DNA of 43,692 bases from a virus: positions 1 through 43,692 of IMG/VR virus record IMGVR_UViG_3300042310_000405; one strand, given 5' to 3'. This document shows positions 1 to 43,692 of the stretch, piece by piece. The first letter of the stretch is position 1; every line of letters begins with the position of its first letter. The translations under genes were made by a program, and so were the position numbers. The notes under the pieces were generated by a model, which saw only the letters and a program-made list of their open reading frames with translations, did not search any database and was not told the DNA's origin.

Positions 1-41
1 CCAAGGTTTGCGCCCCCAAGGTATGCGCCCCCAAGGTTTGC
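1..41. repeat. Terminal direct repeat, left copy (circular closure overlap)
   Basis: These 41 bases are identical to 43652-43692. Merging the two copies gives a 43,651-bp circle and joins the two halves of the pentapeptide gene in frame. The match lies inside a tandem array, so it may be an assembly overlap rather than a physical phage end. Confidence 0.9.
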
Positions 42-180
42 GCCCCCAAGGTATGCGCCCCCAAGGTTTGCGCCCCCAAGGTATGCGCCCCCAAGGTTTG
101 CGCCCCCAAGGTATGCGCCCCCAAGGTTTGCGCGCCCAAGGTCTGCGCCCCCAAGGTCTGCGCCCCGAAGGTTTGCGCGC
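1..180 (-). repeat. 15-bp tandem repeat array (left part), coding for pentapeptides
   Basis: Twelve consecutive 15-base units. Bases 1-120 are four identical copies of a 30-base dimer, read on the minus strand as alternating A-N-L-G-G and A-Y-L-G-G. The last four units (121-180) carry scattered substitutions giving A-D-L or a changed final residue. Near-perfect DNA identity suggests recent expansion. Because units are multiples of three bases, gain or loss keeps the frame. Confidence 0.95.
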
Positions 181-272
181 TCTGTCGCGGTCAGGTCAGA
201 CCACACCAAACGCTTACCGCTATTAAATCGGTTAGCGTGATCGGCTAGGATTTGTTCAGCGGTGCGGCTCAT
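1..272 (-). CDS. Pentapeptide-repeat protein, N-terminal part (continues at the right end of the window)
   Basis: The start is ATG at 270-272, overlapping the recT stop as ATGA. The protein begins with a non-repeat head of about 32 residues (MSRTAEQILADH...), then runs into A(N/D/Y)L-x-x pentapeptides to the window edge. The gene resumes at 43692 and stops at 43276. After removing the 41-base terminal overlap it is a single frame of 215 residues with about 21 repeats. Pentapeptide repeats fold as a right-handed quadrilateral beta-helix. Some members (MfpA, Qnr) mimic DNA and bind gyrase, but whether this one does is unknown. Its place in an early, translationally coupled operon after recT suggests an early host- or DNA-directed role. 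Real repeat number may be larger, because assemblers collapse such arrays. Confidence 0.85.
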   Translation of the reverse strand, partial: MSRTAEQILADHANRFNSGKRLVWSDLTATERANLRGADLGGADLGRANLGGAYLGGANLGGAYLGGANLGGAYLGGANLGGAYLGGANL

Positions 273-1240
273 GACTCATTCTCCGTAAGATCATCAGCCC
301 GGTCGTTCCGAAGTTCGATCAGACTAGCAACTTGATGCTCGGGATAGCTTGGCAATGCCATTTCGATTTGCTCCCAAGCGTCGGTTAATTCGGTGGCGTT
401 CTTGGCCTCCATCAGCATTTCAGCGGCGGCTTGTGGTTCAAGCAATTCAACCGTGTCGGCTTCTGACTCTGGTGCTTCCAACACTGCCGGTGCAAAGTCA
501 TCATTCAACGACGTGGGCAAAGACGCGCGTTCCTCACGGGCGGCAAGCGTTAGGTCATAAGTGGAGTCATCGGCGGCAATAGCGTTGGCCAACTCGGGTG
601 ACAGGCTTAGATACTTCATGAGCCGACGCAGCACAGTTTTACGCGCCATTTCATTCCAGTGATCTTTCCACGGCCCATTGTCCTTAGCACGGCTGATGTT
701 GCGGATCTTCTCAATGTCCGCCTTGGTCATGACTTCAAGCTGGTGAGTGCCGTCGCGGAATACTGCCAATGCGTAGGCAATCCGAAACTTGCCACGGTCT
801 CCATCCAAGAATGGCTCGTGCGTCGGGCGTGTGTCGCTCGCAAGGTCCAACTCAAAGCGGTCTTTCTCATAAACAATCTGGGCAGTGAGGGTGCTAATCT
901 CTCCAGATTGACGGGCTAGCTTAATGAGGCCGTTCACCATCGGCATGTACTGGCAGGTGGCTCCGCTCTTGCCCTTGAAGACAACCAATGCGGCTTCCCG
1001 TCCGTCAGGAATGAGACCGTCCTTTGCGCACTGTAGGCACGACGCAAACACAGTCTTAGGGATGCAGTCCAAGATTGTTGGCTGCTGTTGCACGGCGGTT
1101 AGAACCACCCGGCGGAAACGATCAAAGGAAACATGGCGAGGCAATACCGCGCTGATGTCATCCCGCATCTTATCAAGGTTGCCACGAAAAGCGGCCACGG
1201 GAGTCATGTTTCGCTCGGTGGTTGTTACTGCATTGCTCAT
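269..1240 (-). CDS. recT: RecT-family single-strand annealing protein
   Basis: Product of 323 residues starting MSNAVTTTERN. I chose this ATG because it has a GGAGAAG ribosome site and a 4-base ATGA overlap with the upstream exonuclease gene; the longer open frame back to 1516 is only overlap. The RecT family fold is recognisable in the region with TILDCIPKTVFASCLQCAKD, the PMVNGLIKLARQSGEI segment, and the WKDHWNEMARKTVLRRLMKYL segment near residue 220. The C-terminal tail is acidic and variable. RecT anneals complementary single strands exposed by a partner exonuclease, which is encoded immediately upstream. The pair would mediate phage recombination, concatemer formation or circularisation. 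Confidence 0.93.
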   Translation of the reverse strand: MSNAVTTTERNMTPVAAFRGNLDKMRDDISAVLPRHVSFDRFRRVVLTAVQQQPTILDCIPKTVFASCLQCAKDGLIPDGREAALVVFKGKSGATCQYMPMVNGLIKLARQSGEISTLTAQIVYEKDRFELDLASDTRPTHEPFLDGDRGKFRIAYALAVFRDGTHQLEVMTKADIEKIRNISRAKDNGPWKDHWNEMARKTVLRRLMKYLSLSPELANAIAADDSTYDLTLAAREERASLPTSLNDDFAPAVLEAPESEADTVELLEPQAAAEMLMEAKNATELTDAWEQIEMALPSYPEHQVASLIELRNDRADDLTENES

Positions 1241-2208
1241 GATGCTTCTCCGATTCTGAATTGTGGTGGGGCAATGTCGCCCATCCATGGCATGAAGTCG
1301 TGATCCTCGGCCCATGTAAGTGGGTTGATTTGTGCCCACGGAACATCGAAGCCAAAGCGTTCGACATAACCTTTGTAGTTGGTGGTAGCGGTCTCGATCT
1401 TCTGGCGACCGCTCCGGTGTGAGGCGTCTTCCGGCATAACGGCAACGGGCATTACGATAGGCGCATGGCCTGCCTTGTGATCTAGCCTTTGATAAAACAT
1501 CCAGACCCAAGCCCACTTGTCGCGCTTAGCTATCTCCTGAAGTATCGGCATCTGATCATCTGTCGCGCCAAAGACTTGCCCGTTCTGGATAAACTCGCGC
1601 ATCTTCTCGCGGCCGGTGTGATAGTGAGCCCGCTGTAAGTCATAGTCCCGCATGGCTATAAACCGCATGGAGGAATCATAAGGGCTTCGGCCTTGGGTGT
1701 TCGCCCCGCCGTAGCTTTTAAGATCCAAACCAAAGGCCGGATTGATAGCGTCAAACTTGGCACGCATCAGAATCCCGTCTTGTTCCCAGATTACGGCCAC
1801 TTCCCGCAAGAAGTTCTTTGATAGCCCAACGTCTGGGTGGTTGCTGACTAGGGCAGCCATGTGACGCAAAGCCTTTTCTTCGCTCACGGTAATGATTGCC
1901 TTGCCAGCCTCGACCATGTTGTCACGCCATTCTTGCGCCTCTTTCTTGCGGAAGTCCGAGTAAGGGCTGACCACGGCAACGCGATCAAAGACCGCTTCAC
2001 CTTCCAAGATCAGCGCATGAAGGGCTTTCCCAAAGTCAAAGTGTTTCTTGTAAACATTCTCATTGTCTGGGTTGTGAACAGACTTGTACCACCAATCGGC
2101 GGGCGACCGTAGCAGAGTCTTCAAGTCGGTCGATCCAATAGCGCCACAACCAAAATAGGTTTCGTCTGGAAGACTCATGTAAACGCCGGGGGCTGGTCTA
2201 TTGGTCAT
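1237..2208 (-). CDS. RecE/exonuclease VIII-like PDDEXK nuclease
   Basis: Product of 323 residues resembling the PDDEXK-type putative exodeoxyribonuclease VIII family found next to recT in phages. Visible motifs are FDFGKALHALILEG near residues 58-71, which supplies the conserved His and Glu; AKFDAINPAFGLDLKS around residues 150-170, which supplies the Asp and the Asp-x-Lys; and a following Q/Y-rich helix (YDLQRAHYHTGREK). These residues coordinate metal in lambda-exonuclease-like enzymes. It would resect double-stranded ends to make the 3-prime single strands that RecT anneals. The stop overlaps the recT start (ATGA), so the two are likely made in coupled amounts. Confidence 0.88.
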   Translation of the reverse strand: MTNRPAPGVYMSLPDETYFGCGAIGSTDLKTLLRSPADWWYKSVHNPDNENVYKKHFDFGKALHALILEGEAVFDRVAVVSPYSDFRKKEAQEWRDNMVEAGKAIITVSEEKALRHMAALVSNHPDVGLSKNFLREVAVIWEQDGILMRAKFDAINPAFGLDLKSYGGANTQGRSPYDSSMRFIAMRDYDLQRAHYHTGREKMREFIQNGQVFGATDDQMPILQEIAKRDKWAWVWMFYQRLDHKAGHAPIVMPVAVMPEDASHRSGRQKIETATTNYKGYVERFGFDVPWAQINPLTWAEDHDFMPWMGDIAPPQFRIGEAS

Positions 2209-2211
2209 GAC

Positions 2212-3375
2212 TTAAAACCTAATTGAAACTGCTGGAATGTTGCCAGCCGCAATTGCAAGAACAACCTCGCGCGCTTTGTCTTCGGGAATATCCAACTCCA
2301 TAAGCGCAGACTTAGCCGCACCCATAATCTTTGCACGGTGTTCGCGGTCCTGCTCTCTGGCTACCCGCTCACGTTCGACGCGGGCCGCCTCATCGGCAAC
2401 GCGCTTTTGTTCTGCCAGCCGATCAGCCTCAGCCTTGGCAACCTTGGCGCGCTCCGCCTCCAATTCGGCTTGGTGTTTTTTATCGGCCTCAGCCCGCTCT
2501 CTTTCGGCGGCGAGTTTAGCGTCAAGGGCTGCCTGCTCACGCGCTTTCTCAAGGCGTTCTTCCTCGGCTTTGCGATCAGCCTCAGCTTGGCGGACGGCTT
2601 CAAGTTCGGCTTGGTGTTTGCGCTCTTGTTCAAGGCGCGCTTCCTCAGCCTCACGCTTGGCTTCCTCAATTGCCTCTTGCCGCAATCGCTCGAGCCTTTC
2701 GGCCTCAGCCTTAGCCGCCTCAGCACGCTCACGCTCTGCCTCAACCTCAGCAAGACGCAAGGCCTCTTTCTCCCGTAGCCGCTCCAATTCGGCGCGCTCT
2801 AATTCCTCACGGATTAGGCGAACATGTTGGGCAGTCAGCTTTTCACAAGCCCGCTCTTTGGCTCTCTGCATCCACTCCAATTGGTCAAGGTGAATTGCGG
2901 GATCGAGGGTAATGCTATCAAGCCATTCAATCCGCTCGGCAACACTTTCCGCCGTGTCCTCAATGCCAACAAACTCCGCCTTGGTAATGGCGGTCATCAG
3001 GTCAGTGTGTGCCTTCACGCGGTCGGCTTCGGCCTTTTCCCAGTCGGTCAATGGCTTCCGCACTTGTTCCTCAAGACTCTCGAGGCGTTCCTTGATTGCC
3101 TTCCCAGCGGTGTTTGCTTGCGCCGTCTTGGTCCGCCATTCCTCAGTCAGACCAAGGCGGGCCTTGTCGATAGCAGCGCGGGTCTTAGCAATCTTGAACG
3201 CCATAGAGCGCACTTCATCACGCGCCTTATTGGTCGAAACGTCGCCGGAAACCTTAGCCGCTTCGGCCTTCAGCTTTTCATAGAAGGCTTCAAACTTTTC
3301 TTCGTTCAGGATTGCCAGCGCTGGATTCTCGCTGACTTGCGTGACAACATCGGTGTTTGGTTCTAAGATTTCCAT
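2212..3375 (-). CDS. Long coiled-coil protein of the recombination operon
   Basis: Product of 387 residues. Residues about 1-190 are helical with a KARDEVRSMAFKIAKTR segment and a PLTDWEKAEADRVKAH segment. They recall DUF1351-type phage proteins that sit beside RecT/Erf genes; this is a resemblance, not a firm assignment. Residues about 190-350 are an almost unbroken Glu/Arg/Ala/Lys coiled coil. A short globular end follows (ALMELDIPEDKAREVVLAIAAGNIPAVSIRF). The start overlaps the preceding stop (TAATG). Adjacency to the exonuclease and RecT suggests an accessory or scaffold role in recombination. Large plus-strand frames over this gene are low-complexity artefacts. Confidence 0.8.
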   Translation of the reverse strand: MEILEPNTDVVTQVSENPALAILNEEKFEAFYEKLKAEAAKVSGDVSTNKARDEVRSMAFKIAKTRAAIDKARLGLTEEWRTKTAQANTAGKAIKERLESLEEQVRKPLTDWEKAEADRVKAHTDLMTAITKAEFVGIEDTAESVAERIEWLDSITLDPAIHLDQLEWMQRAKERACEKLTAQHVRLIREELERAELERLREKEALRLAEVEAERERAEAAKAEAERLERLRQEAIEEAKREAEEARLEQERKHQAELEAVRQAEADRKAEEERLEKAREQAALDAKLAAERERAEADKKHQAELEAERAKVAKAEADRLAEQKRVADEAARVERERVAREQDREHRAKIMGAAKSALMELDIPEDKAREVVLAIAAGNIPAVSIRF

Positions 3376-3572
3376 TATTGCACAGACGCCTTTCTCAGTT
3401 CTTTGATTGCATCCCGCAAAATTTTGCGGGCTTGTTTTGGGTTGGGTGCTTTGCTGCCAAATGGCTTTAGGGCCAGTTCGGCTTCACGCATTAAGTGGCG
3501 GGCGCGTGTCATCGAGCGGACAAAATCCGGGGTCTCGATCACAAAGCGGCTTAGGTCGTGTGTTTGGTTCAT
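3375..3572 (-). CDS. Small basic phage protein, unknown function
   Basis: Product of 65 residues starting MNQTHDLSRF. The start was chosen for an AAAGGA site eight bases upstream; a longer in-frame extension to 3647 overlaps the neighbouring gene and is unlikely. The second half is rich in Lys, Arg and Ala (KAPNPKQARKILRDAIKELRK) and predicted helical. It lies between two other small genes in the operon leading to recombination genes. No family recognised. Confidence 0.7.
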   Translation of the reverse strand: MNQTHDLSRFVIETPDFVRSMTRARHLMREAELALKPFGSKAPNPKQARKILRDAIKELRKASVQ

Positions 3573-3576
3573 ACCG

Positions 3577-3774
3577 TCAGTCCTTTCTGGGTCCGTCAAT
3601 TTCACGCTGGGCTTCACGCGCAATGTCCATGACAGTACGCGATCCATCCAACCAAAACTCTAATGTTTGCGGGTGTGTCTCCAGCTTGGCCCCAAATGCG
3701 ACCGCTTGGATCAAGGCATTATGGCAGCGCAAAGCTATATCCCGCTTCTCGATGGCGTTGAGAATGTTGATCAT
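3577..3774 (-). CDS. Small phage protein, unknown function
   Basis: Product of 65 residues (MINILNAIEKRDIALRC...). The start codon overlaps the stop of the upstream gene as ATGA. Mixed helical composition with no membrane segment and no recognisable motif. Its operon position after the LexA-like gene makes it an early gene of unknown role. Confidence 0.7.
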   Translation of the reverse strand: MINILNAIEKRDIALRCHNALIQAVAFGAKLETHPQTLEFWLDGSRTVMDIAREAQREIDGPRKD

Positions 3775-3956
3775 GGCTTGGTCCCCAAGATTGAACGAAC
3801 CATGTCAGCCAGCCAATTGCCTGACTCTTCGGAATTGGTCTCAATAAAAACAGGTGTAGGTCCGGGCATTTTGCGGGTCAGCCCCAAATGCTCGTCAAGT
3901 TCGTCCTGTTTGTATTCCATCCATGCAGGGATTTCGATGTCGTCATCATCGTCCAT
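3771..3956 (-). CDS. Small acidic phage protein, unknown function
   Basis: Product of 61 residues beginning MDDDDDIEIPAWMEYK. The start was chosen because GGAGTAAGGTC precedes it; the open frame extends upstream to 4025 without a better site. The N-terminus is a run of five Asp and the protein is acidic overall, with a hydrophobic C-terminal stretch (GNWLADMVRSILG). Acidic early phage proteins sometimes mimic nucleic acid, but nothing here shows that directly. Confidence 0.7.
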   Translation of the reverse strand: MDDDDDIEIPAWMEYKQDELDEHLGLTRKMPGPTPVFIETNSEESGNWLADMVRSILGTKP

Positions 3957-3960
3957 GACC

Positions 3961-4215
3961 TTACTCCACAATTTGAATTGAACGGCTGCGAATTGGGAGG
4001 CGTCGCAGATACCCACGCTGAACAAGGCCGCTCACTAAACCATGAGCCCCGCTCTTGGAGGATAAATTCAAGCCTTCCTTGATCTCGTCCATGCTGGGAG
4101 AGATACCGCCGGTGTCGCGAATGTAATCCCGGATAAACACAAGGGCTTCGTGCTGCTTGGCTGTAAGACCAAATCGCTCGGCTTGTGTTTCGGGTTCTGT
4201 TCTGGTGCTGTTCAT
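3961..4215 (-). CDS. LexA-type winged-helix DNA-binding protein without protease domain
   Basis: Product of 84 residues. Residues about 14-84 (LTAKQHEALVFIRDYIRD, then ISPSMDEIKEGLNLSSKSGAHGLVSGL, then GYLRRLP) match the N-terminal DNA-binding domain of LexA. The Ser/Lys autopeptidase and dimerisation domain of full LexA is absent, so the protein could not self-cleave. The ATG lies directly downstream of a promoter-like element with no ribosome site, which suggests a leaderless message. A GAAC-N7-GAAC element covers the first codons (4199-4213). It is the first gene of the leftward operon and faces a Cro-like gene across the control region. It is probably a repressor or a competitor for host SOS operators. 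Confidence 0.85.
   Translation of the reverse strand: MNSTRTEPETQAERFGLTAKQHEALVFIRDYIRDTGGISPSMDEIKEGLNLSSKSGAHGLVSGLVQRGYLRRLPIRSRSIQIVE
4199..4213 (-). promoter_or_regulatory. SOS-box-like element GAAC-N7-GAAC at the start of the LexA-like gene
   Basis: On the minus strand GAAC-AGCACCA-GAAC begins at the last base of the start codon. GAAC-N7-GAAC is the LexA operator type of many alphaproteobacteria. About one chance match is expected in a window this long, so its position at a promoter and at a LexA-like gene is the main argument. Confidence 0.45.
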
Positions 4216-4221
4216 ATTGTG

Positions 4222-4250
4222 CTTATGCAACCCCCGCTTGCTGGTGTCAA
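4222..4250 (-). promoter_or_regulatory. Leftward early promoter (TTGACA, 17 bp, CATAAG)
   Basis: On the minus strand a perfect TTGACA (4245-4250) is followed after 17 bases by CATAAG (4222-4227). The expected start of transcription falls at or within two bases of the ATG at 4215, and no Shine-Dalgarno sequence is present, so the message would be leaderless. Confidence 0.6.
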
Positions 4251-4260
4251 CTCCCATTTG
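4248..4260. repeat. Operator-like 13-base direct repeat, copy 1
   Basis: CAACTCCCATTTG on the plus strand; copy 2 (CAATTCCCATTTG) is at 4294-4306, differing at one base. Copy 1 overlaps the -35 box of the leftward promoter. Binding here would block leftward transcription. Confidence 0.55.
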
Positions 4261-4270
4261 GAAAAAAATG

Positions 4271-4299
4271 TTGACGCAACATACCGCGCCGTGCAATTC
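4271..4299 (+). promoter_or_regulatory. Rightward early promoter (TTGACG, 17 bp, CAATTC)
   Basis: TTGACG at 4271-4276 and, 17 bases later, the weak -10 candidate CAATTC at 4294-4299. The next ATG (4308) is only nine bases further and lacks a ribosome site, again pointing to a leaderless message. The -10 is poor, so the assignment rests on spacing and symmetry with the leftward promoter. Confidence 0.45.
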
Positions 4300-4306
4300 C
4301 CATTTG
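4294..4306. repeat. Operator-like 13-base direct repeat, copy 2
   Basis: CAATTCCCATTTG, matching 12 of 13 bases of copy 1 at 4248-4260, in the same orientation and 46 bases away. It covers the -10 and start region of the rightward promoter. Confidence 0.55.
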
Positions 4307-4307
4307 C

Positions 4308-4592
4308 ATGACATACCCAAACCCGCTTGATAAATGGATGACCGACAACGGCGTCACCAACACCGCCGCCGCTGAAATGCTGCGCGCACATGGCTACAAT
4401 CTAAGTGTTGAGCGTGTTCGGCAATTGCGCTTTAGTTTTGATGATGAGCGCTTTGGAGCCCCATACTGGCCGACCATGCAGGCAATCTACCTCATGACCA
4501 ACCGGCAAGTGACGCCCAACGATTGGGCTGACCCAGCAAAGTTTCCCGGCATTAAGCCAAAACCAAGGAGAGAGAAGCATGGAACAAACTGA
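4308..4592 (+). CDS. Cro/CI-type helix-turn-helix protein
   Basis: Product of 94 residues. Residues about 15-45 (NTAAAEMLRAHGYNLSVERV) form a helix-turn-helix-like segment. The end MQAIYLMTNRQVTPNDW is the pattern common in small lambda-type Cro or toxin-antitoxin-like phage HTH proteins, in which a residue list of the form AI...T.G.VTPNDW closes the domain. It is the first gene of the rightward operon and divergent from the LexA-like gene, an arrangement typical of a two-repressor switch. It has no ribosome site and is probably translated from a leaderless message. The C-terminus is basic. Confidence 0.75.
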   Translation: MTYPNPLDKWMTDNGVTNTAAAEMLRAHGYNLSVERVRQLRFSFDDERFGAPYWPTMQAIYLMTNRQVTPNDWADPAKFPGIKPKPRREKHGTN

Positions 4593-4926
4593 TCTTGTGA
4601 AACTACCGACCGCGATTGATCTTGGAAATGTCCTAGCCTCAATTGAAGCCCACCGGACTGCTGCCCAAGATAGCGCGGCGATCTTGAAGGAAGACATTGA
4701 CGCTTGGCGCGAGAAGTGGCCATTGCGTCCCGATGTTATTAAGCTGGTGGCTAAGCTGCGCCGTCTTGATCCGCTGGAATTGGAAGCCTTCCTAAGTCAG
4801 TTTGATCACTGCGTTGATACGCTGGCCTTGCGGTCTCAGCGGTCGCTCTTTGAGTACACCAATTCGGAAGAAGCAGGGATTGATGCTGAAGAAGCGGCGT
4901 CCATGTTTGGCGACGAAGAATTTTAA
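4579..4926 (+). CDS. Conserved-looking phage protein, unknown function
   Basis: Product of 115 residues, starting inside the end of the HTH gene after an AAGGAGAGAG ribosome site. Helical, with an acidic C-terminus (EEAGIDAEEAASMFGDEEF). The middle (RPDVIKLVAKLRRLDPLELEAFLSQFDHC) looks like a small globular domain. No family recognised. It is coupled to rusA by a one-base overlap. Confidence 0.7.
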   Translation: MEQTDLVKLPTAIDLGNVLASIEAHRTAAQDSAAILKEDIDAWREKWPLRPDVIKLVAKLRRLDPLELEAFLSQFDHCVDTLALRSQRSLFEYTNSEEAGIDAEEAASMFGDEEF

Positions 4927-5360
4927 TGCAAGTCCTCAGCTTTACGGTTGAGGGAAAGCCTCACGGCAAGGGCAGGCCACGGACTACGGTTCGTGGTCGC
5001 TTCGCCACGCATTACACGCCCGCAAAAACTGTGGCCTATGAAAAATTGGTTGCCGAAAGTGCGAAGCGCGTTTTTAGTGGCGAGCCCTTTGCCGGGCCGG
5101 TCTCTCTTACGCTCGAGATTGTTATGCCGTGGCCCGCTGCAACGCCAAAGGCTAAGCGACTCACCAAACCTTATGCCCCGGTGAAAAGCGACATTGACAA
5201 TGTGGTCAAGGCAATCTGCGACGGCTTGAACGGCATTGTTTGGGTGGATGACGCTCAAGTTGTCCATCTGGTTGCGCGCAAAAGGCGCGGTATCATTGGG
5301 TACGTCCAATGTACCGTTGGTCTCATGACCGACGAAGAAGGTGCGGGTGGCTATGCCTAA
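4926..5360 (+). CDS. rusA: RusA-family Holliday junction resolvase
   Basis: Product of 144 residues with the RusA signature. The N-terminal strand FTVEGKPHGKGRPRT carries basic residues. The catalytic acidic cluster is SDIDNVVKAICDGLNGIVWVDDAQVV (residues about 88-113), with Asp89, Asp91, Asp99 and Asp108/109. RusA is a homodimeric nuclease that cuts four-way junctions symmetrically. Together with RecT and the RecE-like exonuclease on the opposite strand it would resolve recombination intermediates and branched DNA before packaging. Length matches the family (about 120-145 residues). Confidence 0.92.
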   Translation: MQVLSFTVEGKPHGKGRPRTTVRGRFATHYTPAKTVAYEKLVAESAKRVFSGEPFAGPVSLTLEIVMPWPAATPKAKRLTKPYAPVKSDIDNVVKAICDGLNGIVWVDDAQVVHLVARKRRGIIGYVQCTVGLMTDEEGAGGYA

Positions 5361-5769
5361 ACCATACTTCCCGCCTCGGCCTAGTGTGGTCGATGCAGCG
5401 GTTAATGAGGCGGTCACACACATAGAGCAGTGTGGCTATCGCGTGATTATCGACCGGGATGCTTCCCAGTTTGGATCTGTGTATATCAAGATACTCAAGC
5501 CGTGGGTTCCTACGTACGGCATGAAGCCAGTCTGGGTTGATACGCCTCACACTATCCGGGTTTCTGATCATCCACCATCTAAGTTTTCCCCGCGCTTCTC
5601 GGTGCATCCGGGATGCGGGCGTGAGTTTTTAGAAATCTGGTCTGATATTTCCCGGCAAATCACGGACAGAATGAATGCCGCGCGCTCTGATCGTGCCCGC
5701 AAGAAAGACCGAGCCGACAAAGTGCAAAAACGAATTGCCCATTTCAAAAAGCAGAGAGGAAGAAGATAA
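5353..5769 (+). CDS. Hypothetical phage protein with basic C-terminal tail
   Basis: Product of 138 residues if started at ATG 5353 (MPKPYFPPRPS), which follows GAAGAAGG. A GTG at 5341 would add four residues. The first 100 residues look globular (GYRVIIDRDASQFGSVYIKILKPW), and the last 35 are a Lys/Arg-rich helix (RARKKDRADKVQKR). It overlaps rusA upstream and the next gene downstream (TAATG). The basic tail suggests nucleic-acid contact, which is an inference. Confidence 0.7.
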   Translation: MPKPYFPPRPSVVDAAVNEAVTHIEQCGYRVIIDRDASQFGSVYIKILKPWVPTYGMKPVWVDTPHTIRVSDHPPSKFSPRFSVHPGCGREFLEIWSDISRQITDRMNAARSDRARKKDRADKVQKRIAHFKKQRGRR

Positions 5770-6011
5770 TGTCACGGACAACAAGCATTGGCGTGCGCGT
5801 ACATGACGCGCTCAAAGCCTTCAAGGCCGCACAAACGCCCGAGGAACTAGAGGCCGTTGATCGGCGGTGTGCCACGATCAAAGCGGAACTCAAGACGATT
5901 TACGATCAGACTAAAGGACCATGTGACGCATGGAACTTAGCCAAGACGATTGAACACGCCCGCATGCAACGGGCTGAAGACCTGAATAAAATGGGAGGCA
6001 CACATGTTTGA
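5769..6011 (+). CDS. Small helical phage protein, unknown function
   Basis: Product of 80 residues, start overlapping the previous stop (TAATG). Predicted almost fully helical (VHDALKAFKAAQTPEELEAVDRRC...). Its 3-prime end contains the GGGAGG ribosome site of the next microprotein, so the genes are coupled. No recognised domain. Confidence 0.7.
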   Translation: MSRTTSIGVRVHDALKAFKAAQTPEELEAVDRRCATIKAELKTIYDQTKGPCDAWNLAKTIEHARMQRAEDLNKMGGTHV

Positions 6012-6111
6012 TTGGGTCGCGCCTATGTTTCGAAAACTGTTGATCAAAACGGGCTTGTTCCTGTCTGCGCTGGCAGTCTTTGCTCTGCTGGTTTGGTGGA
6101 GGATTAGCTGA
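6004..6111 (+). CDS. 35-residue single-span membrane microprotein
   Basis: Short gene MFDWVAPMFRKLLIKTG... with one hydrophobic segment (LFLSALAVFALLVWW, residues about 18-32) preceded by basic residues, so an N-terminus in the cytoplasm is likely. A strong GGGAGG site lies seven bases upstream inside the preceding gene. The stop overlaps the next start (TGATG). Function unknown. A second such microprotein (6611-6709) sits on the other side of the DnaA-like gene. Confidence 0.7.
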   Translation: MFDWVAPMFRKLLIKTGLFLSALAVFALLVWWRIS

Positions 6112-6614
6112 TGGCCTTCACCAAACTTGCCAAGACAAACGCCATTATCGACTTAAAGAAGGGGATGCTGGTTGCTACGGTCGCGCGGAAGTATGGCCTG
6201 CATATTTCCACCGTCAACAATTGGGTTGAGAAGCTGGCCGGAGAACCAGAGCCGGAAAAGGTTTTTACCCCTTTTCACGATCCCCTTATTCCGCACCGTG
6301 TTTGCAGGGCCATTACCGAAGTGGCCCGCGTCTATTGGGATTATATTCCCGAAGTCAGCGCGGTGGTCCCGTCCAAGAGGCGCAAAGATCACACTTACAA
6401 GAAGGGCGTGACGATCAATCATCCCCGTGCAGTCTTGTATCTGGTTCTGAAAGATTGCGGCAAATCGACAACACAAATTGGCATGTGGTTTAAGCGCCAT
6501 CACTCAACGATCTTGCACGGTATTGAGGCGGCTCAAAAGCGCATTGATCAAGGTGACACGCTGGCAACTGAGGCTTACCTAGCGGGAATGGAAGCCATGG
6601 GTGAGCAGCCATGA
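6111..6614 (+). CDS. HTH protein with DnaA domain IV-like C-terminus (candidate replication initiator)
   Basis: Product of 167 residues. Residues about 10-41 form a helix-turn-helix of the transposase/Trp-repressor type (IIDLKKGMLVATVARKYGLHISTVNNWVEK). Residues about 100-145 (INHPRAVLYLVLKDCGKSTTQ..., ending in KRHHSTILHGIEAAQKRI) closely resemble DnaA domain IV, the DnaA-box-binding module; the HHST loop is its hallmark. There is no AAA+ ATPase domain. It could recognise DnaA boxes in phage or host DNA without needing ATP, either as an origin protein or as a regulator. Neighbours are the methyltransferase and the DnaB helicase. GGAGG site upstream. Confidence 0.8.
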   Translation: MAFTKLAKTNAIIDLKKGMLVATVARKYGLHISTVNNWVEKLAGEPEPEKVFTPFHDPLIPHRVCRAITEVARVYWDYIPEVSAVVPSKRRKDHTYKKGVTINHPRAVLYLVLKDCGKSTTQIGMWFKRHHSTILHGIEAAQKRIDQGDTLATEAYLAGMEAMGEQP

Positions 6615-6709
6615 GGCCCTTTTTGTTTTGGTTATTTGTGGCAATCGTGAGTGGTCTGGTTTGGGTTTATTTCGTTGGGAGGCTTTTAGATGAATTGGCC
6701 CTTCGATAA
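6611..6709 (+). CDS. 32-residue single-span membrane microprotein
   Basis: Short gene MRPFLFWLFVAIVSGLVWVY... The hydrophobic segment covers residues about 4-23, followed by a charged end. The start overlaps the previous stop (ATGA), and its 3-prime end overlaps the methyltransferase start by 20 bases while carrying that gene's GGGAGG site. The coupling and hydrophobicity argue for a real gene. Function unknown. Confidence 0.6.
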   Translation: MRPFLFWLFVAIVSGLVWVYFVGRLLDELALR

Positions 6710-7256
6710 CATGGCCCCGTTTAGTTATGATCTGATCATGGCGGACCCGCCTTGGTCATTCAAAACCTATTTGCTCAAGGGTAAGGGCAAGTCAGCCGAC
6801 GCGCACTATGAGTGTCAGGACTTAGATTGGATTAAGTCTTTGCCCGTGGGTGATCTAGCCAACAAGGACTGCCTGCTCTGGTTATGGGCAACAAACCCGA
6901 TGATTCCCGAAGCCTTGGAAGTCATGCGCGCATGGGGCTTTAAGTACAAAACGGCGGGGCACTGGTCTAAGAAAACCAAGCACGGCAAACAAGCCTTTGG
7001 CACGGGCTATGTCTTGCGGTGCACGGGCGAGCCTTTTCTGATCGGCACGATTGGCAAGCCAAAGACCAGCAAGTCGGTTCGATCTGTTATTGAGGGACCG
7101 ATAAGGGAACATTCCCGCAAACCAGAAGAATCCTATGCGGCCGCCGAGATACTAATTCCCCACGCAAAGCGGGCTGATTTATTCAGCCGTCAACAGCGTG
7201 ATGGATGGGACTCTTGGGGCAATCAAGCCGACTTATTTGGAGGTGCTAATGTCTGA
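6690..7256 (+). CDS. MT-A70 family DNA N6-adenine methyltransferase
   Basis: Product of 188 residues. The catalytic DPPW motif is at residues 19-22 (LIMADPPWSF). A second conserved block is LLWLWATNPMIPEALEVMRAWGFKYKT, the fold typical of MT-A70 enzymes. The C-terminal HSRKPEESY segment matches the family's S-adenosylmethionine-site block (H-x-x-K-P-x-x). Phage members methylate adenine in DNA, often to escape host restriction or to mark replicating DNA. Target sequence cannot be read from the gene. Its place between replication genes suggests modification of newly made phage DNA. Confidence 0.9.
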   Translation: MNWPFDNMAPFSYDLIMADPPWSFKTYLLKGKGKSADAHYECQDLDWIKSLPVGDLANKDCLLWLWATNPMIPEALEVMRAWGFKYKTAGHWSKKTKHGKQAFGTGYVLRCTGEPFLIGTIGKPKTSKSVRSVIEGPIREHSRKPEESYAAAEILIPHAKRADLFSRQQRDGWDSWGNQADLFGGANV

Positions 7257-8646
7257 CCAAACCCCTCATAACTTGGATGCTGAAATGGGCATTCTTGGGT
7301 GTATGCTTTCTGAAAACTCGGTGCTTGATTTGATCACTGACCAAGTGGCGGCAACAGATTTTTATGACCCGGTGAATGCCCGCATCTTTGACGCGATCAA
7401 GGATATAATCACAAGTGGCAGGCTGGCCGATGGTGTGACGCTTCATGCCAAGTTTAAGGCCGATGACGCTCTAAAGGATATTGGCGGGGCTGGTTATCTG
7501 GCAACGCTGGTTGAGGCCGCATGTGATCCTATTGCGGTGGTTGATTATTCCAAGCTGACTAGAGACCTGTCGAAGCGCCGTCTTTTGATCAGGGCCGGGC
7601 AATCTCTAATTTCTAAGGCTTCGGTTGAGCATGATGCAGAATCCAGCGCTGAGACTATTCTAAGCCAGCACGAGGCTGATCTATCAATGATTGCTCTCAC
7701 TGGTGCCAAGTCAACAGCGGGCTATGCCGGGACACTGGCAACGCTGAGGCTAAAAGATTTGAGATCCCCGAAGCCCGGCGGTGTCCGGGTTAAGACTGGC
7801 ATTGCTGACTTGGACGAAACGCTAGGCTTCCTAAGCGCGGGTGATCTTTGGGTGGTGGGCGCACGTCCCGCCATGGGCAAGACTGCCATCAGTCTAACTG
7901 TCGCCTTAAACGTGGCACGGCAAGGCTATGGGGTAGTTATCTTTTGTCTGGATATGACCGCCGCCGCCATGATGGATCGGTTTTTGTCGATGATGGTAAA
8001 GGGCCGCCGGATTGAATACCGGGACATCGGGCGCAACCGTGTGCGCGATGTTGATCAGCACTTACTTGATGAGGCCGCCGCCGAATTAGCCACCTTGCCA
8101 ATCATCATTGATGACCGCCGGGGCAGAACAGCCGATGACATTTTGTCAGCGACAAGGAGACATAAGGAAATCCTTAAGCGCAAGGGTGTCACCCTTGGCT
8201 TGTCGATCATTGACCACCTACAAAAGATCAAGGCTTCCCGTACACGGGCGAATGACTATTCGGAAATGAACGATACCATCCGCCGGATTAAGAATGACGC
8301 TATGTCCATCGGGGCCGCGATCATGCTATGCAGCCAGCTATCCCGTGGTGTTGAGCAAAGGGATGACAAGCGGCCCAAGATGTCAGACTTGCGCGATAGT
8401 GGGGCAATCGAAGAAGAAGCCGACATGATCAGCCTACTATACCGCGATGCCTATTATCTGTTTGAGGGTAAGCCAGAGGGCGGCGATAAGCTGGAGCAAT
8501 GGCAACGCAAGCTAGAGGAGTCCAAGGACCGGCTTGAAGTCATTAGCCCCAAGGTTCGCCAAGGTGATCGGGGCCGGGTGACTTTGTTCTGTGACATTGG
8601 GGTTAACCGGATAGCCAGCCTTGGACATGGCGACCTAGACTTTTAG
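7249..8646 (+). CDS. dnaB: Replicative DNA helicase (DnaB family)
   Basis: Product of 465 residues starting MSDQTPHNLDAEMGIL after a GGAGG site; an in-frame ATG at 7198 lies inside the methyltransferase gene and is less likely. Residues 1-100 form the DnaB N-terminal domain, and SKRRLLIRAGQSL starts the linker helix. The Walker A motif is GARPAMGKT at 204-212, and the RecA-like core continues through LSIIDHLQKI (Walker B region) and the SDLRDSGAIEEEADMI motif typical of DnaB. It forms a hexameric ring that unwinds the fork. Its stop overlaps the stop of the opposite-strand gene at 8643-8646. Confidence 0.95.
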   Translation: MSDQTPHNLDAEMGILGCMLSENSVLDLITDQVAATDFYDPVNARIFDAIKDIITSGRLADGVTLHAKFKADDALKDIGGAGYLATLVEAACDPIAVVDYSKLTRDLSKRRLLIRAGQSLISKASVEHDAESSAETILSQHEADLSMIALTGAKSTAGYAGTLATLRLKDLRSPKPGGVRVKTGIADLDETLGFLSAGDLWVVGARPAMGKTAISLTVALNVARQGYGVVIFCLDMTAAAMMDRFLSMMVKGRRIEYRDIGRNRVRDVDQHLLDEAAAELATLPIIIDDRRGRTADDILSATRRHKEILKRKGVTLGLSIIDHLQKIKASRTRANDYSEMNDTIRRIKNDAMSIGAAIMLCSQLSRGVEQRDDKRPKMSDLRDSGAIEEEADMISLLYRDAYYLFEGKPEGGDKLEQWQRKLEESKDRLEVISPKVRQGDRGRVTLFCDIGVNRIASLGHGDLDF

Positions 8647-8825
8647 TCGCAGTCAATTTCTCGAATTGATGGCCACACATACGGGCTCGAGCAAATTGTT
8701 TCTCCGCCCTTGGTGACTTCCCAGCCCGAGAGATAGCCAGAGTCACCGACGATTTGGGCGGCTGTGGCTGTCCCAACAACGCCAATGGTGATTCCGATTG
8801 CAATGCCGATGACTAAATTTCGCAT
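8643..8825 (-). CDS. Small exported protein with signal peptide
   Basis: Product of 60 residues starting MRNLVIGIAIGITIGVVG after a GGAGGAAG site. The first 23 residues form a signal peptide ending in ATAAQ, with cleavage probably after TAA. The mature part has about 37 residues with two Cys (near 45 and 59), which could form a disulfide in the periplasm. It lies alone against the direction of the replication operon, with its own promoter-like element. The isolated, reversed, exported small gene fits an added cargo gene, for example one altering the envelope or excluding other phages; this is an inference. Confidence 0.75.
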   Translation of the reverse strand: MRNLVIGIAIGITIGVVGTATAAQIVGDSGYLSGWEVTKGGETICSSPYVWPSIREIDCD

Positions 8826-8838
8826 GTTCACTTCCTCC

Positions 8839-8866
8839 ATTATGTCCACAAAGCATACACAGGCAA
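8839..8866 (-). promoter_or_regulatory. Promoter-like element for the exported small protein (TTGCCT, 16 bp, CATAAT)
   Basis: On the minus strand TTGCCT (8861-8866) and CATAAT (8839-8844) are separated by 16 bases. The expected start lies just upstream of the GGAGGAAG ribosome site of the 60-residue gene. A single-gene reversed unit needs its own promoter, which supports the call. Confidence 0.4.
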
Positions 8867-8991
8867 ATTGGAACGGCAAGCCCAAGGCTTGATGAAGGTC
8901 AAGAATGATGCTTTAAGAGAGAGCGAGCGGGCAAGGTCGTGCAAACCTCAAACCCGCTCTATCACACGGACCTGATCGCAAAGGTGTCCAC

Positions 8992-9057
8992 ATGAGTACC
9001 GATTTTATATCACTTCCCGAATCTGCCCGCAATAGTTTGGGGGGCGCACAATCATGA
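8992..9057 (+). CDS. Possible 21-residue leader peptide before the DUF1376 gene
   Basis: Open frame MSTDFISLPESARNSLGGAQS, preceded by AAAGGTG at good spacing, with its stop overlapping the DUF1376 start (ATGA). The coupling resembles the other junctions in this genome. At this length it could still be chance. Confidence 0.35.
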   Translation: MSTDFISLPESARNSLGGAQS

Positions 9058-9923
9058 GCAAAGCGCCAGCCATGCCTATGTATTGGGACGCCTACATTGC
9101 GGACACCACCCACTTATCAACAGAGGAACATGGAGCCTATCTTTTGTTGCTTGCCGCCATGTGGCGACGTGATGGTTCTGTCCCAGATAATGACAAGGAC
9201 ATTGCTCGAATTGTGGGGCTAACAGTGGCTAAATGGCGTCGGGTTAGGGAGCGTCTATCAGAGAACCTTGTCTTCGACGGTCACACAATTACGCAAAAAA
9301 ACTTGCAAAAAATTTGGAAAAATACGCAAGAAAAAATCGAAAAGAATAAGCAAAACGGTGCGCTGGGCGGAAGGCCGAAAGCCAATGAAACCAAGGACAT
9401 AACAAAAGCAAATGGTTTTGTTTCGCTTAACCCAAACGAAACCATACCAGATCCATATCCATATCCAGAACCAAATTATATAGATACTGACGTATCTATT
9501 ACCCCTATAGTCCCCAAAGTTTCCAAGCCAAAAATGATAGCTGGTAAGTTCGAAGAATTTTGGTCGATCTACCCCAAGAAGCAATCCCGAGGCCAAGCCG
9601 AAAGCGCTTACGCCAAGGCCAACAAACAAACTGATCACGATGAAATTATTTCTGGCTTGCATCGCTCAATCCAATGCGATCACCGCTTCCAGAACAAACA
9701 ATACACCCCAATGGCCTCAACATGGCTAAACGCGAAAGGATACTTCGATGACTTCTCAGGAACTAACAATCAAACGCGCCGGGGCGGCGGTTCAAACCAG
9801 CACACGCAGTCAAGCGGCTCTCAACGCCAGCGTACAGGATATGAGCTTGCTATGGCAGCAGTCGCCAACTTGGAAGAACGAGAGCGCATGGATGGATTTA
9901 ATCCAGATGGACGATTACTTTAA
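9054..9923 (+). CDS. DUF1376 (YdaU-type) phage replication protein
   Basis: Product of 289 residues. The N-terminal domain (PMYWDAYIADTTHLSTEEHGAYLLLLAAMWRRDG, residues 8-43, continuing to about 90) is DUF1376, a winged-helix-like module found in phage replication initiators. The middle (about residues 85-160) is a low-complexity, AT-rich-encoded linker. Residues about 165-225 (FEEFWSIYPKKQSRGQAESAYAKAN) match the C-terminal domain of such proteins, thought to contact the helicase or its loader. The likely role is origin binding and recruitment of the DnaB encoded just upstream. The AT-rich linker DNA may itself hold the origin, as in lambda O. Confidence 0.85.
   Translation: MSKAPAMPMYWDAYIADTTHLSTEEHGAYLLLLAAMWRRDGSVPDNDKDIARIVGLTVAKWRRVRERLSENLVFDGHTITQKNLQKIWKNTQEKIEKNKQNGALGGRPKANETKDITKANGFVSLNPNETIPDPYPYPEPNYIDTDVSITPIVPKVSKPKMIAGKFEEFWSIYPKKQSRGQAESAYAKANKQTDHDEIISGLHRSIQCDHRFQNKQYTPMASTWLNAKGYFDDFSGTNNQTRRGGGSNQHTQSSGSQRQRTGYELAMAAVANLEERERMDGFNPDGRLL
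9290..9499. other. AT-rich candidate replication origin inside the DUF1376 gene
   Basis: A strongly A-biased stretch contains TACGCAA twice, at 9290-9296 and 9323-9329, spaced 33 bases (about three helical turns). Further on is a perfect 8-bp inverted repeat ATAGATAC/GTATCTAT (9480-9487 and 9492-9499) with a TGAC spacer. The layout resembles iterons, an AT-rich tract and a hairpin within the initiator gene, as in lambda O. No functional proof. Confidence 0.35.
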
Positions 9924-10308
9924 TATCGACCGTGTGAAATTCCCGGTCGGACCGTTCGACGAGTCTCTTGAATTACTCAACCAACCAGAGGCCCCGGCTT
10001 CCACAAAAGACCTCATGGCCGCATTGGGTTTAATCCAGCTTCATTGTCGTGGAAGACATGGCGACGAGGATCAGACTAAGGCTTGGCTTATGAGCATGGC
10101 CAAGATTTTGGCGGAGTACCCCGATTATGCAATCCTAGACGCTTGCGCGGAGTGGCTGCATATCTCGCAATGGCTTCCGGCCCCGGCTGAATTGATTGAA
10201 CTCGCTAAGCCTAAATACGCATGGCGTTCGCGCATGATTCGCGTCTTGAAGGGGGCAAAGTGGGCACACGCCAACAACTACCGCGACGGAAACGCCTTGA
10301 TTGAGTAA
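9892..10308 (+). CDS. Small replication-module protein, possibly helicase-loader-like
   Basis: Product of 138 residues if started at ATG 9892 (MDLIQMDDYFNID). The frame is open back to 9748, but that stretch lies fully inside the DUF1376 gene. The second half (SMAKILAEYPDYAILDACAEWLHISQWLPAPAELIEL) has the pattern Tyr-Pro...Ala...Trp...Pro-x-x-Glu-Leu seen in small G39P/loader-like phage proteins that follow an initiator gene. The position next to DUF1376 and DnaB genes fits a helicase loader. The family assignment is tentative. Confidence 0.6.
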   Translation: MDLIQMDDYFNIDRVKFPVGPFDESLELLNQPEAPASTKDLMAALGLIQLHCRGRHGDEDQTKAWLMSMAKILAEYPDYAILDACAEWLHISQWLPAPAELIELAKPKYAWRSRMIRVLKGAKWAHANNYRDGNALIE

Positions 10309-10368
10309 CCGAACAAGAGCAAACCCCATCTGCACTGCCAAATCAGAATTTCGGAGCGCACTAGACCA

Positions 10369-11301
10369 ATGAACGCCACCCAGACCGCCCCGCAAATGGA
10401 TAATACCCATCAGTCAACGGCATTGGCGGTTGTTTCGGTATCATCTACCCAAATTATCAAGGAAGCCAGCCACAGCCCAATTGTGAGCCTTCCCCAAATG
10501 GTCCGGGAAGATCACGATTTAGTGGCTCTCTTGCGTTCACACCGGGCTAGACTTGGCTTGGCCCAATTCAGTTTAGACATTGATGCTGGTTTGCAGGATG
10601 GCTATGCCTCCAAGCTAGAGGGACCGGGCAGAGCATACGGGCGGCGACCAACACGCTTGAGCAAACCAATCTCAGTAACGTTTGAACGCGCCACCGGGGA
10701 TATGGTTTCAATCGGCAACACAAAGATCGACAAGGGCCGGGGTGAGTTTCCCGTCATCACTGCTCAAGCAAACTGGTATATTCAGGCTATGGGTCTAGCG
10801 GTCGTGGTGATGGAGCGTGAACAGGCCGAGGCGCTATGTAAAAGACCGGTCCCATTTCAGGTGACAACGCCAAAGGCTCGCACGGGTACACGCGTGAGGC
10901 GTCTTGCAATTGATATGACAATTTCGGACGTAGGAATCGAGCCCAAGGCTGTTACCCCTGTCGCCCCCGAGATAATCCGTGAGGCTGCGATTAGAATGAT
11001 CAAAGCCCAGAAGTCAGCCCGAGTAAGTGCCCTAGCCAGCGCAATTCGGTTCTGCAAGGATAACGGAATAGATCCCGCCGCGCTTAAAATGGCGATCAGC
11101 ATGAGTCCAAATCAGGGAGTCCAATTGGCTGGTAGGCTAGCGAGAATGGCAAGCTATTTGGACGCGCTTAAAAATCCATCCGTCACGGTTTCGATGGTCG
11201 ACTCTATGGATCACGTCGTTGACCGGGCGGATACTGAGATTGAGAAACACGCCGAAAATTGCGAAAAGTGGCACGCCCTTTTCAGGGATGCCACCGTTTA
11301 G
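10369..11301 (+). CDS. Phage protein with N-terminal XRE-like HTH domain
   Basis: Product of 310 residues. Residues about 50-95 (HDLVALLRSHRARLGLAQFSLDIDAGLQDGYASKLEGP) form a Cro/XRE-like helix-turn-helix of the compact alphaproteobacterial type. Residues 95-200 are beta-rich with basic patches (TPKARTGTRVRRLAID). The C-terminal 100 residues are helical (AAIRMIKAQKSARVSALASAIRFCKDNGIDP). The last gene of the rightward replication group before the reversed ArdC block, it could regulate the switch to late genes. That role is only inferred from HTH content and position. Confidence 0.65.
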   Translation: MNATQTAPQMDNTHQSTALAVVSVSSTQIIKEASHSPIVSLPQMVREDHDLVALLRSHRARLGLAQFSLDIDAGLQDGYASKLEGPGRAYGRRPTRLSKPISVTFERATGDMVSIGNTKIDKGRGEFPVITAQANWYIQAMGLAVVVMEREQAEALCKRPVPFQVTTPKARTGTRVRRLAIDMTISDVGIEPKAVTPVAPEIIREAAIRMIKAQKSARVSALASAIRFCKDNGIDPAALKMAISMSPNQGVQLAGRLARMASYLDALKNPSVTVSMVDSMDHVVDRADTEIEKHAENCEKWHALFRDATV

Positions 11302-11316
11302 ACGATTGAATTTTGA

Positions 11317-11338
11317 ATGAGCGCCACGAGTCCAAATG
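11317..11338. repeat. 22-base direct repeat, copy 1, in a hairpin
   Basis: Matches 12012-12033 at 20 of 22 bases; the core CGAGTCCAAATG is identical. GCGCC (11321-11325) can pair with GGCGC (11347-11351). The copies bracket the two-gene segment 11369-11913. Confidence 0.75.
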
Positions 11339-11360
11339 TTCCGCCCGGCGCAAAAGACTA

Positions 11361-11384
11361 GGGCGAGGCTATGAAGCCCCGCCC
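11361..11384. terminator. Hairpin between convergent genes (bidirectional terminator candidate)
   Basis: A ten-bp stem with one mismatch (GGGCGAGGCT / AGCCCCGCCC) and ATGA loop, placed between the converging genes ending at 11301 and 11369 and overlapping the latter's stop codon. No T-tract follows on either side, so rho-independent termination is uncertain. Confidence 0.45.
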
Positions 11385-11632
11385 CCCTTGATTGCTTCAC
11401 CCAGCTTGATGAGCGCGAGTCCTAAAGATTGAAGCCCGTCACCCATTTCGTCCCTAAGATCGGCGGTTTGTCCAATTTCCATGGTCGGGTCTATATCCGC
11501 CATGGCATGCCACCGCTGCAAGGTTCGGCGGTTCATGCCCGTCGCCTCCCGGATGATCTCAGGCCATGCTTCGCCGCAAGTCTTACGGCCTAGCGCGGCT
11601 AACTCCCCGGTGGTTAATTTGGCGCGCGTCAT
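11369..11632 (-). CDS. Small HTH-like phage protein
   Basis: Product of 87 residues, start overlapping the upstream stop (ATGA). The first half (LTTGELAALGRKTCGEAWPEIIREATGMNRRTLQRWHAM) looks like a helix-turn-helix in which the recognition helix is near NRRTLQRWH. The C-terminal half is helical and ends in a Gly-rich tail. Last gene of the reversed ArdC block; it could autoregulate the block. No named family recognised. Confidence 0.65.
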   Translation of the reverse strand: MTRAKLTTGELAALGRKTCGEAWPEIIREATGMNRRTLQRWHAMADIDPTMEIGQTADLRDEMGDGLQSLGLALIKLGEAIKGGGAS

Positions 11633-11913
11633 TGTCTATTCACCGCTTCCCAGAAAGCGCCCCAAGCGCGATCTGTCCAGAACCCTTGCCCCGGCTTAAA
11701 TTCTTTGCCGTCATGGATTGAAACAAAGCTAGAAAACCCGTCGCCCCATTTGCAAACGTGAAAAGTCACGTCATCGAAATTGCCCGCCAGCATCCAAGTC
11801 CTAGTTTCTTGCGCGCGCCTCTTGTCTCGCCCGTGTGTAAGATTGACTAGGCTAACGGTGCCGTCCTTCCAATCCCCTATGACGTAGTATGAATTTCCTA
11901 TTGATTGCGTCAT
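11629..11913 (-). CDS. Small phage protein, unknown function
   Basis: Product of 94 residues with a GGAAGGAAAG ribosome site. Beta-rich, with many aromatic residues (SYYVIGDWKDGTVSLVNL near the start, WGDGFSSFVSIHDG in the middle, GFWTDRAWGAFWEAV at the end), suggesting a compact single domain. No membrane or signal segment. It belongs to the ArdC block and is a candidate counter-defence protein by position only. Confidence 0.65.
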   Translation of the reverse strand: MTQSIGNSYYVIGDWKDGTVSLVNLTHGRDKRRAQETRTWMLAGNFDDVTFHVCKWGDGFSSFVSIHDGKEFKPGQGFWTDRAWGAFWEAVNRQ

Positions 11914-11931
11914 TGTTTCTTTCCTTCCGTG

Positions 11932-11950
11932 TTGAACCCTATCGGTTCAA
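11932..11950. promoter_or_regulatory. Perfect 7-bp inverted repeat upstream of the 94-residue gene
   Basis: TTGAACC/GGTTCAA with a five-base loop, about 18 bases upstream of the start at 11913 and just beyond its ribosome site. It may be an operator or a 5-prime leader hairpin controlling translation. Confidence 0.4.
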
Positions 11951-12002
11951 GTCTGACCAAACGCGATTGCTATTTGATCGGGCTAGAAACGCTAGAAAGC
12001 GC

Positions 12003-12039
12003 GGCCCGCACATGAACGCCTCGAGTCCAAATGCGGGCC
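12003..12039. terminator. 8-bp perfect hairpin enclosing direct repeat copy 2
   Basis: GGCCCGCA (12003-12010) pairs with TGCGGGCC (12032-12039), 18 bases downstream of the stop of the 236-residue gene on the minus strand. It encloses the 22-base repeat at 12012-12033. It could be a terminator or mRNA-stabilising hairpin; no T-tract is present. Confidence 0.45.
12012..12033. repeat. 22-base direct repeat, copy 2
   Basis: Matches 11317-11338 at 20 of 22 bases, same orientation. The conserved part sits in the loop of a hairpin here, while the surrounding stem sequence differs from copy 1. Confidence 0.75.
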
Positions 12040-12057
12040 AAACGCCATAGAGGGCGG

Positions 12058-12768
12058 CTAGGCGGCCAAAACCGCCTTCACCAAATCGTCTTCCGTGATC
12101 TCTTTCAGTTTGCATTGGGGATTGTTGCGCACGTGATCGTTATAGACTTCCGCTTGACGTTCGCGGCTGATACCCATTGCAGCAAGTGAGCAAGGGACTC
12201 GAGCGCTCATAAAACGGTCCTTTTCGCTTATAAAGCCCGTCATGTCTGGAAAGACGCCGCGTGAAGCCCTTGCAAGCCCCGCCAAATATTCGTGTTGATA
12301 GCTTGTCATCTTGCCTAGCTTCGCACGGCGCTTGATTGCCACCGGGCCGGGGCTTGGCTTGGGCTTTGCAATGGGTGCACGCGCTATCGGCTTAGGCTTA
12401 GCGCTGACTGGCTTTTGTGGCGCTGGCTTGGCAATGTCCATGGGATAGACCGTAAAGCCCCATAGCGCGTCTAATGGTTGCTTATGCCCCATGACTTCAA
12501 CGCCGCTTGCCCGGTCTACCGTTACCCCGCGTGATTTGGCGTGATTGTATGTCTCCCAATGGGTGACGCCATGATCACGATAAGACAGGGCCAACAAGTC
12601 AAGGCTTGCCCCGGTGACTTGCGGTCCGCCTAAGATCACGGGCTGGCTGTCCATGTAATGTTCCCATGAATGATACTCATTCGCGCTCGAGTTGGACTGA
12701 TGATTAAGCGCGACACGATCTTTCACAAATAGGGGCTTGCTGGCTGTTGATTGTTTACGATTGGACAT
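12058..12768 (-). CDS. Two-domain phage protein with Pro/Lys linker, unknown function
   Basis: Product of 236 residues with a GGAG site upstream. An N-terminal domain of about 110 residues (HSWEHYMDSQPVILGG, then LLALSYRDHGVTHWETYNHAKSRG) is joined by a Pro/Lys/Ala-rich linker (about 113-150: KPAPQKPVSAKPKPIARAPI) to a C-terminal helical domain (TSYQHEYLAGLARASRGVFPD onward) ending in KEITEDDLVKAVLAA. No family recognised. Its place behind the ArdC antirestriction gene makes it a candidate anti-defence factor, which is inference. Confidence 0.7.
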   Translation of the reverse strand: MSNRKQSTASKPLFVKDRVALNHQSNSSANEYHSWEHYMDSQPVILGGPQVTGASLDLLALSYRDHGVTHWETYNHAKSRGVTVDRASGVEVMGHKQPLDALWGFTVYPMDIAKPAPQKPVSAKPKPIARAPIAKPKPSPGPVAIKRRAKLGKMTSYQHEYLAGLARASRGVFPDMTGFISEKDRFMSARVPCSLAAMGISRERQAEVYNDHVRNNPQCKLKEITEDDLVKAVLAA

Positions 12769-12826
12769 AAGCTGGACTCCATCTTGCGGCCCGATTGCCG
12801 CTTGTTTGATCTATGACAGATCACTA

Positions 12827-12856
12827 GGGCCCATCCCCCGATTGAACGATGGGCCC
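12827..12856. terminator. 9-bp perfect hairpin downstream of the ArdC gene pair
   Basis: GGGCCCATC (12827-12835) and GATGGGCCC (12848-12856) with a 12-base loop, nine bases beyond the stop of the 21-residue microprotein. It could attenuate transcription into the downstream 236-residue gene. No T-tract. Confidence 0.45.
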
Positions 12857-12865
12857 GCGTAAGTG

Positions 12866-12931
12866 TCACATAAAGAAAGCCCAAAAGATTAGGGCCAACG
12901 GCACTAGAAAGAGATAGTCGCGCGCGTTCAT
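12866..12931 (-). CDS. 21-residue membrane microprotein coupled to the ArdC gene
   Basis: Open frame MNARDYLFLVPLALIFWAFFM. A hydrophobic span covers nearly the whole peptide after a charged start. Its ATG overlaps the ArdC stop (ATGA), and a G-rich purine tract precedes it at ribosome-site distance. Coupling and hydrophobicity favour translation, but the length leaves room for chance. Confidence 0.5.
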   Translation of the reverse strand: MNARDYLFLVPLALIFWAFFM

Positions 12932-13869
12932 GCGTCCCCCCCCTCAACGTCTAGCCCCATGCCCTTTAGGATATAATCGCATGCCTTTTGGGCTTGTGAA
13001 GCGGCGCTGATGATAGCGCTAGAGTGCTCTTTCAAGCATTGAACCCATGACTTCACATAGGCCGCATGGCTTTCAATGTGATCTACCGGAAGCCCCAAAT
13101 GAGCCCCAAGAAAAGCGCTAGTCAATTCAGCGACTAATTCTTCAAAGGCATAGCGTTCGTCGCCAAAGCGCTGTCCCTTAACCCGGTTCAATCGGCTTGG
13201 GGCCCCGGTCCAATGTGCGAATTCGTGCGCTAGCGTCGCGTAGTAGGATTCGGGCGATTCAAAGTCAGCGGGGTAAGGCATTTGGATATAGGCCCCATCA
13301 GACTTACAAAAAGCCCGATTGCCACCATGGCGCACGTCCGCGCCTAGTTTGGCAAATAGCGCTTCCAGATCGGGACGCGGCCCGGTGGTGGCTGGCTTGT
13401 CATGGGTGACAGCGAAAGTCTCGGGCAAGCCGTCACATTGGTCAGCATTGAACACATAGTATGTTTTGGCAAACAAGCGCGCGAAGTCTGGTTTTGCATC
13501 GTCATCTTCCGAATCATCTTTCTTTCCAGCAACACCATAAAAGACAATCCATGTGCCCTTTTCACCTTTGCGGACTGCGCCGCCCGCGTCTATCGCACCC
13601 TTAAACGTTAGCCAGTAAGGCGATTGGAAGCCGTGTTGCGTTGCAGCGGCCCATAACAAAAGAGTATTAATACCCCGGTACGGCTTGCCATTAGAGCGCA
13701 AAGGCATGCCAAAAGACATATCCCCCGATTGCCATGGCTTAACCCATGGACGAGTCCCTGCCTCAATTTGTGCAAGGATAGCTTGTGTAACGCGCTCTGC
13801 AACGGTCATCTTAGGCGCAGTGTCGATTTGCGCGGATTTGGCGGCTTGCTTTGCTTTTAGATTTGCCAT
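12928..13869 (-). CDS. ardC: ArdC-like antirestriction protein (ssDNA-binding domain plus zincin metallopeptidase)
   Basis: Product of 313 residues. Residues about 20-145 form the ArdC N-terminal ssDNA-binding domain (VTQAILAQIEAGTRPWVKPW, then GKPYRGINTLLLW, then AGGAVRKGEKGTWIVFY). Residues about 160-290 form the zincin-like metallopeptidase domain with the HEFAH motif (H215-E216-x-x-H219) and a downstream FEELVAEL helix that would give the third zinc ligand. ArdC of plasmid pSa protects incoming DNA from restriction; related proteins are common in phages and mobile elements. It is the first gene of the reversed block, with a strong promoter and an AAGGGA site. A role against host restriction is likely. 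Confidence 0.9.
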   Translation of the reverse strand: MANLKAKQAAKSAQIDTAPKMTVAERVTQAILAQIEAGTRPWVKPWQSGDMSFGMPLRSNGKPYRGINTLLLWAAATQHGFQSPYWLTFKGAIDAGGAVRKGEKGTWIVFYGVAGKKDDSEDDDAKPDFARLFAKTYYVFNADQCDGLPETFAVTHDKPATTGPRPDLEALFAKLGADVRHGGNRAFCKSDGAYIQMPYPADFESPESYYATLAHEFAHWTGAPSRLNRVKGQRFGDERYAFEELVAELTSAFLGAHLGLPVDHIESHAAYVKSWVQCLKEHSSAIISAASQAQKACDYILKGMGLDVEGGDA

Positions 13870-13918
13870 GATCTTAGTCCCTTAGATTCAGCGGCCCCAT
13901 GCCGCGTCTATGCCCGAT

Positions 13919-13947
13919 CATATACAAGTCCCGCTTGCATTGGTCAA
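13919..13947 (-). promoter_or_regulatory. Promoter of the ArdC block (TTGACC, 17 bp, TATATG)
   Basis: On the minus strand TTGACC (13942-13947) and TATATG (13919-13924) are separated by exactly 17 bases, giving a leader of about 40 bases before the ArdC start at 13869. A GCGGC/GCCGC hairpin (13891-13905) lies in that leader. Confidence 0.6.
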
Positions 13948-14110
13948 TCCACTATTTCACCCAATTGCAGCAAGCCAGCTTACCCGGTAAACGATTGCCA
14001 ATGCCGCCCGATAAACAAAAGCTAGATAAGAGCGGCAAGAGATAGTAGATAGCATTGCAGGATAATAGCTAACACGCGCTAGCGTGGATGTAAGAGGCTT
14101 AGATAGCACT

Positions 14111-14587
14111 ATGCGAGTAGATCACTTGCCAGAAGCAAACATAAGACAGACACGCATTGCACCCCGTTTACACCAAGCCCTCGAATTAATCGTGAATGAG
14201 GGACTTTCTTTAAAAGACGCCGCCGAAAGAGTAGGTTACACGCAAAACGCTTTGGCTATCGCTTTACGCAAACCGCATGTAATTGCGAGAAAGAGGGATA
14301 TTTTGCAATGTTTTATGCAATCCGGGGCCGATTTGTGTAGGAATTCTCTCTTAGAAATAGTCAAAACGTCAAAATCTGACGGCGCGCGAATTGAGGCGAT
14401 TAAAACCTTTCTGACGCTGACTGGTGACCTCGGCGGCGACAAGGCAACCACCAATAACCTCAATGGCGACGTGATCATAAACTACCTTCCGGCCCCTTCT
14501 CGGGATGAAATGCCGACTATCACGGTCCAGCCGATCAATCGCAATGACTTGAATGATAAGGGTTTTATTGACATAGAGCCGGATTGA
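14111..14587 (+). CDS. Terminase small subunit-like protein
   Basis: Product of 158 residues from ATG 14111; a GTG at 14084 would add nine residues and neither has a clear ribosome site. Residues about 15-60 (LHQALELIVNEGLSLKDAAERVGYTQNALAIALRKP) are the helix-turn-helix typical of small terminase DNA-binding domains. The rest is helical (NSLLEIVKTSKSDGARIEAIKTFLTLTGDLGG), with a flexible C-terminus. The small subunit recognises the packaging site and loads the large subunit. A 445-bp non-coding gap separates it from the large subunit gene. Confidence 0.75.
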   Translation: MRVDHLPEANIRQTRIAPRLHQALELIVNEGLSLKDAAERVGYTQNALAIALRKPHVIARKRDILQCFMQSGADLCRNSLLEIVKTSKSDGARIEAIKTFLTLTGDLGGDKATTNNLNGDVIINYLPAPSRDEMPTITVQPINRNDLNDKGFIDIEPD

Positions 14588-15032
14588 TTGGCCCCTCATG
14601 TTTCCCATGGGTATTCGCATAATATGCATTATGAGACTCTTTTGGCCCCCTTTAGGTGGCTGTTTAATAAGGCATTGTTTGCAAAACGCGCGTATCGGTT
14701 CCGATCTTTAACCCCATCGGGCTAGCCAGCTACCCTATGATTAGGGCTTCCCTTTTCCTGTGGGACTATCGAAGGGGGCGGGGGGTAAACGCGACGAGTC
14801 GATAACGTATAGCTATCCCCCAAGAATTTTTCCCCCCTCAGACAAATGCCCTATTCCGAAAATTTTTAGCCCCCTGTAGGTAAATTGGGCAATATTATTT
14901 TGTCGTATCCCCTGTTTAACGCAATGATTTTACAAAGTGTCTCGGGCTGGTATGCAAGATTATTGCGTTTGGGTTGTTATTGGGGGATGATTGTGCGGGG
15001 CTTGGGTTGGCTAAAGATGGGACGATTGGAGC
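14588..15032. other. 445-bp non-coding region between terminase genes
   Basis: The longest gene-free stretch of the genome. It holds the inverted repeat ATCGG-TT-CCGAT (14694-14705), an imperfect palindrome GATAAC/GCTATC near 14800, repeated runs of five to six C or G next to A/T runs (14770-14875), and a promoter-like pair near 14929. Such composition between terminase subunits fits a packaging (pac or cos) site plus a late promoter. Only very short open frames are present and none is convincing. Confidence 0.5.
14929..14956 (+). promoter_or_regulatory. Weak late-promoter candidate upstream of the large terminase gene
   Basis: TTTACA (14929-14934) and TATGCA (14951-14956) are spaced by 16 bases, about 77 bases before the terminase start. 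Matches to consensus are modest; the support is its position at the head of the late genes. Confidence 0.3.
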
Positions 15033-16607
15033 ATGGCAGGACGACGGATAGTAAATAGATCGGGTAAGACGCCTCAGCTAAATGCTCAGGTGGATGGGAA
15101 GATGCTGGAGACCTTTCTGCACTCACGCGCTAAGGTAGATATTATTCAAGGACCTGTTGGAAGTGGAAAAACGCGTGCCGCGCTTATGCGCCTTGGGATT
15201 ATGGCGGCCGAGCAATATGTGGTTGAGGGTTTCCGTGAGAGCCGGTGGTTGATCACCCGTGCGACGGCACCCGAGTTAAAGACCTTGCTCAAAGACTTCT
15301 TGGAATTGTACCCAGAGGAAGACGGTTGGGGATTGCTCAATCAGACGCCGCCGATGACGTTCAAGATGAGTGTGGGGAATATCCGGGCTGAGTTTGTGTT
15401 TTTGGCGCTGGATGACATTGCTGACATTCGCAAGTTGAAGTCTACGCAGTTCACGGGGGCGTATATCAACGAAGGCCAATTTGTGACCTTGGAAATGTTT
15501 ACCGAGATCAAAGAGCGGATAGATCGTTATCCATCGCGCAAGCGGGTGAATGGTCAGCTTGTGGGCGGGGCGCGCAATCCTTGTGTGATCATGGACATGA
15601 ACGCGGCGGATGAAAGCCATTGGGTTCCGATCATGCGGGGCGATGTACCAATGCCGGATTGGTTTACGGTCGATCAACAAAGACAGCACGCCAAGCCGCC
15701 CGATTGGAATTTCTTAGTGCAACCGCCTGCCTTGATCGAGATTAAGGATGCGGCGGGAGTTGTGGTGGATTGGGTGCTTAATCCAGAGGCGGATAATTTG
15801 GCGTTTTTGTCACCGGATTATTACCCGGACAAGATTGCGGGGCGGTCAAAGGAAGTCATCGACATGACTTGTATGAACCGCACTGGTGCATTGAGAGGGG
15901 GTAAGCCCGTGCATACTGGTTGGAACAAAGAGATCCACGTTGCCAAAGAGCAGTTGGCCTACAAGCCCGAGCATGAGTTGATCGTGGGGCTAGACTTTGG
16001 GCGAACGCCTGCTGCTGTGTGGGGTCAGACTTACGGCCGCCGGTGGTATATTCTGGGTGAGTATTATTTGGAGGACGTGTCCTCGAGCGAGTTTGCTCCT
16101 GCTTTGAAGCGGGAGTTAATCCGCCGGATGCCTAATTTGGATTGGCGAAACGTGAAGCTATGGGGAGACCCGGCTGGTGACTTCGGCAATGACGCAACCA
16201 ATTCGACGTCTTATGACATTTTCCGCCAACACGGGCTGTTTGTTCGTGAGGCCATGGCTGGTTTGCGGATTACTGCCCGGCTTGAGACGGTTGATGCGAT
16301 CTTGGCCCGCATGGTTGGAGGCTTTCCGGGGTTGTTAGTCGACTCGTCGTGCCGGATGCTGGTGTCTGGCTTTGGTGGTGGCTACAAATGGAAGCAAGTG
16401 TCGGGGCGCGATGGCATGGTAACGATAGATCAGCCGGTCAAAAACAAATCTTCGCACCCGATGGACGCGCTTCAGTATCTATTAGCCGGGGCTGGAGAGG
16501 TTTCCGAGGTGACGCTTGGGGGTAGAGCCCAAAAGCCCGTTGATACTCGTGTCCAATCGCGTGTGTTCCGCCGTGATCGTCCCGGTGCTTTCCGGAGAAG
16601 TGCATGA
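15033..16607 (+). CDS. terL: Terminase large subunit
   Basis: Product of 524 residues, the expected family length. The ATPase domain has the Walker A motif GPVGSGKT (residues 40-47) and a TGAYINEGQF segment (141-150) in the Walker B/coupling region. The C-terminal nuclease domain (RNase H fold) has the first metal-binding Asp in VGLDFGRTPA (Asp321), a WGDPAGDFGND segment, and SHPMDALQYLL near 490 with the last acidic residue. It cuts concatemers or circles and pumps DNA into the prohead through the connector encoded at 17328. A four-base overlap couples it to the next gene. Confidence 0.95.
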   Translation: MAGRRIVNRSGKTPQLNAQVDGKMLETFLHSRAKVDIIQGPVGSGKTRAALMRLGIMAAEQYVVEGFRESRWLITRATAPELKTLLKDFLELYPEEDGWGLLNQTPPMTFKMSVGNIRAEFVFLALDDIADIRKLKSTQFTGAYINEGQFVTLEMFTEIKERIDRYPSRKRVNGQLVGGARNPCVIMDMNAADESHWVPIMRGDVPMPDWFTVDQQRQHAKPPDWNFLVQPPALIEIKDAAGVVVDWVLNPEADNLAFLSPDYYPDKIAGRSKEVIDMTCMNRTGALRGGKPVHTGWNKEIHVAKEQLAYKPEHELIVGLDFGRTPAAVWGQTYGRRWYILGEYYLEDVSSSEFAPALKRELIRRMPNLDWRNVKLWGDPAGDFGNDATNSTSYDIFRQHGLFVREAMAGLRITARLETVDAILARMVGGFPGLLVDSSCRMLVSGFGGGYKWKQVSGRDGMVTIDQPVKNKSSHPMDALQYLLAGAGEVSEVTLGGRAQKPVDTRVQSRVFRRDRPGAFRRSA

Positions 16608-17026
16608 CCGATGCGTTTGTTGCGTTTGTTGGGCGCAATCGTAGGGAATTTTGGACCGATCTGTTCAATCCCAAGGGCTTCCGCCACTGTCACCCGTTTT
16701 GGTACGACCCAATCTGCGAACGGTGGATCATTGCCGACTGCACGCGGGGCAATATCACGGTGGATGCGCTTACGCCTGCCCAGTTTGACCATTGGTTGTT
16801 GATAATGCAGCGGGCCGGGGCTGTGTTCTTGGGTGTCAAACGCCAAGTAAGCCCGCATTTTCTCACCAGACTGGGGATTTGGTGTGTTCCGTTTACGGCT
16901 CATGCGGTGGGGAGTTCGTCTCGTGCGTTTCGACCAATAGGCCTTTTCCGTGATCTTGTGCGTGAAGGCGCGGTGCCCGCGTTCACCCGTTCCCCGCAGG
17001 AATCTACATCAGATGATGAAAGCTAA
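16604..17026 (+). CDS. Conserved podovirus-type protein after the terminase, unknown function
   Basis: Product of 140 residues, start overlapping the terL stop (ATGA). Rich in aromatic residues and Cys (FRHCHPFWYDPICERWIIADC), compact, with no membrane segment. Proteins of this size and composition are common between terminase and connector genes in T7-like phages of environmental bacteria. It may assist packaging or head assembly. Confidence 0.7.
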   Translation: MTDAFVAFVGRNRREFWTDLFNPKGFRHCHPFWYDPICERWIIADCTRGNITVDALTPAQFDHWLLIMQRAGAVFLGVKRQVSPHFLTRLGIWCVPFTAHAVGSSSRAFRPIGLFRDLVREGAVPAFTRSPQESTSDDES

Positions 17027-17324
17027 GGCTCCCAAAGAAGATCCGGCCGTTGTCGCCGCCCGCAATGCTGAGATTGCTCGAGCCGACAAAGAGAATTTAG
17101 GCGCGCAGCAAAGTGTTCTCGACACTCTGACCAAAAGATATGCCCGCCGGTTCGGTCTGGTCAAAGGCAGTTCTCAAAGCAATATCCTTGGCGGCCTTGT
17201 GGCCCTGCAAGCGGCCGCTGCTGGTGGCGGCACGGGCAGTGGCTTGGTTGGCGGAGGGTACGGCGGCGGTGGATTTGGCGGCGGCGGTGGATTTGGCACT
17301 GACTTTCTGACTGATTTGAGGTAG
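17013..17324 (+). CDS. Small Gly-rich head-module protein
   Basis: Product of 103 residues starting MMKAKAPKEDPAVVAARN, inside the end of the previous gene after a GCAGGAA site. The helical N-terminus (about 50 residues, ARADKENLGAQQSVLDTLTKRYARR) is followed by Ala/Gly-rich sequence and a GGGYGGGGFGGGGGFG stretch. Its position just before the connector suggests a small structural or assembly protein. Longer frame extension to 16950 is overlap. Confidence 0.7.
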   Translation: MMKAKAPKEDPAVVAARNAEIARADKENLGAQQSVLDTLTKRYARRFGLVKGSSQSNILGGLVALQAAAAGGGTGSGLVGGGYGGGGFGGGGGFGTDFLTDLR

Positions 17325-17327
17325 CCG

Positions 17328-18860
17328 GTGGACAAGAAGCACGTTCTTGAAAAACTCAGAGACGCCAAGGCAGACCGCAATACGGCTATCACTTGGCTAA
17401 ATGAATGTCTGCGCTTTGCGCGGCCCCTGTCCAATCGTATCAATTCGACGATCATGAACAGCGCTCGCAAGCCCGAGAACGAAGACGATCTGTTTGATAC
17501 AACCCTGCAAGACACGGTGGATGACTTCGGGTCGGACATGACTCACTTGTTTACGCCACGGCATGAGCGCTGGGTTCGGTTTGAGCCGACAGACGATCTA
17601 TCCGAAGGCGAAAAGAAACAGCTTGAAGCCGAGATTGACGCTGAAGCAACAGCCGTCTTTGGCGAGATTGAACGCTCCAACTTCTATGAAGCTGCCGGTG
17701 AGGCCTACCGTGATTGGGCAATCTCAGTCATGGCCATGTCGATTGATGACCCCGGCCCCGGCAAATCGTTCGAGTGTCAGCCAATCGAATTGGCCTCGCT
17801 GCTTTTGGCGCGTGGGCCTTTGGGCACGTTTGACGGAAGATTCCGCGAATGGCCGCCCATGAAGCGTTCCGATGCCGAGATTGTGTTCAGCGGAATTTTG
17901 CCCAAAGCAAGCGAGATTGACGGCAAGAAAACCGTAAACGTGATCGACGGCTGGTGCCGTGATTGGTCCGACCCAATGCTTGAGGCTTGGTATCGCGTTG
18001 TTCTGATCAACAACAAAGTCGAATACATGAGCGGCAAGGGTGCCCACGTTGGGCCCGGCTCTTGCGGGTTTATCGTCTCCCCATGGCGTAAGGCCTTCAC
18101 TACCGCTTGGATGCCGGGCCCTGCCTATAAGGCGCTACCGCCCGCACGCACGCTAGACGAATTATCATACCTGTACCTGAAAGCGCTCAACCGCGATGTA
18201 GATCCCGTTGTGTCCTATGTGGACGATGGGATTATGAACGTTGAGGGCGGTATCGACGCAGGCACATGGTTGCCCCGTGGCATGAACTCCGAAGCCCCAG
18301 AAGCTATCTCGTCTAATGCCCGTCTTGATGCGGCTGTGTTTGAGCGCGAAAAGCTAGAGGTGAAAGTCAAGAAGGCGCTTTATCAAGACCGCCCAGACCA
18401 GCCCGGCAAGACTCCTCCAACCGCTACGCAATGGGTGGACGAAAAGGCTTGGAACACACGCCGGATGGAATTGCCCCGCGACTTGGCAACGAACAACTGG
18501 GTTCTACCGATCATCAACCGCTTCACCTATTTGCGAGCACGACGCGGGCAAGACTTGGGCGTGACGCTCAATAAGCAGTTTGTGCAATTGCGGCCGGTGA
18601 CTCCGCTTTCCAAGGCCCGTGATCTTGAGGACATTCAAACCACGATGCAGATTGTGAATATGTCCTTGCCGCTTCTCCAATTAGAACAGGCAGGCAATCC
18701 AATCGACGCGCGCGGAACAATCGAGAATCTACAGCGGACAGCCAATGAGCGTCATCTGGTTCTCAAAAGCGCGGAACAAATTGCTCAAGAACAAGCCATG
18801 GCCATGATGCAACAGGGCGGCATGCCAGCAGAGGAAGGCGAAGATGTCCCGACCGCCTAG
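17328..18860 (+). CDS. Head-to-tail connector (portal) protein, T7 gp8-like
   Basis: Product of 510 residues starting with GTG, which has a GAGGT site five bases upstream. It matches the podovirus head-to-tail connecting protein family: an N-terminal helical part (NTAITWLNECLRFARP), then DDFGSDMTHLFTPRHERWVRFEP (about 67-90), NFYEAAGEAYRDW, and a late segment TQWVDEKAWNTRRM. The C-terminus is helical and Gln/Met-rich. A dodecameric ring at one vertex serves as DNA entry and tail attachment point. Followed at once by scaffold and capsid genes, as in T7 and BPP-1. Confidence 0.93.
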   Translation: MDKKHVLEKLRDAKADRNTAITWLNECLRFARPLSNRINSTIMNSARKPENEDDLFDTTLQDTVDDFGSDMTHLFTPRHERWVRFEPTDDLSEGEKKQLEAEIDAEATAVFGEIERSNFYEAAGEAYRDWAISVMAMSIDDPGPGKSFECQPIELASLLLARGPLGTFDGRFREWPPMKRSDAEIVFSGILPKASEIDGKKTVNVIDGWCRDWSDPMLEAWYRVVLINNKVEYMSGKGAHVGPGSCGFIVSPWRKAFTTAWMPGPAYKALPPARTLDELSYLYLKALNRDVDPVVSYVDDGIMNVEGGIDAGTWLPRGMNSEAPEAISSNARLDAAVFEREKLEVKVKKALYQDRPDQPGKTPPTATQWVDEKAWNTRRMELPRDLATNNWVLPIINRFTYLRARRGQDLGVTLNKQFVQLRPVTPLSKARDLEDIQTTMQIVNMSLPLLQLEQAGNPIDARGTIENLQRTANERHLVLKSAEQIAQEQAMAMMQQGGMPAEEGEDVPTA

Positions 18861-19146
18861 AACGTTTGACGCACTTCGCAAGCCCGCCACGGCTACCCCC
18901 GCCCCCGCTATCGTGGACGATTTATATCTCACATTTACCAGCCCGGCCGGACGGCGCGTCATGCAATGGTTGTTTGAGCAGAACGTAATCTGCCAACTTC
19001 CAACCAACGCTGAGGATTGTGCGTTTCGGGAAGCCGAGGGAAAAAAGAGACTTGTCCTCGAACTGATCAAGCAGATCGAGGATTTTGAACTTGTCTCTAA
19101 TGGACCAAGCGAGCAACCAAGTACCCGCCTCAGAAGCATCCGCTGA
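18844..19146 (+). CDS. Bbp19-like small head protein
   Basis: Product of 100 residues overlapping the connector end. The core (TFTSPAGRRVMQWLFEQNVI...CAFREAEGKKRLVLELIKQIEDF) resembles the Bbp19-type domain of Bordetella phage BPP-1 relatives: Phe-x-Ser/Thr-Pro-Ala-Gly-x-Arg-Val near the start and a helix with Glu-Gly-x-Lys/Arg later. It lies between connector and scaffold, the same place as in that group. Exact function unknown. Confidence 0.72.
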   Translation: MSRPPRTFDALRKPATATPAPAIVDDLYLTFTSPAGRRVMQWLFEQNVICQLPTNAEDCAFREAEGKKRLVLELIKQIEDFELVSNGPSEQPSTRLRSIR

Positions 19147-19798
19147 TGGTGGCATTGTCGCGCCTATTGAGCAGCCCGGTCAACCAGCGGCACAAACCTC
19201 GACTCCACCAGAAGGTTTGCCAGAAGCGTTTTGGAAAGACGGCAATCTTGATGTCGCGTCTATCAAGGCACTTCACGAGGCGAGCGCCAGCGAAGCAGCC
19301 AAGCAAGCCGAACGTGCCGCTGAAATTCCTGCCGATGGAAATTACGTTCTGGCACTTCCCGACGATCTAAAGGAAATTGACGGCAAGGCCGTAGAGATCG
19401 ACACCAACAATCCGGCTTACTTCACCCTGATCGAAGCCGCCAAGGAATTGAAGCTGACCACGGCCGAGGTGAATAACTTTGCCGCGATCATGGTTCGCAA
19501 AGAGCTTGAGCAGATGAAGGCCGAGCAAGAGGCCTCCACTCAAGCAATGCAAGCAGAGTTGGCTAAGCTGGGATCAAACCCGGCCGAGCGTATTGCAGCC
19601 GCAAAGAATGCCATCATCGGGATTCTTGGCGATCAAGCCAACGCTTTGACTTCGCAAATCTTGACTGCCGACGGCGTGATTGCCTTGGAAGCCTTGGCTG
19701 CAAAGATCAATCTGACACCCCTTCCCCCTCCTCCGGGCGGTGCCAAAGACGGCAAACGCGTGGCGGATATTTTTTATGGCCCCTCTAACGCTGCATAA
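19100..19798 (+). CDS. Capsid scaffolding protein
   Basis: Product of 232 residues from ATG 19100 (MDQASNQVPAS). The N-terminus is Pro/Ala/Glu-rich and disordered. PEGLPEAFWKDGNLD (about 35-50) is typical of podovirus scaffolds. A helical region (AAKELKLTTAEVNNFAAIMVRKELEQMKAEQEAS) precedes a C-terminal capsid-interacting part ending KDGKRVADIFYGPSNAA. Located directly before the major capsid gene, as scaffolds are. It would direct prohead assembly and then leave. It overlaps the Bbp19-like gene. Confidence 0.85.
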   Translation: MDQASNQVPASEASADGGIVAPIEQPGQPAAQTSTPPEGLPEAFWKDGNLDVASIKALHEASASEAAKQAERAAEIPADGNYVLALPDDLKEIDGKAVEIDTNNPAYFTLIEAAKELKLTTAEVNNFAAIMVRKELEQMKAEQEASTQAMQAELAKLGSNPAERIAAAKNAIIGILGDQANALTSQILTADGVIALEALAAKINLTPLPPPPGGAKDGKRVADIFYGPSNAA

Positions 19799-19809
19799 GG
19801 ACTAACCCA

Positions 19810-20808
19810 ATGGCTGTTATCGGCACCGCCCGCACTCTCCAAGACTGGGCAACTACCCGCGACCCTAATGATAAATACGCAAAAATTGCGGAACTTTTGT
19901 CCCAAGACAACGAAGTCTTGCTGGACATGCCGTATCTGGAAGGCAATTTGCCGACCGGCCACAAAACGACTGTCCGCACTGGCCTGCCCGCCTCAACATG
20001 GCGCGCGATTAACCAAGGCGTTCCCGCAACTAAGGGCGCAGCCGCACCGATCACCTTCGCTACTGCAATGCTTGAGCAGCGTTCGCAGGTAGACAAGGCC
20101 TTGGCTGAATTGAATGACGACTTGGCCGCTTACCGTATGAACGAAGCCAAGCCTCATTACGAGGCAATGTCTCAAGACATGGCAACCACGTTGTTCTATG
20201 GCAACGAAGCCCTTGAGCCTGAAAAGTTCACCGGCCTTGCTCGTTACTACAACTCGCTGTCGGGTGCTGCATCGTCTGAAAACGTTGTGTCTCACGGCGG
20301 TTCTGGTTCTGATCAGAGTTCGATCTACATTATCCGCTGGGGTGAAAACACCATTCACGGTATTTACCCAAAAGGTTCGCCTGCCGGTCTCCAACATGAA
20401 GACATTGGCTTGGATGATGCCTCGGATGCCAGCGGCAATCCATTCCGCGCATTCAAGGATCATTGGGTCTGGAAAAACGGTCTGGCCGTTCGCGACTGGC
20501 GCGCTGGCGTTCGCGTCTGCAATATCGACACTTCGGTCATTCGCACCAACGATGCCGGTGGCGTGACGGCAATTAAAGACCTCATTCGCTCCTTGATCAT
20601 CGCAAGCGAGCGTCTACGCGGCGAAGGCAGCGGCGGAATCATGTACATGAACCGCACCTGCAAAACTGCACTCCGCTTGGGCATTCTCGAAAAGGTTGCC
20701 AACAACCTGAGTTATGAGACTGTCGCTGGTAAGGAAGTTATGGTGTTTGACGAAATGATTGTCCGCACTACCGACGCTTTGCTGACCACTGAAACCGCTG
20801 TCTCGTAA
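19810..20808 (+). CDS. Major capsid protein (BPP-1 Bbp17-like, HK97 fold expected)
   Basis: Product of 332 residues with a TAAGGA site. The sequence pattern is that of BPP-1-type major capsid proteins: TLQDWATTRDPNDKYAKIAELL near the start, the LPTGHKTTVRTGLPAS strand, FTGLARYYNSLSG mid-protein, and a late segment GIMYMNRTCKTALRLG. The following strand (VAGKEVMVFDEMIVRTTDALL) closes the A-domain. It is preceded by scaffold and followed by a cement protein. It forms the icosahedral shell. Confidence 0.93.
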   Translation: MAVIGTARTLQDWATTRDPNDKYAKIAELLSQDNEVLLDMPYLEGNLPTGHKTTVRTGLPASTWRAINQGVPATKGAAAPITFATAMLEQRSQVDKALAELNDDLAAYRMNEAKPHYEAMSQDMATTLFYGNEALEPEKFTGLARYYNSLSGAASSENVVSHGGSGSDQSSIYIIRWGENTIHGIYPKGSPAGLQHEDIGLDDASDASGNPFRAFKDHWVWKNGLAVRDWRAGVRVCNIDTSVIRTNDAGGVTAIKDLIRSLIIASERLRGEGSGGIMYMNRTCKTALRLGILEKVANNLSYETVAGKEVMVFDEMIVRTTDALLTTETAVS

Positions 20809-20819
20809 GGAATAGACCA

Positions 20820-21236
20820 ATGATCCTTGATGCACAAAACATCTTCTCGAACTCGCAGGCATTGACTGCAACGGCCCCTTCCACCGACGTAATCGACCTT
20901 GGCGCAAGTGGCGATCTTGGCCGCACTAACATGCGTTTCCGCGCTTCTGTTGCCACTGCCTTTTCGGGCGGCACGTCTGTTCAGTTTGTCTTACAGACTG
21001 ACGACAACAGCGGCTTTTCGTCGGCAACTGCCTTGTTCACTAGCGCGGCAATCGCTGTCGCCTCCCTGACTGCCGGTGCGGTTGCGGTGGACATTCCAGT
21101 TCCATCGACAACCGAGCGCTATCTGCGCGTCAACTATGTGGTTGTTGGCACGCCGACTGCCGGTGCTGTCGATGCCTTCTTGGTTCTCAATACGCCGAAC
21201 CAAGTCACCTACCCAGACGCCGTAACGGTCTACTAA
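20820..21236 (+). CDS. Bbp16-like capsid cement protein
   Basis: Product of 138 residues with a TAAGGAATAG site. It starts MILDAQNIFSNSQALTATAPSTDVIDLG, then alternates beta strands rich in Thr, Ala and Val, ending AVDAFLVLNTPNQ. This is the pattern of the Bbp16 family, the BPP-1 cement protein that forms a jelly-roll on the capsid surface. Gene order (capsid then cement) agrees. Confidence 0.85.
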   Translation: MILDAQNIFSNSQALTATAPSTDVIDLGASGDLGRTNMRFRASVATAFSGGTSVQFVLQTDDNSGFSSATALFTSAAIAVASLTAGAVAVDIPVPSTTERYLRVNYVVVGTPTAGAVDAFLVLNTPNQVTYPDAVTVY

Positions 21237-21247
21237 GGTAAACGCGC

Positions 21248-21481
21248 ATGAAAGTCCGAGTGATCAAGCGCGCGTTTATCGGTGGCCGTATCGTTGAGCC
21301 CGGTTCAATCATCGAAGTGCCCGAGGGAACAACTGGCTCTGCCTTTGCCCCTCCCGACTCCGATGCAGTAATTGAGCCACCAAAGCCAAACGGTGTTGAG
21401 GCCTTGTTTGGGCCCGCAATTCCAAAGCCTCCCAAAGCTGTAAAGGCCGAGGAACCAAAGGCTAAACCTTCCCCGCTGTAG
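21248..21481 (+). CDS. Small Pro-rich head-module protein
   Basis: Product of 77 residues. The first 30 (MKVRVIKRAFIGGRIVEPGSIIEVPEG) form a small SH3-like beta unit seen in many small phage structural proteins. The rest is Pro/Lys/Ala-rich and probably disordered. It lies after the cement gene and before a strong terminator, so it closes the head operon. Confidence 0.7.
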   Translation: MKVRVIKRAFIGGRIVEPGSIIEVPEGTTGSAFAPPDSDAVIEPPKPNGVEALFGPAIPKPPKAVKAEEPKAKPSPL

Positions 21482-21506
21482 CTTCCAGCTTTTGAAGCCA
21501 AACTAG

Positions 21507-21537
21507 AAAGCCCTCGGTGAAAATCGGGGGCTTTTGT
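21507..21537 (+). terminator. Rho-independent terminator after the head genes
   Basis: A ten-bp stem with one G-U pair (AAAGCCCTCG / CGGGGGCTTT), an eight-base loop, and the tail CTTTTGTGTG. It follows the head gene block and would lower transcription into the fibre and tail genes. Confidence 0.8.
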
Positions 21538-21594
21538 GTGCGTGTCATGCGGCCCTGCAAGACGCGACAATTCAGGCAAACACGGAGACTTATT

Positions 21595-21729
21595 ATGCCT
21601 AACGGCCCTTACGGTTCTATCGGTCCTTTTGGTCCCACTGCGATTAACTTGCCCGCCGTAGCAAGCTATACTCGTGTTGATGATGTAGAAAACAATATCT
21701 CAACTCTGACGTTTGCGACTCCAGAATAA
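21595..21729 (+). CDS. 44-residue fibre-associated small protein
   Basis: Product [20 protein letters not shown]... with a CGGAGA site. Gly/Pro-rich at the N-terminus, then beta-prone ([22 protein letters not shown]). It lies between the terminator and the tail fibre gene. It may be a small virion or fibre accessory protein. No family recognised. Confidence 0.6.
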
Positions 21730-21734
21730 TTTCA

Positions 21735-23000
21735 ATGGCCCACATTACCGTCCCAGACGAGTCGACTAAAACCACGTTTATCGTGACGACTTCACAGTCG
21801 ATCTTTTCGATTCCGTGGACGCTATTCGATAAGACTGACATTCAAATCACGGTCGGTGGAGTCGCCCTTACTCAGGGCGACTTTACCTTTGCACCTAATA
21901 CAGACTTTGAAGGCGGGTTCAACGGCGGGCAGGTCACGCTAAACACGCCCGTCTCCAGTACAACCGTTGTCATTTACCGCAAAATCATCACGGCTAGGAC
22001 GGAAGACTTTGGCGCGGGTCCAGTGTCGGCGCGCGATAGAAACACGGCGCTAGATCGCCTTACCGCTATGGCTCAAGATGCGCGTCGGGATATTGATTCT
22101 GGCAGCACGGGCGGGGCTGGAGTTACCGATGGCGACAAGGGCGACATCACGGTATCGGGCTCTGGTGCAACTTGGACAATCGACGCGGCGGCGGTCAGCA
22201 ATTCCAAACTTTCAAACATGTCCGCATCCACCTTCAAAGGGCGGATTACTGGCAGCACTGGATCTCCTGAAGATATGACACCAACGCAAGCGACTAGCTT
22301 GCTTGATGTGTTCACCTCTGGGGCAAAAGGCCTTGCTCCCCTCTCTGGCGGCGGCACGACCAATTTCCTGAGGGCGGACGGCACTTGGGCTGCGCCTCCG
22401 GGCGGTGGGGGCGGCGTAACGTCTGTAGGCGGGACTGGCACGGTCTCTGGCCTGACACTGACTGGAACGGTCACTAGCACGGGTAACTTGACGCTGGGCG
22501 GGGCTTTGTCTGTCTTGCCTAGCAACTTTGCCTCCCAGACTGCGAACACGTTCCTTGCGGCTCCTAGTGGCTCTGCGGGCACGCCTACGTTCCGCGCTAT
22601 TGTTGCGGCTGACATTCCGACGCTGAACCAGAACACCACGGGATCGGCTGCAACTCTGACGACTGGCCGCAACATCACGATGACGGGTGATGTGTCGTGG
22701 ACGGTTAGTTTCAATGGTGGCGCTGCGGTTTCGGCGGCCGGCACGATTCAGGCTCAGGCTGTCACCTATGCCAAGATTCAAGCGGTCGCAGCCAATAGCG
22801 TTCTAGCGCGGGCCGCTGCGACAAGTGGCGATGTTGGTGCGGTCGCCTTGTCCGCTTCTCAGCTATTTGGGCGCGGCTCAACGGGCGATCTAGCCCCGAT
22901 CACGCTCGGCACAAATCTTTCTATGTCTGGCACCACTTTGAACGCTACGGGCGGCGGTGGTGGTGGCTCTGCGTCGTATTTTAACCCCTTCACCTTCTGA
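21735..23000 (+). CDS. Tail fibre protein 1
   Basis: Product of 421 residues. Residues 1-120 ([20 protein letters not shown]..., [32 protein letters not shown]) form an N-terminal virion-anchor domain like that of T7-type fibres, shared with the tailspike at 34083. Residues 130-400 are Thr/Gly/Ser-rich beta-repeat shaft, including the fibre motif [18 protein letters not shown]. The C-terminus ends [16 protein letters not shown]. It likely makes a trimer that contacts the host surface. Placing a fibre gene between head and tail genes differs from T7 order. Confidence 0.85.
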
Positions 23001-23010
23001 GGCTTGACCG

Positions 23011-23403
23011 ATGGCATCAACCCCAAACTTCGTCGCAACCCCCCGTTATTATCGTGGACGCGCGACCGCGGCCAACACGGCGCGCGATGGCACGGGAACG
23101 ATTGTTGATATTGTCGGCACTGGTTCTGGCGCTCGCAAGATTGACCGCATCGAGATTGTTGCAGAAGGCACCACGACCGCTGGAATAGTGCGGCTCTATA
23201 TCTGGAACGGCACCGACTATCGACTTTGGCGTGAAGTTGACGTGCCCGCAATCACGCCATCTGGCACTGTTGACGCATTTAGGGCCGAAGTTGATTTGTC
23301 ATTTGCGGGTCAAATCTTTGTTCTTGAAAGCACCCATAAACTTGGTTTTGCGCCGCATAACGCCGAAACCTTTATTGGCCACGCATGGGGAGGTGACTTC
23401 TAA
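23011..23403 (+). CDS. Small beta-rich virion protein
   Basis: Product of 130 residues with a GAGG site. Beta-strand pattern throughout (IDRIEIVAEGTTTAGIVRLYIWNGTDYRLWREVDVPA), ending FAPHNAETFIGHAWGGDF. This resembles small structural proteins of phages in which GIVRLYIW-type strands form a jelly-roll. It overlaps the next gene by one base (TAATG). It is probably a decoration or fibre-associated protein. Confidence 0.65.
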   Translation: MASTPNFVATPRYYRGRATAANTARDGTGTIVDIVGTGSGARKIDRIEIVAEGTTTAGIVRLYIWNGTDYRLWREVDVPAITPSGTVDAFRAEVDLSFAGQIFVLESTHKLGFAPHNAETFIGHAWGGDF

Positions 23404-24899
23404 TGTATCGTGGTTTGTTGGGCACCCCTGAAACTGTCGATCCCGGTCGCAGACGCGCTGGCTATTTAAGCTCAACGAGCCTGTTCATTCCGGCTTATGC
23501 TCTTGTAGATCCAAACGGCGATGAAATCTCTAACGAAAACTACCTCCCCACTGCTGCAACTCAGCGGATCGTCGAGGCTGGCTTTTCCGATGTGAGCGCG
23601 ACCGACATCATCGATCCCGTTTTCTCGACAGCGAATGGCGGTTCGGTCAAGGTGAAGGGCAGCATGACGGATTCGCAGTCGAGCGGGTCTGCGGTTATTG
23701 TTACAGGAACCACGGCAAACTCGGAGTTTCTGGCGCGGTCTGGCCCGACCTTTAAAGGTGCGGTGCGGGTTCGCTCGCATCAGATCCTGTCACAACGCAT
23801 TGCCAATGCCAACTTCATGACCTTGCTGGCTGATCTCCAAGGTGAAGATTTGGCGTACACGATCAACAGCGCTACTTCGGTGACGGTCACCCAAACAGGC
23901 CACACCTTGACGGCGGCGAACATTGGCCAGTTCATGTTCTTGGGTGGGCTTTCGTCTGTCGGTATTCCTGGGCGCTATGCAATTGCATCGGTCGTGGCGG
24001 GCGTTTCTATCACTTTTACGGTCGCAAGCTGGCCCGCCTCCGGTTCTGGCACGCTGACCCTTTTCGGGCGCAATCACGTTCGCGTGCTTTTCGATGGCAC
24101 CTCGCAAACTAGCGGGTCGTGGAACAATCAGCGCAATGGCTGGGAGGCAGGGGCCACAGCAACCACAATCAACACCACGGCAAGCCCCGGCACGGTCTTG
24201 GTTCTGGAAACAACTGGCACGGACGCGCTTTTCTATGACACTCTGCTGGCTGCGGCAACTTTGCCTAACCTGACTTTAAGGTCGTCGCGCATCCACGCCT
24301 TGCCGCCTGCTGATTTGCCGCTTTATCTTTTCTTGTGGGCCTATAACGGCAATACCGCACCTGCATCATCGACCACTTGGACAATCGGCCATGCGCGCGT
24401 TGAAGAAAACGCCATGCAGTCGGTGTATCTTCAAGGTGTGCGGCCAAATGGCAACGCAAACGCTCTGCCGACTACCATTGTCGGATCGCCTAGTGTCGGC
24501 CTAAACGCGGGCACTAACCTTGCTGGTGATGTCGGCATCCAATTCCGCGCAAGCGCTACAGGCGCTGGCACGGTAATAAACGTTGCTTCACCTGCCACAC
24601 CTGCGGGCACTCTGATCAAGAGCGGCGCGGGTCGATTGCTCGCCATCAACCTCTGCAACACCTCCACAGGCGTTCGATGGGTAAAGTTCTTCAACGCCAC
24701 GTCTGTTACCCCCGGCACCACGGCTGCGGCCTTTGAGCGACCTATTGCGGTAGGTGGTTCGCTTGAGCTGGCGTTCGATGGCGGGCTTGGGTTCTCGACT
24801 GGCATGATGATTATGGTGACGGCTGCGCGCGGCCTTACCGACAATACAGCGACCGGGCTCGCACTGGGCGACGTCTCCGGCTTCACTGTCCACGCCTAA
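23403..24899 (+). CDS. Large beta-rich virion/tail protein
   Basis: Product of 498 residues with a strong GGGAGGTG site. N-terminal 20 residues are basic. Residues 130-220 are beta-rich with T/S-V alternation. The last 90 residues (AGRLLAINLCNTSTGVRWVKFFNATSV onward) form a domain frequent in phage head or tail accessory proteins. It has an LPLYLFLWAYNGN segment typical of virion proteins. No enzymatic motif seen. It may be a second fibre component or capsid surface protein. Confidence 0.65.
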   Translation: MYRGLLGTPETVDPGRRRAGYLSSTSLFIPAYALVDPNGDEISNENYLPTAATQRIVEAGFSDVSATDIIDPVFSTANGGSVKVKGSMTDSQSSGSAVIVTGTTANSEFLARSGPTFKGAVRVRSHQILSQRIANANFMTLLADLQGEDLAYTINSATSVTVTQTGHTLTAANIGQFMFLGGLSSVGIPGRYAIASVVAGVSITFTVASWPASGSGTLTLFGRNHVRVLFDGTSQTSGSWNNQRNGWEAGATATTINTTASPGTVLVLETTGTDALFYDTLLAAATLPNLTLRSSRIHALPPADLPLYLFLWAYNGNTAPASSTTWTIGHARVEENAMQSVYLQGVRPNGNANALPTTIVGSPSVGLNAGTNLAGDVGIQFRASATGAGTVINVASPATPAGTLIKSGAGRLLAINLCNTSTGVRWVKFFNATSVTPGTTAAAFERPIAVGGSLELAFDGGLGFSTGMMIMVTAARGLTDNTATGLALGDVSGFTVHA

Positions 24900-24911
24900 G
24901 GAGGCATTTCA

Positions 24912-25187
24912 ATGACCACTAAGCAAGCGTTTGTTGTAGTAAATGTTCGTGATGTCGTGACCAATGAAATCGTTTCAGTTCATGAAGCGGTTGGCACGAC
25001 CGACAATAACGGCGAAACAGTAACCATTCTGCATGGTTATGTTCCGACCATCCAAGAAGCGCTCCCCGCTGACATCACAGTCAAGGTTCGCCCCTACGAT
25101 GTCGAGAACACGCCAGCCAGCCTATTGTCACGCCTAGACGATCCTGAGGCGAATCTGTCGGTTCTTGAGTTCGCCTTCCCATCCTAA
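24912..25187 (+). CDS. Small virion-module protein, unknown function
   Basis: Product of 91 residues with a TAAGGAGG site. Beta-rich (KQAFVVVNVRDVVTNEIVSVHEAVG), no membrane segment, no recognised family. Last gene before a hairpin, so it ends the fibre subgroup. Confidence 0.65.
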   Translation: MTTKQAFVVVNVRDVVTNEIVSVHEAVGTTDNNGETVTILHGYVPTIQEALPADITVKVRPYDVENTPASLLSRLDDPEANLSVLEFAFPS

Positions 25188-25188
25188 T

Positions 25189-25210
25189 CGCCTGCGGGAC
25201 AGGCGGGTTT
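25189..25210 (+). terminator. Hairpin after the fibre subgroup
   Basis: CGCCTG/CAGGCG with a CGGGA loop, followed by GGTTT. It starts one base after the stop of the 91-residue gene. The short T-tract makes it a weak terminator or attenuator. The following 126 bases up to 25336 hold no gene; a TTGACG at about 25249 and TGATAATTAATG near 25277 are promoter-like but poorly spaced. Confidence 0.5.
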
Positions 25211-25336
25211 GCTTGGCTCAGTCAGTAACTTCATCGCTCAAATGCCATTTGACGCGCCTGCTGCGATTTTGTGGGCTGATAATTAATGCCTAAGCTAGTG
25301 CGTTCTTTGTGTGCGTAATGCGGGGGATTATGGCGC

Positions 25337-25930
25337 ATGTCTTATGCTGCTCCGATTGAAATTGTTCAAGCTGCTCTTGCGCGCGTAGGCGGGCAACAAA
25401 TCACGTCGCTTGAAGATAACTCTATGCCCGCGACCGTGGCTAAGGCAAACTATGAATTGATGGCCCGCAAGCGGCTGTCTCGCCACACATGGTCCTTTGC
25501 CTCTTATCCTGTGCTGTTAGTTTATCAGGGTGAGCAAATTGTTGGGCAGATGCGCCATGCTTACCGTGTTCCTCCCGAAGCCCTGCGCGTTCACTGGGTG
25601 GGCGTAGGCGAGCAAAGGCTTGATGACTGGAAGCTAACCCAAGGCAAGATTGTTGCCCGCGCATCCGGTCCCTATGAGGCTCTAATCTCGCACCGCGCCC
25701 CAGAGAGTGATTGGGCCGATGACTTTACCGAGGCCTTTGCCGTTGAGATGGAGGCCTTGTTCATCGGTAGCTTGCAGCGAAATGTCCAAGAAGCGCGTGT
25801 TCGTTTGAAGGATGCTGAGAAGCTGTTTGCCGATGCAATGGCGGCCGACAAGAGACAGGCTCCGGGCCCCCAAGTTATTCGGACTGGCAGACTTGCGAGC
25901 GCTTGGCTTGGCGAACGCGGGAGGGTTTAA
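25337..25930 (+). CDS. Tail tubular protein A-like (T7 gp11-like adaptor)
   Basis: Product of 197 residues. The start MSYAAPIEIVQAALARVGGQQITSLED, followed by a Leu-x-x-x-Lys-x-x-Leu-x-x-x-x-Trp pattern (MARKRLSRHTWSFA), is characteristic of the gp11/gatekeeper family. It has a YRVPPEALRVHWV strand and a helix SDWADDFTEAFAVEMEALF typical of these adaptors. It would form a ring below the connector and start the tail tube. Gene order before tail tubular protein B agrees. Confidence 0.85.
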   Translation: MSYAAPIEIVQAALARVGGQQITSLEDNSMPATVAKANYELMARKRLSRHTWSFASYPVLLVYQGEQIVGQMRHAYRVPPEALRVHWVGVGEQRLDDWKLTQGKIVARASGPYEALISHRAPESDWADDFTEAFAVEMEALFIGSLQRNVQEARVRLKDAEKLFADAMAADKRQAPGPQVIRTGRLASAWLGERGRV

Positions 25931-25932
25931 CC

Positions 25933-28038
25933 ATGCCCCGTTATCGCTCGTGGACCACATCAGTTGAAAGTGGCGAGATTGCGCCTGAATACCGTTTGCG
26001 AACGGATGCTGTTGCCCGCAACAAAGGTTTGCTCAAGGCCCGAAATGCCAGACTTTTAAGCAGTGGAAGCTGGTCGCGCCGTTGGGGCACTTTGCGTAAG
26101 GTCGATCACGTTGCAGATTGTCGGTATGAGACCATCGGCATTGGTCAATCCCAAGCGGTTCTGTTTGCCTTTTCCAACGGTCGGCTAGATATTTACAATT
26201 CGGCTTGGTCTTTGCTTCAAACCATCACGGGCTGTCCTTGGACGGGCTCGCATATCCACAAAATGCAAGTGGCCGCTGAGGCAAATCGTGTCAGCGTCAC
26301 CCATCAGGCCTTCTATCCGCAAGAGTTGGTCAAGACGGGCGCGACATGGGCGCGCGCAGCCAAGACATTTACTCCCGGCCAAGGCACGACGCTTAGACAG
26401 CCATATTATCGGTTCCAGTCCTCGGGCGTCACGCTGACTCCATCCGCGCTAACTGGTTCGATCACGCTCACGTCATCGGCTGATCACTTTGTTGCCGGTC
26501 ATATTGGCGCGCGTATTCGATATGTGACCCAAGAGATTTTAATCACGGCTGTAGGGGGCGCAACCACGGCGACAGGGACGGTTCAAGGCGCGTTGTTCCC
26601 TACTCTCAACGTTCCCGTTGTCACCTCTGTGGGCTTCTCTGTGGGCGATATTGTTGAGGGTGCGGACTCCAAGGTTCAAGGTCTTGTCACTGGCATTCCA
26701 AGCGGCACGGCTTTGACTGTCTTGCTGATCAATGGCTATGAGAATTTCATCGGTGGCGGCACAAACGAAAACTTGGTTGGACCAAACCAGAGATCGCTTT
26801 TGACGGCCGCTTGCACAAACACGACTCCCGCTGCTGCTGTCGATTGGGATGAAGCGCTTATCTCGGATGCTCGTGGCTACCCGGGTGGCGTGGCTTACCA
26901 TCGTGGCCGCCAATTGCTGTTTGATTTTCCTGCTGCTCAAAATCTGTTGGCGGCTTCCATTGCCGGTGATCCCGATGACTTTGACACTGGTGAAGCCGGG
27001 CCAAACGATGCCGTAATTGAGACTGTCGGGCGCGATGACTCTTTGCGGGTTTTGTTTGTCGGTTCGATGGAGCAATTGTTGGTGTTCACGGAGGCGGGCG
27101 CATACTATGTGCCCGAGACAACCGGCGCACCATTCAGCCCGACCAATGCAGAGTTCTTGGCTATCGGTCCCGAAGTCATTGGCAACACGCCTCCCGTTCG
27201 TGTGTCTGAGGGCATGCTGTTTTGTGAAGCCAGATCCGGCCGCATGTTAGTTCTGGTTCCAACGGGTAATGTTCGCCGCTCTTGGGACGTGGCTGATTTG
27301 TCCGAATTGTCTTTTCACATGATGGGCACGCCGAAAAAGATTTCAGTTTTGCCCGCCACCGCAACATCTGATCGTGAGATTGTGGTTCTCAAAGAAGATG
27401 GCTCTATTGCATGGATGCGTTACCGCCGCTCGCAAGAGTCTGCGGGCTGGTGTCCTTGGGACACAGAAGGCGACTGGCGATCTATGAGCGTCTTGGATGG
27501 CCGATTGTTTATGTCTGCCTCTCGCACGCTTGATGGTGCCTTGGGCTACTCGGGCGAGGAATTGTCAGAGGCTCGCGTGTTAGACGGGTGCGTCACTGGC
27601 ACGACTGGTCCGACTCCATCCATGCCAACAATCTTTGACGGAACAAACGTCACCATCACTCAGTCCAATCAAACGATCTACCAAGGGCTCTATGATGACT
27701 TTGTGCCTGAAGACTGGACTGGTTTGGTCGATGTTGGTTTTGCGTCTTTGGTCGAGGTTGAATATCCCCCGCCGGTGGATGGCGAGAATGGGCAATGGCG
27801 GCCCATGCAGATTGTGCGCGCCTTCCTGACTGTGGAAGATAGCGGTTCGTTCCGCATGAACGATTATGAAATGGGTGCCTTTATGCCCGAATCCGATGAA
27901 GGCGCATTGCCTCCGCTTTGGTCTGAAACCCGAGAGCATTGGGTTCCCGGTGTTGAGTGGGAGCAAACGCTCACCATCTCTCAAGAAATTCCCGCGCCGC
28001 TGATTGTTCGTGCGCTTACGTTGGAGGTTAAAAGTTAA
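25933..28038 (+). CDS. Tail tubular protein B-like (T7 gp12-like nozzle)
   Basis: Product of 701 residues starting MPRYRSWTTSVESGEIAPEYRLRTD after a GGGAGG site. The N-terminal pattern Ser-Gly-Glu-Ile-x-Pro, followed by an Arg-x-Asp, a Leu-x-x-x-Arg-Asn and an Arg-Arg-x-Gly-Thr, is the gp12-type signature. Beta-propeller-like repeats follow. SMEQLLVFTEAGAYYVPETTG near 390 and GDPDDFDTGE near 360 are typical of these proteins. It would form the tail nozzle below tail tubular protein A and hold the fibres. Confidence 0.85.
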   Translation: MPRYRSWTTSVESGEIAPEYRLRTDAVARNKGLLKARNARLLSSGSWSRRWGTLRKVDHVADCRYETIGIGQSQAVLFAFSNGRLDIYNSAWSLLQTITGCPWTGSHIHKMQVAAEANRVSVTHQAFYPQELVKTGATWARAAKTFTPGQGTTLRQPYYRFQSSGVTLTPSALTGSITLTSSADHFVAGHIGARIRYVTQEILITAVGGATTATGTVQGALFPTLNVPVVTSVGFSVGDIVEGADSKVQGLVTGIPSGTALTVLLINGYENFIGGGTNENLVGPNQRSLLTAACTNTTPAAAVDWDEALISDARGYPGGVAYHRGRQLLFDFPAAQNLLAASIAGDPDDFDTGEAGPNDAVIETVGRDDSLRVLFVGSMEQLLVFTEAGAYYVPETTGAPFSPTNAEFLAIGPEVIGNTPPVRVSEGMLFCEARSGRMLVLVPTGNVRRSWDVADLSELSFHMMGTPKKISVLPATATSDREIVVLKEDGSIAWMRYRRSQESAGWCPWDTEGDWRSMSVLDGRLFMSASRTLDGALGYSGEELSEARVLDGCVTGTTGPTPSMPTIFDGTNVTITQSNQTIYQGLYDDFVPEDWTGLVDVGFASLVEVEYPPPVDGENGQWRPMQIVRAFLTVEDSGSFRMNDYEMGAFMPESDEGALPPLWSETREHWVPGVEWEQTLTISQEIPAPLIVRALTLEVKS

Positions 28039-28481
28039 TGCAAGGATCGGTTGCTGCATCAGCTTTAGAGGCTGCGGGTTCTGTTTCTAAGGGCTACCAA
28101 CGCGCGTCTGAATTAAAGAGCGAGGCTCTTAACTTTGAGCGTCGGGCCGCTGGCATTAAACTACAGGGCCAGCAAGACTCTGCTTCCCGGTATCAGGAAT
28201 TGGACAGCGCGTTGCAAACCATTGCCGCCCTTCGTGGTGCCCGCAATGTGAGTTTTAATTCCCCGACCGCGCAGGCAATTGACCGCCAACTTCAAAAGCA
28301 GGCCACTCGTGGCCTTCAAATTTCGCAGCTTGGCTTTGCTCAAGAGGCCGATACTGCCCGCATGTCTGCAAGGTCTGCACGTAAGGCAAGCCGGTTTGCC
28401 AAGGTGGCTGGCTGGCTAGAGGCGGTTCCATCAATTATGGATGCCGGTAGCAGCATGCCTAAAATGGGCGGAAAGAAATAA
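28038..28481 (+). CDS. Internal virion protein, gp14-like
   Basis: Product of 147 residues, start overlapping the previous stop (TAATG). Helical and Ala/Ser/Gln-rich (ALEAAGSVSKGYQRASELKSEALNFERRAAG), with a conserved-looking LRGARNVSFNSPTAQAIDRQL segment, as in small ejection proteins of T7-like and BPP-1-like phages. It lies first among the three ejection-protein genes. It probably leaves the head during infection to form part of the trans-envelope channel. Confidence 0.75.
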   Translation: MQGSVAASALEAAGSVSKGYQRASELKSEALNFERRAAGIKLQGQQDSASRYQELDSALQTIAALRGARNVSFNSPTAQAIDRQLQKQATRGLQISQLGFAQEADTARMSARSARKASRFAKVAGWLEAVPSIMDAGSSMPKMGGKK

Positions 28482-28483
28482 TC

Positions 28484-30169
28484 ATGGCCCTTGGTGACGG
28501 CTTCGGCCAACTCATTCGACCAACTGGAACGACGCCGCTGCAAGGTGGCGTTCGCATGTTTGACCCCGGTATTGGCGAGGCCTTGACTGGTCTTGGGCAA
28601 GACATTGAGCGCCGCGTAAAGCCCGTCTTGCTGGACGAGGCAGCAACCAAAGGACGCCTTGAAGGCGATGCCGGAATCCAGTCCGACGTTATTCCAATCA
28701 CCGACATTGATCTTGCCTATAAGCGCGCCAATGAGCAGGCATATCTAGCCCGCAACGACATTGACCGCGATGAAACTCTTGCGGCGCTCGAGCAACAATA
28801 TGGTGCCGACCCCGAGAAGTTTCAGCTAGCAGCGCTTGAAGCCAAGTCTGCCCAGATCAAGGGGGCTCGCGGTTCTCTTGCTGTTGCGGTCGAGCAATCT
28901 TGGGATCGAGCGATTACGCGCAAAACTGGCGGTCTGACTAAGGCTAAAGTTCAGCGTGACCTTAAAAAGTCTTTAGACGATATTGACGTTGGTATCTCTC
29001 GCAACAAAGCCGTTCTCGAGGCGGCCGCCCGCAATGGAACGCTTGGATCTGATGAAGCCGTTGAGGCCATGCAAAAGCTGCAAGAGGGTATCAGGGGCAA
29101 GGTTGAGAATCCGCTCTCGACCTACACGGCTGTTGAGGCTGATCGAGATTTCCGCGTGGTGTCTGGTCAACTTGCCTCACTGACTGTTGGGCGCACGGTT
29201 GCCACTACGTTTAGCGATGCTTTGGCCGGTGGGGATACTATTGCCGGGTCTGAAGCCAAAGCGCGTGCCGGTCTCTTGGCTGCATTTGAGACTAACCCGG
29301 CATTGGCTGGGTTAGATCAGGCCGAACGTGCTCGCTTGCTCAAGGTGGCTGATGACGCCCTTATCGAAAATGCAAGTCAGGCCCGTCGACTCAAGCAAGA
29401 TGCGGATGCGGAAGAACGTGCCGCCACCGCTGCAATTCGTGAGAAGCAACAGGGCAATTACTACACGCTGTTGCCCGCTGCCGATCAGGGCGGACTAAGC
29501 ATTTCCGAGATTAACAAGCGTGAAGCCGCTGGTGACATTAGCGCCACTCAAGCCGACGCCCTTCGGGGGAACACACGCGCCGCCGCCTCTCGGGCAGAGA
29601 CGGCAAGAAACCAATCTATTGCAGCGGCAAGGCGTGCTCAAGCCGACGCTACTAGAGAGGCCCGCCTTGGCGCAAAAGAGCAGGCTCAGGGGCTTGTTTA
29701 TGATTTGCGTGACCAAGCGGACGTTGAGCCCGATGCCGCCCTTTCTGAAGCGCGCAGAGCCCGTGGCGCGGGTATCATTACCGAGGCCCAATACCGCTCT
29801 ATTGAGCGTGCTGCTCGTGCCGAATGGAAGCGCGATGACAAGGACCGCTTGTCAGATACCCGCAATGCAATGAAGGCGGCCGGGGCTAAGCCAGAAGACA
29901 TTGATTACATGGAGCGCAGCTATAGCGACGTGATTGACGCAAACCCAAACTGGAATGAACAGGACCGCGACAAGTATCACGCTGAATTTCGCAAGAACTA
30001 CACTTCTCGAGCAGGCCGCAAATCATCGCCAACCGGGCAGGTCCGAAGCATTCAGCAAATCAATACTGACATTCAGACTGTCACCCGGTCAAATGCTCCC
30101 GCTTCCGTGAAGTCACAAAAACTAGCCGCGCTTCGGAATGAACTTAGAGCCGCGACCGCAAGGAATTAA
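28484..30169 (+). CDS. Internal core protein, gp15-like
   Basis: Product of 561 residues, nearly all helical, rich in Ala, Arg, Glu and Gln. N-terminal MALGDGFGQLIRPTGTTPLQGGVRMFDPG is a short tail. Later segments (EERAATAAIREKQQGNYYTLL, ISEINKREAAGDISATQADALRG) resemble internal virion proteins. The size and position between gp14- and gp16-like genes fit the gp15 role: a core ring that is ejected and spans the periplasm. No enzyme motif seen. Confidence 0.75.
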   Translation: MALGDGFGQLIRPTGTTPLQGGVRMFDPGIGEALTGLGQDIERRVKPVLLDEAATKGRLEGDAGIQSDVIPITDIDLAYKRANEQAYLARNDIDRDETLAALEQQYGADPEKFQLAALEAKSAQIKGARGSLAVAVEQSWDRAITRKTGGLTKAKVQRDLKKSLDDIDVGISRNKAVLEAAARNGTLGSDEAVEAMQKLQEGIRGKVENPLSTYTAVEADRDFRVVSGQLASLTVGRTVATTFSDALAGGDTIAGSEAKARAGLLAAFETNPALAGLDQAERARLLKVADDALIENASQARRLKQDADAEERAATAAIREKQQGNYYTLLPAADQGGLSISEINKREAAGDISATQADALRGNTRAAASRAETARNQSIAAARRAQADATREARLGAKEQAQGLVYDLRDQADVEPDAALSEARRARGAGIITEAQYRSIERAARAEWKRDDKDRLSDTRNAMKAAGAKPEDIDYMERSYSDVIDANPNWNEQDRDKYHAEFRKNYTSRAGRKSSPTGQVRSIQQINTDIQTVTRSNAPASVKSQKLAALRNELRAATARN

Positions 30170-30171
30170 AC

Positions 30172-33100
30172 ATGGAACCCGATACCGCCGCTTCCCAGCC
30201 CACAATGTTTTCGGTGCCGGTTGCCTTGGGTGATCGCACGATTACGGCTTATGTAGACGCCAACACGCAAGAAGAAGCGCAGGCCCTTATTGAGTCGCGC
30301 CGTGAACGCGTGGCCAAGTTTAATCCGAACGAAAACGTTTATGTCATGCGCTCGGAAACCGGTGGCTATGGCTATTCCTACGATACCGCCGACGAGGCAA
30401 CCGCTCGAGCAAACGTTCAAAAGGGCATGGCTAATATGGACGCCATCGCCCGGTTCACAAATGAAAATGCTGAATTGGATTCCACCGCCGAGAATAATTA
30501 TGGCGCGGTCGAGACCAATGACATTATGTCCGAAATTGACGCATTGAATGCGGAGGCGGCACAGAACGCGCCCGGAAAATCATTGGGCGACATGGCGTCT
30601 GGTGCGGCAAAAGATGTTGCGTTTGGTCTTGGCGTCGAGGCCCCCACCCAAATCTTGGCTGGTGCTGCGTCGGGAATTAACGAAACCTTTGACGCTATCC
30701 AGATTGCCGGTAACGAACTCTCCAAAATTGTCCCTAATCCGTATGTGGTATGGAGTGGCGTCGGTGACGGTGTTGCAGGCAATGCTCAATTTCGCGTGGG
30801 CATGACTGGTCGAGGCGGTAGCTTTGAAAGGGATGCTCAAGCGCTTGGCGTTGATCTCAATGAGTCTCCACTCCCAGAGGTGCCGGTGGTTGGTCAGCAA
30901 CCAACGTCCGTAACTGGTGGCGTTGTCCGTGCCCTGTCGCAGTTTGGCGCGTCTATGGGCATTGCCGGGCGTGCGCTTAAAGGTTGGCAAACTACTTCAA
31001 CCATTGGCAAATTCTCTAAAGCTATGGTCACGGGTGCCATTGCTGACTTTGCCGCGTTTGATGAAACCGACAAGCGCCTGAGTGACTTGATCGAGACCGT
31101 TCCTGAATTGTCGAACCCAGTCACCGAATGGCTGGCATCTGATGAAGATGACACTGCGCTAGAGTCCAGACTTAAGAACGTGGTTGAAGGCGGTTTGATT
31201 GGCGTGGGACTTGAGGCAATCGGCCCTATGGTCAAGCAGATTTCAGCGTATCGCCAACTCAAGAGGGCTCAAGCTCAAATCAAACCCCAAGCCGATCAGC
31301 TTATGGCGGAAACTATTGCGGCCGAGCGCAAGGTTGTCACCGATCTTAACGAGGCCATGAAGGTTCTGGGTGATCCAGAGGCGGACCTTGTTCGGGTGAA
31401 GGCAACACGCAAAGCCGCTGACATGGCCCCGATAGAGGGCAACGCCACAGAAGCGGCCGCCATGACGCGAACGGCTGATGCGGTGGGAGGAACACCACAA
31501 AGACCGCAAGACGCCGCTCAGGCTCAAGCTACGGGCGATGCTGCCCCATCGTTTGGTGAGAATCCGTTTGAGATTAACTTCTCCAAGATTTCCCAGCCCG
31601 ATGACGTAAACAGCATCATTGCACAGATGATCGAAAGCAGACCCGACGCCATTGATGCAGCGCGCCGTGGCGTCCAAACGTGGGAGCAATCCAAGGCGGG
31701 CGCAGAGGCACTTACGCAATCCGATAAGGCCTTTGTGGATCTGCTATCTCGTCGTCCGGGTCAGGCTGCCAACGACAAAGAAACCATTGCCCTTCGCATG
31801 CTCTGGGGTGAAAGCGGCGCTAAATTGCGCGAAGTTGCCAAGATGGCGGCCGACAATCCAACCGACGCAAACATGATGGTGTTTCGCCAAATGCTAAGCG
31901 TTCACGGCACGATTGAGGAAGCCGCTATGGGTGCGCGTGCTGAGGCTGGCCGGGCTTTGCAGACATGGCGTATGCCCGTGGGCTCTAGTGAGGCAATCGC
32001 AACACGCGTTCGTGAGTTGGTAAACGGTTCTGATGGCGCATTGCGTCAAGGCAACATTGATCTTGCCCGACAAATTGGCGCGCTCGACGACTCCACCATT
32101 GGGGAGATTGCACGCAAAGCCCCGCAGATGACCAATGCTCAACGCATGAGAACAATCATTCAGTCGGCCATGCTCACCGCCCCGTCGACTCACGTTGCCA
32201 ACATCACCGGCAACGCAATGGGCATGGTGTTTGAAACCGCCTTGCGTGCGCTTGCGCCTATGACCACCGGCGGCACTGGAACAGTCCGAGAGGGTGAGGC
32301 CACAGCCATGTTTGCCGGTCAGCTTCAGGCCTTCTGGGACGTGATCAGAGCGGGCGATAAATTCAAAGCCTTCTGGAACACGGCCGAGAAATCCGGCGGC
32401 AAGGCTGAGATGAATGCTCAACACATGTTCCCTAAAATGGCGGGCTCAAAAAATCAGGGCATTCGTGCCGTTGCCAACGTGGGTGACTTCTTGGTGAAGC
32501 TGCCCGGCGGCGCGACAAACGCCATGGATAACGTGTTCAAGTATGCCCTTACTTCGGGCTCGCTTAATGCCACGGCCTTCCGAAAGGCCATGGATGAAGT
32601 CAATGCTGGTGCGCTTAATCGTGAAGACGTGGTAAAGCGCCAGCGCGAATTGGTTGCCAACCCGACCGACGACATGATTGACGAAGCGGGCAGACTTTCC
32701 GAAGAAGCCACATTCTCCCGAAGCCAAGAAACTTGGACGGACAGTGAAGGGCGAAGCGGCCCCGGCTGGGGTAAGATCATGCTCAACATTCGCCAAGCGG
32801 CAGAGCGTGGCGGTCCGGCTGGTGGTTATGCGTCGGGCGTGATTATGCCGTTTATCAATACTCCGGCCAACCTCATGTCTTATGCCTTCCGGTCGTCGCC
32901 TCTTGCTCCCATGATGGCGCGCTATCAGAAGGACTTGGCCGAAGGCGGGGCCCGTGCTGAAATTGCGCGCACTCGCATGATGGCCGGTTCTGCAATTATG
33001 TGGACGGCCTTCTCTTTGGCGGCCAGCGGGCAATTGTCCGGTGGTGGCCCGATAGATCCCCAACAACGCCAATTGCTACAGCGCCAAGGCTGGCAGCCCT

Positions 33101-34038
33101 ACAGCGTGCGCGTGGGTGACACTTGGTATTCTTACAGCCGACTCGATCCAATGGGCACGCTGTTCTCTATTGCCTCTGACCTCGGGGATATTGCGCTCAA
33201 CACCGATTGGGACGAAATGGACTCTATTGAGCAGTGGAGTGAAATTGCGGCAACCACTATTGGGGCTATTGGTAACGCCTACGTGAACAAATCCATGCTC
33301 TCGGGCGCGGCCGATTTGTTTGAGTTTATGGGCGACCCAAAGCGCTATGGGGAGCAATTCGTTCTCTCTAAATTGTCAGCGCCTATTCCCGCTATTGCTG
33401 GTTTGGGTGAGCGCTTGGCCGATCCTTATGCCCGTGAGCCAATGGTGACGCCTCGTGAGTCCGGCGGCGCAAATGACATTCTAAGCGGGCTCGAGTCCTT
33501 TATGCAGCAAGCCAAGACTCGCATTCCCGGTGTGTCCGAAACTCTCCCAATTCGCCGCGATATGTGGGGCCGCCCGCAAATGCAAGTCTCCGGCATGGGT
33601 ACGGCTTGGGAAATCTTGTCACCCTCTCGCGCTTCAAAGAATAAGTGGGAACCTATCGACGGGGAACTCGAGCGCTTGCGTTACTACCCGCCAAACATGC
33701 AGAAAACCGTTACCGTCCCAGAAGAATTGTCGGCTGGGCCCGGCGATGACCGCAAGTATTCTCTGTCTGATCGTCCAGACATCTACAACCGCATTCTCGA
33801 GGTTCGCGGGGAAATCATCTTGCCACGGCTTAATGCAATGGTGAATGGTGAGAGTGATGAAGGCGCTATTTACTTGGTGTCTGATGACGTCGCCAAGCAG
33901 GAAATGATTGAAAACGTAATGAGTGAGGGCAACAAAATTGCCCGCGCGCAAGTCATTCAGGAATACTATGTGGACTTTGCTATGATGTCAGCAAAAAAGG
34001 CTGATGCAATTGGTGTGGCTCCTGCTCCAGTTGAATAG
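30172..34038 (+). CDS. Large internal ejection protein, gp16-like
   Basis: Product of 1288 residues, the largest gene. N-terminal 100 residues form a beta/helix cap (MFSVPVALGDRTITAYVDANTQEEAQALIE). The middle contains DDTALESRLKNVVEGGLIGVGLEA, a segment typical of phage internal virion proteins. C-terminal helical segments MMAGSAIMWTAFSLAASGQLSGGGPIDPQQ and GWQPYSVRVGDTWYSYSRLDPMGTLFSI strongly match large ejection proteins. No lytic transglycosylase motif is visible, unlike T7 gp16. It would form the membrane-spanning end of the DNA channel. Confidence 0.85.
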   Translation: MEPDTAASQPTMFSVPVALGDRTITAYVDANTQEEAQALIESRRERVAKFNPNENVYVMRSETGGYGYSYDTADEATARANVQKGMANMDAIARFTNENAELDSTAENNYGAVETNDIMSEIDALNAEAAQNAPGKSLGDMASGAAKDVAFGLGVEAPTQILAGAASGINETFDAIQIAGNELSKIVPNPYVVWSGVGDGVAGNAQFRVGMTGRGGSFERDAQALGVDLNESPLPEVPVVGQQPTSVTGGVVRALSQFGASMGIAGRALKGWQTTSTIGKFSKAMVTGAIADFAAFDETDKRLSDLIETVPELSNPVTEWLASDEDDTALESRLKNVVEGGLIGVGLEAIGPMVKQISAYRQLKRAQAQIKPQADQLMAETIAAERKVVTDLNEAMKVLGDPEADLVRVKATRKAADMAPIEGNATEAAAMTRTADAVGGTPQRPQDAAQAQATGDAAPSFGENPFEINFSKISQPDDVNSIIAQMIESRPDAIDAARRGVQTWEQSKAGAEALTQSDKAFVDLLSRRPGQAANDKETIALRMLWGESGAKLREVAKMAADNPTDANMMVFRQMLSVHGTIEEAAMGARAEAGRALQTWRMPVGSSEAIATRVRELVNGSDGALRQGNIDLARQIGALDDSTIGEIARKAPQMTNAQRMRTIIQSAMLTAPSTHVANITGNAMGMVFETALRALAPMTTGGTGTVREGEATAMFAGQLQAFWDVIRAGDKFKAFWNTAEKSGGKAEMNAQHMFPKMAGSKNQGIRAVANVGDFLVKLPGGATNAMDNVFKYALTSGSLNATAFRKAMDEVNAGALNREDVVKRQRELVANPTDDMIDEAGRLSEEATFSRSQETWTDSEGRSGPGWGKIMLNIRQAAERGGPAGGYASGVIMPFINTPANLMSYAFRSSPLAPMMARYQKDLAEGGARAEIARTRMMAGSAIMWTAFSLAASGQLSGGGPIDPQQRQLLQRQGWQPYSVRVGDTWYSYSRLDPMGTLFSIASDLGDIALNTDWDEMDSIEQWSEIAATTIGAIGNAYVNKSMLSGAADLFEFMGDPKRYGEQFVLSKLSAPIPAIAGLGERLADPYAREPMVTPRESGGANDILSGLESFMQQAKTRIPGVSETLPIRRDMWGRPQMQVSGMGTAWEILSPSRASKNKWEPIDGELERLRYYPPNMQKTVTVPEELSAGPGDDRKYSLSDRPDIYNRILEVRGEIILPRLNAMVNGESDEGAIYLVSDDVAKQEMIENVMSEGNKIARAQVIQEYYVDFAMMSAKKADAIGVAPAPVE

Positions 34039-34082
34039 CTCGTGCGTGTTTTATATGGGCTGTGGCGGGCAGATTGTGCGCC

Positions 34083-36068
34083 ATGGCCCATATCACTGTC
34101 CCCGATGAATCGACCGTAACAACCTACACGGTAACAACCGCGCAAAGTGTATTTAGCGTGCCGTGGACTTGCTTTGACAAGACCGATATTCAAGTTTTAG
34201 TCGGCGCTAGTCTCTTGTTGCAAAGTGATTTTTCCTTTGCTGGAAACCCCGGAACTGAAGGCGGGTTTGATGGGGCAACAATTACGCTTGTTGCTGCCGT
34301 CTCCAATACTACGGTAACGATCTATCGGGACATCATCGTTAAGCGAACGGATGACTTTGGCGTTGGGCCTGTGTCTTCTCGTGATCGCAATACGGCGCTC
34401 GACCGCGTGACCGCAATGATTCAGGACGTGAAGCGGATTGCCAAGGGCGTTGCCCCGACAGTCCCGTTGCTTCCAGATGTGGTTCAGACGATAAGCAATA
34501 TTGTGGCTTTACGCGCTGTCTCTTGGCCAAACGGACGACCAACACAAGTTTGCTTGGTTAGCAATTGGGCAACGGGTGACGGTGGCGGGACATTCCGTTG
34601 GGACGCAGCCTCAACCGCAACAGAAGACGGCGGCACAATCATCAAGGAGACGGCTGTCACTACGGGTCGTTGGTTGCGTCAATTCTCTGGTCAAGGCGTC
34701 GTGTCCTCTTGGTTCTCGGCAACCGTTCACACAGGCGTGCAAGCCGCTTTAAACGCCAATTATGACTACATCCTGCTGCCAAACTTCACGGGGCCGATTA
34801 ACTGGACTGGACAGGTCACGCTGCCACAGGGTCGCCGGATCACTATTGAAGGCGGCGGGGAAACCATCTTTGTCAATGCCAACATAACGTCGATTTACTA
34901 CAAGCGCGATGTTGCGGCGGCTGAACCGACTGAATTGCGATTTACCAATGCGGGCGGCGTCATTGTCGAAAATGGCTTGGCTCGCACGGGCATCTTCATC
35001 GACTTCCGTGGATCGGCTGTCACGACTGGCATGACCATCACGCGCTCTGGCGGCACGGCAACGGTTAGCTTGCCGTCCGCTCACCTGCTATCCAGCGGGG
35101 CGACGGTGGAAATCCAAGGCGCAACTCAAACTGAATATAATGGCCGCTTTACCTGCACGGTCACAGGCGCAAACACCTTCAGCTATCCAGTCACGGGCAC
35201 ACCTGCAACGCCTGCCACAGGCAATCTCTGTTTTAATGGCCAAGAGACGACCAATTACAACAATAACCGCGTGTTGGTCGAAAAGTGCGAATTTAGAGGT
35301 TTTGCAAAGAGCGTCTATTCTGAGCGCACGGGCGGTCATATGGAAATGATTGTCTCGCGCTTTAACGGCATTGCTTGGGAAAGCGGTCGCGATTCCAGCT
35401 TCTTCGCACTGTCGGATATTCTGTCGGTCAATGACATCACCACCATATATTACCTCGACGTCTATCCAAACGGGCTATCTAACGGCGTTTCAATGGATCG
35501 GGTTTATTCGGTTCTTGCTGGTGGCACGGGCTCACTAGGCGGCATGTATATGGTTGGCCTTGAGGGGATGACAGGGCAGTCAAACTCCATCGACCTTTGC
35601 TTCGGTGCAACCTACGGCCTTACCCTGATCTACTGCACAAGCCTTGATCTTGAGTTTGTTTGGATTGCCTCGGACTTGACCCAAGCCGCCTCGCATCGTG
35701 GCTGGTATCTGGAAGATGCAATCAGGTCCACATTCAGGGTCGCCTCCAACGTCAGTTCCTTTGTGGTTGGGTGGGTCGAAAGTAGCCGCTTCCCAACTCA
35801 GCCGCTTTATTTGTCGCTTAACATGCCTCTTTTTTATGGTGCGGCAAACGCAGGGATTGTGTTCAACAACGCAATCGGAGTGTCGGTTGAGCCGGGCTAC
35901 AAGTTTACAAACGCCATGCCGCGCACAGGCACTGATTACGAGTTTGTTGGGATCAACACCTGCAACCGAAACACGATTGGTCAAGGCCACATGCGGGGTT
36001 CGTCTTACACGATTGCTCCCGGCACTGGCGCCGCTTCAATCGTTGTTGCCCCCCTATTCATCCCATAA
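34083..36068 (+). CDS. Tailspike / receptor-binding protein 2
   Basis: Product of 661 residues from ATG 34083, chosen because [11 protein letters not shown] repeats the start of fibre 1 at 21735; a frame extension to 34062 lacks that match. Residues 1-120 are the shared virion anchor. Residues about 155-200 (NWATGDGGGTFRWDAAST) form the linker typical of pectate-lyase-fold tailspikes. Beta-helix-like sequence follows. Residues about 315-380 look like an inserted Ig-like module (YNGRFTCTVTGANTFSYPV). The C-terminal part continues as beta-helix to GTGAASIVVAPLFIP. It probably binds or degrades surface polysaccharide; no catalytic residues can be assigned by eye. Confidence 0.82.
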   Translation: MAHITVPDESTVTTYTVTTAQSVFSVPWTCFDKTDIQVLVGASLLLQSDFSFAGNPGTEGGFDGATITLVAAVSNTTVTIYRDIIVKRTDDFGVGPVSSRDRNTALDRVTAMIQDVKRIAKGVAPTVPLLPDVVQTISNIVALRAVSWPNGRPTQVCLVSNWATGDGGGTFRWDAASTATEDGGTIIKETAVTTGRWLRQFSGQGVVSSWFSATVHTGVQAALNANYDYILLPNFTGPINWTGQVTLPQGRRITIEGGGETIFVNANITSIYYKRDVAAAEPTELRFTNAGGVIVENGLARTGIFIDFRGSAVTTGMTITRSGGTATVSLPSAHLLSSGATVEIQGATQTEYNGRFTCTVTGANTFSYPVTGTPATPATGNLCFNGQETTNYNNNRVLVEKCEFRGFAKSVYSERTGGHMEMIVSRFNGIAWESGRDSSFFALSDILSVNDITTIYYLDVYPNGLSNGVSMDRVYSVLAGGTGSLGGMYMVGLEGMTGQSNSIDLCFGATYGLTLIYCTSLDLEFVWIASDLTQAASHRGWYLEDAIRSTFRVASNVSSFVVGWVESSRFPTQPLYLSLNMPLFYGAANAGIVFNNAIGVSVEPGYKFTNAMPRTGTDYEFVGINTCNRNTIGQGHMRGSSYTIAPGTGAASIVVAPLFIP

Positions 36069-36080
36069 GGAGCCGCTGAA

Positions 36081-36473
36081 ATGCAAGCAGACTTATCTAT
36101 GCTAACCCCTGCCGAAACGATCAAGCGGGGCGATAATCTGGCCTCCTTTGGTTCTTACATCTACATTGCGCGGTCTAGCCTAGGTGAGACCGCAGAGATG
36201 CTAGAAAGCCCTGAGTTTTGGGCAACATGCGCGCAAGCCTTTGCGGGCGCGGTCCAGACTGTGCGGGTGGTTGAGGCTCAAGGGCTGTTCAATGAAGCCA
36301 CGTTAGAGATTGACGGCACTGGTGTGACTGTGGCGCATATCTTGCCGCCAACGGCAGAAGCAAACCCTGAGCCCATTCCCCCGACAATCACGGGCGATCT
36401 GCTTGTGTCGCTGGTTGAAACGGGTGGGCCTACTGTCGGTCAAACCATGACCCTTCCGTCATATCAGCGGTAG
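36081..36473 (+). CDS. Hypothetical protein after the tailspike
   Basis: Product of 130 residues with an AAGGAG site. The N-terminal half is helical (MLTPAETIKRGDNLASFGSYIYIARS); the C-terminal half is Pro-rich then beta-prone (PTAEANPEPIPPTITGDLLVSLVE). It may be a chaperone or accessory protein for the adjacent tailspike. No family recognised. Confidence 0.65.
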   Translation: MQADLSMLTPAETIKRGDNLASFGSYIYIARSSLGETAEMLESPEFWATCAQAFAGAVQTVRVVEAQGLFNEATLEIDGTGVTVAHILPPTAEANPEPIPPTITGDLLVSLVETGGPTVGQTMTLPSYQR

Positions 36474-36558
36474 GGGATGATAATGACACCTGAGCAAATC
36501 CTCACATGGATCGGCTTGTTTTATAGGGCGGCTTAAACCTCAACCAACGGAGATTAAC

Positions 36559-36819
36559 ATGGCAAAAATCAAAAACTTTCAGGCGGTTGGCAAGGCTTAC
36601 GTTAAACTAGCCAAGGCGCAAGTCGAGTTTCAAAAGGCGGTCATGGCTGCGGCTGATGCTGATGACGGCGTGCGCGTGTCTAAAATTACATGCTGCTTGG
36701 CTGACCTGACCGCGCTACATGGCACGCTCAAAGCCATTCAAACGGCATCTCTTTCCAAGGCTGGTATGCTTCCCTCTGATGGTGACGTGCAACAGTTTGG
36801 CGGCGGCAACACCCAATGA
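36559..36819 (+). CDS. Small helical protein, unknown function
   Basis: Product of 86 residues with a CGGAGA site. Helical first half (VGKAYVKLAKAQVEFQKAVMAAADADDG), two adjacent Cys mid-protein (ITCCLADL). Ends in a Gly-rich tail overlapping the next start (ATGA). It opens the lysis region; no family recognised. Confidence 0.65.
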   Translation: MAKIKNFQAVGKAYVKLAKAQVEFQKAVMAAADADDGVRVSKITCCLADLTALHGTLKAIQTASLSKAGMLPSDGDVQQFGGGNTQ

Positions 36820-37328
36820 CAGACGCTCAACCCCATGTCGTCGCCATATTTATCTTGGCGGCCATTGTCGTGTTTGCCACTTATGCGGCGGGCGGGCGGC
36901 TTAGAGTGGCTGGCAGCGTGCTTTTCCTGTCGTTCTCAACCATCCTCTACGGGCAGCTTGTCCTTGGCCTTGTAGCACCATCCCTGACGGTCCTGACGGC
37001 GTTCTGCGACATGGTATCACTTGGCTGCATCGGTTGGGTGCTGATGAGGGCTAAACGGCGCACCGGCTTGCATGTGGCTGGCTTTGCCATGTGCGTTAGC
37101 CTCATGTCCCATGTTGCCTATCACATTGCAGGAATTGGTGAGGGCGCAACTTTGGCCTATTTTCTTGTCACAAACATCGCTATGGTTGCCGCGTGTTTGG
37201 GTCTGCTTTGCACGGCTCTAAGTCAATTGGTGGGCAATCATGGCATGGCTCTTGGCGTTCATAGTCATAACGGGAGCGGCCTTAGTGGGGCTTCTCGGGT
37301 GGCTGCACGATATAAGGGCCGACCATGA
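36816..37328 (+). CDS. Polytopic membrane protein of the lysis region
   Basis: Product of 170 residues with about five hydrophobic spans (VVAIFILAAIVVFATYAAGG, VAGSVLFLSFSTILYGQLVL, a third near FCDMVSLGCIGWVLM, GLHVAGFAMCVSLMSHVAYHI, and LAYFLVTNIAMVAACLGLL). The last 35 residues are hydrophilic, Gly/Ser-rich, and encoded where a second open frame runs (37240-37371). It may be a holin, an antiholin or an envelope modifier; the sequence does not decide. Confidence 0.7.
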   Translation: MTDAQPHVVAIFILAAIVVFATYAAGGRLRVAGSVLFLSFSTILYGQLVLGLVAPSLTVLTAFCDMVSLGCIGWVLMRAKRRTGLHVAGFAMCVSLMSHVAYHIAGIGEGATLAYFLVTNIAMVAACLGLLCTALSQLVGNHGMALGVHSHNGSGLSGASRVAARYKGRP

Positions 37329-37371
37329 TGGAAAGCGTATTGGTAAACGCTCTGACAAATGCCGCAAATAA
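37240..37371 (+). CDS. Possible nested 43-residue membrane protein
   Basis: Open frame MAWLLAFIVITGAALVGLLG... overlapping the ends of two larger frames by 89 and 47 bases. One clear membrane span (residues 2-22) is followed by a strongly charged tail (HDIRADHDGKRIGKRSDKCRK). The ribosome site is weak (GGTGGG). A hydrophobic span followed by a basic tail is unlikely as a frame shadow of a Gly/Ser-rich tail. Nested small membrane genes are common in lysis cassettes. Confidence 0.45.
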   Translation: MAWLLAFIVITGAALVGLLGWLHDIRADHDGKRIGKRSDKCRK

Positions 37372-37585
37372 TCCGGGTTTCGTGACCTTTACGGTGTTGT
37401 TCGGGCTTGCGTCTTATTGGCTGTTTAACCGTGGCGTGATTGTGCCGGGGGCTGTTTCCGAATTGCTTGTAAAGATTGCCAAGTTGGAGGCGGCAGAAGA
37501 AGCCTGCCAAACCCGTAACACCGATCTTGAAAAGCGGATTGCAGCTTTAGAGGCTCAACTGCAAGCGCATGTGAAGCTGTCATGA
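37325..37585 (+). CDS. Single-span coiled-coil membrane protein of the lysis region
   Basis: Product of 86 residues (a second ATG at 37328 is also possible). One hydrophobic span (FVTFTVLFGLASYWLF, residues about 19-34) is followed by a coiled coil (LLVKIAKLEAAEEACQTRNTDLEKRIAALEAQL). The start overlaps the previous stop (ATGA). The topology resembles inner-membrane lysis accessories, but a separate Rz-like gene lies downstream, so its function is open. Confidence 0.7.
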   Translation: MMESVLVNALTNAANNPGFVTFTVLFGLASYWLFNRGVIVPGAVSELLVKIAKLEAAEEACQTRNTDLEKRIAALEAQLQAHVKLS

Positions 37586-37863
37586 AGTGGCCCGGGTGGC
37601 GGTGGGTTGCGGATGGTGTGCGGATACTGGCACCGATTCCGCTTACCTTCACATCGGCTGGATTGGTTCTCATAGTTTGGCAAGGCGGTTGGCCTATAGA
37701 GACTGCTGAGCAGCGCATCCAGTGGCTGGGTATAGCGTTGCTGTTCAACCTGACTTTGCTCGGTCTGGCTTTATTTTTGAGCCGTGCTGGTATATCGTCA
37801 TTGTCGGTCAAGGCTGGTTCCATGGAAGTCAATATCAACGAACAAGGGGATAAGAATGACTGA
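37582..37863 (+). CDS. Holin-like protein with two membrane spans
   Basis: Product of 93 residues. Two hydrophobic segments (ILAPIPLTFTSAGLVLIVW, about 15-33, and WLGIALLFNLTLLGLALFL, about 48-66) flank a short loop; the C-terminus is hydrophilic (SMEVNINEQGDKND). The gene overlaps the endolysin start. The endolysin lacks its own export signal, so a pore-forming holin is expected here and this is the best candidate. Confidence 0.7.
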   Translation: MKWPGWRWVADGVRILAPIPLTFTSAGLVLIVWQGGWPIETAEQRIQWLGIALLFNLTLLGLALFLSRAGISSLSVKAGSMEVNINEQGDKND

Positions 37864-38299
37864 CATTCTGCGCACAGGTGCTAAAGGCATCGCTTTGATT
37901 AAATCGTTCGAGGGCTTGGAATTGCGGGCGTATAAATGCCCTGCTGATGTCCTGACGATTGGTTACGGTTCCACGGGGCCGCATGTAAAGCCCAATATGG
38001 TCATCACCGAAAAGCAGGCTGAAGATTTGCTGCGGCAAGACCTTGTGCGCTTTGAGCGGGCTGTGACGCGGTTGGTCACGGTGCCAATCAGCCAAAACCA
38101 ATATGACGCACTGGTGTCGTTTACGTTCAATCTTGGCGAGGGTAACTTTTCCAGATCCACTTTGCTCAAGCGCGTTAACGCTCGTGACTTTTCCGGTGCG
38201 CAAAAAGAATTTGCCAAATGGAATAGAGCGGGCGGAATTGTCTTGGCTGGTTTGACGCGGCGTCGTGCTGCTGAGGCCAAACTATTTGGTGAGCCATGA
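37856..38299 (+). CDS. Endolysin, GH24 lysozyme (T4/P22 type)
   Basis: Product of 147 residues starting MTDILRTGAKGIALIKSFEG after an AAGGGGATAA site. The catalytic pattern E-8aa-(D/C)-5aa-T is present as Glu19, Cys28, Thr34 (FEGLELRAYKCPADVLTIGYG), with Cys in place of Asp as in P21- and lambdoid-type lysozymes. Further family blocks are QYDALVSFTFNLGEGNF and GLTRRRAAEAKLF. It hydrolyses peptidoglycan. There is no signal or anchor segment at the N-terminus, so it needs the holin for access. Confidence 0.93.
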   Translation: MTDILRTGAKGIALIKSFEGLELRAYKCPADVLTIGYGSTGPHVKPNMVITEKQAEDLLRQDLVRFERAVTRLVTVPISQNQYDALVSFTFNLGEGNFSRSTLLKRVNARDFSGAQKEFAKWNRAGGIVLAGLTRRRAAEAKLFGEP

Positions 38300-38634
38300 A
38301 TTGGCGCTTCTACGTCCTTGGCGGTCTGCTCGCTGCCATGTTTGCGCTGTCGATGTATATCGCGCACCTGCAAACTGAAATGACCAAGGCCAAAAAAGCC
38401 GCTGAGATTGCACGGGCTCAAACGGTAGTGAGTGAAGCCACGGCGCAAGCGGTAGATCGGGTGACGCTGACAGAGCGCATTGTGAGAGAGGAAACAATAA
38501 ATGTTATCCGTGAGATTGATAGCCTCCCAAACGGTGAAGCGCTTGTGCCTGATGACGTCGCTGCTGCTTGGGGTTCCGGCATTGACGGGCTGCGCAACGA
38601 CGCAACCAAGCCTGACGGTGACAGTTCCAAGTAG
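38296..38634 (+). CDS. Rz-like inner-membrane spanin
   Basis: Product of 112 residues, start overlapping the endolysin stop (ATGA). One N-terminal span (FYVLGGLLAAMFALSMYIA) is followed by a helical periplasmic part (EMTKAKKAAEIARAQTVVSEA). It has the topology of the i-spanin Rz. Its 3-prime half overlaps an o-spanin gene in another frame, the classical Rz/Rz1 arrangement. The pair fuses inner and outer membranes at lysis. Confidence 0.82.
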   Translation: MNWRFYVLGGLLAAMFALSMYIAHLQTEMTKAKKAAEIARAQTVVSEATAQAVDRVTLTERIVREETINVIREIDSLPNGEALVPDDVAAAWGSGIDGLRNDATKPDGDSSK

Positions 38635-38839
38635 TCTTAGGGATTGCACAGCAACGCCACGTCCTGCATCTCAGGGCTTAACTGTGGGGCATCTAGCGGC
38701 GTTCTCAGTCATGCAGGCGGCTGATCTTGAGAAATGCCGATCTAAAAACGCGGCGCTAATCGAAATAATCGAAACGGTCAACAAGGCGCATGAGCCTAAG
38801 CGGCAATGGTGGCAAGTAAAAGGCCCTAGCCGAAACTAG
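38501..38839 (+). CDS. Rz1-like outer-membrane lipoprotein spanin
   Basis: Product of 112 residues with an AGAGGAAA site. A signal peptide (residues 1-30) ends in the lipobox LTGC (28-31), so Cys31 would be lipidated. The mature part is Pro/Thr/Ser-rich first, then helical (ADLEKCRSKNAALIEIIETVNKA). It starts within the Rz-like gene, overlapping by 134 bases in a different frame. It is longer than lambda Rz1 and extends past the i-spanin stop, so it is only partly nested. Confidence 0.85.
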   Translation: MLSVRLIASQTVKRLCLMTSLLLGVPALTGCATTQPSLTVTVPSSLRDCTATPRPASQGLTVGHLAAFSVMQAADLEKCRSKNAALIEIIETVNKAHEPKRQWWQVKGPSRN

Positions 38840-38887
38840 AGCCTTCAACCAAGCCTAAACTTGGCGGCTTCCCATGTAAACATGGGA
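38822..38887. terminator. Cluster of three hairpins at the convergence of the two transcription units
   Basis: Three successive inverted repeats: GGCCCTAG/CTAGAGCC (38822-38843, one mismatch, overlapping the o-spanin stop), CCAAG/CTTGG (38849-38864), and the perfect 8-bp TCCCATGT/ACATGGGA (38870-38887). It lies between the end of the rightward genes and the end of the leftward operon (38939). None has a strong T-tract, but the position makes a bidirectional termination region likely. Confidence 0.65.
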
Positions 38888-38938
38888 GGGGGGTGAGTGA
38901 TGTTTCTTACCGGGAGTGTCGGTGCACACCATATCAAA

Positions 38939-39139
38939 TCATGGCGATGGGTTCAAGGGTTTTGCCTTTTTCTCTATGCATGATGGACACCACCACCCGT
39001 CCGAACGCTCTTTCCAGCCACTATCTTTCGCCGTTGATTTTGCGTTACTTACACCAAATGCACCAACGGCAGTTTCTTGGCACCCACGATAACCAAGAAA
39101 AATACCTTCGCATCTAGCCTCACACCATAATACTGCCAT
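38939..39139 (-). CDS. Small Cys-rich zinc-ribbon-like protein
   Basis: Product of 66 residues from ATG 39139 (MAVLWCEARC), which has GGAG six bases upstream; an ATG at 39151 has no proper spacing. Cys at 6, 10, 20, 51 and 54. The pattern Ala-Lys-x-x-Gly-Trp then Trp-Trp-Cys-Pro-x-Cys is typical of small phage zinc-ribbon proteins. It is the last gene of the leftward operon. It may bind nucleic acid or a host protein. Confidence 0.7.
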   Translation of the reverse strand: MAVLWCEARCEGIFLGYRGCQETAVGAFGVSNAKSTAKDSGWKERSDGWWCPSCIEKKAKPLNPSP

Positions 39140-39372
39140 CACCGTCTCCATCCTTTTGTTGCGTGATATGTTCCACGTCGGTTAATGTATAAAATACGCC
39201 TGTTTGGCTTACCCTTTGAGCCTGCATAGAACCTACGCTGGGGCGGTGGCTTAACATACGGGACAGCTTCAGTCTCGTTTATCATTTGCCACGAGGTTCC
39301 GTCCTCTGCGGTTATAATTGCTCCGATAGGTGCAGGGCCTGTTGCCCATGTAAGTTTAGCTGCGCCTGTCAT
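39139..39372 (-). CDS. Small basic phage protein, unknown function
   Basis: Product of 77 residues with a GGGGGAC site. The first half is hydrophobic-neutral beta (APIGAIITAEDGTSWQMINETEAVPYV), the last 30 residues are very basic (RRFYAGSKGKPNRRILYINRRGTYH). The basic tail suggests nucleic-acid contact. No family recognised. It overlaps both neighbours. Confidence 0.68.
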   Translation of the reverse strand: MTGAAKLTWATGPAPIGAIITAEDGTSWQMINETEAVPYVKPPPQRRFYAGSKGKPNRRILYINRRGTYHATKGWRR

Positions 39373-39536
39373 GCGTCCCCCAACATCTGATACAACTGTC
39401 CTAACTTAGTGCTGATCTGTTCGGCCAAGTCTTTGGCCTGACCTTCAAGCGCGGGATGCTCATAGACGAACGTGTCAAACATGCTGTCGATCATGAATGT
39501 GCGGTCTAGTAGTTCGTGGTGAAGTTTGTTGGTCAT
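39369..39536 (-). CDS. 55-residue phage protein, unknown function
   Basis: Open frame MTNKLHHELLDRTFMIDSMF... ending LGQLYQMLGDA, helical throughout. Both ends overlap neighbours as ATGA, which strongly supports it as a real operon gene despite its length. No family recognised. Confidence 0.7.
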   Translation of the reverse strand: MTNKLHHELLDRTFMIDSMFDTFVYEHPALEGQAKDLAEQISTKLGQLYQMLGDA

Positions 39537-39856
39537 GGGGTTACCTTGGTAATCGGCATAGAAAGCGGGCGCGGCATCAACTTTATAAGGTCGAGATTGG
39601 CCTCTAGGGCGGCGTTACGCTCTGCGTAAATAGCTTTGTATTCCCCATCATTGTAAAGAATAAACTCAAGCGCCAATTTTAAAGCTGCATCCGCAACCTC
39701 ATGCATGACTTCAGCGTCACAACGGCGGTTGTCAAACCGTAACTGTGTCTCAATGACGGATTGCGCACACCAGCCACGGACCAAACTATAAAAGCGAGGG
39801 TCAGTGCGCATGCGCTCAATGTATGGTCGGTCACGGCTTAATTCATACTCCATCAC
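39533..39856 (-). CDS. Helical phage protein, unknown function
   Basis: Product of 107 residues (MMEYELSRDRPYIERM...). Mostly helical (CDAEVMHEVADAALKLALEFIL), two Cys. Start and stop overlap neighbours by four bases. No membrane segment or known motif. Confidence 0.7.
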   Translation of the reverse strand: MMEYELSRDRPYIERMRTDPRFYSLVRGWCAQSVIETQLRFDNRRCDAEVMHEVADAALKLALEFILYNDGEYKAIYAERNAALEANLDLIKLMPRPLSMPITKVTP

Positions 39857-40251
39857 TTTCCCCCCTTAATCTTTTCCAATGCCTGCCCCAACTCAACAAA
39901 CACCGCTGGCAATGGCGGGTTAGTGGGTGGGGGTGGTAGGGGTGCCCAATGGCTATAATCGTCTAGGCACCAACCCTGATGATGATCGGAGTCTATTCCA
40001 TCTTCATCAAGACATAGAATGTGAGTTTCTTTCCAAGCGGAAACGGCGCTTCCAATTTCAATGCTGGCTAAAAACTCGACGCCAATTTCCTTCGGCGCAG
40101 TGCTAATATCAAACCAGCGGCAGTGCTTGTCTGCGTGGTCAAGGACGGCGTCGGCTAGGGGCACCAAAGCAGTAAGTGCCTCGGCTAGTTTGGTCGGCAT
40201 GATGGTATAGTCGCCTTCAACGGGCGCGACAGGGGGCTTGTCATTGGTCAT
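39853..40251 (-). CDS. Phage protein with C-terminal Pro-rich segment, unknown function
   Basis: Product of 132 residues. The middle (CRWFDISTAPKEIGVEFLASIEIGSAVSAWKETHILCLDEDG) resembles a small beta-rich domain with the Ile-Ser-Thr-Ala-Pro-Lys pattern common in phage proteins with a WDISTAPK-type start (DUF551-like), which is tentative. HWAPLPPPPTNPPLP follows. Overlaps at both ends. Confidence 0.68.
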   Translation of the reverse strand: MTNDKPPVAPVEGDYTIMPTKLAEALTALVPLADAVLDHADKHCRWFDISTAPKEIGVEFLASIEIGSAVSAWKETHILCLDEDGIDSDHHQGWCLDDYSHWAPLPPPPTNPPLPAVFVELGQALEKIKGGK

Positions 40252-40634
40252 TGGTCAAACCCTTTCACAACGCCACGGAACAAGAAGTCTTTGGCTTGTT
40301 GCTCTTTTGGCAAATCCTCAAACGGCACAAGACATGGGTGCGTCTTGGCTTCGGCGTCCTTGGTTTCGCCATAGGTCCAGCCATCAGCAATCTTTAAGGC
40401 CATCCAAGTGTCATGTTGCGCGCTTGGTCCTGCATCTGGATTATCAAGAACAAACTGAACGCCAGCCCGCGCGCTCTCACGTTGCCAGTCCGGCGCATCA
40501 TCCCAGTCAGGCTGAGAGAAGTCTCCGTATGCCTCGCAATAAGCCTTATTTACAGAATGACAGATTGCGGCAATGTCGTTGATTTCGTAGGTCACGTTTG
40601 ATCCTTTCGTGATTGTGAAGGTGTCATTGGTCAT
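40248..40634 (-). CDS. RyR-domain protein
   Basis: Product of 128 residues. Residues about 50-125 (WQRESARAGVQFVLDNPDAG, HDTWMALKIADGWTYGETKDAEAKTHPCLVPF, EDLPKEQQAKDFLF) match the RyR domain: conserved His-x-x-Trp, Gly-Trp-x-Tyr-Gly, Lys-x-His-Pro and Leu-Pro-x-x-x-x-x-Lys-Asp. The domain is named from ryanodine receptors and also occurs in bacterial and phage proteins, where it is suspected to bind a small ligand. In this operon it could sense or sequester a host signal; that is a guess. Confidence 0.85.
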   Translation of the reverse strand: MTNDTFTITKGSNVTYEINDIAAICHSVNKAYCEAYGDFSQPDWDDAPDWQRESARAGVQFVLDNPDAGPSAQHDTWMALKIADGWTYGETKDAEAKTHPCLVPFEDLPKEQQAKDFLFRGVVKGFDQ

Positions 40635-40995
40635 TGGTGGTGTCCTCTACATGTGGTTTGAGAATGTCGCAGATGTGCAAGAAATACTTTGCGGCAAGCG
40701 GGTTTCTGCCCATGAAATGCCGCGAGGTATCGTGAGCGTGCTCGATTATCTCTCGCAACCGCGCATTTTCCTCCACCAATTTTCCGTCGGAAACATAAGA
40801 GGCAATCATTGGCGCGTATTTCTCAAATGCACCTTCGCGCAAAGCCTTGTGAAGTTCTAAGTTTTCAACGTGCAATTTCTGGCAATACTCTTGCAAACGC
40901 GCGTTTTCCTCGCGCAATTGAGAGCAGGTAGCAGCCCAGTCTTTGGCTTCTTCCATGAGACGTGCTGGGTCATTGTGGGGTCTAAGGTCGATCAT
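40624..40995 (-). CDS. Coiled-coil phage protein, unknown function
   Basis: Product of 123 residues. Two coiled-coil heptad stretches (LMEEAKDWAATCSQLREENARLQEYCQKLHVENLELHKAL and GKLVEENARLREIIEHA) share the motif EENARL. It overlaps the RyR gene by 11 bases. The repeated heptads suggest oligomerisation. No family recognised. Confidence 0.7.
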   Translation of the reverse strand: MIDLRPHNDPARLMEEAKDWAATCSQLREENARLQEYCQKLHVENLELHKALREGAFEKYAPMIASYVSDGKLVEENARLREIIEHAHDTSRHFMGRNPLAAKYFLHICDILKPHVEDTTNDQ

Positions 40996-41321
40996 GGTGT
41001 TGGTTCCTTGTTGAGTGCGGCTAGAAATTCAGCGACTTCAGACTCGTGTGCATCCAGCCTCGCAGCAAGATCGGGCCTGTGTCGCTCAAGGTAGCGCCTG
41101 CCCTCCTTGTAGTCCTGACCATCATCACGGTGCAGGACTGCCCATAGACGGCTTTCGCAATTGTCTAGGCGTTCCACCAACCCACTAGCATTGAGTGCGG
41201 CTTCGATGGCGGCGCGCGTCGGTGCCGTGTAACACCATGCGTCGTGTTCAATCGCGGCTATCGTGTCGTAGGCTTGTTCTGCCGCGTTTAGCATCGCATC
41301 GGTCACTTCAAACTTGGTCAT
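40992..41321 (-). CDS. Small phage protein, unknown function
   Basis: Product of 109 residues from MTKFEVTDAML, chosen for its GGGGGAGAG site; the frame extends to 41414 but overlaps the upstream gene. The segment VTDAMLNAAEQAYDTIAA is typical of small phage proteins with a helical start (T-D-x-M-x-x-A-A). TAPTRAAIEAALNASGLVERLD follows. No function known. Confidence 0.7.
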   Translation of the reverse strand: MTKFEVTDAMLNAAEQAYDTIAAIEHDAWCYTAPTRAAIEAALNASGLVERLDNCESRLWAVLHRDDGQDYKEGRRYLERHRPDLAARLDAHESEVAEFLAALNKEPTP

Positions 41322-41740
41322 ATCTCTCCCCCTTTGAGAGCGGCGCGGGCTTTGTTTTTGAGGCTTACAATGTCCTCTAAATCCACGTGCACATAGTCGT
41401 AAACGCGACCACAATTCACGTCGCTTTGAACAACACGTTCCGATAAATCCAGCACCTCATCGACCAAACTTTGCAATGTGGCTTCAAGTTCAAGCACGCG
41501 GGCGGCTAGGTCTGGGGCCATTGCGATTAGTTCTGCGCTAGGACTTGGGGTAACTCCAAGCTCGGGGTCGTCCCATCTAGTCGCGTGAACAAAAGCAATC
41601 CCACTGTAACTTGAATCGACAATAGTTCCGTCAAAAACGTGGCTATTTGCGCCCGCGATACACTGCCAAGGCCCCATTTCAGCCCATGTCTTTAATCGCC
41701 AATCACTGAATGGCTTTTGTAGGTCGGTGGTGGGGGTCAT
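41318..41740 (-). CDS. Phage protein with N-terminal globular and C-terminal helical part
   Basis: Product of 140 residues. N-terminal part beta-rich (WQCIAGANSHVFDGTIVDSSYSGIAFVHATRWDD), C-terminal helices (SAELIAMAPDLAARVLELEATLQSLVDEVLDLSERV). Such proteins of the type with AELIAMAPDL are frequent in phage early operons; function unknown. Overlaps at both ends. Confidence 0.7.
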   Translation of the reverse strand: MTPTTDLQKPFSDWRLKTWAEMGPWQCIAGANSHVFDGTIVDSSYSGIAFVHATRWDDPELGVTPSPSAELIAMAPDLAARVLELEATLQSLVDEVLDLSERVVQSDVNCGRVYDYVHVDLEDIVSLKNKARAALKGGEI

Positions 41741-42024
41741 GAAAACTCTCCAAGTCGGTAAACGCTAAGACCGCAAAAGCCTTCGGGCTGCTCTTGAACG
41801 TAAGCCACGGCCTCCTCGTTAGTTTCAAAAGACGCGCGCAGGTCGTTGTTTGCGGCATAGACGCCCCAGACATCGCCATAACTGTCCATGCGCTTCCATT
41901 CGTCCTGCATGGCTGTGGTCACATTATCCATGCCGCCCGCTTGAATGTTTCGGTTGCGACAATATCCCCAGCCATTACACGCCATTGGGCTATAGCAGGT
42001 CGTGGTGCATCTGATCTGGCTCAT
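41737..42024 (-). CDS. Small Cys-containing phage protein, unknown function
   Basis: Product of 95 residues. N-terminal Cys cluster (CTTTCYSPMACNGWGYCRNRN: five Cys within about 18 residues) could bind metal. The remainder is globular (DVWGVYAANNDLRASFETNEEAVAYV). Starts and stops overlap neighbours. No family recognised. Confidence 0.7.
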   Translation of the reverse strand: MSQIRCTTTCYSPMACNGWGYCRNRNIQAGGMDNVTTAMQDEWKRMDSYGDVWGVYAANNDLRASFETNEEAVAYVQEQPEGFCGLSVYRLGEFS

Positions 42025-42449
42025 ACCTCATACTCCAAGCCAACTCGCAGCCTAAGGTCTGATATGGCCGCATCCCATCCACAATCCTCGTCGGTCGTAA
42101 ACCAATCTGGCTTCTCCATCCCCTCAAGCAGCTTGGCAATCAGGGCGCGGGCGTAAGTGCGTTGGGCTTTTGTTACCTTTACAGGGCGAACGATATTGCG
42201 GCCCTTTGCAATCGCGCCTCCAGCAGCATCAATAGCCGCGTCTAGGGTGGCTAAGCCGTCGCCATCAAGATCGTCGTCAGCCTCTACCTTCTCAGGTGCC
42301 ATGCGTTTGCGGCGTTCGAGGAGCATTAGGTCAGCTTGTCCGACGCAAAGTTCAATCCAGTTTGGTGAATTACAAACCGCACCAAAAGCGGACACATACA
42401 TATCCCATGCGCGGGCTTCTTCGGGGGTTTGGAAGGTTAGGGTGGTCAT
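42021..42449 (-). CDS. Phage protein, unknown function
   Basis: Product of 142 residues. Begins TLTFQTPEEARAWDMYVSAFGA, with an acidic middle (EADDDLDGDGLATLDAAID) and a final globular part (YARALIAKLLEGMEKPDWFTTDEDCGWDAAISDLRL). No membrane segment, no recognised family. Overlaps neighbours by four bases. Confidence 0.7.
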   Translation of the reverse strand: MTTLTFQTPEEARAWDMYVSAFGAVCNSPNWIELCVGQADLMLLERRKRMAPEKVEADDDLDGDGLATLDAAIDAAGGAIAKGRNIVRPVKVTKAQRTYARALIAKLLEGMEKPDWFTTDEDCGWDAAISDLRLRVGLEYEV

Positions 42450-42598
42450 TGCGTTCTTCCTTTCACTGTTTCACGGAAAGCCTGCCAAGCAAGCGCCAGG
42501 ACATCGCCTCTAGCACCTTGGCGCAGTAGGGCGTCTACATGCCGCTTAGCCATTTCTGCTAGGCGTGCGTCGTTTGATTGGGGAATGGTGGGGGTCAT
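42446..42598 (-). CDS. 50-residue phage protein, unknown function
   Basis: Open frame MTPTIPQSNDARLAEMAKRH... ending WQAFRETVKGRTQ, helical. ATGA overlaps at both ends support translation. It resembles short phage helical proteins but no family can be named. Confidence 0.68.
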   Translation of the reverse strand: MTPTIPQSNDARLAEMAKRHVDALLRQGARGDVLALAWQAFRETVKGRTQ

Positions 42599-42837
42599 GC
42601 TTTTTCCCTCCGATAACATTGAATGCCATCGTAAAAAGCCTTTCCGTAATCGGTCAGTTTTATCTCAAGACAATCATCGTCACCCATGATGTCAAAAACA
42701 CCAGCATGGCGATTGTGAACCTCAAGAACAAAGCGAGACACGGCCTTCGATACTTTGGCGTAACCGTTTATGCCTTTTGGACTTCTTGAATAGACATCAA
42801 GAATGTCGGCGGCTCTGGTGTTTATCTTGTTCATCAC
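42595..42837 (-). CDS. Small phage protein, possibly winged-helix-like
   Basis: Product of 80 residues. The layout of helices and a beta pair (AADILDVYSRSPKGINGYAKVSKAVSRF, then LEIKLTDYGKAFYDGI) resembles a small winged helix, which would fit DNA binding. The identification is by shape only. Overlaps neighbours. Confidence 0.65.
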   Translation of the reverse strand: MMNKINTRAADILDVYSRSPKGINGYAKVSKAVSRFVLEVHNRHAGVFDIMGDDDCLEIKLTDYGKAFYDGIQCYRREKA

Positions 42838-43076
42838 ACCCCCTCCAACTCAGCAATGCGAGCCTCAAGCCGTGCGATCTTCTCGGCGTCGGATTCAGGT
42901 GGCGGCTCAATTGAAACAATGTCTTTCAGTCTCACGTCTGAAAAATAAACGCTGGCTTCAATCCGCATAAACGAATTCATGGGGCCACTTGCACGACTGC
43001 AAACCTCAGCAATTGGCATCCGAACAATTGCATAGCCGCCAACTTTAGCCTGCGCTAATACGTCTTCCTTTTTCAT
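42834..43076 (-). CDS. Small phage protein with C-terminal coiled coil
   Basis: Product of 80 residues from MKKEDVLAQAKVGG (ATG 43076, overlapping the upstream stop); an in-frame TTG at 43088 is less likely. Beta-rich first 60 residues, then Glu/Ala coiled coil (SDAEKIARLEARIAELEGV). No family recognised. Confidence 0.68.
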   Translation of the reverse strand: MKKEDVLAQAKVGGYAIVRMPIAEVCSRASGPMNSFMRIEASVYFSDVRLKDIVSIEPPPESDAEKIARLEARIAELEGV

Positions 43077-43279
43077 CACAGCCCCCAAAAAATCAGGACA
43101 AAAACCAAAGCCACCACGGCAAATCCAGCGACCGCCTCAAGTGGTGACACGCGGTCTGGGCGGCGCTTGCGGTTTAATTCGCGCGCCATGTCAGCGGCGT
43201 CCTCTTGCTCCTGCCAGCTTTGCTCTAGCGGGCGCATAAGGTATTCGGCGGTGATGCGTTCTGCGTCGAGGCGGCTCAT
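43076..43279 (-). CDS. Small C-terminally anchored membrane protein
   Basis: Product of 67 residues. Charged helical N-terminus (ERITAEYLMRPLEQSWQEQEDAADMARELNRKRRPDR) and a C-terminal span (AVAGFAVVALVFVLIFWGL, residues about 49-67). The bulk should face the cytoplasm. The start overlaps the pentapeptide-gene stop (ATGA), so the gene is the next one after it in the leftward operon. Function unknown. Confidence 0.72.
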   Translation of the reverse strand: MSRLDAERITAEYLMRPLEQSWQEQEDAADMARELNRKRRPDRVSPLEAVAGFAVVALVFVLIFWGL

Positions 43280-43692
43280 GACTTACTCCATTCTGCAAAG
43301 ATTTGATCGCGGCGGACTTCAAGGAAATCCAAGATTGCCAACGTCTCAGCGGCTTTAGGCTTACCTGCGTAATTATCCGCGACGTGCTGGCGATATTGCT
43401 CAATCGTGAATGAGCGGCATCCAGCGACAACGACATGCTCACCTAAGCAGCACACGCGCAGGCTAAAGAAATAGCCGTCTGAGCGGGCTGGACCCTGAAC
43501 GATGGCTAATCCACGGGAGAGGTCTGCGCCATAAAGGTCTGCGCCCCCAAGGTATGCGCCATAAAGGTTTGCGCCATAAAGGTTTGCGCCCCCAAGGTAT
43601 GCGCCCCGAAGGTTTGCGCCCCCAAGGTTTGCGCCCCCAAGGTTTGCGCCCCCAAGGTTTGCGCCCCCAAGGTATGCGCCCCCAAGGTTTGC
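43276..43692 (-). CDS. Pentapeptide-repeat protein, C-terminal part (continues from the left end of the window)
   Basis: This is the right-hand part of the gene that begins at 272; it runs in from the window edge and stops with TGA at 43276-43278. After repeats (ANLGG, AYLGG, ANLYG, ADLSR), a non-repeat C-terminal domain of about 77 residues follows: GLAIVQGPARSDGYFFSLRV, then EHVVVAGCRSFTIEQYRQHV, then ETLAILDFLEVRRDQIFAEW. This C-terminal domain, with a Gly-Cys-Arg core and a helix at the end, is frequent in phage pentapeptide proteins. With the 41-base overlap merged, the whole protein is 215 residues. Confidence 0.88.
   Translation of the reverse strand, partial: ANLGGAYLGGANLGGANLGGANLGGANLRGAYLGGANLYGANLYGAYLGGADLYGADLSRGLAIVQGPARSDGYFFSLRVCCLGEHVVVAGCRSFTIEQYRQHVADNYAGKPKAAETLAILDFLEVRRDQIFAEWSKS
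43516..43692 (-). repeat. 15-bp tandem repeat array (right part)
   Basis: Eleven complete units and one partial 15-base unit encoding pentapeptides. These units vary more than the left part: several read CTTTAT (Leu-Tyr) or end in a changed base, so the array decays toward the 3-prime end of the gene. Bases 43652-43692 are identical to bases 1-41. Confidence 0.92.
43652..43692. repeat. Terminal direct repeat, right copy (circular closure overlap)
   Basis: Identical to bases 1-41. Merging the copies keeps the pentapeptide reading frame, whereas a direct end-to-end join without merging shifts it. This supports a circular or circularly permuted genome of 43,651 bp. Confidence 0.9.

Follow-up and report, generated by a model that had tools for sequence, protein, structure and literature searches.

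The box GTTCN7GTTC is the consensus site of alphaproteobacterial LexA, as described for Caulobacter (PMC12700426), and gp6 of phage GIL01 binds a palindrome of its own, GaCACAnnTGTGaC, and activates late genes (PMC6182141). At the locus analysed here a gene for a LexA-like protein and one for a Cro-like protein diverge from a 92-bp intergenic stretch, a box of the alphaproteobacterial type lies at the start of the former, and several copies of a 13-bp site lie between the two, with a further copy in front of an ardC-type gene. We describe these sites, the predicted promoters in which they lie, and the proteins that may bind them.

The window, by which we mean the whole stretch of DNA that was analysed, covers all 43,692 bases of one virus record in IMG/VR. 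Because the same 15-bp tandem array is found at both of its ends and one kin contig spans from the terminase over the window end to the exonuclease at the window start, we take the record to represent, in practice, a complete genome that is circular (or circularly permuted) and was broken within the array. The kin contig IMGVR_UViG_3300027977_000140 wraps to the exonuclease, has other genes upstream, and stops before the control region. For recombination and replication the genome encodes RecT, a PDDEXK exonuclease-like protein, RusA, an MT-A70 methylase, a primosomal protein and, by our reading of an open reading frame, a DnaB-type helicase with relatives in IMG/VR; an ArdC anti-restriction protein, terminase, portal, capsid and endolysin are also encoded, and the host is probably an alphaproteobacterium. 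Six-frame searches of the genome, with positive controls, returned neither tyrosine nor serine integrases (PF00589, PF00239) nor an S24-peptidase repressor (PF00717), and we thus consider a shut-off of early genes likelier than a lysogeny switch. Two other proteins (21735-23000 and 34062-36068) have a common N-terminal stretch of 13 residues, as if one attachment domain were used by two tail proteins.

Table 1. Features of the early control region, the ardC locus and the record ends; positions are those of the window, and promoters and their starts are predictions.
Feature	Position	Strand	Remarks
LexA-like protein, 84 aa	3961..4215	-	DNA-binding domain only, peptidase absent; Pfam LexA_DNA_bind (PF01726), E 1.1e-11
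SOS (LexA) box GTTCTGGTGCTGTTC	4199..4213	+	consensus alphaproteobacterial GTTCN7GTTC; covers first lexA-like codons
Leftward early promoter TTGACA-N17-CATAAG	4222..4250	-	rank 10 of 87,322 positions; start predicted at 4215 (A of ATG)
Operator copy CAACCCCCGCTTG	4228..4240	+	occupies last 13 bases of the leftward promoter's 17-nt spacer; 20 bp from the 4248 copy
Operator copy CAACTCCCATTTG	4248..4260	+	3-base overlap with leftward -35 (TTGACA, 4250-4245)
Perfect palindrome ATGTTG-ACG-CAACAT	4268..4282		over rightward -35, midway between two operator copies; sole exact genome copy
Rightward promoter, weak	4271..4299	+	good -35 TTGACG; poor -10 (CAATTC at N17 or TGCAAT at N15); best rank 186
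Operator copy CAATTCCCATTTG	4294..4306	+	ends 2 bases 5' of the cro-like ATG
Cro-like protein, 94 aa	4308..4592	+	distant homologues divergent to CI/XRE repressors
ardC-type anti-restriction gene	12928..13869	-	putative third operator target
ardC cluster leftward promoter TTGACC-N17-TATATG (or N19-TATGAT)	13919..13947	-	rank 19th (5th with the 19-nt spacer); kin-conserved
Operator copy CAAGTCCCGCTTG	13925..13937	+	fourth copy; in leftward ardC promoter spacer, same position as the 4228 copy
15-bp tandem array CCAAGGTTTGCGCCC	1-178 and 43534-43692		both record ends; reading frame gives RPQGL/RPQGM pentapeptides

An earlier note on this DNA had described a 13-base repeat at 4248-4260 and 4294-4306, and these are indeed the sole places in the window that match CAAYTCCCATTTG with zero or one mismatch. 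A 12/13 direct repeat arose within the 92-bp intergenic stretch in 2 of 1,000 dinucleotide shuffles and is present in 12 of 948 genome stretches of that length, and the repeat is unlikely to be a product of chance. The relaxed pattern CAANNCCCNNTTG, which was derived from the first sites and is therefore a post hoc choice, has four matches in the genome (4228, 4248, 4294 and 13925) against 0.67 expected, a number that none of 100 shuffles reached. With at most one mismatch, all seven matches to CAANYCCCRNTTG are intergenic, versus 11/92 (12%) for column-permuted motifs; the four exact copies are all intergenic, three of them within the divergent early region. Since CAANY is read from both sides in every copy, the kin version included, the site appears to be a dyad-symmetric operator, CAANY-CCC-RNTTG, centred on CCC, and more than a simple direct repeat. 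The proposal of an operator shared by the divergent early promoters is thus supported, with a dyad in place of the direct-repeat pair, and the extra copies at 4228 and 13925 make the sites a small regulon, not just a pair. A search of IMG/VR, extended to a wider pattern, returned no pairs of the 13-bp site.

Two of the copies have closely similar settings. The leftward early promoter has the layout TTGACA-CCAG-CAAGCGGGGGTTG-CATAAG and the ardC promoter the same layout, TTGACC-AATG-CAAGCGGGACTTG-TATATG, and both rank in the top 20 of the predicted sigma-70 promoters. The 4228 and 13925 copies fill the final 13 bases of the spacers of these two strongly predicted promoters, an arrangement that suggests an operator for a repressor. 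In the window there are two occurrences of the composite TTGACN5CAARYGGGRNTTGNATA; shuffles gave none, even when one mismatch is allowed, and elsewhere in IMG/VR it is found in kin only. The repeat had been placed over the leftward -35 and the rightward -10, of which the first overlap is real, though of 3 bases only, and the second concerns a poor hexamer. The palindrome that lies midway between two of the copies is possibly the site of a second regulator. Three further intergenic sites with one mismatch (25239-25251, 10320-10332 and 12832-12844, the last inside a terminator-like hairpin) are absent from the kin loci where this could be checked, and we do not claim them; a site of the same look at L027:6100 is without such a promoter, and we judge it to be chance.

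Most genes of this phage have a Shine-Dalgarno match, and the lexA-like and cro-like genes are without one, as the earlier note had stated. For the lexA-like gene, this and the predicted start on the A of its ATG make a leaderless message likely, whereas a leaderless cro-like message is possible only; the claim that transcription starts at or next to both ATGs agrees with the leftward prediction and finds a weak promoter on the right.

The ardC-side operator can be followed in kin. In two of them (L002 and L003) it reads CAAGCCCCATTTG and lies within the same TTGAC/TATAT frame, its bases changed and the dyad CAANY/RNTTG kept. One of the two (L002:3105-3334) is missing the segment that corresponds to 12061-13879 of the window, with ardC and the next gene, and retains the operator-bearing promoter. 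Kin contigs do not extend over the early region, so the three copies there, together with the SOS box, are seen in one genome only, and a search of phage records found no DNA relatives of the early control region.

The rightward protein has no significant Pfam match and no close relatives in an IMG/VR search, and its single-sequence structure model is poor (five helices, pLDDT 55) and gave no fold match. Bacterial genomes contain distant homologues (E 9e-6 and weaker), and in four genomes or more these lie opposite a CI/XRE protein, which makes the label Cro-like, already used in the earlier note, a reasonable one. Given that its family sits opposite CI-type repressors, the Cro-like protein would be the likeliest binder of the 13-bp site. 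At one distant homologue opposite a CI gene (L070:1402-1435), CAACAGGCTGTTG and CAACAAATCAGTTG lie 20 bp apart, the spacing of the 4228 and 4248 copies; these CAAN7TTG sites are suggestive but missing at the other homologues, and we do not claim them.

The leftward protein is LexA-like, as had been proposed, its closest match being alphaproteobacterial LexA (46-51%), whose recognition helix SKSG.H is kept. The alignment to LexA stops at the DNA-binding domain, the C-terminal self-cleaving peptidase is not present in the 84 residues, and the match to the LexA equivalog TIGR00498 scores 43 bits against a cut-off of 111; close relatives were not found in an IMG/VR search. The SOS box at its start codon is the single GTTCN7GTTC of the genome, with a third part-box, TTTC at 4188, in register at 11-bp spacing. 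One copy is an unremarkable count when 1.31 are expected by chance window-wide, and only its position is notable (by our own arithmetic, about 0.003-0.004 are expected for a stretch of this size). All three alphaproteobacterial lexA genes examined have an exact GTTCN7GTTC upstream, and the box is not a general feature of LexA-domain-only genes, since none of the other phage and plasmid examples examined has one at the start of the gene. It lies just downstream of the predicted leftward start, and a repressor bound there would be expected to block polymerase. The idea of one control site for both units had overlooked this box, and two different control sites, probably with two proteins, had been missed or merged.

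Several other readings of the 13-bp site have to be weighed. A repeat without function would be compatible with the background of 12/13 repeats in the genome and with the post hoc choice of the relaxed motif, but a fourth site that lies in a promoter and is conserved in kin argues against it, as does the permuted-motif control, and we give this reading little weight. We consider it similarly improbable that the element switches its promoters on, as a spacer contact or an activator site; although its identical spacer position in two promoters would fit, the copies at 4248 and 4294 lie outside any spacer, and the -35 and -10 hexamers of the promoters are already good in themselves. Use of the sites by a host transcription factor seems very improbable to us: phages do borrow host regulators, such as CtrA or LexA (PMC9437464), but a search of 84,980 species genomes gave just five occurrences of the composite, scattered among unrelated phyla, which is close to the four or so that we estimate for chance.

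The remaining question is which phage protein would bind. The LexA-like gene is divergent to the cro-like gene, where homologous regions place CI-type repressors, and GIL01 gp6 offers a precedent for a phage LexA-domain protein with an altered site of its own (PMC6182141), so that the 13-bp sites could be bound by the LexA-like protein, acting as the repressor of both units. Its recognition helix, however, is of the alphaproteobacterial LexA type, a matching box lies at its own start, and the 13-bp site is unlike GTTCN7GTTC, and we regard this assignment as unlikely.

We lean, with some reserve, towards early control by the Cro-like protein on the 13-bp dyad, combined with separate SOS-box control of the leftward unit; proteins are assigned to sites here from gene slot and recognition helix, and we infer the binder's identity, the repression, its timing and leaderless translation. 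In this model CAANY-CCC-RNTTG would be the target of a phage repressor that acts as a dimer, most likely the Cro-like protein under its own control, and binding would close the leftward unit (lexA-like to exonuclease and RecT), the rightward unit (cro-like, rusA, helicase) and a third early unit, the ardC cluster. Bound at either leftward promoter, the repressor would block access to the spacer that separates -35 from -10; on the rightward side it would lie over the start. A second control would act on the leftward unit at the SOS box, bound by host LexA, the phage LexA-like protein, or both. A more specific proposal, which we offer tentatively and think doubtful as a whole, is that a cleavage-proof phage LexA domain, made from a leaderless SOS-box-controlled gene, reads the host SOS box and holds both its own unit and the SOS genes of the host closed despite DNA damage, with Cro closing the early units through the separate 13-bp operator.

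The analysis yields a defined putative operator sequence and regulon for an uncultivated phage group. A peptidase-less LexA domain in the CI slot, beside a host-type SOS box, would make the early recombination genes responsive to DNA damage in the host, or else block its SOS response.

Among described systems, the lambda-type cI/cro region with OL and OR likewise has divergent early units with one dyad operator repeated several times over the promoters, a gene in the Cro slot heading the rightward replication unit, and a leftward unit that holds recombination genes (here exonuclease and RecT). It differs in that no S24-peptidase CI or integrase was detected in this phage, the CI slot is occupied by an isolated LexA DNA-binding domain, and one of the operators is 9.6 kb distant, ahead of ardC. 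GIL01 gp6 is also a phage protein consisting only of a LexA DNA-binding domain, beside LexA-controlled phage promoters (PMC6182141), but here the recognition helix is still host-LexA-like and the gene carries the box at its own start codon, and GIL01 belongs to another host class and virus type. The SOS box has the exact alphaproteobacterial consensus (PMC12700426, for Caulobacter) and, like the Sphingomonas lexA promoter, a third part-box with a spacing of 11 bp; it differs in its place, which is within the opening codons of the phage gene and not upstream of it.
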